DNA from: Bacteroidia bacterium
GTDB taxonomy: Bacteria; Bacteroidota; Bacteroidia; B-17B0; Aurantibacillaceae
DNA length: 64,000 bases
Assembly (NCBI GenBank): GCA_016787705.1
Contig: JAEUTP010000010.1
Coordinates: 1 to 64,000 of the forward strand
Direction: 5' to 3'
The position numbers and the translations under genes are program-made. Positions 1 to 64,000 of the stretch are shown here, one piece after another (position 1 is the first letter of the stretch; each line of letters begins with the position of its first letter). The notes under the pieces are model-generated. The model ran no database searches. It saw nothing but the letters and a program-made list of their open reading frames with translations, and was not told the DNA's origin.

Positions 1-1
1 C

Positions 2-433
2 CGACTTGCAAGGGTGCAAGTGGAAAACAATAATGCAATTAAAGTAATAAAAAGGTGCGATGACAAAGAAACATTTATCTATGCAGACCCTCCGTACATT
101 GGTTCGGATCAAGGTCATTATAAAGGTTATTCAGAAGACAATTACAGAGAACTTCTCGATGCGCTGGCCAAGGTAAAAGGCAAGTTCCTCTTGAGTTCCT
201 ACCCTTCTAAAATCCTTCATTCTTACATCACAAAGTATAAGTGGAAAGTTCAAAAGGTATCGAAGAGTGTGGCAGTAACAAAACATACCGACAAAGTAAA
301 AACGGAAATGATTGTTATGAACTACGATCCTTCTAAAATAAAACCCTTTATACATACACTAAACACAAAAGATGCGAGAGACTTAAAAATTATCTACAAA
401 CAATTAAATCAATTAAAATTAAAAGCGGAATGA
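2..433 (+). CDS. D12-class DNA adenine N6-methyltransferase, 5' end missing
   Basis: This is the C-terminal part of a D12-class (Dam-like) N6-adenine DNA methyltransferase. The frame is open to the left window edge, so the GTG at position 14 is probably internal. The catalytic motif IV, DPPY, is visible near the start in FIYADPPY, followed by a GHYKGY segment and the strand FLLSSYP, as in phage and plasmid Dam-type enzymes. The missing upstream part should carry the SAM-binding FxGxG motif. Its stop overlaps the next start (ATGA), so it is translationally coupled to the RecA-like ATPase. Orphan Dam enzymes of this type usually sit on prophages or integrative elements, where they protect element DNA or modify host DNA; that role is inference. 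Confidence 0.85.
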   Translation, partial: RLARVQVENNNAIKVIKRCDDKETFIYADPPYIGSDQGHYKGYSEDNYRELLDALAKVKGKFLLSSYPSKILHSYITKYKWKVQKVSKSVAVTKHTDKVKTEMIVMNYDPSKIKPFIHTLNTKDARDLKIIYKQLNQLKLKAE

Positions 434-2286
434 GAATTACAACTAAAAATTATTTTAAAGCTGTTAGTGAAGTTGGTTTTGAGAACCTGCCGGAAGCGCT
501 TAAAAAATCTCACTCGCTAATAGAAGAACGAACCGACCACGGTAACGACTGGAGCATCTACGAACATGATGCAGAAGTGAAACGAGTGTTTGATTTAGCC
601 TTTGAAAAGTTATTTGAATTTATAGATAAGAAGGAAGGCTTGTCGGGAGTAAGTGATAATCCTATTATCGCTCGTGCAAAAGCGGATGCTGCCGGATATA
701 AAGATTTACCACTCGATAAATTAAACATGATATATCGCCTAGAGTGTGATGCGGAACTAGAAGATGGCTTAACAGATGAAATCAAAATAAGAAAATCAGC
801 TTTAGAAAAAGCGATAGCAGAAAAAGAAGGTAAAGCAATACCGAAGGAAACAATGAGACAAGAATCAACAATAGCAGAAAAGTTTGTAAAGAGATTTTTA
901 CTTCTTGATGGCAGAACAACACAGAAACAAGAGATTGAGGGATTTCTTAATGATGTACAAAGTGCGATTAAAAGTAAAAAGATTAAAGCGGACTCAAAGC
1001 TTTCTAAAGAAGTTCAGCTTGTTCAAACAAAGCTTTTGTCCCTGCTAAATACAATGGGTAAAAGCATTAAGGTTGTTTTATCTGCTGCAACAAAAAAGCA
1101 ATTTACTGCTGCTTTGAATAAGGAAAATAAAAAGCCGGCTGCAAAGAAGGTTAGTAAGAAAACATTGAGTGGTGTTGAAGATAAAGCGGAAGTAGTTGAT
1201 CCGAAACAAAACTTGATGAACAGTATTGATTTTGCAAAGCTTCATTTTAACTCGATTGGTTTTTCCGGTAAATGGCTCGATTTAATTGGTGATCCAAGCC
1301 CAGGATTTACAGCGATGGTTTTTGGAAGACCAAAAATGGGTAAGTCGTATTTGTGCGTAGACTTCGCAGGATACTTGGCTCGTAATCATGGAACGGTGCT
1401 TTATGTTGCCAACGAAGAGAAGCTAGATGCAACGCTCCAAATGAAACTCAACGATAAAGATGTCAAGCATGAGAATTTATTTGTGAGCGATTATTTGCCA
1501 ACTGATTTAAGCAAGTATCAGTTTGTTATTTTGGATAGCGTTAACAATCTTGGTTTAAGTCCACAAGACTTGCAAATGCTCAAGCGCAAGAATCCGGGTA
1601 AATCATTCATCTTTATTTTTCAAACAACTAAAGATGGAAAGTTTAAAGGAGCAAATTCATATCAGCACGATGTGGATGTTGTTATTGAAGTACCGGAAAG
1701 AGGAAAGGCTGTGCAGTTTGGTAGATTCAATCAAGGTGGAGAGATGAGCATCTTTGATGATGCTTCTGTTGGAGAATCAGAAGATTTAAATGGTGTAAGA
1801 AAGAGCAGAAAGAACTTGGAAGTTCCAAAGAAAGTATCGAACGTAGACACCATGAAAAAGAAGCAGAAACAAGAAGTGGATTGGACAGAGCCAAAGCATC
1901 TGAACCACTCCGATTGGCGTGACTTAAAATTGGTAAAGAAATACTACGATGAAGGTGATTTCAAACAAGCCATGAATTATGCGTCAAGATTAGAGACCAT
2001 TGTTCGGGAAGAAATTCCACCTAAAATTTGGGTGGAGATCGGTGGCGAATTAACGCAAAGCGGAAAAGACCGAATGATGTCGAAGGATTATGAGAACCGT
2101 GCAGACGACATTAACCCAAGGTTTATTTTTAGCACAACATCGACCGCTTTATTAGTGGAGGCTCTGAGGGGAGACTTCGATTTAAAGCAATTGGTTAGGC
2201 GAGAATTAGCCAACAGAGGGCTAAATACCGAGGGTAATTGGGTTGGCTTTGATAAAGCCGCTCAGATCCATAAGATCAAAAAATAA
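430..2286 (+). CDS. RecA-like P-loop ATPase of a mobile element
   Basis: A 618-residue protein with a RecA/DnaB-like ATPase core at about residues 265-450. Walker A is GRPKMGKS, and a Walker B-like strand follows at FVILDSVN. The N-terminal ~100 residues form a separate helical region, followed by a Lys-rich linker. The C-terminal ~120 residues form another module ending in an ELANRGLN...WVGFDKA segment, which I associate with large accessory proteins of Bacteroidota mobile elements. It overlaps the methylase by 4 bp. I infer a role in element replication, recombination or DNA handling. The substrate is unknown, and I see no clear primase or helicase signature beyond the ATPase core. Confidence 0.6.
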   Translation: MRITTKNYFKAVSEVGFENLPEALKKSHSLIEERTDHGNDWSIYEHDAEVKRVFDLAFEKLFEFIDKKEGLSGVSDNPIIARAKADAAGYKDLPLDKLNMIYRLECDAELEDGLTDEIKIRKSALEKAIAEKEGKAIPKETMRQESTIAEKFVKRFLLLDGRTTQKQEIEGFLNDVQSAIKSKKIKADSKLSKEVQLVQTKLLSLLNTMGKSIKVVLSAATKKQFTAALNKENKKPAAKKVSKKTLSGVEDKAEVVDPKQNLMNSIDFAKLHFNSIGFSGKWLDLIGDPSPGFTAMVFGRPKMGKSYLCVDFAGYLARNHGTVLYVANEEKLDATLQMKLNDKDVKHENLFVSDYLPTDLSKYQFVILDSVNNLGLSPQDLQMLKRKNPGKSFIFIFQTTKDGKFKGANSYQHDVDVVIEVPERGKAVQFGRFNQGGEMSIFDDASVGESEDLNGVRKSRKNLEVPKKVSNVDTMKKKQKQEVDWTEPKHLNHSDWRDLKLVKKYYDEGDFKQAMNYASRLETIVREEIPPKIWVEIGGELTQSGKDRMMSKDYENRADDINPRFIFSTTSTALLVEALRGDFDLKQLVRRELANRGLNTEGNWVGFDKAAQIHKIKK

Positions 2287-2309
2287 GGGGCTTTAACGGT
2301 TTGAATTTT

Positions 2310-2334
2310 AGCGGAGAAAATCTCCGCTTTTGAT
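2310..2334 (+). terminator. Rho-independent terminator after the methylase/ATPase pair
   Basis: A perfect 8-bp stem (AGCGGAGA/TCTCCGCT) with a 3-nt loop and a short T tract lies 24 bp after the ATPase stop. It also faces the convergent gene ending at 2366 and may act in both directions. Confidence 0.75.
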
Positions 2335-2365
2335 CGTTCTTTGATTTTTTGAATTCAATCAAATT

Positions 2366-3874
2366 CTAGGAGTGCTTATTAAGCCAATGGATAAACATTG
2401 CGTGGAAATGATTGAACGTTTCTTTTGAAGCATCTAATTTTGATAGATATTTTTTGCAAATAGTTTTTCGTTCATTTACGCCAACCTTCAGAAAGGCATT
2501 AAGAAATCCATCGAATTTTTTATGAAATGTGCTTGTTGGGTATCTCTTTGTGTAGTTTTGGTAATAGTCAATTTGAGAGTCTAAGTCCTCATCAACACCA
2601 ATACCTGATTCAAGGCGAGAGATGATTCCCATCAACTTAATGTCGATGAAGTAATCCTTATACAAATCCTTTTTGTTGCTCTTTTCGAATGCCTTAATAC
2701 GTTGTAGTAATTCTCTAAAGTTATTCTCAAGGAAAAGTATAACAAATGAATTCAATTCTAGGCGAATTGCTAAGTCACCAATTTCACTATCATTAAACAA
2801 ATTCATTTTACCTCTTGAGAATGTTTCTAACTCCCGGAGTCCATGTGTATCTATAGGTAGTTGATTATTTTGTAAAGTAAAAATTGTTTTCAGCTCAAAC
2901 AATTGCCGGTAAACATAAAGCAAAAGATCAGCATTAAACTTTATAAGTGAAAAGTGGTGAAATAATTTATTTCTAATTGAATTAAATGCACTATCAAATT
3001 CAAACGAGTCATTTACCAGTATTGCTCTATAAAGTCGTTCTATCTGAAAATAGAAGCTCTCTGCATCAATAATGAAATCCTCCGCTTGTTCAGCATTATG
3101 ATCGTGATTGCCATAATTTTTATACCGTCCCTTAACAAGGGCTGAAATAGGAAACAGATTATCATTCCCACGTTGACTGAATAGGCTTTCAAACTCCTTT
3201 CTTTCCCTGAAGTAAATGTTGAGAAGTGAATAAAAAGTCGCTTTGTTGAAATTCTCGTTTTGGAGTGATTCTTCTTTGTTCACTTCCGCTAATGCAGAAT
3301 ATGCGTTGCGAGCAATATGAGCGAAAGGTTGAAGGTACTTGTGGAATTCATCAAATTCTTGTAACTCTTCATTAGTGAGTTTAGCTTTGAATTTGATTGT
3401 ATAAACCCACGCATACGCCTTTAGTGAAACATAAAGTAAATGCTCCTTCATATTCGAGTCCTGGACTTGTTTTAATTGGCGAATGGCATTCAGAAATGTC
3501 TTCCCTGATAATGCAAACAATCTTTTTTCGTAAAGGGCAATGCTTACATTAAGTTCATCCTCGATTATTTTATCAATACGATCTGTGCTGTTTTCACGGA
3601 AATTCTGCCCAAGGAACTTTAATAATTCTGCATGTAGCTTTTGATGAAGATCATTAATGCTTGCTGATATTGGCTTTGACTCTTTTTTCAATGAAGCCTC
3701 ATCAAATTCTAACTCCCCAACTTGTTTTAAATAGAGTTTGAATAATTTGATATACTTATGTTCCTTGCCGTCTTCCGGAGCTTTTTTCAATGAATAAACT
3801 TCAAAAGATTTGATTTCCTTTTTATCAAGCCTCTTAACAATATTAAATATCTCTTCAGGTAGTCGTTTATTCAT
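2366..3874 (-). CDS. Hypothetical helical protein, 502 aa
   Basis: Function not recognised. The protein is soluble, with no signal peptide or membrane segment. It is rich in Leu, Glu, Lys and Phe and reads as an all-helical, probably TPR-like repeat fold. The N-terminus (LPEEIFNIVKRLDKKEIKSF...) resembles a class of Bacteroidota proteins of 450-520 residues that start with a short helical element about thresholds for 'not crowding' neighbours on a helical scaffold; I know no activity for them. It is transcribed convergently towards the methylase/ATPase pair and is monocistronic. It may be cargo of the same mobile element or the first chromosomal gene beside it. Confidence 0.6.
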   Translation of the reverse strand: MNKRLPEEIFNIVKRLDKKEIKSFEVYSLKKAPEDGKEHKYIKLFKLYLKQVGELEFDEASLKKESKPISASINDLHQKLHAELLKFLGQNFRENSTDRIDKIIEDELNVSIALYEKRLFALSGKTFLNAIRQLKQVQDSNMKEHLLYVSLKAYAWVYTIKFKAKLTNEELQEFDEFHKYLQPFAHIARNAYSALAEVNKEESLQNENFNKATFYSLLNIYFRERKEFESLFSQRGNDNLFPISALVKGRYKNYGNHDHNAEQAEDFIIDAESFYFQIERLYRAILVNDSFEFDSAFNSIRNKLFHHFSLIKFNADLLLYVYRQLFELKTIFTLQNNQLPIDTHGLRELETFSRGKMNLFNDSEIGDLAIRLELNSFVILFLENNFRELLQRIKAFEKSNKKDLYKDYFIDIKLMGIISRLESGIGVDEDLDSQIDYYQNYTKRYPTSTFHKKFDGFLNAFLKVGVNERKTICKKYLSKLDASKETFNHFHAMFIHWLNKHS

Positions 3875-4077
3875 TTGCCTTTTTGAAATTAAAACTGCAC
3901 TAAAATTCTACCATCAAATGTATAAAATAAAATAGTTGATTCCTATTTGATTGATATACAAGCAATTTACAGTAAGTATTAGTAAAGAATTAAGATGTGC
4001 CTTTTTGAAGATTATACTCACTTTTTAAGGTTATATACAATCATGAACTTTACATCGTAATCTTAAAACTACATCCA

Positions 4078-4233
4078 ATGAGTAAAAAAAGTAATCAGCG
4101 GGCAGATGTAAAAAACCCGAACAACCCTGCATTTAAAGCAGCACAGGACAACAGAGCCAATCAACTCAACTCTGAACACCTAATCAATAAGCCTGAAATA
4201 TCGGCTTTAGAAAAAGGCAGTGAGAAAGCCTAA
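4078..4233 (+). CDS. Small basic/polar protein, 51 aa
   Basis: ATG at 4078 to TAA at 4233 encodes 51 residues beginning MSKKSNQRADVKNPNNPAF, strongly hydrophilic and probably disordered. It is followed by another tiny ORF and then a strong terminator, which gives it a transcriptional unit of its own. The sequence resembles short Asn/Lys-rich proteins that I associate with Bacteroidota accessory regions, but I cannot name a family. It is short enough that automated annotation often drops it. Function unknown. Confidence 0.5.
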   Translation: MSKKSNQRADVKNPNNPAFKAAQDNRANQLNSEHLINKPEISALEKGSEKA

Positions 4234-4283
4234 ATGTATCTAGCAATTAATTCACGGAATGTTTAACCAAAAAAATCGAAGCA

Positions 4284-4367
4284 ATGGGAAAATTAGTAAA
4301 TGCACCAAGCACGACAGGAAATCCATCAGGTGGAGGAAGAGGAAATAACTCACCTAAAGGAAAGTAA
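4284..4367 (+). CDS. Small Gly/Asn-rich protein, 27 aa
   Basis: ATG at 4284 to TAA at 4367 encodes 27 residues beginning MGKLVNAPSTTGNPSGGGRG, a low-complexity Gly/Ser/Asn/Lys peptide. An A-rich stretch precedes the start. It lies 50 bp after the 51-residue ORF and just before a terminator, so the two are probably co-transcribed. Its clean start, stop and terminator, rather than length, argue that it is real. Function unknown. Confidence 0.42.
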   Translation: MGKLVNAPSTTGNPSGGGRGNNSPKGK

Positions 4368-4375
4368 TTGAAAGT

Positions 4376-4406
4376 AAAAAAGGGGTAAAAACACCCCTTT
4401 TTTATT
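4376..4406 (+). terminator. Rho-independent terminator
   Basis: GGGGT/ACCCC stem extended by flanking A and T tracts (AAAAAGGGGT...ACCCCTTTTTT), 9 bp after the 27-residue ORF. Confidence 0.8.
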
Positions 4407-4445
4407 CAAAAAAATGCTCAAATTTGATTCATAATAAAATTACAA

Positions 4446-4748
4446 ATGCAAGCTACAAGAATTTCTAAAAAGGAACTCAATAGTCAAGTTGACGCTATTT
4501 ACGTTAAAATAAAAAAGCGAGCAAAAGTGAGACAAATAGGGGTATTTGGTATTGCTGCTGAAATGGCTTGTCAAACTGATCAAAAGGAACTTCACATAAA
4601 AGAGTTAAAACAGCAAATCCATTCCGTCCGCCCTTATATGGAGGAATTATATGGCAAAGGACTGATTAGGGAAATTGCCGATTTGCCGATAAAAGTCAAG
4701 AAATTGAAGCGGTTGTCCATTTACAAAGCATTAAGCGCACAGGATTAA
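4446..4748 (+). CDS. Hypothetical protein, 100 aa, basic
   Basis: A 100-residue basic protein without signal peptide. The first ~35 residues (KKELNSQVDAIYVKIKKRAKVR) and the last ~20 are Lys-rich and helical. The middle (GVFGIAAEMACQTDQKELH...LYGKGLIREI) could be a winged-helix-like fold, since short helices followed by 'YGKGLIREI' resemble a wing strand. That is a visual impression only. It has its own terminator and sits between the small-ORF pair and the candidate small RNA, within what I take to be the mobile-element edge. Function unknown. Confidence 0.5.
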   Translation: MQATRISKKELNSQVDAIYVKIKKRAKVRQIGVFGIAAEMACQTDQKELHIKELKQQIHSVRPYMEELYGKGLIREIADLPIKVKKLKRLSIYKALSAQD

Positions 4749-4776
4749 AAAAGGGGCTAATTTTTGCCTCTTTTTA
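4748..4776 (+). terminator. Terminator overlapping the stop codon of the 100-aa gene
   Basis: AAAAAGGGGC pairs with GCCTCTTTTT (one G-U pair) around an 8-nt loop. The 5' arm begins at the last base of the stop codon. Confidence 0.7.
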
Positions 4777-4777
4777 G

Positions 4778-4807
4778 TTGTTAAAATACAAGGAATTTCT
4801 ACCTTTA
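4778..4807 (+). promoter_or_regulatory. Candidate Bacteroidota-type promoter (-33/-7)
   Basis: TTG at 4778-4780 and TACCTTTA at 4800-4807 are separated by 19 bp. This closely matches the Bacteroidota primary-sigma pattern TTTG-N19to21-TAnnTTTG, with one mismatch in each box. No ORF follows in the right orientation for several hundred bases, so it would drive the candidate RNA below. Confidence 0.4.
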
Positions 4808-4813
4808 TTCCCG

Positions 4814-4981
4814 AAGCCCACAAGGGGGTTCTTTGAAGAAATTTTATCAGTCGGTTAAAGGCTCTATAAGTCCGGTAAATTCCAGTATTTTATGGAAATC
4901 CTCGACTTCATAGTACGACCTTTCCCCCACTGGTACCACATCAAATGCAAAAACCCCATCATAAAAAATGATGGGGTTTTT
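4814..4981 (+). ncRNA. Candidate small non-coding RNA, ~165 nt
   Basis: The segment lies between a promoter-like motif and a perfect 14-bp terminator, with no plus-strand ORF. Inside it, AAGTC (4868-4872), GG (4874-4875) and TTCCA (4880-4884) pair in order with TGGAA (4893-4897), CC (4900-4901) and GACTT (4904-4908), giving an interrupted hairpin. No known RNA family is recognised. The competing reading is the minus strand: a frame from about 4987 down to a stop at 4847 gives ~45 protein-like residues without a good start, which could be the tail of a decayed gene. Confidence 0.35.
4949..4981 (+). terminator. Perfect 14-bp bidirectional terminator
   Basis: AAAAACCCCATCAT and ATGATGGGGTTTTT flank a 5-nt A loop. 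The stem is symmetrical with A and T tracts, so it can also terminate the lipocalin transcript arriving from the other side. Confidence 0.85.
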
Positions 4982-5064
4982 AGTTTATAACCTAAAGGAA
5001 AAGGCTTGCAATTAAGTAAAGTGTTTAAACCAATAAAAATGAAGTATTTATGTTTCCAACAACT

Positions 5065-5598
5065 CTATTTTTGATTTACCCATATTAATTCTTCGGTCTT
5101 AACGCCTATTGCTTTAGCTTTGTTTATATATTTCACTTTAATTTCTTCCGGAATTGACTTTTCCCTGCTCAATATCCACATATATTTTATGCTACTGCCT
5201 ATTACCAATGCATATTGATAATCTTTATCTATTGCAACAACATTATAACCTGCATAAAAAGGGCCAAAAAAAGACACTTTTAACCTTGCTTCTGTTGGCT
5301 CCTTTACCGCTTTTGCCTTACCAATACTTTCTTCCCACTTTCCCTTTTTAAAGTTGTAGCCTTTATTATCCACTTTAATGAAACCATTATCATTTAGTGA
5401 ATAAGTTGCGGTCACATGATCGAGGTTCTTTTCCCATTTGTAATCCAACCTTGCTATTTCATACCACTTCCCCAGATATTTTTGTTGATCAAAGTTTTTA
5501 ACTGCCTCCACACCGTCCGGAATTTTTTTAAAAGATTGAAGCGCCATAAATGCAGCAATTAATAAACTGAGATGGATAAATGCCTTTCTGTTTTTCAT
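5065..5598 (-). CDS. blc: Lipocalin (Blc family)
   Basis: A 177-residue bacterial lipocalin, a beta-barrel carrier of fatty acids or lysophospholipids thought to help maintain the envelope under stress. The family signature GKWYEIAR is at about residues 43-50, and the rest fits an eight-strand barrel ending in YMWILSREKSIPEE, as in Blc. An N-terminal hydrophobic segment (to about residue 22) is a signal peptide. Unlike E. coli Blc there is no lipobox cysteine (it reads MALQSFKK), so it is probably a soluble periplasmic form. It is monocistronic and ends near the bidirectional terminator at 4949-4981. Confidence 0.92.
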   Translation of the reverse strand: MKNRKAFIHLSLLIAAFMALQSFKKIPDGVEAVKNFDQQKYLGKWYEIARLDYKWEKNLDHVTATYSLNDNGFIKVDNKGYNFKKGKWEESIGKAKAVKEPTEARLKVSFFGPFYAGYNVVAIDKDYQYALVIGSSIKYMWILSREKSIPEEIKVKYINKAKAIGVKTEELIWVNQK

Positions 5599-5841
5599 AC
5601 CTGATAAATTTTAATGTTATTACTTTATAATTTTATGCCAGCAAAAAGTAATAATTAATCACTTAAGTGTATCATTTCTTAATTATCTGCCTCCCTGTCA
5701 GATAAAATACAATTTTTAGTTTTTTTTAAATTAATTCTTTTTTTTGTAACTTTTCGTAAACATTTTATAGATAACTTTGTTTAAAATCTGTACTGTTAAT
5801 TTTATAATCAAAACTAATTAGCAAGAATTTTTATCTTTACT

Positions 5842-6234
5842 ATGTTTGAAGAAAATATCAGCGTAATGAAAAGCAGCTATCTCCTCGAGGCGACCAAACG
5901 CTCACCGAAAATAAATTTTGAATCGAAAGGAAATTTTTGCATTTCGGGTAATTCTTACATTGAAGATCCTGAAAATTTTTATCGCCCTGCTGTTATGTGG
6001 TTAAATGAATTTTTAGAACAAAATAAAAACGAAATAAATTTTACCATTAATTTAGAATACGTAAATAGTTCAAGCTCAAAAATTGTACTTAACATGCTTT
6101 ATGCTATTATTGATTCTGGGGTTAAATTAAATGTTACCTGGGAATATGAAGAAGAAGATTTTGATATTTTAGAATTGGGTGAAAGTTTACAAACACTAAC
6201 ACAACTAAATTTTAATTTTAAGCCCATTTCTTAA
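5842..6234 (+). CDS. SiaC-like regulatory phosphoprotein (DUF1987)
   Basis: A 130-residue protein of the SiaC/DUF1987 family. In Pseudomonas, SiaC is the phosphorylatable partner in the SiaABCD switch, where its phospho-state controls a diguanylate cyclase. The family core is visible: KINFESKGNFCISGNSY, then FYRPAVMWLNEFL, then LEYVNSSSSK, which corresponds to the phosphosite loop of SiaC. Here the loop carries only Ser where SiaC has Thr. No SiaB kinase or PP2C phosphatase gene is adjacent, so its partners must be elsewhere. An alternative start is the ATG at 5866. A terminator follows. Confidence 0.85.
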   Translation: MFEENISVMKSSYLLEATKRSPKINFESKGNFCISGNSYIEDPENFYRPAVMWLNEFLEQNKNEINFTINLEYVNSSSSKIVLNMLYAIIDSGVKLNVTWEYEEEDFDILELGESLQTLTQLNFNFKPIS

Positions 6235-6272
6235 TTTTTTCATAAATCTGCTTTATTTACTACAAGGCAATA

Positions 6273-6303
6273 AAAAACCCTTTCAAAATGTGAAAGGGTT
6301 TTT
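6273..6303 (+). terminator. Terminator after the SiaC-like gene
   Basis: Perfect 13-bp stem AAAAACCCTTTCA/TGAAAGGGTTTTT with a 5-nt loop. It can also serve the convergent YtxH gene. Confidence 0.85.
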
Positions 6304-6348
6304 GCTTTATTGACCAATAAAGGGGCATTTATTTCCCGAAACAATTGA

Positions 6349-6597
6349 TCAGGCATAAGCTTTTTCCGCGGCTTTTAATTTCTTATTTATTTTTTCAATA
6401 GTTTCTTCTGCAATTTCTGCATACTCATCCAGCTTTTTGTTGCTTATGCGTATCTTTTCTTTAAGGTCATCCGCAAGATCTTCAGCTCCCTTAAATACTT
6501 TTTTGCGGGTATCAGTCCCTTTGGCTGGCGCCATTAATATTCCGATGGCAGCGCCAACTGTAGCACCCAATAATAATAATCCTAATGAATTTTTCAT
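6349..6597 (-). CDS. YtxH domain-containing small membrane protein
   Basis: An 82-residue YtxH-family protein: an N-terminal Gly/Ala-rich transmembrane helix (LGLLLLGATVGAAIGILMAPAKG), the characteristic LMAPAKGTDTRKKV motif after the membrane, then a long charged amphipathic helix. Such proteins are small stress-associated membrane proteins of unknown mechanism in many Bacteroidota and Firmicutes. It is divergent from the TerC gene and convergent with the SiaC-like gene, with its own short unit. Confidence 0.85.
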   Translation of the reverse strand: MKNSLGLLLLGATVGAAIGILMAPAKGTDTRKKVFKGAEDLADDLKEKIRISNKKLDEYAEIAEETIEKINKKLKAAEKAYA

Positions 6598-6721
6598 AAT
6601 ATATTTTTTTTAGTTTAACAGTTTTCAATAATTAGTATGCGAAAGCTATGCCATTCATATAAAAACTGTAAAATAAATACTTAAACAAAATGCGTATTTA
6701 TATGTTAACACACAACATTAA

Positions 6722-7426
6722 ATGCCTTTTATGTCAAATGCTTTAATACCTCTCATTACACTAATTACCCTGGAAATAATTCTTGGTATCGACAATATTA
6801 TTTTTATTTCAATTTTAGCCGATAAATTACCCGACGAACAAAAAAATAAATTAAGAATATGGGGCTTAAGCCTTGCTATGCTTATTCGTTTGGGTCTGTT
6901 AGCTGTTATTTCCTGGATCTTAAAGTTAGACACCATTGTATTTACTGCTTTTAACACCGGCTTTTCGGGCAAAGGCCTTATATTAATTGCCGGTGGTTTA
7001 TTTTTATTGTACAAAAGCACTAAAGAAATTCTTCATAAAACTGAAAACCTAACAGATGATGATACAAGGATCAGATCTAAAAAAGGCAGCTTTAAAAAAT
7101 TATTATCCGAAATAATTATACTTGATCTTGTATTTTCCATCGATTCAATAATTACAGCCGTAGGTATGGTGCAGGAATTATGGATCATGTACGTGGCAGT
7201 AATTGTAGCAGTAACCATTATGCTCTTTGCCTCAAAACCTATAAGCGCCTTTATTCAAAAACACCCGTCATTTAAAATTCTTGCCATTTGTTTTTTAATG
7301 ATGATAGGTATTACGCTTATTGCAGAAGGCCTTCATTTTAAGATTCCTAAAGGATACATTTATTTTTCAATGGCTTTTGCGTTTTTGGTAGACCTTATCC
7401 AGCTAATCAAGTTAAAAAAGAAATAA
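6722..7426 (+). CDS. TerC family integral membrane protein
   Basis: A 234-residue polytopic membrane protein of the TerC family, whose members include manganese exporters and metal-loading factors for exported proteins. The two diagnostic acidic membrane motifs are present: LEIILGIDNIIFISI near residue 17, and the matching second-repeat motif LDLVFSIDSIITAVG near residue 138. About seven membrane helices are visible, with a charged cytoplasmic loop between residues ~105 and 130. A second ATG three codons downstream (6731) is an equally possible start. Ion specificity cannot be read from the sequence. Confidence 0.88.
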   Translation: MPFMSNALIPLITLITLEIILGIDNIIFISILADKLPDEQKNKLRIWGLSLAMLIRLGLLAVISWILKLDTIVFTAFNTGFSGKGLILIAGGLFLLYKSTKEILHKTENLTDDDTRIRSKKGSFKKLLSEIIILDLVFSIDSIITAVGMVQELWIMYVAVIVAVTIMLFASKPISAFIQKHPSFKILAICFLMMIGITLIAEGLHFKIPKGYIYFSMAFAFLVDLIQLIKLKKK

Positions 7427-7524
7427 TAATTGTTAAATCATCATTAGCTTATAAATTTTAACACTCCTACAGTTATTCCGGGTTTTTTATTTTCTATCTT
7501 TAATACAGCAAATAAAATTTTAAC

Positions 7525-7986
7525 ATGAAAACTATTTTATTTATACTGTCGGGCATTTTTAGTTTTAGTGCCTTTGCACAGGATACTTTATATACTACAA
7601 AAGGAAAAATAATTACCGGCAAAGTAATAGAGGTAAACACACAAGAAATTAAATATAAAAGAGCAGCTAACCCTGACGGGCCTTTATATATAGTAGATAA
7701 AACAGAAATTGTTCTTATTCATTACAAAAATGGTTCAAAAGATGTTTTTGAAAGTTCAGAAACTGTAAATTCTAGCAACTCTCAAACCAATTCAAACGAT
7801 AATAAAGTTGTTGTAGATCAAAGACCACGTATAGATGTGGTTGTAGGCTCGCCATATGTTTTATGGGGAGCGCTTGGTTGGGGTTGGGGCTGGCACAGAC
7901 CATTTTATAACCGTGCTTACTGCGGTGGAAATTATTGGCTCGGCGGGCATCACCATCATTACGGGCACTTCGGACGCCATCATTAG
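7525..7986 (+). CDS. Secreted protein with His-rich tail, paralogue 1
   Basis: A 153-residue exported protein. A signal peptide ends at AFAQ (residue ~19). Then comes an ~65-residue beta-rich module (DTLYTTKGKIITGKVIEVN...VLIHYKNGSKDVFES) of a kind often seen in Bacteroidota secreted proteins. A Ser/Asn linker leads to a Trp/Gly- and His-rich C-terminus (GWGWGWHRPFYNR, GGHHHHYGHFGRHH). The tail could bind metal or cell wall, which is inference. The next gene, 33 bp downstream, is a paralogue with the same N-terminal module and a different tail. No named function. Confidence 0.65.
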   Translation: MKTILFILSGIFSFSAFAQDTLYTTKGKIITGKVIEVNTQEIKYKRAANPDGPLYIVDKTEIVLIHYKNGSKDVFESSETVNSSNSQTNSNDNKVVVDQRPRIDVVVGSPYVLWGALGWGWGWHRPFYNRAYCGGNYWLGGHHHHYGHFGRHH

Positions 7987-8019
7987 TTGTATTTATTTTA
8001 TTATCCCAAAACCAATTAA

Positions 8020-8529
8020 ATGAAAACACTCTACCTAGCTATTCTTTTTATAATAATTAGTATTTCAGGCTTTGCCCAGGATACACTTTTTACAAGAGAA
8101 GGTAAAATAATTAATTGCAAAGTTATAGAGGTTCGTTCGGTTGAAGTAAAATATAAAAGTAGAACCGATGCCGGAAAACAATTTTCACAGATAGCAACAT
8201 CGGATCTTTCTTCCATTCATTATCAAAACGGCACTTATGATGTTTTTGAAACTTTAGCAGATTCTTCGTCTTTCAGAACAACCGTTATTGATGGAACAAG
8301 TATCCCAAATCAACCTGTTGAAAAAACATTTGATAGCCAGGCAAAAGCCAATGAGTATGCTAAAAAAGTCGCAAGGCAGGAAGCTGTTGCCGATGCCGTT
8401 TTTGTTGGCATAAGAGTAGTTGGTTTTATATTACGCGTTGCTCTTGAAATAGCTACTGCCGGTAGCTGCCATAGCGGTGGTCACAACTATCACGGCAACT
8501 ACGGAACCAACCATCCAAGAGGGCATTAA
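8020..8529 (+). CDS. Secreted protein with His-rich tail, paralogue 2
   Basis: A 169-residue exported protein that repeats the architecture of the preceding gene: signal peptide ending at GFAQ, then the module DTLFTREGKIINCKVIEV...IHYQNGTYDVFE. After a linker comes a hydrophobic segment (ADAVFVGIRVVGFILRVALEIA) that could span a membrane. The last ~20 residues are Gly/His/Asn-rich (CHSGGHNYHGNYG). Shared order and spacing with the upstream gene indicate a tandem duplication followed by tail divergence. A terminator follows. Function unknown. Confidence 0.65.
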   Translation: MKTLYLAILFIIISISGFAQDTLFTREGKIINCKVIEVRSVEVKYKSRTDAGKQFSQIATSDLSSIHYQNGTYDVFETLADSSSFRTTVIDGTSIPNQPVEKTFDSQAKANEYAKKVARQEAVADAVFVGIRVVGFILRVALEIATAGSCHSGGHNYHGNYGTNHPRGH

Positions 8530-8572
8530 TGCCGTTTTCAAATAATTGCTAAAAAGCCACACTTAATAAATT

Positions 8573-8606
8573 AAAGCCGGCAGCCTATAAAAGCTACCGG
8601 TTTTTT
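8573..8606 (+). terminator. Terminator after the paralogue pair
   Basis: CCGG-c-AGC pairs with GCT-a-CCGG (one mismatch) and is followed by six T. It separates the pair from the macroglobulin gene. Confidence 0.7.
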
Positions 8607-8646
8607 GTTTTTGCTACCCGCACCTTTGAGGTATAAATTAAAAAAA

Positions 8647-11600
8647 ATGAAAACCAAAATATTTTTATTCGTATTGCTTACAACAGTGTTATGCATTATT
8701 TTATTCAGTGCATGCTTTCAAACCCGACCAAAAGTAAACGAAATTAACCCTGCATTTGGAAAGTATATTTCGGGCTACACTTCCGGTATGGTTTCAAGAA
8801 AATCGACTATTCGCATCGAATTGTCTCATGGCATTAATGAGCCAAAAAACAGTTCAACAAATAACCAGACTCAAATAGCAAGTGTAACTACTACACAGCA
8901 ATTAAATGAAGCACTGCCTGCATTTAATATCTTACCTGACTCTTCTTTGCTAAACGATGCTTTTACTTTTGAGCCGGCTATAAAAGGCCGTGCTGTTTGG
9001 ATAAACGATAGAGTAATAGAATTTATTCCTACAGAAATTTTACCTGCCAATCAATTTTATAATGTAGATTTTAAATTACAAGAAGTTACAACTGTAGATG
9101 ATGGCTTCGAGAATTTTAAATTCCAGCTTTCAACCTTTCCGCAAAATGTATTTGTAAATATTGATGGTTTAAGATCATACGATGATTATAATATTGAATG
9201 GCAAAAACTAACAGGTAAAATAACTACTTCCGATTATGAAGATACTGCTTCGGTAAGAAAAGTACTAACTGTTACTCAAAACGGAAAAGCAATGCCTGTG
9301 CAGATAAACTATAGTTATAATAACAACGAGTTTTATTTTTATGTGGATAGTATTGAAAGAAAAAAAACAGCGGGCCAACTTATTGTAAGCTGGAACGGCG
9401 AAAAGATAAACGCTATAAGCAATGGAAGGCAGGAAATAAAAATTCCTGCTTTAGGCGATTTTTCAGTTTCTGAGGCAAAGGTGATTGATAACGAAGATCA
9501 ATATGTAGAGTTAACATTTAGTGATCCTATTGATTATGCGCAAAACCTAAAAGGCATTGTTAGTATACAAGGCATTGATAATTTAACCTATGCCATTGAC
9601 AACAATGTTGTAAAGGTTTTTTTAAGCAATCGTATTGTTGGCGAAAAATTATTAACGGTAACAAGTGGTATTAAAAACTTTAAAGGCTATAAAATGAATA
9701 CAGCTTTTACACAAAGCTTAACTTTTGAAGAACCAAAGCCATTGGTACGTATTAAAGGCAATGGTAGCATCTTGCCAAACTCAAATGGTTTAATCTTTCC
9801 TTTTGAAGCCATAAGTTTAAAAGCAGTTGATGTGCGGGTAATTAAAATTTTTGAAAACAACGTTCATCAATTTTTACAGACAAATAATTTAGATGGCCAA
9901 GATGGCTTAACACGCGTAGGAAAAATAGTTGCAGAAAAAACTATTACGTTAGATTACAATAAAAAAACAAATTTAAAGCAATGGAACAAGCATGTGATTG
10001 ATCTTGGAAAATTGATCACCCCAGATCCGGGTGCCATTTACCGTGTGAGTATAAAATATTCTAAAAAATATGCTTTGTGTGATTGCCAAGGTGTTGAAGA
10101 CGAAGGCACTGAAAATGACGGAGAAGAGGGACACAGAACTTCCGCAGAAAAAGAAGAGAAAGATCCATGGAATGAAGATGATATTCACCGCTATGGTTTT
10201 GATGGAGGTTACGATAGCTGGGAGTATTATTATGACGGCGACTATTCGCCCTGCAATAGTAATTATTATTACGGTAAAGCTGTAAGCAGAAATATTTTAG
10301 CATCTGATCTTGGCCTTATTTACAAACTGGATGACAATAAATTCTCTCACGTGTTTGTTAGCAACATGATCACGGCCAAACCTGTTGCCTTTGCAACTAT
10401 TGAATATTATGATTACACCAAACAATTAATTGCACAAGGCACAACCGATGCGAATGGCATGCTTGATCTGCAATTAAAACACAAGCCTTTTTTAATGTTG
10501 GCTAAATCAGGCAAACAACGCGGCTACTTAAAATTATTGGATGGTTACACTAATTCATTAAGCAAATTTGATATAGAGGGTGAAGTGGTACAAAAAGGCG
10601 TAAAAGGCTTCTTATACGCCGAACGTGGCGTATGGCGGCCGGGTGATTCATTATACATCAATTTTATTATGGAAGATAATGAAAAGCGTTTGCCTGCCAA
10701 TCACCCTGTAAAGTTTGAATTATTAGATCCGGCAGGTACAATTATTTATCAAACTACAAAAACAAAAAATTTAAATGGTCTTTACGATTTTAGAACTGCA
10801 ACCGCTGATGAAGCTGTTACAGGAAATTACACAGCCATTGCAAAAGTTGGTAACCGCGTATTTTCTGAGAATTTTAAAATAGAGACCGTTAAACCAAATC
10901 GTTTAAAAATATATTTAGATTTCGATTCTTCAACAGGCTCAGGAAGAAAAACAAATGACAGCACTGCAAAGCTATCGGTGAAATGGTTACATGGCGCTGT
11001 GGCAAAAAATTTACGTGCATTGGTAAACGTTAGCGTTAACCAAACCAAAACAAGTTTTGAAAAATATAAGAACTATGAATTTGACTCGCCAATAAGAAAT
11101 TATTATTCGGAAGCAGAAACTGTTTTTGATGACGCATTAAATGATAAAGGCGAGGCTAATCTTAACACCTATATTAATGTTGGACAAACTGCTCCCGGCA
11201 TGCTTCGCGCTACTTACATATCAAAAGTATTTGAAGAAGGCGGTGATTTTAGTATTGACCGTTACAGTGTGCTCTACTCGCCTTACAAAACTTACATAGG
11301 TTTACATGCTCCCGAAACAAAGAGCTTTGACAACGCATTTCAAACAGGCAATAATTATAATTTTGATGTAGTTGCCTTAAATGAAAAAGGTGCTTTGGTA
11401 AACGCGAATAAATTACAGGTAAAAATTTACAAAGTGCAATGGCGCTGGTGGTATGATAAAAGTGATGACGATCTTGCTCAGTATATTTCACGGTCAGGCA
11501 CAATCGTTTTAAAAGATACTTTAATTAAAGCAACAGAAGGAAAAGGTTCTTTTAAATTCAATGTTCAATATCCTGAATATGGTCGCTATTTAATTACCGT

Positions 11601-14337
11601 TACCGATCTTGCTGGCGGACATCAAACAGGAAAAATTATTACAATAGACTGGCCGTATTGGAGTCGCGCCAACCGCAGTAATAACGAAAATGCTAACATG
11701 CTTAATTTTGCTTGTGATAAAGATAAATATGCATCAGGCGAAAACATAAAATTATCTTTTCCTTCTCCCGCAGATGGTATTGCTTTGGTAAGTATTGAAA
11801 CAGGCAGAAAAGTGGTAAAAAAATTCTGGATCCCTACTAAAAAAGGAGAAACGGTTCATGAATTTAAAGCAGATGCAGACATGACGCCAAATGCTTACGT
11901 ACATGTTACATTAATTCAACCCCACGCCAATACAAAAAACGATCTTCCCATTCGTATGTACGGCGTTGTGCCAATAACAGTCGATGAACCCTTAACGCAT
12001 TTAGAACCGGAAATAAAAATGATGGACGTAATAAAACCTGAATCGTTCACAAACATTAAAGTAAAAGAGAAAAAAGGAAGAAAAATGACCTATACGTTAG
12101 CAATAGTGGATGAAGGTTTGTTAGATCTTACACGTTTTAAAACACCACAGCCGTGGAATACATTTTATGCGCGCGAAGCTTTAGGTGTAAAAACATGGGA
12201 TATGTATGATGCGGTAATTGGCGCTTATGCAGGGAAATTAGATAAACTATTAAGTGTTGGTGGAGATGGCGATGCCAATGCCGGCAAAGGAGTTAAAGCT
12301 AATCGTTTTAAACCCATGGTAAAATTTATGGGTCCTTTTACTTTAGAAGCAGGCCAGGAAAAAGATCATGTTGTTGAAATTGCAAACTATGTTGGTTCGG
12401 TAAGAGTTATGGTAGTTGCAGAAAACGAAGGTGCCTATGGCAATGCAGAAAAAGCTGTAGCTGTAAGAAAACCATTAATGCTTTTAGCTACTCTGCCGCG
12501 TGTATTGGGCCCGGGTGAAAGCGTGTATTTACCTGTTGATGTTTTTGCAATGGAAAAACACGTAAAAGATGTGAAGATAGATGTTGAAGTAAATGAATTT
12601 TTAGAATTAGATGGCTCTAAACAGCAAATCATGCATTTTACACAAATAGGTGATGAAGTAATTAATTTTAAACTGAACGTAGCGCCAAAATTAGGTATTG
12701 CCAAAGTAAAAATTATTGCAACATGTGGAAAAGAAAAAGCGATGCAGGAAATTGAACTGGACGTACGCACGCCTAACCCAAAAGTAACCGAAGGTGAGGA
12801 AATGGTTTTGGAAGCAGGCAAAGAATGGAACACTGAAATTAATTTTAAAGGAATTACCGGTAGCAATAAAGCTACTATCGAATTCTCAAGCATTCCGGCA
12901 ATGGGATTAGAAAAACGCCTGGATTATTTAATTCAATATCCTCACGGTTGCATTGAGCAAACAACGTCTTCGATATTTCCGCAATTATTTGTAATGAATT
13001 TAATGGATATGAAAGATTCACAAAAAAATAAAGTGAGCAATAACATTAAAGCAGGTTTAAAACGTTTGCAATTATTTCAAACGGCTAACGGTGGTTTTTC
13101 TTATTGGCCGGGCGAAAGTTATGATAGCGAATGGGGAAGCAATTATGCCGGCCACTTTTTAATTGAAGCAGAAAAACAAGGTTATAGTGTGCCTGCTAAC
13201 TTAAAAACAAAATGGGTAAAATACCAACAGCAACAAGCGCGCAACTGGTCGCACACTAATAGCATGTACAATCACCCACATGGTAACGAAACCAATGAAG
13301 TGATACAGGCTTACCGTTTATTTGTATTGGCTTTGAGCAACAATGCGGAAATGGGTGCCATGAATCGTTTACGTGAAGAAAATAATCTTTCAGCAACGGC
13401 AAAATGGCGATTAGCTGCAGCGTATAAATTAGTTGGACAAACAGAAGTAGCACAAAAATTAATTGAAGGTTTGCCAACAACTGTAAAACCTTACAAAGAA
13501 TTATCATACAGTTATGGTTCTGAAGTGCGCGATGAGGCTATGATATTGGAAACGTTGAGTTTGTTGCACGAAAAAACAAAAGCCTGGCCATTGGCAAAAC
13601 AAATAGCAAAATCGTTAAGCTCGCAAAGCTGGATGAGTACACAGGAAACTGCTTATAGTTTATTGGCCATGTGCGAATACACAGGTGTAAAAGACAGTAA
13701 TGGCGAAATGAATTTTTCTTATGCTTTGAATGGAGAAGAAAAAACAGGCAGCTCAAAAAAAGCTATTTACCAGGTAAAATATACGGATAGTGATCTTGAT
13801 AAAAAAGGAATGATCTCTTTAAAAAATAATGGAAAGTCAACCTTATTTGCAAAAGTAATTATTGAAAGCGTGCCTTTGGTTGGTGACAAAACTGCTTCGG
13901 CAAAAGACCTAAAAATGGAAGTGAGATATAAAGACATGAAAGGCAAAGAAATTCAACCTGATAAATTAATGCAGGGAACAGAATTTTTAGCAGAAGTAAC
14001 TATTTCTAATCCGGGCAAAAAAGGGTTTTTAAAAGAGATGGCGTTGAACCAAATATTTCCGAGTGGTTGGGAAATTCACAACTCACGTTTATTTGAAAAC
14101 GGAACAAGCTCTGCGGCCCGTTACCAAGATATTAGAGACGACAGAGTATATAGTTATTACGAATTAGCCGAAAATACACACAAAACATTTACCATACATT
14201 TAAACGCAACTTACTTAGGTAAATTTTATTTGCCAACAGTGTATAGCGAAGCCATGTATGATAATTTAATAAATGCAAAAGTACCTGGTCGTTGGGTAGA
14301 AGTAGTAAAGGATGCAGGAGTTATAGTGCAAAAGTAA
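8647..14337 (+). CDS. Bacterial alpha-2-macroglobulin family lipoprotein with thioester
   Basis: A giant (1896-residue) alpha-2-macroglobulin-like protease trap. The start at 8647 gives a lipoprotein signal peptide with lipobox FSAC (Cys23); the open frame further upstream overlaps the preceding terminator. After several MG-type beta domains, the segment FLYAERGVWRPGDSLYI marks the MG domain typical of this family, and the thioester motif PHGCIEQTTS lies at about residue 1435 within the alpha-helical TED domain. Enterobacterial homologues (YfhM) inhibit attacking proteases in the periplasm and are encoded beside PBP1C, as here about 4.5 kb away. An acidic Asp/Tyr/Gly-rich insertion lies near residues 490-560. 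It is well outside the annotated kinase pair's transcription. Confidence 0.93.
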   Translation: MKTKIFLFVLLTTVLCIILFSACFQTRPKVNEINPAFGKYISGYTSGMVSRKSTIRIELSHGINEPKNSSTNNQTQIASVTTTQQLNEALPAFNILPDSSLLNDAFTFEPAIKGRAVWINDRVIEFIPTEILPANQFYNVDFKLQEVTTVDDGFENFKFQLSTFPQNVFVNIDGLRSYDDYNIEWQKLTGKITTSDYEDTASVRKVLTVTQNGKAMPVQINYSYNNNEFYFYVDSIERKKTAGQLIVSWNGEKINAISNGRQEIKIPALGDFSVSEAKVIDNEDQYVELTFSDPIDYAQNLKGIVSIQGIDNLTYAIDNNVVKVFLSNRIVGEKLLTVTSGIKNFKGYKMNTAFTQSLTFEEPKPLVRIKGNGSILPNSNGLIFPFEAISLKAVDVRVIKIFENNVHQFLQTNNLDGQDGLTRVGKIVAEKTITLDYNKKTNLKQWNKHVIDLGKLITPDPGAIYRVSIKYSKKYALCDCQGVEDEGTENDGEEGHRTSAEKEEKDPWNEDDIHRYGFDGGYDSWEYYYDGDYSPCNSNYYYGKAVSRNILASDLGLIYKLDDNKFSHVFVSNMITAKPVAFATIEYYDYTKQLIAQGTTDANGMLDLQLKHKPFLMLAKSGKQRGYLKLLDGYTNSLSKFDIEGEVVQKGVKGFLYAERGVWRPGDSLYINFIMEDNEKRLPANHPVKFELLDPAGTIIYQTTKTKNLNGLYDFRTATADEAVTGNYTAIAKVGNRVFSENFKIETVKPNRLKIYLDFDSSTGSGRKTNDSTAKLSVKWLHGAVAKNLRALVNVSVNQTKTSFEKYKNYEFDSPIRNYYSEAETVFDDALNDKGEANLNTYINVGQTAPGMLRATYISKVFEEGGDFSIDRYSVLYSPYKTYIGLHAPETKSFDNAFQTGNNYNFDVVALNEKGALVNANKLQVKIYKVQWRWWYDKSDDDLAQYISRSGTIVLKDTLIKATEGKGSFKFNVQYPEYGRYLITVTDLAGGHQTGKIITIDWPYWSRANRSNNENANMLNFACDKDKYASGENIKLSFPSPADGIALVSIETGRKVVKKFWIPTKKGETVHEFKADADMTPNAYVHVTLIQPHANTKNDLPIRMYGVVPITVDEPLTHLEPEIKMMDVIKPESFTNIKVKEKKGRKMTYTLAIVDEGLLDLTRFKTPQPWNTFYAREALGVKTWDMYDAVIGAYAGKLDKLLSVGGDGDANAGKGVKANRFKPMVKFMGPFTLEAGQEKDHVVEIANYVGSVRVMVVAENEGAYGNAEKAVAVRKPLMLLATLPRVLGPGESVYLPVDVFAMEKHVKDVKIDVEVNEFLELDGSKQQIMHFTQIGDEVINFKLNVAPKLGIAKVKIIATCGKEKAMQEIELDVRTPNPKVTEGEEMVLEAGKEWNTEINFKGITGSNKATIEFSSIPAMGLEKRLDYLIQYPHGCIEQTTSSIFPQLFVMNLMDMKDSQKNKVSNNIKAGLKRLQLFQTANGGFSYWPGESYDSEWGSNYAGHFLIEAEKQGYSVPANLKTKWVKYQQQQARNWSHTNSMYNHPHGNETNEVIQAYRLFVLALSNNAEMGAMNRLREENNLSATAKWRLAAAYKLVGQTEVAQKLIEGLPTTVKPYKELSYSYGSEVRDEAMILETLSLLHEKTKAWPLAKQIAKSLSSQSWMSTQETAYSLLAMCEYTGVKDSNGEMNFSYALNGEEKTGSSKKAIYQVKYTDSDLDKKGMISLKNNGKSTLFAKVIIESVPLVGDKTASAKDLKMEVRYKDMKGKEIQPDKLMQGTEFLAEVTISNPGKKGFLKEMALNQIFPSGWEIHNSRLFENGTSSAARYQDIRDDRVYSYYELAENTHKTFTIHLNATYLGKFYLPTVYSEAMYDNLINAKVPGRWVEVVKDAGVIVQK

Positions 14338-14350
14338 ACCGTTTATTTAT

Positions 14351-14386
14351 GCAGAAGGGTTATAGGTTTGCCCTTCTGCATTTTTT
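14351..14386 (+). terminator. Terminator after the macroglobulin gene
   Basis: Perfect 9-bp stem GCAGAAGGG/CCCTTCTGC with an 11-nt loop and a T tract. It ends before the ATG at 14401, which helps place the start of the next gene. Confidence 0.85.
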
Positions 14387-14400
14387 ATTATTTAACTATT

Positions 14401-15000
14401 ATGAAAAGAAAATATAGGATCAGCATTATTATGATTCTGCTATCAATTTCCTTGTATATTATATACCGCATGATCATTACATCCAACCCTAATCCGAATT
14501 TTTATGTCGGGCAAAAATTAGATAGTCTTAACGGTGTTTACATTTATTACAATGGCGGTGTTGGCCATACCGGAAAAAGAAATCTAAGCGAAGATGGCTA
14601 TAACATTGGTTTAACTTATCAATGCGTTGAATTTGCCAAGCGATATTATTATCAATATTACAAACATAGAATGCCTGACGCTTATGGTAATGCTAAAGAC
14701 TTTTTTGATGTTACAATTAAAGATGGAAAATTAAACACAAAAAGGGATCTTTTACAATTTACCAATCCAAGTCTTTCTATACCCTATCTTGGTGACTTAA
14801 TTATCTTTGATGGATATGCCGGAAATAAATACGGACACGTTGCTATTGTTTCGGATGTGAAAGAAAATGAAATCGAGATCATTCAACAAAATCCGGGTCC
14901 ATTCGCTTCTACAAGAGTAAAATATAGTTTACTTATTACAGAAGGCAAATATTTTATTAATCATGAAAGAATACTTGGTTGGCTAAGAATGAAACAATAA
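14401..15000 (+). CDS. Membrane-anchored CHAP-domain cysteine hydrolase
   Basis: A 199-residue protein with one N-terminal membrane helix (residues ~5-22) and a CHAP (NlpC/P60-like) domain. The catalytic Cys is in TYQCVEFAKRYYY, the His in GHVAIVSDV, and the polar third position is probably in the following QQNPG. Such enzymes cleave peptidoglycan peptides or amide bonds, or glutathionylspermidine-type amides. I chose ATG 14401 because an upstream in-frame ATG (14368) lies inside the preceding terminator. The stop is separated by one base from the stop of the convergent regulator. Its position between the macroglobulin and PBP1C suggests an envelope role. Confidence 0.8.
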   Translation: MKRKYRISIIMILLSISLYIIYRMIITSNPNPNFYVGQKLDSLNGVYIYYNGGVGHTGKRNLSEDGYNIGLTYQCVEFAKRYYYQYYKHRMPDAYGNAKDFFDVTIKDGKLNTKRDLLQFTNPSLSIPYLGDLIIFDGYAGNKYGHVAIVSDVKENEIEIIQQNPGPFASTRVKYSLLITEGKYFINHERILGWLRMKQ

Positions 15001-15001
15001 T

Positions 15002-15745
15002 CTACAATTCTTCCAGCATTTTCATTACTTCGGGTCTTTTACGTGTAGAAACAGGTACTGAACAACCATCGTTCATCATTAAATAGCCACCGTCAGTTTT
15101 TACAAACTCTTTAATATATTTTGTATTTACTAAATGAGATTGATGAACCCTATAAAAACCCTGATCACCAAGCAGATCTTCAAAATCTTTTAACGTTTTT
15201 GTCACTAATAATTTTTTACCGTTATTAAAATAAAACTCTGTATAATTTACACTACTTTCACAGCGTACTATTTCGTTAATATTTACAATATGAATTTTAT
15301 CCTGCGTATGTAAAGCTAAACGTTCATGGGGTTTTGTATGGTTCTTTAATGAATAGTTCAGTAACTGGTACTTCTCATTTTCATTTACTTTATGCTCTCG
15401 GTATTTTTTTAAAGCACTTACTAATTCATCGGGATCAACCGGTTTTAATAAATAATCAATGGCCGCATACCTAAAAGCTTTAATAGCATGCGCATCGGAA
15501 GCGGTAATAAAAATGATCTTAAAATTAATTTCTTTTAAAATATCCAAAAGGTCAAAGCCGCTACCATCCTGCATTTGAATATCCAAAAATAATATATCCG
15601 GCTTAATGGTCTTTAAAAGTTTAGCGCCCTCAACTACTCCATTAGCTTCACCAATAATTTCAATATCGTTTGCATATACCTGCAGATCTTTTTTTAGCGT
15701 GATGCGTGCTTGCTCAATATCGTCGATTATAATTGCTTTGATCAT
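15002..15745 (-). CDS. LytTR family response regulator
   Basis: A 247-residue response regulator. The receiver domain has Asp8/Asp9, the phospho-acceptor Asp55 in LFLDIQMQDG and Lys in DYLLKPVD. A LytTR DNA-binding domain follows from about residue 140 (HTQDKIHIVNINEIVRCES...RVHQSHLVN). It lies 19 bp downstream of the propeller histidine kinase, and the two form an operon and presumably a cognate pair. Its targets may include the flanking macroglobulin and PBP1C genes, which is inference from position only. Confidence 0.92.
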   Translation of the reverse strand: MIKAIIIDDIEQARITLKKDLQVYANDIEIIGEANGVVEGAKLLKTIKPDILFLDIQMQDGSGFDLLDILKEINFKIIFITASDAHAIKAFRYAAIDYLLKPVDPDELVSALKKYREHKVNENEKYQLLNYSLKNHTKPHERLALHTQDKIHIVNINEIVRCESSVNYTEFYFNNGKKLLVTKTLKDFEDLLGDQGFYRVHQSHLVNTKYIKEFVKTDGGYLMMNDGCSVPVSTRKRPEVMKMLEEL

Positions 15746-15764
15746 ATTTAAAAATACAAATTTA

Positions 15765-18700
15765 TTATGTTATAGGTATACGTACTATTACTTTTGTTCC
15801 TATTGCGCTTCCTGTAGTATCATAAAGATCTATTATTTCCAGTGACCGTACATTTTCATCTTCTTTTAAAAGATCTAATCGTTCCTGCGTTACCAATAAA
15901 GCGGTTGATTTATGATAGGTCTCTTTACTTACCTTGTTTAATTCTTCTGCTTTAACCCTTCCTATTCCATTATCGGTAACGGAGCATTCGAGGAAATTAT
16001 TTTTTTCAGAAAAATTTACTTCTATTAAGCCTTTTTTATTATCAATATATTTTAAGCCATGTTTAATAGCATTTTCAATAAATGGCTGCAATAGCATGGG
16101 CGGGATTTTTACATAATCTTTTTCAATTGCATCATCCATTGTGATCTTATAATCGAAACGATCCCCATTACAGAATTTTTCTATCAATAAATAATTCTCC
16201 AGTGTATTTATCTCTTCTTCCAAACTAATACTTGTATTACGAGAATTGTCAAGGATCTGACGCATTAAGTGTGAGAATTTTGCTAAGTAATATCTTGCTG
16301 CTTGCTCATTATCGGTACCAATTTGCGATTGAATAGAATTTAAAGCATTAAAAATAAAATGCGGATTCATTTGTAAACGCAACGCTTTTTGCTCTAACTC
16401 AACTACTTCTTTTTCGAGTTGTAGCTTTTTCTGCATTTCTTCTGCCTTTGATTTAATGCGATTTACCCGCCATTTAAACACAGAAAAAATGATTGTAAAT
16501 AAACTTATAATTATAATGCCAATAAACCACCAGCTTTTCCAAAAGGGTGGGGAAATATAAAATTTAAATGTAACAGGTTGCTTGTTCCAAACGCCATCTT
16601 CGTTACAAGCCTTCACCATAAATGTATAATTGCCTGATCCAAGATTAGAATAATTCACGTTTTTTTGAGCTGTTACCGGCGACCAATCTTTATCAGAGCC
16701 TTCCAGTTTCCATTGATATTTTACCGCATCGGGATTGCTAAAATTTATGCCGGTAAAATCAAAGCTTAAATTATTCTGATCAAAAGGTAATTCAAGGCCT
16801 ACGATCTTATTCCAATCACCGGCAAACTTTTTATATTCTGTTTGGGAAATGGTTACATTAAATAATTTCACATCTGTAATTGTTGTAACAGGTTCATTTT
16901 CGTTTTTCACTAAATTGTCAGGGTTGTACTTTGTTAAGCCATTAATAGTACCAAACCATATACTACCATCGTCATCTTTAAATACCGAATTCTGACAAGT
17001 TTCAATTCCTGTAAAGCCTTCGCCTTTGCTATAATGCCTTATACCTTTAGGTTTTCTTTCCGCATCAAAATAAATATGATCTAATCCTGTTTCGCTGCCA
17101 ACAAATAAATTATTACTATTATCAAACTTCAACAAATAAATATTGGATGATGTTAAACCATTTGTGTGATCGTATTTTTTTAATTTAAGATCACCCTGGT
17201 ATAACGGGAAACTCAAAAGACCATCACCACCAGTACCCGCCCATAAATATCCATTATCATCTTCGGCAAAACAACGTATAGAACTTGCTGACTGTATTTC
17301 ATTACCCGAAAAAAACGGACGTTTAAATATATTATTCTCTAAATACCCTATTAAGTTATTCTCAGTTGCATACCATAACCTGCCTTGTTTATCATAATGC
17401 AATGCTGTTAAACGTGGGTGCAATAACCCATCCTTTACATTAAAATTTACCAATAACGGCGACCCTTGCAATAAGAGTTTATACAAGCCTGCACCTGCAG
17501 TAGCTATCCATAGGTTGCCATCTTTATCTTTTACAATAGCGCGGATATATTTTTTATTTAATTCGGTAATGGCATTAAACACTAAACCTTGTTCATTATT
17601 ATAAACAAAAACGCCTTGTCCATCGGTGCCAAAATAAATATTACCTGCGTTGTCTTCATTTATAGCTTTTATTTTCACATCTGCAAAACCATTTAACGCA
17701 TTATAGTTTACAAAACGTGAACTATCAAAAACGGTAACGCCTTTATCTGATGTGCCTACCCATAAATGTTGTTTACTATCACGAAAAATACTGTAAATAA
17801 AATTTCCGCCAAGGCCCGATGATTTATCGTAAACGGTGAATTGTTTTCCGAAATAATTGCAAACGCCACCGCCCGAAGTACCAAACCAATAATTACCACT
17901 TTTATCCTGTATAATGCTTCTTACATGGTTATTACTTAATCCTTCGTTCTCGGTTATCCAGGCAAATGTTTTTGAAACCGTATTATATTGTGCCACACCA
18001 TGATTTAGTGTTGCCAACCAAACGTTATCTCTTTTATCAAAATAACAATCCAAAACAGTTTGTTTATACAATTCCAAATTAAGATCTATTCTGTAAAATC
18101 GCGAACCGTTATAAACGTAAACACCATCTCCGTATGTACCTATCCATAAATTGCCCTTGGCATCCTGTTTTATGCTGGGAATTGAATTATTTGTAAAACC
18201 ATTTGATTTATCGTATTTAACTTTTTGAAAGCTGTTGTTGTTCTTCATTATCTTGTATAATCCATCAGCTTTTCCATACCAAACATGATCATTCTTATCA
18301 ACTAAGATAGATGTAATGACCGTTTTTTTATCTTTTAATACTTCAGATACATTTGTAACACCTTTATCATCTAATAACAAAACACCAACATTTGTAGCTA
18401 TCCATTTTCTACCCTTACTATCAAAATCAATGCTCTTTACGCTTACCTGTGCGGAATCACCAACCAGTTTATACTTTTTAAATCCTACACCATTATATTG
18501 GCAAATACCATTCATAGTGCCTATCCATAAATTATGTTTTTCATCTTCTTTAATGCAGGCAATATAATTATTGCTTAAACCGTCTTTTACAGTATAGGTT
18601 TTAAAGTTCACTCCATCAAAAGATGTCATGCCCCCACCTTGTGTGCCCATCCATAAATAACCGCGACTATCCTGCAATAAAGAATATACCTGTGACTGTG

Positions 18701-18800
18701 CAACACCATCCTTTACAGAATAATTATGAAAGTTATACTGCTGGGCAAAACCGCCAAAACAAATAAGCGCCAGAAAAAGATATGTAAACTGTTTTTTTAT
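15765..18800 (-). CDS. Propeller-type sensor histidine kinase (Reg_prop/Y_Y_Y/His_kinase), start codon apparently ATA
   Basis: A ~1011-residue sensor. In order: a signal peptide (KKQFTYLFLALICFGGFAQ); about fourteen two-component propeller repeats with WIGT/WFGT motifs; a Y_Y_Y domain (YQWKLEGSDKDWSPV); one membrane helix (WWFIGIIIISLFTIIFSVF); a coiled coil; a LytS-type kinase with NPHFIFNALNSIQSQ and N-box FIENAIKHGLK. The large exoplasmic propeller probably senses a glycan or envelope cue. The signal-peptide frame starts with ATA at 18800-18798 exactly where ATG is expected. The first conventional start, TTG at 18677, would delete the signal peptide and part of blade 1. I therefore extend the gene to 18800. 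Confidence 0.88.
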   Translation of the reverse strand: MKKQFTYLFLALICFGGFAQQYNFHNYSVKDGVAQSQVYSLLQDSRGYLWMGTQGGGMTSFDGVNFKTYTVKDGLSNNYIACIKEDEKHNLWIGTMNGICQYNGVGFKKYKLVGDSAQVSVKSIDFDSKGRKWIATNVGVLLLDDKGVTNVSEVLKDKKTVITSILVDKNDHVWYGKADGLYKIMKNNNSFQKVKYDKSNGFTNNSIPSIKQDAKGNLWIGTYGDGVYVYNGSRFYRIDLNLELYKQTVLDCYFDKRDNVWLATLNHGVAQYNTVSKTFAWITENEGLSNNHVRSIIQDKSGNYWFGTSGGGVCNYFGKQFTVYDKSSGLGGNFIYSIFRDSKQHLWVGTSDKGVTVFDSSRFVNYNALNGFADVKIKAINEDNAGNIYFGTDGQGVFVYNNEQGLVFNAITELNKKYIRAIVKDKDGNLWIATAGAGLYKLLLQGSPLLVNFNVKDGLLHPRLTALHYDKQGRLWYATENNLIGYLENNIFKRPFFSGNEIQSASSIRCFAEDDNGYLWAGTGGDGLLSFPLYQGDLKLKKYDHTNGLTSSNIYLLKFDNSNNLFVGSETGLDHIYFDAERKPKGIRHYSKGEGFTGIETCQNSVFKDDDGSIWFGTINGLTKYNPDNLVKNENEPVTTITDVKLFNVTISQTEYKKFAGDWNKIVGLELPFDQNNLSFDFTGINFSNPDAVKYQWKLEGSDKDWSPVTAQKNVNYSNLGSGNYTFMVKACNEDGVWNKQPVTFKFYISPPFWKSWWFIGIIIISLFTIIFSVFKWRVNRIKSKAEEMQKKLQLEKEVVELEQKALRLQMNPHFIFNALNSIQSQIGTDNEQAARYYLAKFSHLMRQILDNSRNTSISLEEEINTLENYLLIEKFCNGDRFDYKITMDDAIEKDYVKIPPMLLQPFIENAIKHGLKYIDNKKGLIEVNFSEKNNFLECSVTDNGIGRVKAEELNKVSKETYHKSTALLVTQERLDLLKEDENVRSLEIIDLYDTTGSAIGTKVIVRIPIT

Positions 18801-18911
18801 AAAAAGGAGTAATTCAATTAATCAAAGATAAAAAACACTTTCCACTAAAAGGGCAGCGAATAATAAAAGGCCAAAAAATTGTTTTTTATGTCTCTTACTT
18901 TTATTCTGTAA

Positions 18912-21290
18912 ATGATAAAATCTGCTTTTAAAACCTATAAAAAACATAAAACTCCCATTAAAAAGTGGCGAAACAGGTTGTTATTATTGGGCCTTGTGGC
19001 TTTTTGCACTTGGTACGTCAATTGCCTGCCCGATCAATTATTTAATAATAGCACCTCTACCGTTTTGTTGGATAAAGATGGCAATTTGCTGGGGGCTAAA
19101 ATCGCCGCAGATGGCCAATGGCGGTTTAGTCCGGGCAAAAATATTCCTTCAAAATTTGAGACCTGTCTTTTAGAGTTTGAAGACAGGAATTTTTACAGCC
19201 ATTATGGTATTAGCGCAAAAGGTATTGGCAGGGCTATTTCACAAAATTTTAAACACAAACGGGTAGTGAGTGGGGGTAGCACAATAACCATGCAGTTGGC
19301 AAGGATAATGAAAAAAAATCCGGCACGTACAATCAGTGAAAAAGTATTGGAAATGATGTTGGCCACGCGCATGGAAATTCGCTTTGATAAGAGCGAGATC
19401 TTAAATTTTTATGCCGCAAATGCACCTTTTGGCAATAATGTGGTTGGCCTTGAAGCTGCGTCGTGGCGGTATTTTGGTCGCAACCCCAATTCTTTAAGCT
19501 GGGCCGAAAGTGCTACCCTTGCCGTGCTGCCAAATGCGCCCGGACTTATTTATCCGGGTAAAAATCATAAGCGTTTGCTCGATAAACGTAACCGTTTATT
19601 AAAACGTTTATACGACATAAAAAAAATAGATGAAACTACTTTTCAGTTAGCGCTTTCTGAACCTTTACCTGAAAAACCTCTTGCTCTTCCGCAACTGACA
19701 CCTCATTTATTAGCCAGGCTTATTAAAGAAGGCTATAAAGGGAAAACCATACAAAGTACTATTGATAATAACCTACAACAAAAAGCCGTACAGCTCTTAC
19801 AATCGCATAGTGAACGTATGCAGGAAAATAAAATTTATAATGGGGCTGTTATAATCACATCAGTAAAAACCGGAAAAGTTTTAGCTTACGTTGGCAATAC
19901 GCATTCGGATAATAAAGAATACAGCAGCGATGTAGACTGTATTATGGCACCAAGAAGCACAGGCAGCATTTTAAAACCTTTTTTGTACACCAAATGTTTG
20001 GAGGACGGTTTGATAACACCAAACATGTTAGTACCAGATATTCCAACACAATTTGGAAGCTTTTCTCCAAAAAATTTTACCAAACAATACGATGGCGCCG
20101 TTGCGGCAAATAAGGCTTTAGCAAGAAGCTTGAATATTCCTATGGTAAGAATGCTAAATGAGTACGGTTTGGAAAAATTTCATCGCGATCTTAAAAATTA
20201 CGGTATTACAACATTGCACAAACCTGCAAAACATTATGGTCTTTCGTTAATTTTAGGTGGTGCCGAGGCCAGACTTGATGAGCTTTGTACTGCCTATACA
20301 CAAATGGCGCAAGAACTAAAGTTGGGAATAAAAAAGGATCTTTTATTTGTGAACGAAAAAAATAAAAAACAGAACAAAAGAACCAAACAAAAAAACAATT
20401 ATAAAAGCAAGAGCGATAAAGCATCCATTTACTGTACTTTTCAGGCAATGGTAGATGTTAACCGGCCTGATGAGGATGGTAACTGGCGTGCATTCTCCTC
20501 CTCACAAAAAATTGCATGGAAAACCGGCACCAGTTTTGGATTCAGGGATGCCTGGGCCATTGGTGTAACGCCAGATTATGTTGTTGCCGTTTGGGTTGGT
20601 AATGCAGATGGTGAAGGAAGGCCGGGTTTAACTGGCATAAAAGCCGCTGCACCCCTATTGTTCGATCTGTTTGCACAACTTCCGCGCTCGCAAGCCTGGT
20701 TTACTGAACCCCATGAAGTAATGAGTAACATAGCTATTTGCGCAGAGAGCGGCCACCGAGCATCAGAACTTTGCGGAAAAACTGAATTGACCTGGATGCC
20801 AAAAAATTGTTTAAACACAACATCCTGTCCCTATCATCAAATAGTGCATCTTACAAAAAATAATTTACAAAGAGTTGATAGCGATTGCGAGGCAATTTAT
20901 AATATGAAACATGTGAGCTGGTTTGTTTTGCCACCATTAATTGAACGCTATTATAAATTTAATCACCCAAATTATAAAGTATTACCGGATTTTAAACCCG
21001 AATGTCTTTCTAAAATTTCAGATAGGGCTATTGTTGTATTATACCCAAAACCAAATAGCAAAATTTATGTGCCTGTTGAAATTAATGGCAAAACAGGAAA
21101 AACAGTTTTTGAAGCTACGCATAGAAATATTAATACCAAAATTTACTGGCATTTGGATGAGGAGTTTATTGGAGCAACAAAAGAAATTCATCAGCTGGCC
21201 TTGAATCCAACTGTGGGTAAACATAATCTTTTATTGGTTGATGAAAATGGTATTTCTTTATCAATGAAATTTGAAACATTAGGAAAATAA
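18912..21290 (+). CDS. pbpC: Penicillin-binding protein 1C
   Basis: A 792-residue bifunctional class A PBP that polymerises and, in some homologues, cross-links peptidoglycan. After an N-terminal membrane helix (residues ~22-38), the glycosyltransferase domain shows EDRNFYSHYG (90-99) and the STITMQLAR motif. The transpeptidase domain has the SxxK Ser352/Lys355 in GSILKP, SLN, and KTGT at 537-540. The C-terminal ~90 residues match the PBP1C-specific BiPBP_C beta domain. PBP1C is classically paired with alpha-2-macroglobulin, present here at 8647-14337. A Lys/Asn-rich insertion near residues 480-500 is unusual. It is divergent from the propeller kinase. Confidence 0.95.
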   Translation: MIKSAFKTYKKHKTPIKKWRNRLLLLGLVAFCTWYVNCLPDQLFNNSTSTVLLDKDGNLLGAKIAADGQWRFSPGKNIPSKFETCLLEFEDRNFYSHYGISAKGIGRAISQNFKHKRVVSGGSTITMQLARIMKKNPARTISEKVLEMMLATRMEIRFDKSEILNFYAANAPFGNNVVGLEAASWRYFGRNPNSLSWAESATLAVLPNAPGLIYPGKNHKRLLDKRNRLLKRLYDIKKIDETTFQLALSEPLPEKPLALPQLTPHLLARLIKEGYKGKTIQSTIDNNLQQKAVQLLQSHSERMQENKIYNGAVIITSVKTGKVLAYVGNTHSDNKEYSSDVDCIMAPRSTGSILKPFLYTKCLEDGLITPNMLVPDIPTQFGSFSPKNFTKQYDGAVAANKALARSLNIPMVRMLNEYGLEKFHRDLKNYGITTLHKPAKHYGLSLILGGAEARLDELCTAYTQMAQELKLGIKKDLLFVNEKNKKQNKRTKQKNNYKSKSDKASIYCTFQAMVDVNRPDEDGNWRAFSSSQKIAWKTGTSFGFRDAWAIGVTPDYVVAVWVGNADGEGRPGLTGIKAAAPLLFDLFAQLPRSQAWFTEPHEVMSNIAICAESGHRASELCGKTELTWMPKNCLNTTSCPYHQIVHLTKNNLQRVDSDCEAIYNMKHVSWFVLPPLIERYYKFNHPNYKVLPDFKPECLSKISDRAIVVLYPKPNSKIYVPVEINGKTGKTVFEATHRNINTKIYWHLDEEFIGATKEIHQLALNPTVGKHNLLLVDENGISLSMKFETLGK

Positions 21291-21421
21291 ATAATTTAAC
21301 CTCTCACTTTGGGGCAATTCAAACCCATAAACAGTTTATTTGGATTGATTTTTTAGCTGGCATTAAAATTGAAACGTATAATTAGTATTAGAAGTAATTA
21401 TAAATTTTAAAAAATAATGTC

Positions 21422-21904
21422 ATGGAAACTAGTCAGGTATATACCAGGGAAAAACATTTAAAAAGAAGTAATTCTCAATTGTCAACTATCAGTATTGGTG
21501 TTGGATTAGCTACTTCATTTGCTTTAGTTATTTATTTTGTATTGATAAGAACATTTGCCTTAGAAAGCATCTTCTATTTACGGCTGGTTAATGCCGTTAT
21601 ATTATTGGCCGGATTACTTATTGGTGAGCGTTTATGCAGTAGCCGCATTGCCCATAAAATTGATTATTTAAAGGGTATACGAATAGGCACACAAATAACA
21701 CTTGCGGCAACTATTCCCTACAGCATTTTTATTTGGACGTATTTAAAAATGGATTCAGAGTTACTGGCTTTTATTCAAAATACAAATTTTGGAAGATACC
21801 TTAATCCATTGCCTGCATGCGCTGCCGGCATTGTAGCAATTGAAGGTTTTGTATCAGGTTTAGTTTTAACTTACGTGATAATGCCTTATTTTAAAAGAAA
21901 ATAA
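21422..21904 (+). CDS. Four-helix membrane protein, function unknown
   Basis: A 160-residue integral membrane protein with four hydrophobic segments (around residues 24-45, 50-68, 87-108 and 134-156) and basic loops. The size and topology are similar to DUF4199-type Bacteroidota membrane proteins, but I cannot assign the family by motif. It starts with ATG 132 bp after pbpC and precedes a universal stress protein by 66 bp; the two may share a transcript. No catalytic residues are apparent. Confidence 0.6.
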   Translation: METSQVYTREKHLKRSNSQLSTISIGVGLATSFALVIYFVLIRTFALESIFYLRLVNAVILLAGLLIGERLCSSRIAHKIDYLKGIRIGTQITLAATIPYSIFIWTYLKMDSELLAFIQNTNFGRYLNPLPACAAGIVAIEGFVSGLVLTYVIMPYFKRK

Positions 21905-21970
21905 ATTGATGTTTTAAAACTTTAAAACAAAAGATCAACCGGATTGTTAAACGTTAAAATACGGGAAGTC

Positions 21971-22804
21971 ATGAAAACGATATTTGTGCCTACAGACTTT
22001 TCAGGTGCATCACGAAACGCATCTATCTATGCAGCTGAATTTGCAAAAATAATGCAGTGCCAGGTTGTTTTATTTCACTCTTATGCAGTGCCAATAGTTA
22101 TAGCATCAGATATGCCAACTACGGTAATGATGGATCCGGCAGTGTTAAGGCAAGAAACCTTAACCCTTTTAAAAACAGAAGCGGAAGCCGTAGAACAAAT
22201 TACCGGAACTAAATTATCGTATGAAGTTGTAGAAGGAGATATTGTGAACGAGATCATTGAATTAGAAAGAACCAAGAACCCTGATCTTATAATCATGGGG
22301 ATACAGGAAAGTAGCGCTGTAAGCGAATATATAATTGGCAGTACTGCTACAGATGTTATAAGGCAAAGCCTTACCCCTGTAATGGTAATTCCGTTACAGG
22401 CAAAATTCAAACAATTCAAAAAAATAGTGCTCGCAACAGATTACAGCCTTGGAACAGATACCCATTTACTGGAACCCATCAAAGAATTTTGCAGGATTTT
22501 TTATTCAAAACTGTTTATTTTAAATGTTGTTAAAGAGCTTGAATTAATTGGTATAGAAAAAGAAGTATCGCGGATGCGGATACAAAATTATTTTGAAAAT
22601 CTTGAACACAAACATTATTACCTGGAAGACAATGACATCATTCATGGTTTAAATAATTTTATTGACGAATATAGCATTGATATAATAGCAATGCTTCCAC
22701 ACAGGCATAATTTATTTTCAAGACTATTTAAAGAAGGAAATACCAAAAAAATGGCCTTTCATACCCATATTCCTTTGCTTACTCTACCATCAAGAAGTTT
22801 TTAA
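21971..22804 (+). CDS. Two-domain universal stress protein (UspA)
   Basis: A 277-residue tandem UspA protein. Each half starts with a beta strand and the UspA motif (KTIFVPTDFSGASRNA; KKIVLATDYSLGTDT). The first half ends in the ATP-binding-type loop GSTATDVIRQSLTPVMVIP. The second half is shorter and lacks a clear G-2x-G-9x-G loop, ending SRLFKEGNTKKMAFHTHIPLLTLP. A TTG at 21944 would add nine residues, but ATG 21971 begins the domain directly. Such proteins respond to stress or stationary phase. The location beside the signalling cluster is suggestive only. Confidence 0.9.
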   Translation: MKTIFVPTDFSGASRNASIYAAEFAKIMQCQVVLFHSYAVPIVIASDMPTTVMMDPAVLRQETLTLLKTEAEAVEQITGTKLSYEVVEGDIVNEIIELERTKNPDLIIMGIQESSAVSEYIIGSTATDVIRQSLTPVMVIPLQAKFKQFKKIVLATDYSLGTDTHLLEPIKEFCRIFYSKLFILNVVKELELIGIEKEVSRMRIQNYFENLEHKHYYLEDNDIIHGLNNFIDEYSIDIIAMLPHRHNLFSRLFKEGNTKKMAFHTHIPLLTLPSRSF

Positions 22805-23008
22805 AATGCTTTAAAACGTATGCTGTTTTATTTTGCCTTTTTTAGGATGATCAAACAAATTGTTTATTTTTTAACACAAAATAATTAAGAAAAAACTATA
22901 CGTTTTTGTCACTTTTTTATTTAGCTGTCGTATATATAGATAAATACTACCAAATCGCAAGAGCTATGGCTGTATATTTTAACAGCAATTAAACCTGTGG
23001 TAAAAAGG

Positions 23009-23704
23009 ATGATATTAAAATGTGCTATAATAGATGACGACCCTTTTTTTACTGAACTGATATCACATTATCTTTCAAAGGTAGAGGGTATAAAATGCTG
23101 CGGTATCTATCATACAGCTTTTGATGCTTTGAATAAAATAAATTTTCAGGATATTGATTTTCTTTTTTTGGACATTGAAATGCCGGATATGAATGGTCTC
23201 GAATTTTTAAAAAACCTGAACACATTCACGGCAATAGTTTTTGTATCAGGTAAAAAAACTTATGGCGTTGATGCTTTTGACAATAATGCTATTGATTATT
23301 TATATAAACCTGTATCGTTTGCAAGATTTTTAAAATGTGTAAACAAAATAAAAACACATTTTGAACTTACAAAAAGTGTTACACAAACAAAGCAACAAAA
23401 TATTTTTATAAAACATAATGGCATTCATATACGACTGGCAGTAGATGATATTTTTGTGATAAGAGCTCATGACAATGATGTAACGTTAAATACAAATGTA
23501 CGCTCTTACAAAACACATTTAAGATTAAAAGATATTTATGAGATGTTGCCGTTAAATGATTTTATGCAGGTACACAGATCCTTTATTGTACAACTAGCAA
23601 AGATAGATAAAGTAGATGGTGAGATAATTGAAATTAACGGTCGAACCATACCCGTAAGCAGAACCTATCTTGGAGAGCTTTATGAACGCTTAAAAATAAG
23701 ATAG
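23009..23704 (+). CDS. LytTR family response regulator
   Basis: A 231-residue receiver plus LytTR DNA-binding protein: acidic pocket DDD at 9-11, phospho-acceptor Asp55 in FLFLDIEMPD, Lys in DYLYKPV, and a LytTR domain from about residue 135 ending NDFMQVHRSFIVQL...IPVSRTYLGELYE. An in-frame GTG at 22997 would add four residues. It is immediately followed by the decayed Hpt gene at 23705-24048, so it may once have been part of a phosphorelay. No cognate histidine kinase is adjacent on this strand. Confidence 0.9.
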   Translation: MILKCAIIDDDPFFTELISHYLSKVEGIKCCGIYHTAFDALNKINFQDIDFLFLDIEMPDMNGLEFLKNLNTFTAIVFVSGKKTYGVDAFDNNAIDYLYKPVSFARFLKCVNKIKTHFELTKSVTQTKQQNIFIKHNGIHIRLAVDDIFVIRAHDNDVTLNTNVRSYKTHLRLKDIYEMLPLNDFMQVHRSFIVQLAKIDKVDGEIIEINGRTIPVSRTYLGELYERLKIR

Positions 23705-24048
23705 AATGGATGGAAAGGCTTAAAAGAATTATCTGGATTGTGATAATAGTTTTTTATTAAGCCAGGCACATAAATTTATTAAAGAACTTACTGATACTAC
23801 CAATAAAATAATATTTGCCTGGCAAAATCAAAATTTAACAAGCATAAAAATAAATGCTCATAAACTTTTAAGTTCAGTACGAACGTTACAGGTAAAAGAA
23901 TTAGCTATATACCTTGAAAAAAAACAGAAACAGCTGCCATGGCCAAAACCGTTTCACCCAAATTAGAAGAAGAATTAAACAGCTTTACAGAGCAGTGAAA
24001 CAGGTAATAAATCACGTGCGCCTTGCGATCGAAGAATTAGAAAACTGA
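23705..24048 (+). pseudogene. Decayed Hpt (histidine phosphotransfer) gene with two frameshifts
   Basis: Three frames carry successive pieces of one Hpt-like protein. Frame 1 reads NYLDCDNSFLLSQAHKF...LTSIKINAHKLLSSVRTL, containing the Hpt phospho-site motif AHKLLSS. It shifts at an eight-A run (23917-23924) into TETAAMAKTVSPKLEEEL, and again at 23990-23996 (TTTACAGAGCAGTGA) into VKQVINHVRLAIEELEN, stopping at 24048. A stop at 23721-23723 also separates the plausible N-terminus. The intact Hpt protein at 28792-29172 has the same layout. The A8 run makes an assembly indel possible for the first shift, but not so easily for the second. Confidence 0.6.
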
Positions 24049-24615
24049 TTCACCTCCAAATTGCGTCTTTTCACCACTATTTTATTACTATCTATACCAT
24101 TTGTGTATTCTTCATCTTTGCATTTACGTATAATATATATAACTACAGTACGCTAAAATGATTTCAGTTAAAACATAAAAAAATAACCTTAATAAAGCCA
24201 TTGAATAAACAATAGAATTTGGGTTTACAAAACAATTAATATTGGTAAACGGCATGCTCAAAAAATTGGCGAATGGAAAGAAGTTTTTTAAAGAAGGATT
24301 CCTATTTTAAAAACATTTCCTATTATTTACGATATCGAGCATAAATTAAGCATCTCTTAAGTTGTGTTAAATGATGGAACTTTGGGTACTTATTAAAAGA
24401 ACAAAAAGACAGTTGAGAAGAAAATTATTTAAAGTAGAATAACGTACTCATTTTGAAAATAATTACACATAACTAATAACAAAATAAAAAAACGCATCGG
24501 TTTAAAGGTTTTAACATGCTGTAAATTAGCCGGTTAAAACCAACAAGTTAACTGTAACTACGGCACGCTATTTGGCATTATACATATAATTATAAACTCT
24601 TAAATATCAGTACTC
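24049..24615. other. 567-bp gene-poor segment with possible gene remains
   Basis: No ORF of useful length was found on either strand. Short protein-like fragments occur in different frames at about 24240-24420 (for example HAQKIGEWKE, then KTFPIIYDIEHKLSIS, then VVLNDGTLGTY), each ended by stops. This pattern fits a second decayed gene after the Hpt pseudogene, but the family is not recognisable. The rest is AT-rich non-coding sequence. Confidence 0.3.
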
Positions 24616-25218
24616 ATGAAACCACTCATTGTTTTTTATTCCGTTTGTATTTTAATATTTTATAGTCTTATTGTATACATCGGGCACCGTAATAAAAATT
24701 ACAGAACTGAGCGTAGCGGCTTACTCCAGGATGTAACCGTACCTTCTGCTGACTATAAAATAAGCAAAGCAAAGATGCTCTCACAAGATTTTGACAATGC
24801 GAAAATTTATGTAAAAATGAAAGAACCAAAAATGGCGGCCGATGAAATTTATAAAGCAATTATTTTATTGGCAGGCAATGCCGGTGATGATGAAACTTAT
24901 GCCAATTCAACATTAAACAATATTTTAAAAGACCTTAGCATTTGTTACCTTGATCTTGCAAGGCATGATAAAACAGAATTAAATACGGATAAAATATTTG
25001 AAAGTTCAGAATTATTTATTGCGTATGGATATATTCAACGATCAAGAAAAGAAATTAAGAAAAGAAATTTGTATGAGGCTTTGGAAAATATTACAAAAGC
25101 ACAGGAATGTTTGGCCTTATCGGCTAAATATGTAGAAGGAAAAGATCTTAAAACTCACATAAAATTATTAAATGAGACCAAAGCACTTTTGACTATTTTA
25201 ACACCTGAAAAAAAATAA
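24616..25218 (+). CDS. Membrane-anchored helical protein, 200 aa
   Basis: An N-terminal membrane helix (LIVFYSVCILIFYSLIVYIG, residues 4-23) anchors a soluble all-helical domain with TPR-like spacing (DFDNAKIYVKMKEPKMAADEIYKAIILL; ALENITKAQECLALSAKYVEGKDL). I do not recognise the family. It lies at the start of the signalling cluster, between degenerate sequence and a receiver gene. It could be a scaffold or sensor partner, which is speculation. No signal-peptidase site is obvious, so it is probably membrane-bound with the C-terminal domain inside or in the periplasm. Confidence 0.55.
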   Translation: MKPLIVFYSVCILIFYSLIVYIGHRNKNYRTERSGLLQDVTVPSADYKISKAKMLSQDFDNAKIYVKMKEPKMAADEIYKAIILLAGNAGDDETYANSTLNNILKDLSICYLDLARHDKTELNTDKIFESSELFIAYGYIQRSRKEIKKRNLYEALENITKAQECLALSAKYVEGKDLKTHIKLLNETKALLTILTPEKK

Positions 25219-25511
25219 TACTAAACAATTTTGATGCCCTGTTTGTTTTAAATATCATTATACAAAATGATGAATTGGAAAAATGATCACCTTAGTTATA
25301 AATACAGTTCAATACCTAGTCGATAATTTTTATACCACCTCTTTACCCGGTTATACTTTAAAGCCGGTTGATCTTGATTTTAACACCTGCCCACAAAAGA
25401 AACGCTCTTTTTGCAAAGGTATTGGCAAAACACCAAAACGATCAGTTATTAATCATTTAAAATGTAAATTAAAAAAACGTCATACACATCTAAAGCTTAA
25501 AATCCATTCCT

Positions 25512-25931
25512 ATGAAAACTCCAAATCATTTTAATGTTATTGTTTTAGAAGATAGCGATTTTTACAATAGCATACTTACCCGACAGTTACAAACTTACAC
25601 AGATTCAATTGCAGCTGATAAACATTTTAGTTATGATATACAATCGTATACAAATATTGGTGACTGCATACGAAATTTAAAACCCGAAACAGATATTGCA
25701 TTTCTTGATTATTACCTTAATGATGGCAATGCGTTGGATGTGATGAAAAAAATAAAACAACGCTGCATAGATTGCAAGATCATTATCCTGTCACAAATAA
25801 AAACCATACGAATCTCGTTACAAACTTTAAATGAAGGAGCTTCAGACTTCATAAGTAAGGATCGTTATACCCTTGCAAGATGCTGTTATATTTTAGAAGA
25901 AATAATACACCAGCGCTTAGGCTCACAATAA
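25512..25931 (+). CDS. Stand-alone receiver-domain response regulator
   Basis: A 139-residue single-domain response regulator: acidic pocket Glu13/Asp14, phospho-acceptor Asp66 in IAFLDYYLNDG, and the conserved Lys in DFISKDRY. No output domain is present. It probably passes phosphate to, or receives it from, a kinase or Hpt protein, in CheY/Spo0F style. The HAMP-PAS kinase begins 66 bp downstream on the same strand and is the natural partner. Confidence 0.9.
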   Translation: MKTPNHFNVIVLEDSDFYNSILTRQLQTYTDSIAADKHFSYDIQSYTNIGDCIRNLKPETDIAFLDYYLNDGNALDVMKKIKQRCIDCKIIILSQIKTIRISLQTLNEGASDFISKDRYTLARCCYILEEIIHQRLGSQ

Positions 25932-25996
25932 TATTTCTGTCTTCATAATTACTTGTTATACTTTTTTTGTTAATTTAGAGTGTATATATAATAATC

Positions 25997-27910
25997 ATGA
26001 AGAAATTTACCCTATTCGGATGGTTTAAAAATATCTCTATTGCCAAAAAACTTTACTTTACTGTTGGTATAATGGCCTTACTTATAGGGATTGAATTATT
26101 TGCACTCTTTTTCTCCATTAATACACTTTCATCGGTAAGGGCTTATGTTGAAGGTGAAGGTCTTTGGTCTAAAGCGCAAAAAGATGCTGTTCATCATTTA
26201 TTAAGATATGGTATTACCCGTGATGAAAATGATTACAAAAAATTTAATGAATTTATAAAAGTTCCACTTGGTGATAGTAAAGCCAGGAAAGAACTCATGA
26301 AGCCAAATCCAGATCTTGAAATTGTAAAACAAGGATTTTTAGAAGGCCGTAATCATCCTGAAGACATAGATGGTATGATAACACTCTTCAGTCGCTTTAA
26401 TAAGATCTCTTATATTAATAAAGCTATTTATTATTGGGGAGAAGCCGAGCCCATTGCCCTTAAGTTAATTCCAATTGCCGATAGCCTTCATAAACAAATA
26501 AATTCAGGAGCACCATCATTAGAAAAAGTAAATGATTTATTAAAAAAAATTGATCCTATTACAGAAAACATTACGGGGCCTGAAGATAATTTTTCGTTTA
26601 CGCTTGGTGAAGGTTCCCGCTGGCTGGAAGATCTTGTTTTAAAATTGTTATTTGTAATTGCTTTAAGTGTTGAGATCTCTGGCTTATTACTTGCTATTTC
26701 TGTTAGCCGCAGCATTCAAAAAGGCTTAACCGAAATCATTAACGCTACAGGCTCTTTTGCAAAAGGAAATTTGAGCGCAAAGGCAAAAGTTTTTTCAAAA
26801 GATGAAATTGGGGTGTTGGCAAATTCGTTCAATACCATGTCGGCTGAGCTTGAAAAAAGCATTAATGAAATTGCCCAGGCCGAGCGAAAATTTAAAGGTT
26901 TGCTGGAAGCCGCTCCCGATGCTATTGTTATTACAAATAACGAAGGGCTCATAAAACTGGTGAATGCGCAGGTTGAAAAACTTTTTGGCTACCAACGCAA
27001 CGAACTTTTATCAAACAAAATAGAAATGCTTTTGCCGGGTAAAAGTAAGTTTGCAGGTTTAATAGAAATAGAAAAAAATGAAAACCTCGTATCCGATATC
27101 CAGGGAAGAAAAAAAGACGGCTCTGCTTTTCCGGTTGAGATAAGTTTTAGCCCGATACACACTGAAGAAGGTTTATTGATATCTGCTGCTATACGCGATG
27201 TTTCGGAACGTAAACATATTAAAGCCCTCGAAAATAAGAATAAAGAATTGGAGCAATTTGCTTACATCGCGTCACATGATCTACAAGAACCTTTAAATAC
27301 AATTCATAGTTTCATTCATTTATTTGAAATTGAAAACAAAATAAAGCTGGACGATGAGGCCAAGGCATACCTGGGTTATATCCAAAAATCGGCCGAAAGA
27401 ATGACAGAACTCATTACTGATATTCTTGAATACTCCCGCATTGGCGGTAAAAGTCAAACTGATATAGTAGATTGCAATAAGATTGTAAAGGATGTTTTAG
27501 ATGACATGAAGGCCAGTATTGCGGAGACAAAAACAAGTATTGAGATAGACAATTTGCCTACAATACGCGCTTATCCGGTAGAGCTTCGTCTACTTTTTCA
27601 AAACCTGATTAGCAATGCCATCAAGTTCCGCAAAAAAAATATGGATTGTATCATTAAAATTTCTTATAAAAAAGGCAACGAGAACCATCATTTTACCGTA
27701 CAAGATAATGGTATTGGCATTGATGAAAAATATAAGGATAAGATTTTTATTATTTTTCAACGCCTTCATGGCACTAAACAATATGAAGGTACGGGAATAG
27801 GCCTTGCCCATTGTAAAAAAATTATTGAACTACATCACGGTAATATCTGGCTGGAATCGCAACCAGGTAGCGGCAGTAAGTTTCACTTTACTTTACCTGA
27901 AAACGATTAA
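25997..27910 (+). CDS. HAMP-PAS sensor histidine kinase
   Basis: A 637-residue membrane sensor kinase. The first membrane helix is at ~18-40, followed by a ~175-residue periplasmic sensor region of helical character, and the second helix at ~216-238. Then come HAMP (SIQKGLTEIINATGSF...DEIGVLANSFN), a PAS domain (FKGLLEAAPDAIVITNNEG), a HisKA domain with His427 in YIASHDLQEPLN, and a HATPase domain with the N box NLISNAIKF, G1 box DNGIGID and G2 box GTGIGLAHC. The SHDLQEPL form of the H box is the one common to phytochrome- and Bacteroidota-type PAS kinases. It precedes a receiver gene by 4 bp, which implies direct pairing. Confidence 0.93.
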   Translation: MKKFTLFGWFKNISIAKKLYFTVGIMALLIGIELFALFFSINTLSSVRAYVEGEGLWSKAQKDAVHHLLRYGITRDENDYKKFNEFIKVPLGDSKARKELMKPNPDLEIVKQGFLEGRNHPEDIDGMITLFSRFNKISYINKAIYYWGEAEPIALKLIPIADSLHKQINSGAPSLEKVNDLLKKIDPITENITGPEDNFSFTLGEGSRWLEDLVLKLLFVIALSVEISGLLLAISVSRSIQKGLTEIINATGSFAKGNLSAKAKVFSKDEIGVLANSFNTMSAELEKSINEIAQAERKFKGLLEAAPDAIVITNNEGLIKLVNAQVEKLFGYQRNELLSNKIEMLLPGKSKFAGLIEIEKNENLVSDIQGRKKDGSAFPVEISFSPIHTEEGLLISAAIRDVSERKHIKALENKNKELEQFAYIASHDLQEPLNTIHSFIHLFEIENKIKLDDEAKAYLGYIQKSAERMTELITDILEYSRIGGKSQTDIVDCNKIVKDVLDDMKASIAETKTSIEIDNLPTIRAYPVELRLLFQNLISNAIKFRKKNMDCIIKISYKKGNENHHFTVQDNGIGIDEKYKDKIFIIFQRLHGTKQYEGTGIGLAHCKKIIELHHGNIWLESQPGSGSKFHFTLPEND

Positions 27911-27914
27911 AGAC

Positions 27915-28346
27915 ATGAGAAAAAAATTAAAATGTGTTTTACTTGTTGAGGACAACGAGTTTACCAACATCTATAATCAAAAGCTAATTGTAAATTTAAA
28001 CATTGCAGAAAATATATATGTTACCGAAAGTGCAGAAGATGCGCTTGATTTTATTGGCCGCAAAGGGAAATACAGCTCTACTCAAATTAAATATGCTGAT
28101 CCGGATATTATTTTCCTGGACATTAATATGCCCGGACTAAACGGGTGGGAGTTTATTGAAGAATACAAAAAATTAAATGTAAAAAGTAATCATCCTGCCC
28201 AAATTGTTATGCTTACTACATCACCAAATCCTGACGATGAGCAAAAAGCAAAACAAATAAATGAGGTTATTGCATTTAAAAGAAAACCATTGGCGCAAAA
28301 TATTATTGTAGACATTCTTAAAGAACATTTTCCTGCGCACCTTTAA
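27915..28346 (+). CDS. Stand-alone receiver-domain response regulator (Rcp1-like)
   Basis: A 143-residue single receiver with Glu12/Asp13, phospho-acceptor Asp69 in IIFLDINMPGLNGWEF, and Lys in AFKRKPL. The MNGWEF-type motif and length resemble Rcp1/CheY-like receivers that pair with PAS or phytochrome kinases. The ATG at 27915 lies 4 bp after the HAMP-PAS kinase stop, so the two are an operon. The frame open further upstream lies inside the kinase gene and is not coding. Confidence 0.92.
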   Translation: MRKKLKCVLLVEDNEFTNIYNQKLIVNLNIAENIYVTESAEDALDFIGRKGKYSSTQIKYADPDIIFLDINMPGLNGWEFIEEYKKLNVKSNHPAQIVMLTTSPNPDDEQKAKQINEVIAFKRKPLAQNIIVDILKEHFPAHL

Positions 28347-28355
28347 TGGTTTATT

Positions 28356-28757
28356 TTAAGATATGTAAAGACTTGTATTGTTTGTAATGCGGTTTACAAG
28401 ATCATAGGCATAATCCATAGTAAAGGGCTTTGCCATATATGCCTTTGCTCCAAGTTTGTACGCAGTTTTTACAACATTAAGTTGCGCTACAGAAGACATT
28501 ATCACAATAGGAACATGATTAGCCTCCAAACGCGAATATACCGCACTCATAAAATCAAGACCATTCATGCCCGGAAGAATTATATCCAAAAGCATAATAC
28601 TTGGTTTTAAAAAATTTACTTTGAAGTAAGCATCATCTGCATTGGAGGAAGTGGTAACTTTGTAATTTTCTTTTTCGAACCTGGCTTTTAAAGTCCATAG
28701 TATAAATTCATCGTCATCAACAATGAAAATATGTTTTTCCCTGTTTTTCATGATCAC
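28356..28757 (-). CDS. Stand-alone receiver-domain response regulator
   Basis: A 133-residue receiver, convergent with the previous gene (9 bp apart). It has acidic residues Asp14-16, phospho-acceptor Asp58 in IMLLDIILPGMNGLDF, Ser/Thr in VIMSS and Lys in YMAKPF. No output domain is present. A second Met at residue 3 is an alternative start. Upstream on the same strand, 34 bp away, is an Hpt gene, so this receiver probably exchanges phosphate with it. Confidence 0.92.
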   Translation of the reverse strand: MIMKNREKHIFIVDDDEFILWTLKARFEKENYKVTTSSNADDAYFKVNFLKPSIMLLDIILPGMNGLDFMSAVYSRLEANHVPIVIMSSVAQLNVVKTAYKLGAKAYMAKPFTMDYAYDLVNRITNNTSLYIS

Positions 28758-28791
28758 CTGTTTTTAGTTTAATTAGTGACACTCTTTTAAA

Positions 28792-29172
28792 CTAGGTTTT
28801 GTACTTCTCAGCCTCTTCTTTCAGATCTTTTAAAATTACAACCATATTCTTATCAATAAAACCTATCAATTCGTGTATGCGTGCATGCTCTATTTCTTTT
28901 TTGGCGTTTTGTTCAATATATCTTAGCTCGTCAGAAAAATTGATAAGACCCATAAAGTGAAAAGACGGAATAGCTTTATGTGAGAGCTCACTTACCTTAT
29001 TCCAATCATCAACAACTAAAGCACCTTTTAGTTGAGCCATTATTTCACCAGCGCTTTTAATAAATATTTCAAGCATGTTAGCAACAAAATCTTTGCTTCC
29101 ATGGCTTAGCTGAATAAGCTGAGAAAGATCATAAGAATATTCCATGTTGATATTGAGGGCCGGTTTATGCAT
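28792..29172 (-). CDS. Hpt domain phosphotransfer protein
   Basis: A 126-residue stand-alone histidine phosphotransfer protein. The phospho-accepting His65 lies in the motif LSHKAIPSFHFMG, and the rest is a four-helix bundle with the usual YDLSQLIQLSHGSKDFVANMLEIFIKSA start. Met10 is an alternative start (29145). It shares an operon with the receiver at 28356 and would act as a phosphorelay intermediate for the nearby kinases. It is the intact counterpart of the frameshifted Hpt at 23705-24048. Confidence 0.9.
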   Translation of the reverse strand: MHKPALNINMEYSYDLSQLIQLSHGSKDFVANMLEIFIKSAGEIMAQLKGALVVDDWNKVSELSHKAIPSFHFMGLINFSDELRYIEQNAKKEIEHARIHELIGFIDKNMVVILKDLKEEAEKYKT

Positions 29173-29297
29173 AACCAGGAAATCTGTAAATTATATAAAT
29201 ACCAAATTCGTGCCAAAGTAGCACCTGAAACCAGTGATTTTTACCTTGCATTTTCCTGGCATTGGTTTTGCGCACTTCTCTTGATAATTGTATTGCT

Positions 29298-29669
29298 ATG
29301 ATGTACCAGATACTCGACCTTCCTCCTAATATGATTGGTTTTAAAGCCGCCTGGAAGGTTACAAAAAAAGATTTTGAAGAGGTAGTAATTCCCTGCGTTG
29401 AGAAACATGTAGAAAAAATGGGACAAATTAATTACCTGTTGGTACTGAAAAGATCTGTTAAAAGTTTCAGTTTTTTTATGTGGATGAAAGATGTTTTATT
29501 AAGCATTAAACATTTAACAAAATGGAATCGGGCTGCTATTGTAAGCGATTCAAAAATTGTAAAAGTTGCCACAGCTATTTTTAGTTTTATTATTCCGGGT
29601 GAGTTCAGGGCTTTTCCGCATAAAGATATAAACCGCGCTATCAGGTGGGTTTCAAAAGGCGTTCTTTAA
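29298..29669 (+). CDS. SpoIIAA-like/STAS-type protein
   Basis: A ~124-residue protein of the SpoIIAA-like (DUF3478) family, recognised by MIGFKAAWKVTKKDFEEVVIP near the N-terminus and the end EFRAFPHKDINRAIRWVSKG. These are small soluble alpha/beta proteins of unsettled role, thought to bind lipid or a partner. Two adjacent ATGs (29298, 29301) are better starts than the in-frame TTG/GTG codons upstream. Its stop is one base from the stop of the convergent antiporter gene. Confidence 0.75.
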   Translation: MMYQILDLPPNMIGFKAAWKVTKKDFEEVVIPCVEKHVEKMGQINYLLVLKRSVKSFSFFMWMKDVLLSIKHLTKWNRAAIVSDSKIVKVATAIFSFIIPGEFRAFPHKDINRAIRWVSKGVL

Positions 29670-29670
29670 A

Positions 29671-31950
29671 TTACTGCTTTTTAAGTATCAATAAAGAAGG
29701 GATTTGTGTTAACCATTCCGGCTCATTCTCAATAAAATAATTCCATGCATTCAAACTGATCAACAAAAGATCTTTATCTTTTAAAAATTCTCCATTCATT
29801 TTTGGCCGTTCATAAACAGCAATGTGATTTGGTGCCTGTTGTTCAATGGCACGAATATTCTCTTTTAAAGCCGCGTTTTGCTTTATCTTATCCCCGTAAT
29901 CAATGATCATAATGCGTGATTCATTGTTGTTTATCATTTTTTGCGCGTAGTTAACCAAAAAATCATCTTCGTTGCTAAGAATTAAAATAATTACATCATC
30001 CACTTTCTTCAATCCCTTATCTGCAAAAATACCCAACTCCATTTTTACTGATCGTATAATGGCATTGGTGCGATCGTCAAAACCATTATTGCCAATTATT
30101 TTTTCGTTTCCGGTAAGTGTGTTATATAATTTTTCAGGATTGATGATCTTTGATGTAATACCTATCAACCGGCCTAAAAAACTGCCTTCATACATAGATT
30201 GGCCCATACCTACAACTAAAAGATCATAATCTCCTTGGTTGGCAGTATCGATAATTTCCTTTTCAAAATCAAGAGTAGGTTTAAACTGAGTATTAATAGT
30301 AAGATTGTATTTATTGGCCTCGCGTTTTATTGGTTTAAAACTTTCACGTTCTACTTCATTTATATTGTATTGATGTAATTCGTTACTGGGTTCAAGGTGG
30401 AGGGCTGATACAGAAGAATTGTTGATGGTCTTTGCAATAAGGCTATTTACTAAACGCACCATACTTTTTCCACGTTCCGAATCGCCAAAAGAAAATAAAA
30501 TTTTGTACTTATTATATTTTTCACTCTCCATTGCTTTTTCATCCTGTTTCTTATCATTAAACAAATAATTTATAAGATCAAGTGCCGGCCCTGTCATAAA
30601 AGTTGTAACCAAAGCCATAATTACCATCATAGCAAAAATAGAAGGCGGAAGAATGCCGAGATCAAAACCAATGTTCAATACAATTAATTCCATTAAGCCA
30701 CGCGTATTCATTAACGCACCTATCATTAAACTATCCTTCCATGGCTGTCCAACTACCCTGGCTGCAATGGCACTTCCAAAAAATTTACCAATAACAGCAA
30801 CAGCAACTATCAAAGCGCAGGTTTGCCACATACTTACATCGTTCAATAAACCAATTTGTGTTCTTAATCCCGTAAAAACAAAAAACAAGGGCAACAATAA
30901 TACAAGCGAAACATCTTCAACTTTTTCAATGAACACATTTCTGAAATGTAAATTCTGTGGCATAATAGCACCAGCCATAAAAGCACCAAACAAAGCATGA
31001 ATACCAATAATCTCGGTGAGATAAGAAGAAATTAAAAGTGTTACAAAAAAAATAGCGACTACCGGTTTACTTAATGTATCCTGATGCGAATAAATATCGC
31101 CTAAACGTTTTAAGAAAGGCTGAACAACTTTTAGCATTAAGATTACATAGGCAATTGCCATTAGAATTACATATATGGAGCTTACTATAGAACCTGCTTT
31201 TACAATAGCAATAACCACTGCCAAAATACACCAGGCGGTAATATCATCTGCGGCGGCACAGGTAATAACTATGGTACCAATACGTGTTTTAGTTAATTGC
31301 CTTTCCTGCACTATTCTTGCGAGCACAGGAAATGCCGTAATACTCATTGAAATACCTATGAATAAAGAGAAGGATAAAAAATTAATATTTCCCGGCGCAT
31401 AGGTCGTATAAAGAAAGTAAGCCAAAGCCATACCCAATGCAAAAGGAAAAATGATACTGGCATGACTGATAATAACTGCTTCATGCGCTTTCTTTTTTAG
31501 AATCTTAATGTCCAGTTCCATCCCAACAATAAACATAAACAAAATTAAACCTATTTGGCTTATGAATTGTAGATTAGGCAAAGATGATTTTGGAAATAGG
31601 AACAAAGAAAATTCAGGAAAGAACATGCCTATAAACGATGGGCCTATAAAGATGCCGGCTATTATTTCACCGATAACTGTTGGCTGCCCTATCTTTTTAA
31701 AAATAAAACCAAATATCCTTGCCACTACAATAATAGTAATGATCTGCAATAATAAAATTGCCAATGGGTGTGTAACATTGTGATGAAGGGTTTCGTTGAT
31801 CTGTACTATACTGCTTACCTCCGAAACTTTTTTTACTTCGCTGATTTTTCCAACCTCCAGGGGCTCACCTCTTAAAACGATGAAATACATTAAGCAAAAA
31901 AAGCCACCAATGGTTAGCACATAAAAGAGCCCGTTCTTAACATTACTCAT
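29671..31950 (-). CDS. CPA2 family cation:proton antiporter with cytoplasmic UspA-like domain
   Basis: A 759-residue transporter. After a leading membrane helix and loop, residues ~60-440 form a 12-helix CPA2/Kef-type antiporter core: GQPTVIGEIIAGIFIGPSF, the unwound-helix motif TAFPVLARIVQE, and the ion-binding CAAADDITAW. The remaining ~290 residues are cytoplasmic and contain UspA-like halves (YNKYKILFSFGDSERGKS...LLVVGMGQS). It probably exchanges Na+ or K+ for H+ in pH or osmotic homeostasis. The leader with an extra helix resembles the NhaS3-like plant CHX architecture. It is monocistronic. Confidence 0.9.
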   Translation of the reverse strand: MSNVKNGLFYVLTIGGFFCLMYFIVLRGEPLEVGKISEVKKVSEVSSIVQINETLHHNVTHPLAILLLQIITIIVVARIFGFIFKKIGQPTVIGEIIAGIFIGPSFIGMFFPEFSLFLFPKSSLPNLQFISQIGLILFMFIVGMELDIKILKKKAHEAVIISHASIIFPFALGMALAYFLYTTYAPGNINFLSFSLFIGISMSITAFPVLARIVQERQLTKTRIGTIVITCAAADDITAWCILAVVIAIVKAGSIVSSIYVILMAIAYVILMLKVVQPFLKRLGDIYSHQDTLSKPVVAIFFVTLLISSYLTEIIGIHALFGAFMAGAIMPQNLHFRNVFIEKVEDVSLVLLLPLFFVFTGLRTQIGLLNDVSMWQTCALIVAVAVIGKFFGSAIAARVVGQPWKDSLMIGALMNTRGLMELIVLNIGFDLGILPPSIFAMMVIMALVTTFMTGPALDLINYLFNDKKQDEKAMESEKYNKYKILFSFGDSERGKSMVRLVNSLIAKTINNSSVSALHLEPSNELHQYNINEVERESFKPIKREANKYNLTINTQFKPTLDFEKEIIDTANQGDYDLLVVGMGQSMYEGSFLGRLIGITSKIINPEKLYNTLTGNEKIIGNNGFDDRTNAIIRSVKMELGIFADKGLKKVDDVIILILSNEDDFLVNYAQKMINNNESRIMIIDYGDKIKQNAALKENIRAIEQQAPNHIAVYERPKMNGEFLKDKDLLLISLNAWNYFIENEPEWLTQIPSLLILKKQ

Positions 31951-32058
31951 ATTTTAATTTGGCTTTTGTTTTCCACAAAAGTACCTTCTATAAAGGCATT
32001 AAGCTAAATGCCGCTTTATATATGTAACAAAAGGCTTAAAAAATGTAACGAAATTTTA

Positions 32059-32769
32059 TTATGGATTTATTCTTTGCCTGAACTCATCACGATAAACATC
32101 ACTCAATACTAAATTTACTTTTTCGTTAGAGTGTAAAGTAATAGAATCAGCTGTAAAATGTTGTATCGCTTTTAGTGCGACAATATCTTTTTTATTTACA
32201 CGACAAAATTTAGCTGCCGGCAGCAGTGTTAAAATTTGCTCGAAAGAAATATTTTTGACTGTTGTTTTACTTCCGTTTTGCAGGTAAACTAATTTATCTC
32301 GACTATCAGTATCTGACGAAGTAATGTATAAAATATCATTAAAATTAATGATTGTTTTACCCTTATCTGTATTCCACAAAACCTGCTTCGTTTCTTCGGC
32401 AGCTTTAACATTTAAAATACCTTTTGCCTTTGCAACCGCTTTCTCAAAACGTTCTTTTTGAATAGGCTTGCGAATATAATCCACAGCATTAAGATCAAAT
32501 GCTTCTGCACCAAATTCTTTATGGGCAGTTGTAAAAATTATCAATTTATCTTGTAAATGCTTTGCTACCTCTAAACCTGTAATGCCTGGCATTTGTATAT
32601 CTAAAATGCAGGCATTAAAATCAAACTGCTGAATAGTGTCTAAGAATTTTTCGGGTTCGTTAAATGCTTTTACTACCTCCACATCCGCGATCTGTTCGCA
32701 CAAAATTTTTATATAACTTAAAGCAGGCAGTTCATCATCCAGCAGTAAGCATTTTAGCTTTGTATTCAA
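32059..32769 (-). CDS. LytTR family response regulator
   Basis: A 236-residue regulator: Asp11/Asp12, phospho-acceptor Asp57 in ACILDIQMPG, Lys in DYIRKPI, and a LytTR DNA-binding domain from about residue 130 (KGKTIINFNDILYITSSD...RVNKKDIVALKAI). Its start overlaps the 3' end of the kinase gene by 35 bp, so the two are translationally coupled in the order kinase then regulator. The target genes are unknown. Confidence 0.92.
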   Translation of the reverse strand: MNTKLKCLLLDDELPALSYIKILCEQIADVEVVKAFNEPEKFLDTIQQFDFNACILDIQMPGITGLEVAKHLQDKLIIFTTAHKEFGAEAFDLNAVDYIRKPIQKERFEKAVAKAKGILNVKAAEETKQVLWNTDKGKTIINFNDILYITSSDTDSRDKLVYLQNGSKTTVKNISFEQILTLLPAAKFCRVNKKDIVALKAIQHFTADSITLHSNEKVNLVLSDVYRDEFRQRINP

Positions 32770-33490
32770 ATAAATTTAATTTTAGGTGTGAAATAAAAAC
32801 ATCATTCTCTACAAACTGATCCAGCCTGTAACAATCTTTATAAATAATATCTAAACGTTTTTGAAGATTTTCTTTTCCTAAACCACCATTAGATTTTTTT
32901 AATGCCGGTTTTGAGCTTATTTTATTGGCAACCGTTAGTGTAAAATACTCATCCTTTAATTCAAATGTGATGGATATAAAAGAATCGCCACTTTGTATAT
33001 CAGCATGTTTAAATGCATTCTCAATAAGATCTACCGATATCATTGGCGCCAGCAATTCCTGGTTATAAAGCAAATGCTGTTCGTTAACTTTATTCTTTAC
33101 CTTAATATCAAACAGCGGACTCAATTTCAATTTATTTATCTCTATCAAGTTCAATGCAAATTCCATTTCTTCTTTTATGCTTACGAATTGTTTATCGGTT
33201 TCGTATAAAATATAATCCAGCACATTGCTTAATTTATCCAGCGAAAAATAAGTTTGATACGCGTGAGACTGAATAGAATTTAAAATATTCTTAAATAAAT
33301 GCGGGTTGATTTTGTATTTTATTCCTTCCAGTTCAAACGAATTTATTTTATTCTCTAACACTTTATAATCAGATAAGATCTTTTGATTGAGTTTTGCTAA
33401 ACGTTTTGCCTTAAGCCATAAATAAACAATATAGCCCGTTAATAAAAAAATAACGGCGCAACAAAACAGTATAGCTTTAGAAATATACAT
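32735..33490 (-). CDS. LytS-type sensor histidine kinase, minimal
   Basis: A short (251-residue) histidine kinase: one N-terminal membrane helix (residues ~5-26), a coiled coil, and a LytS-type His_kinase domain with the phospho-His64 in KINPHLFKNILNSIQ. The N box is LIENAFKHAD, and the G box is weak (GGLGKENLQKRLDIIY). No periplasmic sensing domain is present, so signals must come from the membrane or a partner. It overlaps the LytTR regulator downstream. Confidence 0.9.
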   Translation of the reverse strand: MYISKAILFCCAVIFLLTGYIVYLWLKAKRLAKLNQKILSDYKVLENKINSFELEGIKYKINPHLFKNILNSIQSHAYQTYFSLDKLSNVLDYILYETDKQFVSIKEEMEFALNLIEINKLKLSPLFDIKVKNKVNEQHLLYNQELLAPMISVDLIENAFKHADIQSGDSFISITFELKDEYFTLTVANKISSKPALKKSNGGLGKENLQKRLDIIYKDCYRLDQFVENDVFISHLKLNLFEYKAKMLTAG

Positions 33491-33549
33491 GTTGTAAAGT
33501 TACAAATTATTTATTTTGTGTAAATTTAGGTCACAATTAAAACAACATT

Positions 33550-34548
33550 ATGCATTCAGGAAGAAGGTTTACTTTTAGCGAAGTGGTTTACTGGACCAGG
33601 CGCGATCTTTATTTTTTTGTAATAGCTGCCACTATCCCTACATCACTTTATTATTTTTTTGAGATAAAATGGCTGGTGATTCCATGGGTAGCAATTGGTT
33701 TGGTTGGTACGGCCGCAGCGTTTTTGGTGGGTTTTAAAAACACCCAAACTTATGCGCGTATGTGGGAAGCAAGACAGATTTGGGGTTCAATCATTAACAC
33801 CAGTCGCAGTATTGGTATTTTGTTTAAAGATACTGTAAATAGTGATAAAGCCGAAATTCAAACCCTGGTCTATCGCCATTTAGCATGGCTTACTGCTTTA
33901 CGTTATCAAATGCGGGAAGAAAGAGTTTGGGAAAATATGCACTTAAAAAGCAATAGAGAATATGCCCGTTTTTACAAAGTACCAGAACACGAAACACCCT
34001 TAGCCGATGAATTAAAAAAATACTTAAGTGAAGATGAACGCGCTTATGTATTAACTAAAAAAAACAGGGCCACTCAGATCATTGCCCTTCAATCAAAACA
34101 TTTAAAGCAATTAAAAGAAAAAGGGAAATTATCGGAACTTGATTTTATTGAACTGGAACGTGCGCTTAGCGCGCTTTACGACCACCAGGGCAGATCTGAG
34201 CGTATTAAAAATTTTCCTTATCCGCGGCAGTTTGCCACCGTTAATCAAATGTTCATCCGTTTGTTTATTGGCATTTTACCTTTTGGTATTTTACAGGAAT
34301 TCGGAAAGCTTACTGCGGATATTGGTGATGCTTTTATTTGGGCCACAGTACCCTGCTCAATTATTGTTGGCTGGGTATTTCATGTAATGGAACGTATTGG
34401 CGAGGCCACCGAAAATCCGTTTGAAGGTAGCGCCAATGATGTACCTATTTCTAACATTAGCCGCGCCATTGAAATCGATCTTCGCGAGATGCTGGATGAA
34501 ACAAATATTCCGGGACCAGTATTGCCGCAAGGAAATATTTTAATGTAA
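33550..34548 (+). CDS. Bestrophin-family anion channel
   Basis: A 332-residue bestrophin (UPF0187) family protein, a predicted pentameric anion channel of the inner membrane. The N-terminal membrane helices are clear (YFFVIAATIPTSLYYF; PWVAIGLVGTAAAFLVGFKN). The characteristic NTQTYARMWEARQIWGSIINTSR follows, then the C-terminal pair (FIRLFIGILPFGILQEFG; FIWATVPCSIIVGWVFHVMERIG) and the family's NPFEGSANDVPI end motif. It is divergent from the LytS/LytTR pair and monocistronic. Its ion and physiological role here are unknown. Confidence 0.9.
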   Translation: MHSGRRFTFSEVVYWTRRDLYFFVIAATIPTSLYYFFEIKWLVIPWVAIGLVGTAAAFLVGFKNTQTYARMWEARQIWGSIINTSRSIGILFKDTVNSDKAEIQTLVYRHLAWLTALRYQMREERVWENMHLKSNREYARFYKVPEHETPLADELKKYLSEDERAYVLTKKNRATQIIALQSKHLKQLKEKGKLSELDFIELERALSALYDHQGRSERIKNFPYPRQFATVNQMFIRLFIGILPFGILQEFGKLTADIGDAFIWATVPCSIIVGWVFHVMERIGEATENPFEGSANDVPISNISRAIEIDLREMLDETNIPGPVLPQGNILM

Positions 34549-34561
34549 AAGCCTCACCCTA

Positions 34562-34583
34562 TCCCGATAGATTTCTATCGGGA
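34562..34583. repeat. Intergenic palindrome (TCCCGATAG family)
   Basis: TCCCGATAGA-TT-TCTATCGGGA, a perfect 10-bp inverted repeat just after the bestrophin stop. The same core, TCCCGATAG/CTATCGGGA, occurs at 35913-35930. These are short dispersed palindromes, not tied to one gene. Confidence 0.75.
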
Positions 34584-34724
34584 CCTCTCCAAAATAGACA
34601 GACTTCTGCCTTGTTAAGCTCCCCTCTCCTTTGGATAAGGGCTGGAGATGAAACTTAAATTTTAACAATTTTCCCTGTAAGTAAAGCTTTTTTCATTCGT
34701 ATATAGTAGTATAACAAAAATACC

Positions 34725-35747
34725 ATGAAAAAAATACTGTATTCATTTACCCTCTTAATTGCTGCTTTTCAATTTTCGTTTGCGCAGCGTGTTGTGCTTA
34801 TCGAACAATTTACCAACTCGGGTTGCCCGCCCTGTGCGGCTTCTACCCCACCCGTTTTTAATTATGTAAATAATAATCCGGCAGATGTGGTAGCTATTGG
34901 CTACCATACCTCTTTTCCATACAGCGATTCTATGTATTTTGAAAATCCTGTTGAATCAAACGCGCGGGTTTCTTATTACGGGGTTCAAACAGTTCCTTAT
35001 TCAATTGTTGACGGAAATTATTACAGCAATTTTTCTTCGAATTTTAATTCTGTAATTGCCAATACCATTAATACCCGTAAAGCCATAGCCAATAAATACA
35101 ACATTACTAATTTAAATGCAAGTATTAACGGAACCACACTCAATACAAAATTTGTTTTTGAATCACTAGCTGCTTCTAATATTAATGATACACTACGTGC
35201 GCATATTGTGGTGATTGAAAAAAATGTTCTGAAAAGTTCATACGCCGCATCGCCCGGCGCCAATATAGAAACCAATTACGAATATGTGATGCGTAAAATG
35301 CTTCCTAACCAAACGGGTTCTTTTTTAGTGAATAGAAATTTAAATGAAAAAGATACAATTACACTTAGCTGGCCAATTCAAAAAATTAAAAACAATGCAG
35401 AAGTACGGGTAGTTGCTTTTGTACAAAATAAAACTACCAAAGAGGTGTATATGGCTAATTTATTTTCTACCAGTATTTCTACCGGTTTAAATGAAATGAT
35501 ACCTGATGGCCTTTCGTTCAAAGCATTTCCTAATCCTGCCAATGATTTTCTTTACATTTCAGCTTCCGGTTTAATGAACGATGCAACGCTTACTGTTATT
35601 GATCTTTTAGGCAGACCACTTTTAACTCAATCTGTTTCACCAAACAAAACCCTGCTTTTAAACACTTCTGAATTTAAAAAAGGTGTTTACTTTTTGCTGT
35701 TAAATGATGGCATGAATGCGGTTTCAAAAAAAGTGGTGATAGAGTAA
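34725..35747 (+). CDS. Secreted Omp28-like thioredoxin-fold protein with type IX sorting domain
   Basis: A 340-residue exported protein. A signal peptide ends at SFAQ (residue ~21). A thioredoxin-like fold with Cys34-Pro-Pro-Cys37 in NSGCPPCAAS follows, matching Omp28-related proteins of Bacteroidota. The last ~80 residues (FKAFPNPANDFLYIS...GVYFLLLNDGMNAVSKKVVIE) are a type A T9SS C-terminal sorting domain, so the protein is probably moved across the outer membrane and anchored at the surface. A disulfide-related role is inferred from the CPPC. It is monocistronic. Confidence 0.88.
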   Translation: MKKILYSFTLLIAAFQFSFAQRVVLIEQFTNSGCPPCAASTPPVFNYVNNNPADVVAIGYHTSFPYSDSMYFENPVESNARVSYYGVQTVPYSIVDGNYYSNFSSNFNSVIANTINTRKAIANKYNITNLNASINGTTLNTKFVFESLAASNINDTLRAHIVVIEKNVLKSSYAASPGANIETNYEYVMRKMLPNQTGSFLVNRNLNEKDTITLSWPIQKIKNNAEVRVVAFVQNKTTKEVYMANLFSTSISTGLNEMIPDGLSFKAFPNPANDFLYISASGLMNDATLTVIDLLGRPLLTQSVSPNKTLLLNTSEFKKGVYFLLLNDGMNAVSKKVVIE

Positions 35748-35771
35748 AATCAACTATTTTTAATATTCTTT

Positions 35772-36271
35772 TTTACTTTTCCTTGATCGAAAAGTAAACA
35801 AAAGACAAGGCAAAACGATCCTTCTGCCCGCTCTTGAACTTTCTTGAAAGACAAATAAAGTAAAAAATTCTGTTCCCGTTTTTCACACTGGAATGAACAG
35901 AATTTTAAACGATCCCGATAGCTATCGGGACCTTTATTGTCTTTCTACGAAAGTTCAATTCACCCACACACACGCTCAGCGTTTTGCCCTCCAGCCAACA
36001 ACAGCAAGTCACTTAACAACCAACCATACGAAGCTCAAAGCGAAAACCCAAACATCTGTATACCAAACGCGCAAGCACACATAGTTTGGCGGCCTATTAA
36101 AATTTTTTGTTAAAAAAATCTTTGTTTTTCAAAAGTGTTGGGCCTGTGCGAAGTTGATTTTCGCCTCTCGCGAAGCGCTTAAATCATCAGCTTGAAAGAC
36201 AAAGATTTTTAGAAAAATTTTAAGAAGCCTTGAATTTTTTGCTTACTTTTTTGTTCAATCAAAAAAGTAAG
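35772..36271. repeat. ~500-bp non-coding dispersed element bounded by hairpins
   Basis: This fills a 610-bp stretch without a convincing gene. Its left end is a perfect 10-bp hairpin (TTTACTTTTC-N7-GAAAAGTAAA, 35772-35798) and its right end an 11-bp hairpin (CTTACTTTTTT-N8-AAAAAAGTAAG, 36242-36271). Inside are a palindrome at 35913-35930 and the phrases GCCCTCCAGCCAAC and GGGCCTGTGCGAAG, which I recall as recurring in Bacteroidota intergenic sequence. A short ORF inside (35893-36084) looks spurious. Confidence 0.5.
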
Positions 36272-36357
36272 GCCTAATATCTTATAAAAGAGTTATATTC
36301 CTAAAATAATCTTTTTCAATACAAAAAACCGTATTTTTACTTAAGCAAAACAAAATT

Positions 36358-37389
36358 ATGTCGTTACGTATTTACGGTAAACTGCCTTCAGGCGAACGCC
36401 TAAAAAAAATTCAATCTTCGCCTAATTATAAAAACGGCTCTTTCCAGAACATCTCCAAAACAAATGCCATGGCCGAAGATGCTTCTTTCTGCAAAATGAT
36501 GAAAGAATTTTTGAATAAACCTAAGAACGTTGCACCACCAGCAAATTTACCGTCGATAAAAACAGATCTTAAAAAATTAAATAACACTGAGCCTACAATT
36601 GTATGGTTCGGACATTCGTCTTACTTTATTAAAATAAATAACAAAACTGTTTTAGTAGACCCTGTGTTTAGCGGTAATGCAGCACCTGTATCTTTTATGG
36701 TGAAAGCCTTTAAAGGTGCTGATGTGTATACTACTGAAGATTTTCCTGCCATTGATATTTTGCTGTTAACGCATGATCATTACGATCATCTCGATCATAA
36801 AACGGTTACTAAATTAAATAGTAAAGTAAAAAAGATAGTTTGCTCTTTAGGCTTAGGCTCGCATTTAGAGCACTGGGGCATTTCTAAAAACAAAATAAAT
36901 GAGCTGGATTGGTTTGAAAATTTTACTGATGATGATCTTAGCTTCACCGCTACTCCCGCCAGGCACTTTACTGGCCGAGGTATTAAGCGCGGGCAAACAT
37001 TGTGGTCATCGTTTGTATTAAAAACAAAAACACATCATTTATTTTTGGGTGGCGACTCCGGTTACGATAAACATTTTAAAGAGATAGGCGAACAATTTGG
37101 CCCCTTTGATATTTCCATTTTAGAATCAGGACAGTACAATAAATCATGGCCAAACATTCATATGATGCCGGAAGAAACAGTACAGGCCAGCCTTGATCTG
37201 AAAGCAAAAATTTTATTGCCGGTGCATTGGGCAAAATTCTCGTTGGCCATGCATGCCTGGGATGAGCCTATTGAACGTATCTTAAAAAAAGCAAACGAAT
37301 TAAATGTAAAAGTTGCAACACCACACATTGGTGAGCCTGTTGTTTTAGGCAATAGCTTACCAAACAAAACGTGGTGGCAAACGCTTTGA
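36358..37389 (+). CDS. MBL-fold metal-dependent hydrolase, NAPE-PLD/UlaG-like
   Basis: A 343-residue zinc-dependent beta-lactamase-fold hydrolase. The metal motif HDHYDHLD is at about residue 140, preceded by WFGHSSYFIKI. A later His in TPARHFTGRGI, an Asp in FLGGDSGYD and a His in LLPVHWAKF complete the site. The RHFTGRG and SGQYN segments point to the NAPE-PLD/UlaG branch, which hydrolyses phosphodiester or lactone substrates; the substrate is not known. It starts with ATG right after the non-coding repeat and is followed 4 bp later by a small gene, probably an operon. Confidence 0.88.
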   Translation: MSLRIYGKLPSGERLKKIQSSPNYKNGSFQNISKTNAMAEDASFCKMMKEFLNKPKNVAPPANLPSIKTDLKKLNNTEPTIVWFGHSSYFIKINNKTVLVDPVFSGNAAPVSFMVKAFKGADVYTTEDFPAIDILLLTHDHYDHLDHKTVTKLNSKVKKIVCSLGLGSHLEHWGISKNKINELDWFENFTDDDLSFTATPARHFTGRGIKRGQTLWSSFVLKTKTHHLFLGGDSGYDKHFKEIGEQFGPFDISILESGQYNKSWPNIHMMPEETVQASLDLKAKILLPVHWAKFSLAMHAWDEPIERILKKANELNVKVATPHIGEPVVLGNSLPNKTWWQTL

Positions 37390-37393
37390 ATGT

Positions 37394-38041
37394 ATGAAGC
37401 TATACCTTACAGTATTATGTTTTATTATTTGTTTTTGTGGTTTTGCGCAAGATACATTGGTGCTGTGTGAAAAGAAAGATCCAGCAAAAGAATATAAAAT
37501 TGAATTGAAGAAATATCCAGTAAAGATCATCTCTAAACAAAATGATATTTACCATGCCTTTTTAATGGATTATAAAGATTCCGTTTTGTTTATCCGCAGT
37601 CGAGATTTTGGCCGGGAAACCAACCAAAAAATAAAAGATCTGTTTGAGAAAGCTACTTACCTTGCCGACTCACTTAACTTAAAAAGTAAAGAGGTAGATA
37701 GTTTAATGCTCACGGTAAGAAAAAAAGAAACGGAGTTAATGTATTCAATTGACACGAGCATTAACATTTCATCCATCAAAAAAATAAAAATAGAGAACCG
37801 CTTCAGGCCTGAAAAAAAACAACGTGTAAAAAATGTAGAACGCACCAGTTACATTGCACTTATTGGCACGCCGGTAGTACTGGCGCTTTCTGTTTTATTT
37901 TTGCCGCCAACCACATTGCCGTATATTATTGTACCTGTTTTTAGCGCGGGTGTTGGCTTTGCCATTGCCAACCTTGCACTTGAAAAAAAGCGCTTGAACT
38001 TTAAAACAACCTGGATGGTAAAAACCCTGATCAGGTCATAA
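37394..38041 (+). CDS. Exported protein with C-terminal membrane helices, unknown
   Basis: A 215-residue protein with a signal peptide (cleavage near GFAQ, residue ~19), a small beta-rich part (IKLKKYPVKIISKQ...DYKDSVLFIRSRDFG), a helical middle (LFEKATYLADSLNL...), and two hydrophobic segments near residues 152-196 (YIALIGTPVVLALSVLFLPP; YIIVPVFSAGVGFAIANLAL). I do not recognise the family. The start is 4 bp after the MBL hydrolase stop, so it is almost certainly co-transcribed and may work with it in the envelope. Confidence 0.6.
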   Translation: MKLYLTVLCFIICFCGFAQDTLVLCEKKDPAKEYKIELKKYPVKIISKQNDIYHAFLMDYKDSVLFIRSRDFGRETNQKIKDLFEKATYLADSLNLKSKEVDSLMLTVRKKETELMYSIDTSINISSIKKIKIENRFRPEKKQRVKNVERTSYIALIGTPVVLALSVLFLPPTTLPYIIVPVFSAGVGFAIANLALEKKRLNFKTTWMVKTLIRS

Positions 38042-38118
38042 CATTACTTAAACACTTGTTAATATAGGCTTTCAGGGCAAATCCCACATTTGGAATGCAA
38101 TATGTTAAAAACAAAAAA

Positions 38119-38165
38119 TAGGTAATTTTACCTATATCTTTTCTCATTGTGATAATTTATATTTG
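38119..38165 (+). promoter_or_regulatory. Candidate promoter -7 box and palindrome upstream of the PAS gene
   Basis: TATATTTG (38158-38165) is a perfect match to the Bacteroidota -7 consensus TAnnTTTG, 29 bp before the start of the PAS protein. No good -33 TTTG is seen at the right spacing. Just upstream, TAGGTAA-TT-TTACCTA (38119-38134) is a near-perfect 7-bp inverted repeat that could be an operator. Confidence 0.3.
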
Positions 38166-38194
38166 ATCATCTCCCTTTGTGTGAAAAATAGATT

Positions 38195-38869
38195 ATGAGC
38201 GAAAAAATTACTGAGTTTACTGTACGAGGTAAATCGGAAGAAGAGCTGTTGCAGTTGTTGCGTGATTATGAACAATCGTTAGCGAGTGAAAAAAAATATC
38301 ATGCAACATTAGATCATATGATGGAAGGTTTCCAGATCATTGATTTTAATTTCCGTTATACCTATGTGAACGACGCCGTTGTAAAACAAAGTAAATATAC
38401 ACGCGAAGAGCTGATGGGTTACACGATGATGGAAAAATACCCGGGCATTGAAAACACTGAGCTCTTTAAAACGCTTACCAAATGCATGGTAGAGCGGATA
38501 GCCATTAATTTTGAAAATGAATTTGATTTTCCTGATGGCAGCAAAGGTTATTTTGAATTACGCATACAACCGGTGCAGGAAGGTTTATTTATTCTCTCTA
38601 TGGATATAACCGAACGCAAACGTGCAGAGCTTGCAAAAAAAGAATACATAAAAGGCTTAGAAGAAATGGTATTTATGACCTCGCACAAAGTACGCCAACC
38701 TGTTGCACATATTTTAGGCATTTCTATTTTACTCAACGACTCTGTTAACTCGCAAGAAGACCTCAATAAAATGGTAGGCTACATGAAAGAGTCTGCCCTC
38801 TCATTAGATGCGTTTACAAAAGAACTCACCAGCTTTATTAAAAAGCTGGAAGTGAATGCGAGGGGGTGA
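38195..38869 (+). CDS. PAS protein with a kinase-like dimerisation helix but no catalytic domain
   Basis: A 224-residue protein: an N-terminal coiled coil, a PAS domain at ~35-145 (MMEGFQIIDFNFRYTYVNDAV...LFILSMDITERKRAE), then a HisKA-like helix with a possible phospho-His in FMTSHKVRQPVAHILG. The protein ends there at ~224, without the HATPase domain that a kinase needs. It could be a truncated kinase, a regulator that dimerises with full-length kinases, or a phosphatase-type partner. It lies 64 bp upstream of the ATPase of the PARIS-like island on the same strand and may belong to the same transcript, though no link is known. Confidence 0.7.
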   Translation: MSEKITEFTVRGKSEEELLQLLRDYEQSLASEKKYHATLDHMMEGFQIIDFNFRYTYVNDAVVKQSKYTREELMGYTMMEKYPGIENTELFKTLTKCMVERIAINFENEFDFPDGSKGYFELRIQPVQEGLFILSMDITERKRAELAKKEYIKGLEEMVFMTSHKVRQPVAHILGISILLNDSVNSQEDLNKMVGYMKESALSLDAFTKELTSFIKKLEVNARG

Positions 38870-38933
38870 AAATTGGGGAAATGAGAAATTCGATTAACTT
38901 TGATTGTTACTAAAAAATATAAATTAAAATCTG

Positions 38934-40316
38934 ATGAATATAATTGAAAATATTACGATAGAGGGTTTATTTGGTGAACACACACTAAATATCCCCATAA
39001 AAGACAATAAGCTTTTATTAGTTGCAGAAAATGGCTCAGGCAAGACCACAATTGTAAATATCATTTATTTTTTTCTATCTAAACAATGGATAAAATTATT
39101 GAGGTACAATTTTTCCAAAATAACTGCGACAATTGATGGAGAAAAAATATCTTTAAACAAAGAAGACATTGACCTATTTAGGTCTGACAAAATACAAAAA
39201 TTCCTTATGCGGTATCCTAGTAATCTAAGGGAAAAATTATTTGACTTTTTTCTTACCGCAGATCCAATCGAACTATTTAGAACACCACAAAAAATGGAGC
39301 TCGCCGCAGACAAATTAAATATTCCGATGTCAATATTTTTTGAATTATCAACAAGAATTAATCGCGAACAATTTAATTTATTTTCAAATATTTCGGAAAA
39401 AAATTTACAAACTAACAAAATAATTGATGCGCAAATACTTTATCTACCTACTTATAGAAGAATTGAGCAAGATTTAAAGAATATTTTTCCTGATTTAGAA
39501 AGTGATATTGATAAATATAGAAGACGTAAACGCATAAATAAAACCTCTGATGAAACAAGTTATGTAGAATTAGTAGAATTTGGGATGGAATATGTTGAAG
39601 TGAAAATAAATAATAGACTAAATGAGCTTAAAGAAAATTTGAACAATAAATTAAAAAATGATTTAACTGGAACTTATCTAAAAGATGTGATAAATAAACG
39701 ATATACTAAAATTAGTACCACAGAAACAGATACATTTGATGAAAAAGTTTTAAGCTCAATTTTAAATATTATAGATGAGGATGTTTTATCAAAAGCAGAA
39801 AAAGAGAAATTAATCACTTTTGTGGGTGAAATAAAACAAGTTCGCGGCTTAAAAAAAGATGAAAATAAAATGATTGCATTTTTCATATACAGATTGATTA
39901 ACATATATAATGAACAAAAAAAGGAAGAACAAGATATTGTTGAATTTGTAAATATTTGCAACCAGTATTCTTCTAATAAAGAGTTTATTTACGATAATAT
40001 TAATTTTCAACTTTACATTTCCCCGAAAGTTCACGGGGAAATTCGACATAAAGAAAGAATTGAATTAAAAGATTTGTCGTCTGGAGAAAAACAAATCGTT
40101 TCACTATTTAGTCATTTATATCTTTCAAAACAACGATATTTTGTTATTATTGATGAACCTGAATTATCTTTATCGGTTCCATGGCAGCAAAGATTTTTGA
40201 GTGATGTAAACTCAAACCAGTATTGTGATGGTATTATTGCCGTTACACATTCACCATTCATTTTTGAAAACGAATTAGAAGAATATTCTCACACCCTTTC
40301 TGAATTTATATCTTAA
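38934..40316 (+). CDS. ABC-type ATPase of a PARIS-like defence pair (AriA-like)
   Basis: A 460-residue soluble AAA/ABC-class ATPase. Walker A is AENGSGKTT at 31-39, with Ala in place of the usual first Gly. The signature LSSGEKQIVSLFSHL and Walker B YFVIIDEPELSLSVPWQQ lie near residues 380-420, followed by the switch TH in AVTHSPF. The middle is a long charged helical insertion. In PARIS systems AriA is such an ATPase, which senses phage anti-restriction proteins and releases the toxin AriB. Here the next gene, 3 bp downstream, is a DUF4435 protein, exactly that arrangement. The codons look more AT-rich than in neighbouring genes, which suggests acquired DNA. Confidence 0.72.
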   Translation: MNIIENITIEGLFGEHTLNIPIKDNKLLLVAENGSGKTTIVNIIYFFLSKQWIKLLRYNFSKITATIDGEKISLNKEDIDLFRSDKIQKFLMRYPSNLREKLFDFFLTADPIELFRTPQKMELAADKLNIPMSIFFELSTRINREQFNLFSNISEKNLQTNKIIDAQILYLPTYRRIEQDLKNIFPDLESDIDKYRRRKRINKTSDETSYVELVEFGMEYVEVKINNRLNELKENLNNKLKNDLTGTYLKDVINKRYTKISTTETDTFDEKVLSSILNIIDEDVLSKAEKEKLITFVGEIKQVRGLKKDENKMIAFFIYRLINIYNEQKKEEQDIVEFVNICNQYSSNKEFIYDNINFQLYISPKVHGEIRHKERIELKDLSSGEKQIVSLFSHLYLSKQRYFVIIDEPELSLSVPWQQRFLSDVNSNQYCDGIIAVTHSPFIFENELEEYSHTLSEFIS

Positions 40317-40319
40317 GGT

Positions 40320-41246
40320 ATGGAATTTTTAAAGTATTTAAAAAGTGCGGCTAAGTCAAATACGAGCGTCAGAACGAAGTTTTTGCAACAATATAATAAA
40401 AATGATAAGTCGATTCACATCTTTTATGAGGGAAATGACGATCCATCATTCTACACTAATTATTTCGAGCAAAAATCTAAACTGAAAGTTTATCATTATC
40501 AGGCTGAGAATAAAGCCGGTGTTTATGAAATCCATTCTAAAATAAATTGGAATATTTATAAAAGAAATAGAGCTCTTTTTTTTGCAGACAAAGATTTCTC
40601 CGACATATTAAAAGAAATTTACCCCACTGAAAGTAATATTTTTGTAACAAAACATTATTCAATAGAAAATTATTTGGTTTGTAAAGCAATTTTTACAAGA
40701 ATACTACGAGATATTTTGCATATCGATGATGATAAGTTCATAAACAAATGTTATAGGAATTTCGATAAAAATTTAAAAATTTTTAGCTACAAAATTCAAC
40801 CTCTTATTGCTTGGATTGTTTATCACAGATCGATTAAGTCAAAATTGCAATTGAATAATTTTAAAATTTCCGATTTATTTTATTTTGATAATAATTTAAA
40901 TATCAATAAGCATAAGCTATGTAATGGTTTAAAAATTCAAAATCATCTTTTAACAAAAACAAAATTAACACATACCCCAAATTGCTGGAAAGGAATTTTA
41001 CATTATTATAAGCAAATACGCAAAATTCATTCACATAAAGTGTATGTAAGAGGAAAATATGAAATTTGGTTTCTGGCGACATATATAAATAAGCTCGTTA
41101 CAATCATAAATAATTCTAAAAACGCGGGCGAACCGAAAATAAAGATGCAATTTAATTTAACAGCTGACAACGCTGTTGAATTATTAGGACCTAGATTAAA
41201 AAAACCAAATGATTTAAGCGTTTTTTTAGAAACAAATAAAAAATAA
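40320..41246 (+). CDS. DUF4435/TOPRIM-like effector of a PARIS-like defence pair (AriB-like)
   Basis: A 308-residue DUF4435 protein. The TOPRIM-like acidic residues are Glu37 in IHIFYEGNDD and Asp90/Asp92 in FFADKDFSD. The family hallmark ENYLVC follows in FVTKHYSIENYLVCKA. In PARIS, AriB is the toxin that, once freed from AriA by a trigger such as T7 Ocr, degrades a host tRNA and stops phage growth. The remaining ~170 residues are helical, basic and Asn/Lys-rich. The start is 3 bp after the ATPase stop, so the two genes are one operon. A terminator-like repeat follows 43 bp downstream. Confidence 0.72.
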   Translation: MEFLKYLKSAAKSNTSVRTKFLQQYNKNDKSIHIFYEGNDDPSFYTNYFEQKSKLKVYHYQAENKAGVYEIHSKINWNIYKRNRALFFADKDFSDILKEIYPTESNIFVTKHYSIENYLVCKAIFTRILRDILHIDDDKFINKCYRNFDKNLKIFSYKIQPLIAWIVYHRSIKSKLQLNNFKISDLFYFDNNLNINKHKLCNGLKIQNHLLTKTKLTHTPNCWKGILHYYKQIRKIHSHKVYVRGKYEIWFLATYINKLVTIINNSKNAGEPKIKMQFNLTADNAVELLGPRLKKPNDLSVFLETNKK

Positions 41247-41288
41247 CATATCCATGTAAGCGCAGATTGCAATCCGTACTAACAATAA

Positions 41289-41327
41289 AAAAAGGAAGAA
41301 AACGAAATTATCATTTTCTTCCTTTTT
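41289..41327 (+). terminator. Terminator of the PARIS-like operon, first of three related hairpins
   Basis: A perfect 14-bp stem (AAAAAGGAAGAAAA/TTTTCTTCCTTTTT) with an 11-nt loop, just downstream of the AriB-like stop. Confidence 0.8.
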
Positions 41328-41690
41328 GATTTAAACTCCTTCAAGAGTTAAATATTCTTCGCGCTTGTCATTTTAACGAAGGAGAAATCTCGTTTAACAG
41401 ATCCCTCATTCTTCGGAATGACATCAAAAAAAATGGAAGGCAGTATATTAAATACGGGCTTCCGTTTTTTGTTTAAGCTCAATCAAAGGTTAAATATTTT
41501 TGATTCTTTCACGTCAGGCTGAGCGAAGTCGAAGCCCTTCTATTACCCCTTATGCCCTTCGACTCCGCTCAGGGTGACAAAAAAATGGAAGGCAGTATAT
41601 TAAATACGGGCTTCCATTTTTTGTTTAAGCTCAATCAAGAGTTAAATATCCTCCTCCGTCGCTTCGCGACACCTCCTCAAAGAGGAGGAT
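41289..41690. repeat. Mosaic of terminator-like direct repeats and palindromes
   Basis: This fills the 468-bp gap after the PARIS-like operon. Three copies of a hairpin plus tail unit are present at 41289-41355 (diverged), 41428-41497 and 41579-41649. The last two share the hairpin arms TGGAAG/CTTCC(A/G) and the tail TTTAAGCTCAATCAA-GTTAAATAT. Between them are an inverted repeat at 41366-41423 (TGTCATT...AATGACA) and another at 41513-41578 (arms CTGAGCGAAGTCGAAG-type). A third palindrome, TCCTCCTC...GAGGAGGA, is at 41649-41689 and recurs at 43876-43915. No gene is seen in the segment. Confidence 0.65.
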
Positions 41691-41714
41691 ACTGTGTTTG
41701 CTTGCGCGGTATTA

Positions 41715-43730
41715 TTACTTCGAAATAACTTTAAACTCTACCCTGCGGTTTATTTGTCTGCCTTTTGCAGTAGCGTTGCTTGCAACGGGTTGTGTTTCTC
41801 CATAACTTTTTAAAGTTACCTGCGTTTCGTTAACCCCTAATTTATTTTTAATATATTTTGATACAGCTTCTGCACGCCTGTATGCCAACTGATCATTATA
41901 TTTTTTTGAACCTACATTATCTGTATGTCCCGAGATCTCAACCTGTAAAGCCGGGTACTCTTTAAATAATTTTACCAATCGGTCTAATTCGTAATACGAT
42001 TCTTTTTTCAATTCAGCTTTATCAAAATCAAAAAAGATATTATTAATGGAGATCGATTGCCCCGCTTCTATTGGTGTGATCAAAAGATCCTGTGTTATTT
42101 CTTTATACTCCGGTAATTTACTCAAATCAATATTTGAGTTCACAGAAATAAATCCAGGTTTCTCTGCCAAATAACCATAACTTGTACCTGAAGGCAATAC
42201 AATGGCATACTCTCCGGTTGTTGGATTAGAAACTGCAATGCCAGCTTCTTTTCCATCTACTAAATTCTCAAAGAAAATTCTCACACCTGAAACCGGCTCG
42301 TTAGTTTTACTATTCATTACTTTACCTTTTACCAAAACAACCGGTGTAGGTTTTAATGTTTTTACCAATGCTAAAGAATACAGATCATAATCACCCGGTG
42401 TTTCACCTTCAGAAGTAAAATACACTTTGTCGCCAGAAGCAGAAGTAGTAAAAAAAGATTCGTCGTGCGATGTATTTACTTTAGGTCCTAAATTTTCAGG
42501 AATACTCCAGTTGGTCCATGTATCGTCTAATCTTCTTGTCATATACACATCAGCGCCACCATAACCGGTTAAACCATCAGATGTATAATACAGAGTTCGG
42601 TCATCTGCTGCTAAAAAGGGCGCACTCTCGGTACCCTTTGTATTTACCTGCATGCCAAGATTGATAGGTTTTGTCCAGGTACTATCTTCTTTCATGGTGC
42701 TTATATAAAGATCCAATCCTCCGTAAGTATTATTTTTTATTTCTTTGGCCATCAATAAATATTTTTGGCTGTTAGAAAGATAATAAGCCACCAGATCGCT
42801 GCTGTTAAAATCATCTTCTATCTGTATGGTTTGCGGAAAGCTCCAACCCGTTGGGGTACGGCGACTGATAGAAACACCCTGCCGCATCGATCCGTCTTTA
42901 CTATAAGCATTTCCTAACAAAACAGTATTACCGTCCGGCGAAATAGAATTAATAAAATTCGGGAATTTATTATTTAAGGGCTCGCCAATATTTTTTGCGG
43001 TACCCCAGGCATTTGCTTTTGCATCCCATTCTGCATACCAGATATCTTCATCATCGTCTTTACCACCTACATTTCCCGGATCGCGATAGCGGCTAAAATA
43101 AAGTGTGTTGCCATCCGGCGAGATCAACGGCCCCATTTCAGGATATTGACTATTTACACCACCTGTTAATTTTGTAGCTACCATAGATGATTTTACAATA
43201 TCCGATTCACTTAATTTTATTTCCATTGGTTTATCTGATTCTAACAAACCAATAGCATCAATGGCTACCGGAATATCTTTAACAGACTGGAAAATAATTT
43301 TTACTGCTGCAATTTTAAAATCAAGCACAGATGCATCTACATTTAATAAACGGCTGCCGCTTAAACCTTTTTTAAAAGTGTAAGAGATCACTTCTTTTTC
43401 TTTGTCTAACGAATCGTAAGCAATCACACAACTGATATAACCGGGGTGATTGGATTCTGCCACCAAAATATATTTGGCTTTCATGGGCGTTAGAAAGCTT
43501 ACTTTAATAAATTCAGTTTTTTCACCGGTGCCTTTAGGCTCCCACGCATTTGCATTCTTGCCACTGCGAGGTAATACGTTTGGTCTTCCTAAAACCTGTT
43601 TGGAAGAATATTCTTTTGTACCAACCTGTGACGAGTGATCAAGCACTTTATATGCCCATTGCACATTTTGAGAAGTAAGAATGAAGGGTAATACAAAAAT
43701 GAAAAGGATAATAATTTTTTTCATAAACAA
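41715..43730 (-). CDS. OmpA-family surface protein with PD40 propeller
   Basis: A 671-residue exported protein. After the signal peptide comes an N-terminal ~170-residue beta domain (KVLDHSSQVGTKEYSSKQVLG...YILVAESNHPGYISCV, discoidin-like in appearance). Next is a WD40-like PD40 beta-propeller with recurring SPDGNTLYFSR and AADDRTLYYTSDG motifs, then a carboxypeptidase-regulatory-like domain (VKGKVMNSKTNEPVSGVRIF). An OmpA C-terminal peptidoglycan-binding domain ends it (FFDFDKAELKKESYYEL, ISGHTDNVGSKKYN, NRRVEFKV). This domain order recurs in Bacteroidota, including T9SS-associated PorE-like proteins, but I cannot equate it with PorE. It is monocistronic. Confidence 0.88.
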   Translation of the reverse strand: MFMKKIIILFIFVLPFILTSQNVQWAYKVLDHSSQVGTKEYSSKQVLGRPNVLPRSGKNANAWEPKGTGEKTEFIKVSFLTPMKAKYILVAESNHPGYISCVIAYDSLDKEKEVISYTFKKGLSGSRLLNVDASVLDFKIAAVKIIFQSVKDIPVAIDAIGLLESDKPMEIKLSESDIVKSSMVATKLTGGVNSQYPEMGPLISPDGNTLYFSRYRDPGNVGGKDDDEDIWYAEWDAKANAWGTAKNIGEPLNNKFPNFINSISPDGNTVLLGNAYSKDGSMRQGVSISRRTPTGWSFPQTIQIEDDFNSSDLVAYYLSNSQKYLLMAKEIKNNTYGGLDLYISTMKEDSTWTKPINLGMQVNTKGTESAPFLAADDRTLYYTSDGLTGYGGADVYMTRRLDDTWTNWSIPENLGPKVNTSHDESFFTTSASGDKVYFTSEGETPGDYDLYSLALVKTLKPTPVVLVKGKVMNSKTNEPVSGVRIFFENLVDGKEAGIAVSNPTTGEYAIVLPSGTSYGYLAEKPGFISVNSNIDLSKLPEYKEITQDLLITPIEAGQSISINNIFFDFDKAELKKESYYELDRLVKLFKEYPALQVEISGHTDNVGSKKYNDQLAYRRAEAVSKYIKNKLGVNETQVTLKSYGETQPVASNATAKGRQINRRVEFKVISK

Positions 43731-43875
43731 TTTTTAATTGTACTATGGCAATTGTTATTCCTGCGCGTTGTATTTCATCAAACTGTGGAAATACACGCAA
43801 CACATAAAACATTTTTGGAAAGCGCTTCTACACTGTGTAGAGTAATTTGCCCTTTATTTATTTATTTACTTTCTT

Positions 43876-43915
43876 TCCTCCTCCGTTGCTTCGCGCCACC
43901 TCCTAAAGAGGAGGA
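43876..43915. repeat. Palindromic repeat, second copy
   Basis: TCCTCCTC...GAGGAGGA with a GCTTCGCG core, the same unit as 41649-41689. It lies between the OmpA gene and the TonB receptor gene, followed by the G-rich string GGAGAGGGTGCCCGAAGG. The rest of the ~260-bp gap has nothing else. Confidence 0.7.
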
Positions 43916-43991
43916 TACTAACCGCCTAAGCGTAAAGTATCCCTCTCTGGAGAGGGTGCCCGAAGGGCGGGAAAGGAAGCGATCTGAAAAA

Positions 43992-46352
43992 TTAAAACTC
44001 CAACCTGTAACTCAACAAAGGCAATAATGGTGTTTGATACCAATATTTCACGCTACCGGTTTTCATATCAAAATATTGTCCGCCAACATTTTTGCGGTTG
44101 GTTGTGTTTTGGATATCCAAAGCCAAAGTACTTGTTACGTGTTTGTAATTACGCTTTACACTTATGCGGATATCTAATCTGTAATAGTCCGGATTTTTAC
44201 TTTCGAAAGTTTTTTCGGTTACAAATTTTGCTTTTCCTGCAGCCATTGATGCAGGCAGATCAATAGGCGTATAACGGTAACCACCCACGTAAATAGATTT
44301 AATATTAAAACCTATCACACGGCTCTTTCTTTTTTCTGATAAGGTCCATTCTTTACCGGCTGTAAATGTTACAGCGTAATTGGTATTAAAACGTGTGTTA
44401 TACCAAATATCGTTTGCCGCTTTGTACTCTGAATTGTACAAAGAGCTTGATAAAATATAATACAGGTTCTTATGCAGGAAACGCTCATAGGTTAATTCCA
44501 TTCCGTAATTTCTGCCAAGACCTTTATTCACCAAAGGATCTGTATTATAGCCATCAGTTGCATTCAGCATAGAATAAGTGCTTGTTTTATCTGTACTTAC
44601 AGGCACATTAAATAAATGCTGATAATACACTTCTGTTTTTATGTGGGAGAAATCATTTATTACACGGTCGTAACCTAAAACCAAATGATGTGCTTTACTT
44701 AATTGTAAATTTTTATTTGGTGTTGCAAATGTATTATCATCGTTTTGTTTTTTAGCAAAATAAACACCAATGGGCTGTAACTGGCTATGCAAGCCATAAC
44801 CCATAGTAAAAATATTTTTTTGAGTGGCTTCATATTTTAGAGAAGCGCGCGGCTCTACCGAATTTGAATTATTCAACATCAATTGAAAATAATGGAGACC
44901 AATATTGGATGTTAATTTAGGAGTGAGCTTATAATTCCATTGAAAAAAAGCCTGGGCGGTTTGTGTACTGCCTTTTACATTAATACGTTCTATCAAAACC
45001 GTTGAATCGCCCATATCGCTTTTTGAAAGATTATAACCTAATTGATTTAAAATAAAACCGCTGCGGATATTGCTCTTCGCATTTATTTTTTGTGTGTACA
45101 CAGAAGATAATGTAACTTTTGATTGAATGAAATTTTGTTCGTATTCTTTAGTCAATGTGCTGTAATCTTTTCCTAATTTTTTTCCGATATCGCCATTTTG
45201 TGTTCCTGAAAAAACCAAAGCGGTTTTTAAATAGGATTGATTGCTGAATAATTTTGTGTTAGTCAATCCAATAGCACCTGTATTTGCGTAGAATTTAGAA
45301 TTATACCGTGTCCATTCGTCTTCTTCCCATTTTAAAGAATCTTTTTTAGCATAAGAAGTTTGATCGCTAATGCCGCCAAAACCAAACATGCTGAAAGAGC
45401 CTGCTTTTTTAGTTGGTAAATAAATATTGAAGGAAAGATCCTGGAAGTTAGTAATGGCGTCGCCTAAAGGTACACCAATTTTTCCTAGAACAGATAAAGT
45501 AGAATAACGGTAGTTGATCAAATAAGAACCATCGTATCCTTTTTTGAATGGGCCTTCCATGGCAACATCTGCACCTAACACACCTAATTGAAATGTGTAT
45601 TCACGTTTTTGATTATTACCCTTACGTAATTTAAGATCAAACACACCTGAAAGCGCATTACCATATTCTGCCGCAAAAGCACCGGTAGAAAAATCGGAAT
45701 TATTTAAAAGCTGCGAACTTAAAATAGAAATGCCGCCACCCGAAGTCCCCACATTAGAAAAGTGATTTGGGTTTGGAATTTCAACACCTTCCATACGCCA
45801 CAATAAACCGTTAGGTGAATTACCACGAATGGAGATCATGTTATTTCCATCGGGGCCTGATATTACGCCTGCAAAAGCCAGTGCCATGCGAGCGGGATCA
45901 TTTGCAGCGGCTGCAAACTTTTGTGTTTCTTCAACCGAAAAAGCGCGGGTGCTTACTGTAGACATTTCATTTAACGGTTTATTCTTTTGAACCTTGGCAG
46001 TTACTTCCACCTCATTCATTTGTTTTACATCTTCCTCCAAATTAATATTTAATACTAATTCTTTACCGGAATTTACTGAAAGGTTTTGTAGTGCGGAAGG
46101 TTTATATCCCATATAAGTAATGTTCAAACTTTGTTTGCCAACAGGTACTTTGGCAAAAGCAAATTTACCGTTCTCATCAGTAGTTGTTACCATTGCCGGG
46201 GCTATATTCAACACCTGTATAACGGCGCCGGGTATGGGCGTTTGCGAGATCTTATCGACCACAGTACCCCGTACCGTTTGAAAAAGAGTTTGCGAATTTA
46301 AAGTGCATACAATGCCGCTCAGCACGAATGCTAATAACAATTTTATTTTCAT
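43992..46352 (-). CDS. TonB-dependent receptor with carboxypeptidase-regulatory N-domain
   Basis: A 786-residue outer-membrane receptor: signal peptide (cleavage near NSQT), a carboxypeptidase-regulatory-like domain (VRGTVVDKISQTPIPGAVIQVL), a plug domain (AFAGVISGPDGNNMISIRGNSPNGLLW), and a C-terminal beta-barrel (ending PLLPLLSYRLEF). The SusC-style N-domain is typical of Bacteroidota importers. No SusD-like partner is adjacent, so the substrate may be a metal chelate, peptide or other small ligand rather than glycan. It follows the DUF2807 lipoprotein gene by 15 bp on the same strand, and they are probably co-transcribed. Confidence 0.92.
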   Translation of the reverse strand: MKIKLLLAFVLSGIVCTLNSQTLFQTVRGTVVDKISQTPIPGAVIQVLNIAPAMVTTTDENGKFAFAKVPVGKQSLNITYMGYKPSALQNLSVNSGKELVLNINLEEDVKQMNEVEVTAKVQKNKPLNEMSTVSTRAFSVEETQKFAAAANDPARMALAFAGVISGPDGNNMISIRGNSPNGLLWRMEGVEIPNPNHFSNVGTSGGGISILSSQLLNNSDFSTGAFAAEYGNALSGVFDLKLRKGNNQKREYTFQLGVLGADVAMEGPFKKGYDGSYLINYRYSTLSVLGKIGVPLGDAITNFQDLSFNIYLPTKKAGSFSMFGFGGISDQTSYAKKDSLKWEEDEWTRYNSKFYANTGAIGLTNTKLFSNQSYLKTALVFSGTQNGDIGKKLGKDYSTLTKEYEQNFIQSKVTLSSVYTQKINAKSNIRSGFILNQLGYNLSKSDMGDSTVLIERINVKGSTQTAQAFFQWNYKLTPKLTSNIGLHYFQLMLNNSNSVEPRASLKYEATQKNIFTMGYGLHSQLQPIGVYFAKKQNDDNTFATPNKNLQLSKAHHLVLGYDRVINDFSHIKTEVYYQHLFNVPVSTDKTSTYSMLNATDGYNTDPLVNKGLGRNYGMELTYERFLHKNLYYILSSSLYNSEYKAANDIWYNTRFNTNYAVTFTAGKEWTLSEKRKSRVIGFNIKSIYVGGYRYTPIDLPASMAAGKAKFVTEKTFESKNPDYYRLDIRISVKRNYKHVTSTLALDIQNTTNRKNVGGQYFDMKTGSVKYWYQTPLLPLLSYRLEF

Positions 46353-46366
46353 GTTGGGTTTATTTT

Positions 46367-47089
46367 TTAAATATGGGTTACTATGCCAGATCCGCTAACG
46401 TTAACTGTAACAACGGGGGCGCCTCTGTATTTTATATCACCGCTACCCGATATAGTAGCGTTTAGCGTTTCGTTTACATGTACGGTAATATTTCCTGAAC
46501 CACTTATTTTTGCATCCATAAATGTGGAAACAGCATATTCGGCATCTATATCTCCCGAACCACTAATACTAAATTTGCCTGATTGAATGACACCAGCCGG
46601 AATCTTAATATTTCCGCTACCGCTAATATGTGCAGTTACTGTATGTATGTTTAATGCATTTGTATTTACATTTCCCGAACCGCTGATCTTAATATCAAGT
46701 GTGTTTGCATTAATTTCGTTTTGAATAGTAATATTTCCACTTCCACTAATAAAAACCGATTGCAAATTACCAACATGCACAATCATTTTTATTTTATTGT
46801 GACGCCATACACGCTTTCTATAATCGATAATTAAATTTCCGTTATCAACTTTTGTATCTAATACTTTCATGATGTTTTCCTGGCCGGTGATTTCGATACT
46901 GAAGGTGGAGTCGCGAACCAATTCCACATCTGCATCACAACGCAGATCAACACCAATAAATGCCCCGGCATTTCTTGTCTCGCTTATATTACTTCCTTTT
47001 CCATGAATTCCCCAGATCCTTCCTTTATTACAAGCCTGTAAGCTTAAAAGGATAATTATTGCGGGGATTAAAATTTTAATCGTTTTCAT
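46367..47089 (-). CDS. DUF2807 head-GIN-domain lipoprotein
   Basis: A 240-residue putative adhesin of the DUF2807 family. The start at 47089 gives a lipoprotein signal with lipobox LQAC (Cys20). The rest is a right-handed beta-helix-like fold with a recurring SGSGNI/SGSGDI motif (about eight copies) and the family opening GAFIGVDLRCDADVELV. Such proteins are common near Bacteroidota surface regulatory operons; no activity is known. It sits upstream of the TonB receptor gene and downstream of the 98-residue gene on the same strand. Confidence 0.88.
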   Translation of the reverse strand: MKTIKILIPAIIILLSLQACNKGRIWGIHGKGSNISETRNAGAFIGVDLRCDADVELVRDSTFSIEITGQENIMKVLDTKVDNGNLIIDYRKRVWRHNKIKMIVHVGNLQSVFISGSGNITIQNEINANTLDIKISGSGNVNTNALNIHTVTAHISGSGNIKIPAGVIQSGKFSISGSGDIDAEYAVSTFMDAKISGSGNITVHVNETLNATISGSGDIKYRGAPVVTVNVSGSGIVTHI

Positions 47090-47156
47090 TTTATTTATTT
47101 TACTGTTATATATTAGAGACAATTGAATTTTTATTTACCCCTACTCTTTATTAAAA

Positions 47157-47453
47157 TTAATTATAGCTAAAAATGATATTTAAGTTGTGCGATAAGCGGA
47201 ATTTTAATTTCATATCCCAATTCAATAGTCTTGTTACGGGAGTTTGTTTTACTTTTTTTGTTTTCAATAAAGGATAAAGGTTAATTGAATTTACATTTTG
47301 CAACTGCAATAATTTATACTTTTTGTTTGTAGTGAGAATGATTTTATCGGCTGAAGCTTTTGCTGTTAAAGCCGGATCATCATGCCCCGACAATAGTGTT
47401 TGCAGAACAAGAATAAAGCAGCAACTCAAAGCTATTTTCTTAAAATTTTTCAT
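47157..47453 (-). CDS. Small exported protein, 98 aa
   Basis: A 98-residue protein with an N-terminal signal-like segment (KKIALSCCFILVLQTLLSGHDD) followed by ~75 polar residues with a few beta-strand-like stretches (DKIILTTNKKYKLLQLQ). No family is recognised. It lies between the tiny ORF at 47455-47550 and the DUF2807 lipoprotein, in the same direction and with close spacing. The stop is 68 bp from the lipoprotein start. Its role is unknown. Confidence 0.5.
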   Translation of the reverse strand: MKNFKKIALSCCFILVLQTLLSGHDDPALTAKASADKIILTTNKKYKLLQLQNVNSINLYPLLKTKKVKQTPVTRLLNWDMKLKFRLSHNLNIIFSYN

Positions 47454-47454
47454 G

Positions 47455-47550
47455 TTATATATTTTCCTGCTCTTCAGAGATCTCTTTTACAGCCATGTTG
47501 GATACAACGTAAACAGCTATTACCAAAAGAAAAAAGATACTTAGTTTCAT
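47455..47550 (-). CDS. Tiny membrane peptide, 31 aa
   Basis: ATG at 47550 to TAA at 47455 encodes a 31-residue peptide with one membrane helix (LSIFFLLVIAVYVVSNMAV) and a short acidic tail (KEISEEQENI). The stop is one base from the start of the 98-residue gene, a typical co-translated spacing. Short single-helix peptides are easily missed and could stabilise a membrane protein, but nothing specific supports a function. Confidence 0.4.
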   Translation of the reverse strand: MKLSIFFLLVIAVYVVSNMAVKEISEEQENI

Positions 47551-47618
47551 AGATTGTTTGCCTTTATATGTTAAAGACAAACAAGAAAGAATAAACCCCT
47601 ACTTAAAAAGAAAATAAT

Positions 47619-49385
47619 TTAGAAAAAGCGGATAGAAACTTTTCCGCCAACCCAGCCTTTCAAATTAAAACCATTATCTGTTGTATGATCGTACAGCGTA
47701 TATGGTGCAATGTTGCTGTATTTTGAAAGATAATCTGCAGAATATGTATCTGAAATGTAAAGATTAAATACAGGACCTGCTGCTATTGAAAATTTCTTTT
47801 TGAATTTATATTCCGCGCCCCAATACAATTTATACAATTCGCTTGCGGCATCTTTAAATTCACCTTTACAAACATGGTTGCTCATTAAGGTAATATCGCT
47901 GCGCAATTTATTTTTAATTGTAAATGAAGTACCAAGTCCGTAGCCAAACGACCATAAAGGTTCACTGCTGCTACCATCAATACCCACATTAAAAATATTA
48001 TAGAATTTGGAAACGCCTGTTCTAAAGCCAATGTTAGCTTTAAAGATCTCATCGCCCGAAATTTCTAATTGGTGAACTCCGTTTTTTACGAAACTAAAAA
48101 AACCAATTGGCAAGCCTTTACATGAATCTGAAATATTTACCACAGCTACCTGTAAACCATTTTTCAAATATTTAGCATGATTAATAAAGCCGGCAATTTG
48201 AGTTCCATCCAACTCTTTAGCGTGATTTACAAAACCAGCTACCTGTAAGCCTTTTGCATCGCGTAACACACAGTTCACAAAGCCTGTGGCCTGTATGCCC
48301 TCCAGCTGTTTTGCATAATTTACATAACCAGCTAACTGCGCGCCTTTTACTTTTCCAAAATTAGCATTTACAAAACCGGTAGCACTTACACCACTTAAAT
48401 CGCCCAAATTTACATTTGTAAAACCCGATGCCTGAAAACCTTTCATGTTTGTGCCGGTAACATTAAAAAAGCCGGCTAATTGTGTTCCTTTAACGGTATC
48501 ACCCACCAGGTTAAAAAAACCTGCAAGCTGTACGCCGTTTACATTTTGTTTATCCACATTAAAAAAACCACCAATTTCTAAAGCATCTGTACCCCTTGCA
48601 TAGCCACCAAAAATATTGAAAGAATATTTATTGGTAACACTGCCCGAGAGCTTATGATTAGTACCAATGAATGGAAATATGGACACCTGCACATTGCGGT
48701 GCAAGGTATCTTTTACATTCATGGTATTTATATAGGCCGAAAATTTATTGGCCACCTTTACGGTAAAATTTTCCAACTCGCGTAATTTTTGTTTCCACAG
48801 AACGGAATCTTTTTTTGTTGAATCAACAGGGCTAAGGTTAATAAAGGTCATGCTGTTAGTTTGCAGCTCACCAAGGATAATAGCCGTATCCTTATAATTT
48901 TCTTTATTAATGATGATGCTTTGATGTTTGATGGGAATAGACATGGAATAATAACCATAATCATTGGTTGTTACAGACTGTAAAGTGGTTTTATCGTAAA
49001 TGGTAACATTGGCTAATTTTTTATCAGTTGCTTTATCATATACGTAACCATTCAATTCTGCTTTCTTAGGATTTTTTTCAATTACCCTCTCTTTAAGAAT
49101 AATGTAATTATTTTTTACTTTGTAAGAAATTGAATTTGGAAGCAATAAAGCCAAAGCTTCGCGCACCGTTTTGTGTTTTATGTTAATAGAAATCGGTGGC
49201 AGATCGTTAATGATATTAGATGAATAAGAGAATACTAAACCCGTTTGCTCTGCCATTTTATTTAAAGCAAAGCTTACACGCTCATTGGTGAGAGATAAAG
49301 ACACTTCCCTTTCCAGCGGAGGAGTAACTGAGAAACAAAAAGCAGAGCTCAGCAAAAAACTAAAAATAAAGATAACCCTTTGCAT
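47619..49385 (-). CDS. STN-domain protein with ~22-residue surface repeats
   Basis: A 588-residue exported protein downstream of the FecR gene. A signal peptide ends near CFSV. An STN (secretin/TonB short N-terminal) domain covers about 25-100 (LTNERVSFALNKMAEQTGLVFSYS). A carboxypeptidase-regulatory-like domain follows (AELNGYVYDKATDKKLANVTIYD). From ~240 to 430 there are repeats of ~20-22 residues built on GxQLAGFxNVxxxxxKG, like LA_2272-type surface repeats, and a terminal beta-rich region. There is no TonB barrel. STN domains bind FecR-type anti-sigma factors, so it may be the signal input of the operon. ATG 49385 lies 8 bp past the FecR stop. Confidence 0.75.
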   Translation of the reverse strand: MQRVIFIFSFLLSSAFCFSVTPPLEREVSLSLTNERVSFALNKMAEQTGLVFSYSSNIINDLPPISINIKHKTVREALALLLPNSISYKVKNNYIILKERVIEKNPKKAELNGYVYDKATDKKLANVTIYDKTTLQSVTTNDYGYYSMSIPIKHQSIIINKENYKDTAIILGELQTNSMTFINLSPVDSTKKDSVLWKQKLRELENFTVKVANKFSAYINTMNVKDTLHRNVQVSIFPFIGTNHKLSGSVTNKYSFNIFGGYARGTDALEIGGFFNVDKQNVNGVQLAGFFNLVGDTVKGTQLAGFFNVTGTNMKGFQASGFTNVNLGDLSGVSATGFVNANFGKVKGAQLAGYVNYAKQLEGIQATGFVNCVLRDAKGLQVAGFVNHAKELDGTQIAGFINHAKYLKNGLQVAVVNISDSCKGLPIGFFSFVKNGVHQLEISGDEIFKANIGFRTGVSKFYNIFNVGIDGSSSEPLWSFGYGLGTSFTIKNKLRSDITLMSNHVCKGEFKDAASELYKLYWGAEYKFKKKFSIAAGPVFNLYISDTYSADYLSKYSNIAPYTLYDHTTDNGFNLKGWVGGKVSIRFF

Positions 49386-49392
49386 GAATTTT

Positions 49393-50373
49393 TTATTGCA
49401 CTTTGGTTTTGCTTTTAAGAACAACCACAGTATCCCGTTTCTCAATTTTAAGGTCGAGTGTTTCGGCAATGATACTTATAACAACATCTACAGGCTCATT
49501 ATTAAACTCAACCGATAATTCTTTATTGCCCAATTGTTCATCTTCCAGATCGATATTTACATCATAAACATTATTAATTTGTTTTATCACTTCACCTAAA
49601 GGTGTTCCGTTAAAATTGAATATTCTTGAACGGTAGCTCGCTACATTTTCTGCAGGTTCTAATACAGCTTTTACAAATTGTTTTGTGGTGATGTTATAAA
49701 CAGCTTTTTGCCCTTTAATTAAATTTAAACCAGAATCGGTTGATGTATAAAATTGTACTTCACCACTCTCAACCATAACTTCAATAGTGTTGGTGCCAGG
49801 TATAGCTTTTACATTAAAGGCGGTACCAATATCTTTTATCACCACATCATTAATAACAATTTCGAAAGGTTGCTTTTCGTTATGCACTACTTCAAAAAAA
49901 GCTTCGCCTTTTAATTTTACACGGCGTGTATTTTTATGGGCTACATAACTTACTTCTGAATTTTTATTGATAAATACTTTACTTCCGTCCGGTAATGTAT
50001 CCAACACCGTTTTATTTAATGCTGCATATTGAATTGGTTCTGCATCTTTTGGATCAATAATAAATTTCACTAAAAAGCCTAAAGCTACCCCTAACAATAA
50101 AGCGGCGGCAACACGCATAATTATTGTGCGTTTAAATAAAGGAATAACTTTTGCTTCACCAGAAATACGTTCATCCATTTTATTCCAGGCAGCAGCAGTG
50201 TTTACATTGTATTCGATCTTAACATCGTTAATGGCAGAAAATAATTTTCTACTTTGTTCAAAATACTCCCTGTTCTCTTCCGACTCATTTTCCCACGCTT
50301 TAATAAGGGCGATCTCTTCCAGGGAGGCATCTCCTGAAAGTACCTTTGCGATCAAATCGTCTCTATTTTCCAT
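49393..50373 (-). CDS. FecR family anti-sigma factor
   Basis: A 326-residue FecR-type transmembrane anti-sigma factor. The N-terminal cytoplasmic region (~1-80) contains the Bacteroidota-type DUF4880-like motif (ALIKAWENESEENREYFEQ) that binds the sigma factor. A membrane helix follows at ~88-107 (MRVAAALLLGVALGFLVKFI). The periplasmic FecR domain has TVLDTLPDGSKVFINKNSEV and VKLKGEAFFEV, and a C-terminal STN-binding region (DVNIDLEDEQLGNKELSVEF). It lies 18 bp downstream of the sigma factor gene and 8 bp upstream of the STN protein. Confidence 0.92.
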   Translation of the reverse strand: MENRDDLIAKVLSGDASLEEIALIKAWENESEENREYFEQSRKLFSAINDVKIEYNVNTAAAWNKMDERISGEAKVIPLFKRTIIMRVAAALLLGVALGFLVKFIIDPKDAEPIQYAALNKTVLDTLPDGSKVFINKNSEVSYVAHKNTRRVKLKGEAFFEVVHNEKQPFEIVINDVVIKDIGTAFNVKAIPGTNTIEVMVESGEVQFYTSTDSGLNLIKGQKAVYNITTKQFVKAVLEPAENVASYRSRIFNFNGTPLGEVIKQINNVYDVNIDLEDEQLGNKELSVEFNNEPVDVVISIIAETLDLKIEKRDTVVVLKSKTKVQ

Positions 50374-50391
50374 ATTCACCATATCAACAAA

Positions 50392-50964
50392 CTAATTAAT
50401 GAATAATAACCAAATTAATAAATGCAGATGATCTTTTAATCTCTCTCTCATGATCTTTAAGGCCTTGCCCATATGATTCTCAACCGTTTTTACAGAAATA
50501 TTCAACTGCTCGGCGATTTCTGAATATTTTAAGTTCTCAAAACGGCTCAATTTAAAAACAACACCGCATTGCTCAGGAAGAGAAGCAATAGCTTCGTTTA
50601 TTTGTTTGCCTAATTCTTTTACCTGTACTATTTTTGAAGCGTCATCAAAACTGGCATCTGCTGTTTTTTTATAATCTTCGGCATACACACTTTTTATTTT
50701 GCCATGTTTTATTTTATTTAAACAATCGTTATGCACCGCACGGTACAAATACGATTTAACAGAGCTGTTGATCTGTATTGTTTCGCGTTTATTCCACAAA
50801 TTATAAAACATGTTTTGCACTACTTCTTCCGATTCGTCAATATCTTTAAGTATAGAACAGGCATAATTACACAAAGGTTTGTAATATGCTTTGAAAATTT
50901 GTTCAAACGCATTTTTATTGCCTTCGCTTATTAATTGCCAATATTGTTGTTCGTTTATCTCCAC
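50392..50964 (-). CDS. ECF sigma-70 factor
   Basis: An RNA polymerase sigma factor of the extracytoplasmic-function class, ~190 residues from the GTG at 50964. Sigma2 is at the N-terminus (AFEQIFKAYYKPLCNYACSIL, EEVVQNMFYNLW) and sigma4 at the C-terminus (LPEQCGVVFKLSRFENLKYSEIAEQLNISVKTVENHMGKALK). A longer frame to 51072 would add ~36 residues not seen in the family, so I prefer the GTG. The operon order sigma, FecR, STN protein is the classic surface-signalling arrangement. Confidence 0.9.
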   Translation of the reverse strand: MEINEQQYWQLISEGNKNAFEQIFKAYYKPLCNYACSILKDIDESEEVVQNMFYNLWNKRETIQINSSVKSYLYRAVHNDCLNKIKHGKIKSVYAEDYKKTADASFDDASKIVQVKELGKQINEAIASLPEQCGVVFKLSRFENLKYSEIAEQLNISVKTVENHMGKALKIMRERLKDHLHLLIWLLFIN

Positions 50965-51136
50965 TTTTCGGAAAAAATTCCCTACAAAGATACATTTTAA
51001 CCCAAACCACAAACCCAAAAGCAAATAATTAGCTAAAAGCCTTGTGTTAATGGAGTTTTTACAAATAAACAATATGCCCTAACAATTATAAGACAACCGA
51101 AAAAGAAAGTACCCCTACTGTATTTTACGAATAATT

Positions 51137-53590
51137 TTAAGCAGTTTTTTGAACTTTGGCCGATCTACTAAAGGCTTTTTTGATATAGAGATAATCGATA
51201 TAGTATAAAACCTTGATAGAGATCATATTATTTTGGGCTGTATTTACCGAACCTCTGAAATTTTCGTAATAATCATTTATGATCTCACTATTGCGCTTTA
51301 AAACAGAATTTTTCCAAACAATGTTCAATTCACTTCCCGGGGCAAATTGCCAGAAATAAACCATATCAATATTAAAGGCATTGTAATTTACATTATGATC
51401 GTTTTGATAAGCATACGAATTTAAATAACCATCATCACCCAACTGATAGTACTCGCTATATTCTGCTTTAGACCAGTAGTGCCTTAAACGGAATGATAAT
51501 GACATTTTATTGGTGAATTTATAAACACTGGTAAACGTGTTACTAATGGTTTGCGTATTGCGACGTCCAAAAGTGATCGTATCGCTAAAAGGATCGTAAT
51601 GTACAAAGCCAATATCATCCGTTTTAATATTATTAGCAACTTCGTAAATAAAAGATAATTTATTACTTGCCCTGTAACGAGGTGTTACAACAAGGTTAAT
51701 ATAATTACGATCGTTTTCATTAAACACCCTGTAACCGGTAGAAATATCCAAAGCAAAAGGCTTGCGGTAATCGCTAGAAATAAAACCACCTGTAGCATAA
51801 TTTACAGGATATGTATAAAATCTTCCAAAGATCCTTGGCTCATAATAATCGTATGTAATTACAGGTTCAATACCATAATTTATACCGCAGGTAAAAAATT
51901 GTTTTGTAAAAGTGGTGGTATTATTTCCATAGATGCCAAAATTCCAAAAGGCATTTGGTACATACATACGTTGGTACGAAATATAAATGTTATTGTACAT
52001 ATTATTTACTTTCCAAAAAGGTTTGTAAATATTATAATTAAGATCGAGTCCTGTTTCAACATTATTTGAAAGCAATAAAATGCCAAGATCGTTTGGATCG
52101 TACTTATCTGTATTGATAGAATTATAAACGTTCCATTTAAAATTACCACCGCTTTTTCCAAAATCAAGTTTGGCACTGTAACCTGTGTAAGGCCCTGCAC
52201 TATCGGGATATAATAAATTGCTTGTTACTGCGCTTCCACCAATTGTATACATATTGGCTTTGTCATTAAATCTAAATCCTGCGCCGGTAACATTAGCATC
52301 GTAAAAATGCCCTTCACGGGTAACATTTGTGTTTATAAAATTAACGAACGAATTATTTTTTAAGGCCTGATCTAACACCACAATATTATAATTAGTGAGT
52401 GGCGATGTTAAAATACGTCTTGTATTTCCTAATGTATCCTGCACTGTAGCATAAGTATTATTTGATAGAGAGTTAAACACACCAATACCTAATTTATTGC
52501 TTGTACGCCCCGATAATTTAGTTGCATTTAACAATTGTGTCTGCGCCGGATTTTTAATTACTTTTTCTCCATCCTGCAATTGTGAATACACTTCGCCATA
52601 ATTTATCGGTACTCCACCTACCCTCCGTGAATAGAACAAACCACCTTTATTAAAAAGCTCGGTACCTTCAGTAAAAAACGGCCGACGTTCCTGGAACTGC
52701 ACTTCAAATGGCGAAAGATTTAAAACCTGGTTATCGGATTGCACCTGGCTGAAATCGGGTACCAGTGTCATATCCAGTGTAAAGGCATCAGACAGACCAT
52801 ACTTCACATCCATTCCACCGCTTAAATTATAGGTAAGATCTTTTACATCTTTATCATTGTAAGGATAATGATTAATGATGCTTGCTATGTAAGGAGAAAA
52901 AGACAAACGTACCGGGGGTTTGATATCCTTTAAGCCTGTAAGATCGCCAAATTGCCTCACAAGCGCGTTGATCTTAGGATCTACGGGATTCCAGAAAGAA
53001 TTTTCACGTAGGCGACGTACTTTACGAATCATATTAAAACCCCATGTTTGAATTTCTTTTTCAGCAAAACGCAAAGCAGAATAAGGAATGCGCATTTCAA
53101 CCGCCCAGCCTTTTTCGTTGATCTTTACAGAGCTCATCCATACAGCATTCCAGTCAAAATCCTGCGTATCGGGGCTGTAACGCGCATCTATCTGGGTTCC
53201 GGCAGATGTTACAAAAAAACCGTATGCATTTATATCATCATTATACGTATCAAAAAAAACACCAAATAGCTCTGCATTGGCTTCATTATCGCGCGTACTC
53301 AACTCTCGTAAAATGCTATCAGGAGATGTATCGTAAAGATCGGCAGCAATATAAATAGCCACATCATCATATAATAATTTTACTTCTGTTTTTTGTTCGG
53401 TTGGCAAGCCGGGGTGAAGATCGCGTTGAATAAAACCATCGGCAATCTCTGCCTTTGACCAGCAGGTATCATCCAATACACCATCTATTTTAGGGCTTAC
53501 AAAAGTACGAATAGCATTAAGCGATTTTTGCTGCGAAAAACCGGTATAGCATAAAATAAAAAATAAAAGTATAAAACAGGCCTTGTTCAT
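51137..53590 (-). CDS. DUF5916 outer-membrane protein with CBM9-like N-domain
   Basis: An 817-residue exported protein. The N-terminal ~220 residues form a carbohydrate-binding family 9-like domain (KIDGVLDDTCWSKAEIADGFIQ...LPTEQKTEVKLLYDDVAIYIAADLYD). A long DUF5916 beta-barrel-like C-domain follows (LDMTLVPDFSQVQSDNQVLNLSPFE, QERRPFFTEGTELF), as in Bacteroidota outer-membrane proteins of unknown substrate. The signal peptide ends near GFSQ. It is upstream of, and in the same direction as, the sigma factor gene, 64 bp apart, but their expression is probably separate. Confidence 0.85.
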   Translation of the reverse strand: MNKACFILLFFILCYTGFSQQKSLNAIRTFVSPKIDGVLDDTCWSKAEIADGFIQRDLHPGLPTEQKTEVKLLYDDVAIYIAADLYDTSPDSILRELSTRDNEANAELFGVFFDTYNDDINAYGFFVTSAGTQIDARYSPDTQDFDWNAVWMSSVKINEKGWAVEMRIPYSALRFAEKEIQTWGFNMIRKVRRLRENSFWNPVDPKINALVRQFGDLTGLKDIKPPVRLSFSPYIASIINHYPYNDKDVKDLTYNLSGGMDVKYGLSDAFTLDMTLVPDFSQVQSDNQVLNLSPFEVQFQERRPFFTEGTELFNKGGLFYSRRVGGVPINYGEVYSQLQDGEKVIKNPAQTQLLNATKLSGRTSNKLGIGVFNSLSNNTYATVQDTLGNTRRILTSPLTNYNIVVLDQALKNNSFVNFINTNVTREGHFYDANVTGAGFRFNDKANMYTIGGSAVTSNLLYPDSAGPYTGYSAKLDFGKSGGNFKWNVYNSINTDKYDPNDLGILLLSNNVETGLDLNYNIYKPFWKVNNMYNNIYISYQRMYVPNAFWNFGIYGNNTTTFTKQFFTCGINYGIEPVITYDYYEPRIFGRFYTYPVNYATGGFISSDYRKPFALDISTGYRVFNENDRNYINLVVTPRYRASNKLSFIYEVANNIKTDDIGFVHYDPFSDTITFGRRNTQTISNTFTSVYKFTNKMSLSFRLRHYWSKAEYSEYYQLGDDGYLNSYAYQNDHNVNYNAFNIDMVYFWQFAPGSELNIVWKNSVLKRNSEIINDYYENFRGSVNTAQNNMISIKVLYYIDYLYIKKAFSRSAKVQKTA

Positions 53591-53836
53591 AATGCCAGTA
53601 CTAAAGTAAATATTAGTAAATAGCTATTTATCCCCCTTTTGAGGTGAAAATCTGTAAAGTACAATGATTGACAAATTTTTTAATAAATTAACAATTATAT
53701 TACAGAGATACAAGGTGATTTTATAGACATTTTTCTCCAAAAAATTCTAATATTAATGTATCTTTAGCCCTCTGATTACATGAAAAATGTAAGAAAGATG
53801 GATTTTATTTATAATTGAAAGAAGAAGGTACTTAAT

Positions 53837-56215
53837 ATGTGGAAATATTTCTCGGGAGTTTTATTAAGAAATAAATTAGCATTTACGATCAGTGTTGTGC
53901 TTTTAACAGCTTTTATGGGTTGGGAAGCATCTAAAATGGAACTTTCTTACGAGTTCGCAAAAATACTACCCGATACCGATAGCACGTTTATTGAATACCA
54001 GACTTTTAAAAAACGTTTTGGTGAAGATGGTAATGTAATGGTAATGGGTTTTGCAGATAAAAACCTGTTTCAGTTAGAAAAATTTAAAGACTGGACCAAA
54101 TTAAACGATGATCTTAAAAAAATACAGGGTGTAAAAGCCATCATGTCTGTACCAACCGCTTTCAGATTAGTTAAAGATGACAGTTTGGAGAAATTTAATT
54201 TTGTTCCGTTAATTCAAAATCCAATCTCTTCGCAAAAAGAAGTGGATAGTTTAAAAAACGAAATTTTAAATATGCCTTTTTATGAAGGCATTATTTATAA
54301 CAAAGAAACAGGTGCTAACCTTGTAGCCATTACGTTCACTAAAAAAGATCTGGACTCGAAACGTCGTTTGGATATGGTGAAAGAGATAAAAGCTTTAGGG
54401 GATGTGTTCTCGAAAAAATACAATGTAGATGTACATTACTCAGGCATGCCTTACATTCGTTCGCAACTGATGACAAAAGTAAGAGCAGAGATGACCTTGT
54501 TTTTAATTTTAGCTGTGATTGTTACAGCAATTATTTTATGGTTGTTCTTCCGTTCATTTTCTACAGTTATTTTTTCTTTGATTGTTGTGATAATGGGTGT
54601 TATTTGGTCAATTGGCATCATGTACTTGTTTGGTTACAAGATCACCGTGCTTTCAGGCTTAATTGCACCATTAATAATGGTAATAGGTTTACCTAATTGC
54701 ATTTTCCTCATTAATAAATACCAGAGCGAATTTTTAGCACATGGTAATAAAATGAAATCTTTGGCAAGGAGCATTGAGACCATTGGTGTAACTTTATTTT
54801 TAGCCAATATAACAACCGCTATTGGCTTTGGTGTTTTATATTTTACAAAAAGCTCAATGCTGGTTGAATTTGGTGTTGTTGCCGCTATTAGTGTTTTGGC
54901 AACTTATGCCATTACTTTAATTTTAATTCCGGTAATTTTAAATTATCTACCTAATCCAAAAGCAAAACATACCAAGCACCAGGAAGGTAAACGCATAAAT
55001 AAAATATTAGATATTATTGACGTGTTGGTACAAAAGCGCCGTATGGCCATTTATGTTATTACCACTGTTATTACCGCTGTTTCATTGTGGGGTATGATGT
55101 TTATTGATATGAACGGTTACGTGGTAGATGATTTGCCTGAAAAAGATCCTGTTTATACTGACCTAAGCTTTTTTGAGAAAAATTTCAAAGGCGTTTTACC
55201 ATTTGAAATTTCGGTAGATGCAAAACATCCTAATGGTTTAATGGAAAATAACGCGCGTGCTATTTATAAAATAAAACGATTGCAAAAATTAATGGCAGAG
55301 TATCCAGAATTTTCAAAACCATTATCTATTGTAGAAGGACTTAAATTTTCGTACCAGGCCTATAACGATGGCGATGCCAAATATTATTCATTACCGGGCA
55401 TTAGTGATCTTAAAACACTTTCAGGTTACTCAGGTTCGTTAAAAGGCCAAAGTAACAGACTGCAAACCTTTATGGATACTGCCAAGCAGGTTACACGTGT
55501 AAGTTACCAGGTAGCAGATATAGGTTCTAAAAAAATGAAAGAGCTGATGAAAGATCTTCGCCCAAAGATCGATTCTATTTTTGATCCGAAAGAATATAAC
55601 GTTGGTACAACGGGTCACAGCCTTGTTTTTTTAAAGAACAACGATTATTTACTTTCAAATTTACTGGAAAGCTTAGTAATAGAAATTATTTTAATTGCCA
55701 TAGTTGGTATTGCTTTATTCAGATCGGTTAGAATTATCATTCTTTCAAAACTACCATGTTTAATTCCACTTATAATTACTGCTGGTATCATGGGCTTTTT
55801 AGATATTCGTTTTAAACCATCCACCATTTTGATATTTAGTATTGCCTTTGGCATTTCATCCGACGGTACTATTTATTTTTTAACCAAGTACAGGCAGGAA
55901 TTAAAAAAGATGAAGAGCCCGGCAGAAGCCATTTCAGCTGCTATACACGATACGGGTTTAAGTATGATCTACACCTCTATTATTTTATTTTGTGGCTTCG
56001 CCATCTTTGCGGCATCTAGTTTTGGAGGCACCGTAGCATTGGGTGTTTTAGTATCGTTAACCTTATTAATGAGCATGTTCACCAATTTAATTTTGTTACC
56101 TGCTATATTATTATCCATCCATACCAAAAAAACAAAAAAAGAAATTACCGATGAACCTTTAATTGATCTTGAAGAAAGTATGGATGAACGCGGTAAAGAT
56201 CTTACGGATATCTAG
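53837..56215 (+). CDS. RND/MMPL-family exporter
   Basis: A 792-residue membrane transporter with two MMPL/SSD repeats. The first helix (LLRNKLAFTISVVLLTAFMGWEAS) and the large periplasmic loop are followed by a five-helix block (LFLILAVIVTAIILWLFF...). The second half repeats the pattern (LVIEIILIAIVGIALFRS...FSIAFGISSDGTIYFLTKYRQEL). It resembles hopanoid- or lipid-type RND exporters. No membrane-fusion or outer-membrane partner is adjacent, which fits a lipid-type single-component RND protein. A phosphodiester glycosidase gene follows ~30 bp later. Substrate unknown. Confidence 0.85.
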   Translation: MWKYFSGVLLRNKLAFTISVVLLTAFMGWEASKMELSYEFAKILPDTDSTFIEYQTFKKRFGEDGNVMVMGFADKNLFQLEKFKDWTKLNDDLKKIQGVKAIMSVPTAFRLVKDDSLEKFNFVPLIQNPISSQKEVDSLKNEILNMPFYEGIIYNKETGANLVAITFTKKDLDSKRRLDMVKEIKALGDVFSKKYNVDVHYSGMPYIRSQLMTKVRAEMTLFLILAVIVTAIILWLFFRSFSTVIFSLIVVIMGVIWSIGIMYLFGYKITVLSGLIAPLIMVIGLPNCIFLINKYQSEFLAHGNKMKSLARSIETIGVTLFLANITTAIGFGVLYFTKSSMLVEFGVVAAISVLATYAITLILIPVILNYLPNPKAKHTKHQEGKRINKILDIIDVLVQKRRMAIYVITTVITAVSLWGMMFIDMNGYVVDDLPEKDPVYTDLSFFEKNFKGVLPFEISVDAKHPNGLMENNARAIYKIKRLQKLMAEYPEFSKPLSIVEGLKFSYQAYNDGDAKYYSLPGISDLKTLSGYSGSLKGQSNRLQTFMDTAKQVTRVSYQVADIGSKKMKELMKDLRPKIDSIFDPKEYNVGTTGHSLVFLKNNDYLLSNLLESLVIEIILIAIVGIALFRSVRIIILSKLPCLIPLIITAGIMGFLDIRFKPSTILIFSIAFGISSDGTIYFLTKYRQELKKMKSPAEAISAAIHDTGLSMIYTSIILFCGFAIFAASSFGGTVALGVLVSLTLLMSMFTNLILLPAILLSIHTKKTKKEITDEPLIDLEESMDERGKDLTDI

Positions 56216-56245
56216 GCAACCTGAATCATTTATTGCTCAGTGAAT

Positions 56246-56977
56246 ATGAAAGTACGTTTTTATGTATACTGTTGTTTGGTCTGCATTTTTTTACTTTCTG
56301 TTTACGCGTTTACAAAAAGTGATGAAAGAATTATTAATTATATTGTTGATGTTAAAACACAAGACCTTAAATTATACTGGAAAGATGATAGCGTCAAAAA
56401 TTTCAAAAGCATTTTAAAATTAAAGAACTGGCTGGAAAGTAAAAAGAAAAATTTAGTATTTGCCATGAATGGCGGCATGTATATGGAGGACAACGCACCT
56501 CTTGGTCTTTTTATACAGGAAGGAAAAACAATAAGATCAATAAATACAGCCTACTCTGCCAAAGGAAATTTTTATTTAATGCCAAACGGTATCTTTTATA
56601 TCACCAAGGATAAAATCGCACAGGTGAGCAAAACTGCGGATTTTGTAAAGACGGAGAAAAATCATAAAATAAATTATGCTACACAATCAGGACCCATGCT
56701 ATTAATTGATGGAGAAATTCATCCTGAATTTAAAGAAGGCTCATCAAATTTAAATATCCGCAATGGTGTTGGCATTTTACCAGATGGTAAAGTTATCTTC
56801 GCCATGTCGAAAGAGCTAATTAATTTTTACGATTTTGCTATGTATTTAAAAAAACTGGGGTGTAAGAATGCTTTATATCTTGATGGTTTTGTATCGCGAA
56901 CTTATTTACCAGAAAAGAACTGGATACAAACAGACGGTAATTTTGGAGTTATTATTGCCGTAACTACAACTAAGTAA
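56246..56977 (+). CDS. Phosphodiester glycosidase (NAGPA/DUF2233 family)
   Basis: A 243-residue exported protein of the phosphodiester glycosidase family, which removes N-acetylglucosamine-type groups linked by phosphodiesters. The signal segment is at the N-terminus (YCCLVCIFLLSVYAFTKS). Family motifs are FAMNGGMYMEDNAPLGLFIQ, ATQSGPMLLIDGEIHP, RNGVGILPDGKVIFAMS and CKNALYLDGFVSRTYLP. The ATG at 56246 is preferred to the GTG at 56240. The stop abuts the stop of the convergent PdeM gene with no base between. Confidence 0.9.
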   Translation: MKVRFYVYCCLVCIFLLSVYAFTKSDERIINYIVDVKTQDLKLYWKDDSVKNFKSILKLKNWLESKKKNLVFAMNGGMYMEDNAPLGLFIQEGKTIRSINTAYSAKGNFYLMPNGIFYITKDKIAQVSKTADFVKTEKNHKINYATQSGPMLLIDGEIHPEFKEGSSNLNIRNGVGILPDGKVIFAMSKELINFYDFAMYLKKLGCKNALYLDGFVSRTYLPEKNWIQTDGNFGVIIAVTTTK

Positions 56978-57622
56978 TTACAATTTCACAACCTTATCTG
57001 CCAACACCAGATAATAATCAGAATCCTCTTTCCTATCGAGTAAATACAAGCCTGTCAGCTCACCAAAGGCAGGTAAGATAAACTGGGTTCCATTAAAATA
57101 AAAACAAGGTAATTTTATTGATTGCCTGGCCTTCCCAAATAATTTAATACCTGGATGAACGTGCCCGCAAAAATTTATCTTATTCTTTTGATCCAGCGGA
57201 TGATGAGAAAAAATAAATGTATCTTCTACAAGATATTCTGCTTTTAATAAATTGGCAATTTTGTAATTCTCTTCATTCAAAATATCATGATTACCCTCTA
57301 TTAAAATAAATTGTATTTGTGGATAATGAAGTAATAAAGATCTAAACCATAACCATTCTTTATTGTAATCACTATGAAAAAGATCTCCTAAAATTAAAAC
57401 CGATAAAGGCTTCCATGTATCAAATAAAAAATGAAGCTTATCAATATCTTTTACATGACTCTCAACCGGCATAGCTATTCCCTGTTTTCTAAAATATGTA
57501 GTTTTCCCAAGATGGAGATCACTTATAACCAACTGCTTAAAATGCGGACGATACAAGGCCTTTTGAGGTAACAAATAAATATCTTCACCTAAAAGTTCTA
57601 TTTTTGCGTAGTTATACTTCAT
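56978..57622 (-). CDS. pdeM: Ligase-associated DNA repair endonuclease PdeM
   Basis: A 214-residue calcineurin-like metallophosphoesterase, the fourth member of the bacterial ligase-associated repair cluster. Motifs are SDLHLGKTTYFRKQG, LGDLFHSDYN, EGNHDIL, SHHP and CGHVHPGIKLFG, which match PdeM. The product is thought to act as an endonuclease or phosphodiesterase on damaged DNA, and its exact substrate is not fixed. Its start overlaps the helicase stop by 4 bp, so it is translationally coupled. Confidence 0.92.
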   Translation of the reverse strand: MKYNYAKIELLGEDIYLLPQKALYRPHFKQLVISDLHLGKTTYFRKQGIAMPVESHVKDIDKLHFLFDTWKPLSVLILGDLFHSDYNKEWLWFRSLLLHYPQIQFILIEGNHDILNEENYKIANLLKAEYLVEDTFIFSHHPLDQKNKINFCGHVHPGIKLFGKARQSIKLPCFYFNGTQFILPAFGELTGLYLLDRKEDSDYYLVLADKVVKL

Positions 57623-60051
57623 GTTTTTTGTACGGAATTTAAGATTTTTTCTATTCGGCTTTGAATTTCTTCATTACTGAATTTCTCACGCAATGTATCA
57701 ACTAATATAGGAAATGAAAAAGGTGTAGGCTTTTCGGGATAGGTGACAATTATTTTTTGCTTGCTTATACGATCAAAAGCATTTTGCATGCGCGTGATCT
57801 CCAGCTGAAAATCAAGAATCTCATCGTAGGCTTGTCTTAATAACAAATTGTCTTTTTCATAGTCTTCAAACACTTTAAAAAATAATTGCGAAGAAGCCTG
57901 GATATGCCTTGTCTTTTTTTGATGACCGGGATAACCTGTAAATATTAATCCCGCTATGGTTGCAATATCTCTGAACTTTCGATTCGCCAATTCAATAGAG
58001 TTCATACTTTTTAAAACATCATCATAAATAAAATCAGGCGAAAGTAAATTATTATCCAGTACAAGATCAATATCTACTTTTTTATCACTTAATAATTCAA
58101 ATCCGTAATCATTCATAGCAATAGAAAAAGTAAAAGGTTCTAACAAACCTATCCGGTATGCCAAAATTGCGGCCATTCCCTCATGAACAAATCTTCCTTC
58201 AAAAGCATAAACAAACAAATGATAGCCTTCACGTGTTTTAAACTGTTCAATCAGCAATTCATTTTTACCCGGCAAGTAAGATACTTTATTTTGTAATTTG
58301 AGTAAAGGTGCTAATTGCTTTAATTCTTCATTATCAATTTTATTACGTTTATAATCATCGAGCTGTTTACGAATACTGTTTGAAAGCTGGTAGGATAATG
58401 GCAATCTGCCTCCCAGCCATGCAGGAACAATTCCTGTATTTTTTTTACTTGCCTTTACACGCGCTTCCATGTCTTTCACAAGCACAAGTTCGAGGTTTCT
58501 GCCACCAAACCAAAATACATCACCGGGCTTTAATTTGGAAATAAAATTCTCTTCAACCATACCAATCTTTTTTCCACCCATAAACTTTACATGCATCATA
58601 CTGTCGCTTACAATAGTGCCAATGCTTAAGCGGTGTCGCATGGCAATAGTACGGTTGGTAACCTTATAAATTCCATCAGCAAAAACAACTTTATGATATT
58701 CATCGTACACCTTTAAAGAATTTCCACCCGTTACAATAAAATCAATACACCAGTTAAACTCTTCGCGCGAAATACTTTTAAAACAATGTGTGCCTTTCAC
58801 TTCTTCAAATAATTTATCGGCAGTAAAACCATCAGATACTGCCAGCGTTACCATATATTGTATAAGTACATCAAATGAGCGCACATAAGGTACCCTGTTC
58901 TCTAATAAATTGTTTTCGATAGCATAACGTATAGCGCTTCCTTCAATTATTTCTAAAGAATTTGTAGGAACAAACCATATTTTACTTAAAGCCCCGGGGT
59001 GATGCCCGCTTCTACCAGCCCGTTGCATAAACCTGGCAATACCTTTTGGCGAACCGATCTGAATAACAGAATCTACACTGTGAAAATCAACACCGAGGTC
59101 GAGGCTAGAAGTACAGATAACCGCTTTCAGACTACCATTATGTAAATTATCTTCTACCCATTTACGTATATCGTCACTTAAGGAACAGTGGTGCAACGCC
59201 ATCTGTCCTGCAAGATGTGGAGCGGCTTCGAGTAATTTCTGGTACCAGATCTCTGCCTGTGAACGCACATTTACAAAAACCAAAGTTGTGTTACTCGCCT
59301 CGATTATAGGAATGATCTTAGGCAAAAGTTTAATTCCTAAATGACCGACCCAGGAATATTTTTCTACCACATCCGGATAAATTGTTTCAATAATTATTTC
59401 TTTTTCAAGGTCTGTTTTTATGGTTACAGCATCTTCATTTTTATCGCCAAGCAGTATTTCTTTGGCTTCTTCCATATTACCAATAGTGGCCGAGATACCC
59501 CAGATCTTTAAAGCGGGATTAATAGCTTTTAACCTTGATAATGCCAATTCAACCTGCACACCACGTTTGCTTCCCATTAGTTCATGCCACTCGTCAACAA
59601 CAATAAACTCAAGTCCGGCAAAAAATTTGTCATATTCTTTTGAAGCCAATATTAATTGTATACTTTCAGGTGTAGTGATCAAAGCGTGAGGAGATTTTTT
59701 ACGCTGCCTGGCGCGTTCTGCAGTTGTTGTATCTCCTGTTCGCAATGCAATTTTATAATTCAGATCAAGATCTTTTGATACTTGTTGCGTGGCCAATAAT
59801 ATTTCTTTTGATAAAGCCCTAAGTGGTGTAATCCATAAACAATGTAAGCCGTTTTCTTTTGGTTTTTTCTTTTGAGGATATTTTTTATAATAAGCCCCTA
59901 AGATACCAAACCAGAGGGCATAGGTTTTTCCACTGCCCGTTGGTGAATTTAGTAAACCGCTTTTATTTTCATCAATAGCTTGCCAGGTTGCTTTCTGAAA
60001 AGCAAAAGGTTTCCATTTTTTTTGTTTGAACCATTTGGCGGCAATACCCAT
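57619..60051 (-). CDS. Ligase-associated DEXH-box DNA helicase (Lhr-type)
   Basis: An 810-residue superfamily 2 helicase of the ligase-associated Lhr subgroup. Walker A is NSPTGSGKTYAL near residue 36, DEWH is in FIVVDEWHELMGS, and motifs IV-VI include VFVNVRSQAEIW, SSLDLGVDFHSVD and MQRAGRSGHHPGAL. The remainder is the Lhr-specific C-terminal region. It probably unwinds or remodels DNA ends for the associated nuclease and ligase. It lies between the ligase gene (75 bp gap, with a 9-bp inverted repeat) and PdeM (4-bp overlap). Confidence 0.95.
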   Translation of the reverse strand: MGIAAKWFKQKKWKPFAFQKATWQAIDENKSGLLNSPTGSGKTYALWFGILGAYYKKYPQKKKPKENGLHCLWITPLRALSKEILLATQQVSKDLDLNYKIALRTGDTTTAERARQRKKSPHALITTPESIQLILASKEYDKFFAGLEFIVVDEWHELMGSKRGVQVELALSRLKAINPALKIWGISATIGNMEEAKEILLGDKNEDAVTIKTDLEKEIIIETIYPDVVEKYSWVGHLGIKLLPKIIPIIEASNTTLVFVNVRSQAEIWYQKLLEAAPHLAGQMALHHCSLSDDIRKWVEDNLHNGSLKAVICTSSLDLGVDFHSVDSVIQIGSPKGIARFMQRAGRSGHHPGALSKIWFVPTNSLEIIEGSAIRYAIENNLLENRVPYVRSFDVLIQYMVTLAVSDGFTADKLFEEVKGTHCFKSISREEFNWCIDFIVTGGNSLKVYDEYHKVVFADGIYKVTNRTIAMRHRLSIGTIVSDSMMHVKFMGGKKIGMVEENFISKLKPGDVFWFGGRNLELVLVKDMEARVKASKKNTGIVPAWLGGRLPLSYQLSNSIRKQLDDYKRNKIDNEELKQLAPLLKLQNKVSYLPGKNELLIEQFKTREGYHLFVYAFEGRFVHEGMAAILAYRIGLLEPFTFSIAMNDYGFELLSDKKVDIDLVLDNNLLSPDFIYDDVLKSMNSIELANRKFRDIATIAGLIFTGYPGHQKKTRHIQASSQLFFKVFEDYEKDNLLLRQAYDEILDFQLEITRMQNAFDRISKQKIIVTYPEKPTPFSFPILVDTLREKFSNEEIQSRIEKILNSVQKT

Positions 60052-60078
60052 AAAAATTATTTATGTCGGTTCGAGTTA

Positions 60079-60108
60079 AGCCGAAAACATTATACATACT
60101 TTTCGGCT
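60079..60108. repeat. Inverted repeat within the ligase operon
   Basis: AGCCGAAAA-N12-TTTTCGGCT, a perfect 9-bp stem in the 75-bp gap between ligase and helicase, followed by CTCCGCTCAAAGTGACA, which is similar to the 41513-41578 palindrome's end. A dispersed-repeat fragment is likely. It could also attenuate or stabilise the transcript. Confidence 0.55.
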
Positions 60109-60125
60109 CCGCTCAAAGTGACAGT

Positions 60126-61715
60126 TCATAAAACCGAATTTAATAATTGTAAAAGATCCTCTTTTGTATTGATCTCTTCTTTTTTCTTATCTTTTCTCCA
60201 ACGTAATATTCTCGGAAAACGCAGTGCAATACCACTTTTATGACGGGATGATGCGTTAATGCCCTCAAAAGCAATTTCAAATACTAATTCTGCTTTTACA
60301 CTTCTAACAGGGCCAAATTTTTCGATCGTATTTTTTTTAATCCAATTATCTACTTCAATTAATTCTTTATCCGTTAAGCCACTATATGCTTTTGTAAATG
60401 GTACTAACTCTCCATTATCCCAAATGGCAAAAGTGTAATCCGTATACAAATTGGCTCTTCGTCCGTGGCCTGATTGTGCGTAAATTAAAACTGCATCAAC
60501 TGTATATGGGTCTACTTTCCATTTCCACCATTTGCCTCGTCGACGGCCGGTTTCGTAAATACTATCTTTTTGCTTTAGCATAAGGCCCTCACAGCCCAAT
60601 AATTTAGATTCATTTCTTAATGTATCTAAATTTTCCCAAGCGTTACAATCCAACAAAGGCGATAATTTTAAAAGAGGATTATTTGTCTCTGTGATCAATT
60701 CCTCTAATAATTTTCTGCGCGCAATCAATGCTAATTGACGAATATCTTTACCATTGTACTCTAATAGATCGTAACACATCATACATAAAGGTATATCGTT
60801 TAATGTTTTTTTTGAAACATTTTTCCGGCCAATTCGTTTTTGCATTTCGTTAAACGACATTATTTTTTTGTCTTTAAATGGCAGTATTTCTCCATCCAAA
60901 ACTGTTCCGTTAGGCAGGATATTTTTTAGAGGCATGAATTCAATAAATTTATCGGTCATTAATTCTTCTCCCCTGCTCCAGATATGAACAGAATTATTAC
61001 GTACGATTATTTGCCCGCGAATACCGTCATACTTTCGTTCAATTTGCCAATCAACAATACTTCCAATATCTGTAAAAGGAACATCCAGTTGATAAGCCAG
61101 ATAAAAAGGATAGGGTTTTGAATCATCAAAAGAAGAAGATTCATCCGACAATAATTCTCTAAGTTCTGAAGTTTGCGGTAGCCACGCACCCATTAATTTA
61201 TGAGCAATAACTTTATCATCTATTGAATATGTTTTTGATAACGCCTTGAATATTAATTGTTGGGATACACCTACACGAAAACTTCCTGTTATCAATTTAT
61301 TAAAAACGAATAATTCATCTTTCGAAAAACTATTCCAGAAAGAAAACAACCATTGTTTTTTTTCTTCCTCCGTTTTAGATTGAATTAAAATAATTTCTTC
61401 CATTACTTCACTTAATGATTTTTCGACATTACTTTCACTAAGTGGAATTAATAAACTGATCGTCTCTGCCAAATCACCCACTACATCGTAAGAATCTTCA
61501 AACAACCAATAGGGAATGCCCGCCAGCTCCGTAGCCCAGGCTTTCATATCGGTTGTTTTGATTGGACGTTTGGGGCGACGACCGGTTAATAATGCAATTG
61601 CCCAAATAGCATCTTTAGAATTGATATGATTAAAATAATTAACCATAACATTAACCTTTTCGTTTGTTTTTGTTGTTTGATCCAGGGCGCTATATAATTC
61701 GGTAAAAGCCTTCAT
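60126..61715 (-). CDS. ATP-dependent DNA ligase of the repair cluster
   Basis: A 529-residue ATP-dependent DNA ligase. The adenylation Lys228 is in ERKYDGIRGQI (motif I). Downstream motifs include DGEILPFKD, EGLMLKQKDSIYETGRRRGKWWKWK, and the OB-fold end SRHKSGIALRFPRILRWRKDK. It matches the small ligase-associated repair system that also includes an exonuclease, a helicase and PdeM. It probably seals nicks or breaks after nuclease processing. The start overlaps the exonuclease stop by 4 bp. Confidence 0.95.
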   Translation of the reverse strand: MKAFTELYSALDQTTKTNEKVNVMVNYFNHINSKDAIWAIALLTGRRPKRPIKTTDMKAWATELAGIPYWLFEDSYDVVGDLAETISLLIPLSESNVEKSLSEVMEEIILIQSKTEEEKKQWLFSFWNSFSKDELFVFNKLITGSFRVGVSQQLIFKALSKTYSIDDKVIAHKLMGAWLPQTSELRELLSDESSSFDDSKPYPFYLAYQLDVPFTDIGSIVDWQIERKYDGIRGQIIVRNNSVHIWSRGEELMTDKFIEFMPLKNILPNGTVLDGEILPFKDKKIMSFNEMQKRIGRKNVSKKTLNDIPLCMMCYDLLEYNGKDIRQLALIARRKLLEELITETNNPLLKLSPLLDCNAWENLDTLRNESKLLGCEGLMLKQKDSIYETGRRRGKWWKWKVDPYTVDAVLIYAQSGHGRRANLYTDYTFAIWDNGELVPFTKAYSGLTDKELIEVDNWIKKNTIEKFGPVRSVKAELVFEIAFEGINASSRHKSGIALRFPRILRWRKDKKKEEINTKEDLLQLLNSVL

Positions 61716-62725
61716 TCTTTTTCTTCCTTTACATTTTCAGAAGAATCATTTTCTATACCTTCTCCTTCAAATAATGTTTCTACTTCAACCGCATTTAACT
61801 TATAATGCTCTCTTAGCCATTTTGAATAAACAGATTTATAGCCATGTGTTACATAAATATTTTCTGCGCTAGTTGCCAAAACCGCTTCGTTCAGGCCATT
61901 CCAGTCTGCATGATCACTCATTACAAATCCCTTATCGGCGTTCCGTCTTCTGCGCGCTCCGCGTAATTGCATCCAGCCACTACAGAAAGCCAGTTTATAA
62001 GGATCAAAGCGGCGCAGCCAGGGAGAACCAACCACAGACCCTGTTGCAACAACTATTCCGGGATTAAGTGTTTCTTTTTTAAATTCCGGCGTAAATTTTA
62101 TGTAGCGAGAATTATCAAAACCTAAGGCTTCATTTGTATTATAAATAGTAGAATGCAAAAGAACTGGCTGATCTGTTTTTAAACCGGTTAATATACGTTG
62201 TGCTTTTCCTAAGGCATATCCTATTATAACCGAATTTAATCCCCGTGCAGCATTCTCTTCAACCCAATTGTTTAATTGTAAATTTACTTCCTCTGCCTGC
62301 GGAAAATTATAGATCGGTAAACCAAAAGTAGACTCTGTTATAAAATGCTGGCATTTTACAGGTTCAAATGGAATCGTATAGCCATCATTTTTCACTTTAT
62401 AGTCACCTGAAACAACCCATATCTCACCTTTGTACTCCAATCTTACCTGCGCTGAGCCAATAACATGACCTGCGGGATGAAGACTAATGGTAACTCCATT
62501 AATATTTATTGTTTCATAATAATTTAATGTTTGTAAAACTATGTTTCCTAAACGGTAGCGTAAAATAGATTCTGAATTTTTATGTGCCAGGTAATATTTA
62601 TTTCCTGTTCGTGCGTGGTCTGAATGCGCATGAGTAATAATGGCTTTATTCACAGGTTTCCAGGGATCAATATAAACATCTGCCTGCCTGCAATAGATAC
62701 CATTATTTGTAAATTGTATGAGCAC
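61712..62725 (-). CDS. Ligase-associated exonuclease (MBL/beta-CASP fold)
   Basis: A 337-residue metallo-beta-lactamase-fold nuclease that leads the repair operon. The metal motif THAHSDHARTGN is at about residue 31. HPAGHVIGSAQ, VVSGDYKV and SDHADWNGLNEAV supply the remaining metal and phosphate-site residues of the mRNA/DNA-nuclease-type MBL family. It is annotated in other genomes as ligase-associated exonuclease. The C-terminal ~25 residues are acidic (EGEGIENDSSENVKEEKE). The promoter probably lies in the ~130 bp upstream before the divergent small ORF. Confidence 0.93.
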   Translation of the reverse strand: MLIQFTNNGIYCRQADVYIDPWKPVNKAIITHAHSDHARTGNKYYLAHKNSESILRYRLGNIVLQTLNYYETININGVTISLHPAGHVIGSAQVRLEYKGEIWVVSGDYKVKNDGYTIPFEPVKCQHFITESTFGLPIYNFPQAEEVNLQLNNWVEENAARGLNSVIIGYALGKAQRILTGLKTDQPVLLHSTIYNTNEALGFDNSRYIKFTPEFKKETLNPGIVVATGSVVGSPWLRRFDPYKLAFCSGWMQLRGARRRRNADKGFVMSDHADWNGLNEAVLATSAENIYVTHGYKSVYSKWLREHYKLNAVEVETLFEGEGIENDSSENVKEEKE

Positions 62726-62859
62726 CTTTTATAAACACTAGTTTACGAATAAAGTTCATTTAATTGGGGAAATATTTTTCCCAAAATGTGGTATTGGGAA
62801 GCTAAAATATCTTAAAACGTTTTTAATACTAAGGTATTGACTTTGCTATCTAAGTTGTT

Positions 62860-62994
62860 ATGAAGCCAATTATAAACTTATTTTTAAGAAGTGCTATTAT
62901 TACTATTAATCCAGATATGATCGTTTTTAAAGACATCATATCTGTTGAACAGGCCCAGGATTTTATAAAAACTTTTAGAAGAAAACTAAGATAA
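62860..62994 (+). CDS. Small ORF upstream of the PqiA-like gene, 44 aa
   Basis: ATG at 62860 to TAA at 62994 encodes 44 residues (MKPIINLFLRSAIITINPDM... ending FIKTFRRKLR), with a hydrophobic N-terminal half and a basic tail. The stop abuts the next ATG with no gap, so the two would be translationally coupled. The length is short and no family is recognised. It may be a leader peptide or a real small protein. Confidence 0.35.
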   Translation: MKPIINLFLRSAIITINPDMIVFKDIISVEQAQDFIKTFRRKLR

Positions 62995-64000
62995 ATGATA
63001 AAAGATAAAATTATATATAAATTTTTATTGGTTCTGCTATTGCTTCCATTTATTGCATTTTCATTATGGTGTGGAATAAATATACATGCACTGACTAAGG
63101 ATCGGGCTGAATTAAAAAAAGATTACAGTGAGTTAAATAACATACAACACGGTCTTTTATCTGTTGATGCCTGGAGCGCGCATGTTAAAGAAATAGTAAA
63201 TGATCAGATAGATTCATTTGATTTTAATGATGTACAGGAAGATACTTTAAAAGCTCAATTAAATAAAATATTAAATTCTGTTATTACCAAGGCAAATACC
63301 ATGGTAAACCAAAAGCAAACAAGTATTGATAAACGCATTAAAAAATTTGCCATAAAACAATTTGTGGATGTAGATAAAGTACGGGCTAAAGTGCCTGAAT
63401 TTTCGGAAACAATTATTAAAGAATTAAAGAAACCAAGCAGCAGACAAAGACTTAAATTTTTAGCAAAAGATAAAGTACAGGAGTTTGCAGAAAAAACACA
63501 TGACAGTCTTGATTCCGATGCAAATGTAGTAGGCTTACTGGCAAAATACGATGTGTCAACTGTGGCTGAGTTTAACGGTTATATTGCAACCAAGGTACGC
63601 TTACTGCAGCAAAAAACATATAATCTTACCTATGGCATGGTTGCCTGTCTTATTTTCTTTCTTTTGCTCTGGCTGGCATTAAGAAATCAAACGCCATTGC
63701 ATAAACCATTTTTTGTTTTATCGGTAATACTTGGCTTAATAACATTAGTTATTGGTCTTATGGCGCCAATGATAGAAATAGATGCACGTATTAAAGAACT
63801 TAATTTTTTATTAGTGGGAAAACCACTGGTGTTTAACGACCAGGTTATTTTTTACCAAAGTAAAAGTATTTTGGATGTTGTACATATTTTAATTGCCACT
63901 GGCAAAGCAGATTCTATTTTTGTTGGCACACTTATTTTAATTTTTAGCGTTATTTTCCCAATAACTAAATTGATATGTACAGAAGTTTATTTATTAGGAA
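62995..64000 (+). CDS. Paraquat-inducible protein A-like membrane protein, 3' end outside window
   Basis: The frame from ATG 62995 stays open to the last base of the window, giving at least 335 residues; the gene continues beyond. The N-terminus is a membrane helix (FLLVLLLLPFIAFSLWCGI), followed by a long helical soluble segment of ~180 residues (EELN/HACD-like coiled coil with many Lys, Asp and Asn). Then come membrane segments (YGMVACLIFFLLLWLAL; LSVILGLITLVIGLMAPMIEI; DSIFVGTLILIFSVIFPITKL) resembling a PqiA module. PqiA-type proteins take part in envelope lipid transport under oxidative stress. The long coiled-coil insertion is unlike simple PqiA. Confidence 0.6.
   Translation, partial: MIKDKIIYKFLLVLLLLPFIAFSLWCGINIHALTKDRAELKKDYSELNNIQHGLLSVDAWSAHVKEIVNDQIDSFDFNDVQEDTLKAQLNKILNSVITKANTMVNQKQTSIDKRIKKFAIKQFVDVDKVRAKVPEFSETIIKELKKPSSRQRLKFLAKDKVQEFAEKTHDSLDSDANVVGLLAKYDVSTVAEFNGYIATKVRLLQQKTYNLTYGMVACLIFFLLLWLALRNQTPLHKPFFVLSVILGLITLVIGLMAPMIEIDARIKELNFLLVGKPLVFNDQVIFYQSKSILDVVHILIATGKADSIFVGTLILIFSVIFPITKLICTEVYLLG

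What the first reader, a model, noticed from the sequence alone, without database searches (positions are those of the whole stretch)
35772..36271. ~500-bp non-coding element with hairpins at both ends
The two ends are separate perfect hairpins with related arms (TTTACTTTTC and CTTACTTTTTT). The interior has no convincing gene but contains phrases I recall from many Bacteroidota intergenic regions, and a palindrome. This resembles a non-autonomous mobile element or a retained structured RNA region with no described function.
Basis: partly seen in the sequence, partly recalled or inferred. Interest (0 to 1): 0.55.

Follow-up and report, generated by a model that had tools for sequence, protein, structure and literature searches.

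The report
Mobile repeat with pseudoknotted ends
The 500-base stretch is one copy of a repeated, probably mobile DNA element that carries no gene and is built from two outward-facing folded units, each ending in a conserved pseudoknot that also occurs in many Bacteroidota and in a Fusobacterium relative.

Summary
Window 35772-36271 has a perfect hairpin at each end, folds far better than shuffles (z -7.7), codes for nothing convincing, and is an insertion: the orthologous gap is about 45 nt in one relative (G006) and holds a different hairpin element in the closest one (G025). Near full-length copies (75-76%) exist in two congeneric genomes; half-copies lie at 13 other places of its own genome. 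The element is two outward-facing units. Each is a long stem closed by GGC/GCC plus a pseudoknot: the end hairpin's loop pairs with CTTGAT-like bases beside the stem (57 of 59 distinct ends; permutation maximum 39). G-T versus A-C mismatches show that one strand, reading outward, is the folded one (RNA or ssDNA). The unit occurs in 38 of 198 sampled genomes of the phylum and in many copies on an Ilyobacter (Fusobacteriota) plasmid. In a Filimonas MAG it sits in ~384-bp insertions with 17-bp terminal inverted repeats and 9-bp target duplications (22 of 39; shuffled mean 3.2), so those copies were transposed. No transposase was found, and no target duplication in the window's genus. Not in Rfam; no description found in my paper searches.

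The parts
35773..35811 (-). Left terminal pseudoknot (39 nt): hairpin 35772-35781/35789-35798, loop 35782-35788; loop pairs (one bulged base) with 35804-35809
   Evidence: model R1 37.0 bits, E 1.4e-4 in own genome
35809..35988 (-). Left long stem (half-module A): GGCAAAACG..CGTTTTGCC closing stem with nested helices; recurs at 5 other places of the own genome, joined to other half-modules
35913..35930 (.). Palindrome TCCCGATAGCTATCGGGA; absent from the four aligned copies of other genomes, present in one other A copy of the own genome (L002); dispersed on its own in the genome
35989..36090 (.). Spacer between the two units; variable except a core like GTGTGCTTACGCGG (here 36067-36080, - strand, 2 mismatches; by itself not above chance in the window)
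36091..36229 (+). Right long stem (half-module B): GGCC..GCC closing stem
36227..36270 (+). Right terminal pseudoknot (44 nt): CTTGAA 36229-36234 pairs with loop TTCAAT 36254-36259 (5 of 6 pairs); hairpin 36242-36253/36260-36271
   Evidence: model R1 66.4 bits, E 3.3e-11 in own genome

Best explanation
A non-autonomous, MITE-like mobile element without a gene. It consists of two outward-facing structured units around a short core. Each unit is a long stem closed by GGC/GCC followed by a terminal pseudoknot in which the end-hairpin loop pairs with CTTGAT-like bases beside the stem. SHOWN: repeat, insertion difference at this site, conserved two-unit anatomy, pairing covariation, strand polarity, and transposition with 9-bp target duplications for distant relatives carrying the same unit. 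INFERRED: (1) the window's copy moved in the same way, by a trans-acting DDE-type transposase that is now absent or unrecognised; (2) the folded strand is an RNA rather than ssDNA; (3) the T-run between the two pseudoknot strands lies in the groove of the T/A-rich hairpin stem as U.A-U triples and protects, or is bound at, the outer 3' end of that RNA; (4) half-modules are exchanged between elements by recombination, which gives the mosaic copies.
For: Copies: 13 strong half-copies in the own genome besides the window, joined to different partners; three near full-length A-B copies in G018 (2) and G020 (1). Insertion: flanking genes 87% and 83% identical in G025, whose gap holds another hairpin element; G006's gap is ~45 nt. 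Pseudoknot: 57 of 59 distinct ends pair at the two variable positions, permuted mean 28.8, maximum 39 in 10,000; covariation score 0.254 against 0.061 shuffled, slid controls at most 0.040. Polarity: G-T 19: A-C 0 in the hairpin, 6: 1 in the loop helix; long stems B 70:24 and A 41:9, and 11:33 and 8:17 when the complement is folded, i.e. the same sign. Distribution: 38 of 198 phylum genomes; second motif TGTYTGA..GAGTT in 80 of 189 units in sense, 6 antisense, 1 downstream. 18 outward-facing pairs of ends 350-674 nt long overall. Transposition: 22 of 39 Filimonas copies with 9-bp flanking repeats (<=2 mismatches), shuffled mean 3.2, maximum 9 in 2000. T-run and A-run lengths correlate, Spearman 0.57 over 93 finder hits, a few of them false.
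Against: No transposase tied to the ends: 0 of 3 genomes have PF01609; IS1 genes in G079 and G000 share no terminal repeats; no terminal-repeat pair 1-3 kb apart in the Filimonas list (read by eye). No consistent target duplication in 18 two-ended elements of the own genus and relatives. Filimonas, G079 and Ilyobacter have different outer inverted repeats, so the enzyme need not be the same. No transcript evidence. For half-module C the polarity test is not decisive (complement fold 23 G-T: 4 A-C). The window's own units show no clear TGTYTGA..GAGTT motif. The sequences are related, so counts overstate independent events.
Confidence: 0.62

Rival explanations
1. Single-strand DNA mobility: the end hairpins are substrates of a Y1/HUH transposase (RAYT or IS200/IS605), as for REPINs or palindrome-associated elements; the folded strand is ssDNA.
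For: Separate hairpins at both ends, strand polarity, three Y1_Tnp genes in the own genome.
Against: None of the three Y1_Tnp loci shows these ends; one is flanked by different palindromes. In Filimonas the mobile unit ends in inverted repeats outside the pseudoknot with 9-bp target duplications, which Y1 enzymes do not make (recalled). The two units face outward on opposite strands, not both on one strand.
Confidence: 0.13
2. A host-adopted bidirectional terminator or cis-regulatory RNA: each unit is a strong hairpin followed by a T-rich run reading outward.
For: GCC followed by TTGATTTTTT on the folded strand; 16 of 46 classified genus units lie between convergent genes, 3 between divergent ones.
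Against: In the wider set no gene orientation stands out (22, 17, 11, 8 of 58 classified; 14 of 85 ends fell inside called ORFs and were dropped). The terminator scan found 2 sites against 0.7 expected, none at the right unit. Termination does not need the loop pairing. The site is empty in a relative.
Confidence: 0.12
3. A recombination site system (attC-like or Xer-like) in which the core or hairpins are recombined by a tyrosine recombinase, giving the modular mosaics.
For: Half-modules are shuffled; shared core motif; some genomes have tandem same-strand units ~300-390 nt apart.
Against: Units face opposite ways here; at the loci read the genes between units look like ordinary chromosomal genes; integrase genes were not searched for.
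Confidence: 0.05
4. Unrelated AT-rich hairpins that look alike by chance.
For: The end hairpins are T/A-rich.
Against: z -7.7, near full-length homologous copies, covariation.
Confidence: 0.01

Closest known systems
Bacterial MITEs (miniature inverted-repeat transposable elements)
   Same: Short, gene-free, intergenic, multi-copy; distant relatives of this unit have terminal inverted repeats and 9-bp target duplications.
   Different: The best conserved part is not the terminal repeat but a structured unit with a pseudoknot, shared by elements with different terminal repeats and across two phyla; no parent IS found.
Pneumococcal BOX / RUP / SPRITE repeats (PMC3049150, passages read)
   Same: Modular, strongly folded interspersed repeats, thought to be MITE-like.
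   Different: Other host group, other sequences; the passages seen describe TIRs paired with each other, not two outward-facing units with terminal pseudoknots.
REP / REPIN elements with RAYT transposases (recalled; listings)
   Same: Palindromic extragenic repeats, often in mirrored pairs.
   Different: Far longer; no RAYT with these ends.
ENE-type RNA triple helices of transposons (PMC12501189, start of abstract seen); telomerase-type pseudoknots (recalled)
   Same: A U-run against a U-A stem, predicted at the outer end of a transposon-borne sequence.
   Different: Only inferred here from run lengths; bacterial, and no poly(A) tail is involved.

Membership tests
MITE | Terminal inverted repeats | tested here: inconclusive
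   Met in Filimonas copies (CATTGTTGTCCGACTAA) and seen in G079. In the window only the two pseudoknot ends are inverted relatives of each other; no further inverted repeat was identified by eye.
MITE | Target site duplication | tested here: not met
   No consistent duplication for the window or for 17 other two-ended elements; met for 22 of 39 Filimonas copies. The window copy is therefore called MITE-like, not filed as a MITE.
MITE | No transposase gene of its own, parent IS with the same ends in the host | tested here: inconclusive
   No ORF above 63 aa. No parent found; only PF01797, PF01609 and PF03400 were searched.
MITE | Dispersed copies and empty sites | tested here: met
REP/REPIN-RAYT | RAYT gene flanked by the same palindromes | tested here: not met
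   3 Y1_Tnp loci read, none with these ends
IS200/IS605-type element | No target duplication, hairpins on one strand | tested here: not met
   Relatives duplicate 9 bp; the two units lie on opposite strands
Rfam RNA family | Match to a curated covariance model | tested here: not met
   No match at gathering score in the window or in 11 loci; one weak hit away from the elements at E 0.48 in six loci
Integron cassette array | attC sites of one orientation with cassette genes and IntI | not tested
   Only orientation and nearby ORFs looked at

The most novel reading that the evidence does not exclude
A phylum-crossing class of bacterial mobile elements whose lasting, selected part is a structured RNA (long stem plus a telomerase-like triple-helix pseudoknot at its 3' end) rather than a protein or the terminal repeats: an RNA that is carried by, and perhaps drives, elements with different DNA ends and different transposases.
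Probability: 0.25. Interest if true: 0.85.

Novelty: new variant of a known kind. Interest (0 to 1): 0.6.

Why it matters
It gives a testable anatomy to a repeat that lies between genes in many Bacteroidota and has no entry in Rfam. The pseudoknot is supported by covariation and strand polarity, so there is a concrete RNA (or ssDNA) to probe, and Filimonas-like genomes with dozens of fresh copies make the missing transposase findable. If the fold is RNA, a gene-free bacterial transposon would carry a conserved structured RNA, which is unusual.

Tried and rejected
RAYT/Y1 transposase as partner: three loci read in full, no shared ends. DDE_Tnp_1 (IS4/IS5 type): none in the three genomes tried. 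IS1: present in G079 and G000 (2 of 6 genomes tried), no shared terminal repeats. Autonomous Filimonas element by its terminal repeat: none seen among 73 matches of the 12-mer with up to 1 mismatch; the reversed control also gave 74, so only the 22 exact matches are informative. Target duplications in the own genus and in Ilyobacter: none consistent. Regulatory role by gene orientation: no clear preference. Rfam: nothing. Papers: eight searches listed no description of this unit; the library holds open-licence papers only. The Cardinium MITE paper (PMC9769881, passages) describes a different, IS982-derived element. A suspected 6-bp duplication TAATAT at the window's ends was dropped: it lies in AT-rich flanks and has no counterpart in other copies.

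In some searches the label 'own' wrongly included loci L163-L181, which come from the named genome scan; no count cited here depends on that label. The loop-pairing count used only ends with loops of 6-7 nt starting CT and with CAAGG close by; the other rows of the 456 found, most of them without CAAGG, were left out.

Full report
OBSERVATION. The window stretch has exactly the two hairpins described, no convincing gene, no tRNA and no Rfam match, and folds far beyond shuffles as RNA or DNA (z about -7.7). The fold shows two long stems, one per half, each next to one of the end hairpins, with a ~100-nt spacer.

COPIES. In its own genome (4.5 Mb, 28 contigs) the element has no second full copy, but among the 13 best matches after itself the left half (A) recurs at 5 places and the right half (B) at 8. 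Reading these places shows A and B joined to other half-modules (called C and D here): C-A and B-D pairs and a C-A-D mosaic, besides the A-B of the window. Of 60 genomes searched (own included), 25 have a match at E <= 1e-5. Three near full-length A-B copies (75-76% over query 19-504 or 19-518) lie in G018 (two) and G020 (one); one search aligns them with a fourth, interrupted copy from G006 (70%). Relative to these four the window's copy carries an extra palindrome, TCCCGATAGCTATCGGGA, which is also scattered alone in the genome and sits inside the pseudoknot of other units.

INSERTION. The downstream metal-hydrolase gene was found in 17 of 40 congeneric genomes (own included). In G025 both flanking genes are kept (83 and 87% aa identity) but the gap holds a different ~140-nt hairpin element sharing the spacer motif; in G006 (68 and 80%) the gap is about 45 nt. 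So the window's element was gained here, or lost there, as a unit. Only these two relatives keep both flanking genes among the nine checked.

THE END UNIT. Collecting ends by script showed that the hairpin loop complements bases beside the long stem: CTTGAT/ATCAAG, CTTGAA/TTCAAG, CTTGAC/GTCAAG, CTT(A)GTC/GACAAG, CTT(A)GCC/GGCAAG, CTTGTT/AACAAG. At the two variable positions 57 of 59 distinct ends pair; 10,000 permutations gave mean 28.8 and maximum 39. On a gap-free alignment of 25 ends the two helices score 0.254 for covariation against 0.061 shuffled and at most 0.040 when slid. This is a pseudoknot, or two competing helices; covariation alone cannot tell which. On the strand that reads outward (long stem first, hairpin last) imperfect pairs are G-T, not A-C: 19 to 0 and 6 to 1 in the end unit, 70 to 24 in B (43 distinct copies) and 41 to 9 in A (17 copies); folding the complement instead still gives the same sign. 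For C (17 copies) the result depends on the strand folded. The outward strand is therefore the one under selection, as RNA or ssDNA. The T-run next to the pseudoknot and the A-run in the stem correlate in length (Spearman 0.57, 93 finder hits, of which a handful with T-runs of 1-2 are false or interrupted), as a U.A-U triple helix would need; this is suggestive only, since family members share both.

SPREAD. A degenerate end pattern matched 99 stretches of the GTDB 220 collection; 80 loci were listed, 58 from one Filimonas MAG and 22 from other Bacteroidota including Myroides, Parapedobacter, Fulvivirga and Sunxiuqinia. A covariance model of the end (R1, hairpin only) finds 19 ends in the own genome at E <= 0.01 and matches in 38 of 198 genomes drawn across the phylum at E <= 1e-4 (own included), up to the 32 scored in one. 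Of twenty such places read most keep GGCC..GCC-CTTGAT and the pseudoknot with other stem sequences; the L239 hit has neither an intact GCC-CTTG nor the long stem and may be a stray. A plasmid search hit led to Ilyobacter polytropus pILYOP01 (Fusobacteriota): L280 has two outward-facing ends about 390 nt apart (46.1 and 36.7 bits) and the record has 38 matching pieces, six of them covering nearly the whole element. A further strand-specific motif, TGTYTGA..GAGTT, lies inside the long stem in 80 of 189 collected units (6 antisense, 1 downstream), including all 6 Ilyobacter units; GGCC lies 100-400 nt upstream in 171 of 189 (68 in the mirror span).

MOBILITY. In Filimonas the unit sits inside ~384-bp elements with the inverted repeat CATTGTTGTCCGACTAA. 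Of 39 copies where both repeats were found, 22 have 9-bp direct repeats outside them with at most 2 mismatches, against 3.2 on average and at most 9 in 2000 shuffles; ten are perfect. That is the mark of a DDE-type transposase (recalled). G079 copies end in another inverted repeat, with likely 8-9-bp duplications in two copies. In the own genus and near relatives 18 two-ended elements show no consistent duplication, and copies differ by roughly 10-25%, so movement there is older or the true ends are not recognised. No transposase was linked.

MECHANISM. The most likely reading is a gene-free mobile element moved in trans through short terminal repeats outside the pseudoknots, whose two units are transcribed or otherwise exposed as single strands and folded outward. 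What the fold does (3'-end protection, protein binding, control of copy number) is not shown. Half-module exchange is visible as mosaics; C-A-D in L028 shows A broken and joined to D.

COMPARISON. MITE-like, and in modularity and folding closest to the BOX repeats of pneumococcus (PMC3049150, passages only). It is not a REPIN or IS200-type element on the tests made. The conserved pseudoknot shared by elements with different terminal repeats, in two phyla, is the new feature. No description was found in eight paper searches, which cover open-licence papers only.

Noticed in passing
window 41427-41702 and 43874-43978: Smaller hairpin repeats (CCTCCTCCGTCGCTTCGCG.. / ..AGTATCCCTCT), some with a core like GTGTGCTTACGCGG; the same kind fills the orthologous gap of the studied element in G025.
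   Followed up: partly
window 7559-7634 and 8057-8132: A 76-bp stretch repeated within the window.
   Followed up: no
window 35913-35930; also L031 near 1795, L074 near 1195, L047 near 1003: Palindrome CCCGATAGCTATCGGG (or a relative) is dispersed in the genome and inserted inside the pseudoknot spacer of several units, like a very small mobile repeat nesting in a larger one.
   Followed up: partly
L034 around 1050-1800: A RAYT-like Y1 transposase gene flanked by its own palindromes (CCCTGCCAGGGTT-type), a separate REP system in this genome.
   Followed up: partly
L083-L162 (those from JAFKHH01, Filimonas sp. MAG): A ~384-bp element in dozens of copies with 17-bp inverted repeats and 9-bp target duplications, no parent transposase seen.
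   Followed up: yes
L280 and L281-L310 (NC_014633.1): Ilyobacter polytropus plasmid pILYOP01 carries many copies of the two-unit element in a different phylum, with AT-rich inverted repeats outside.
   Followed up: partly
L237, L238, L246, L249: Tandem same-strand units mostly about 300-390 nt apart in other Bacteroidota genomes.
   Followed up: no
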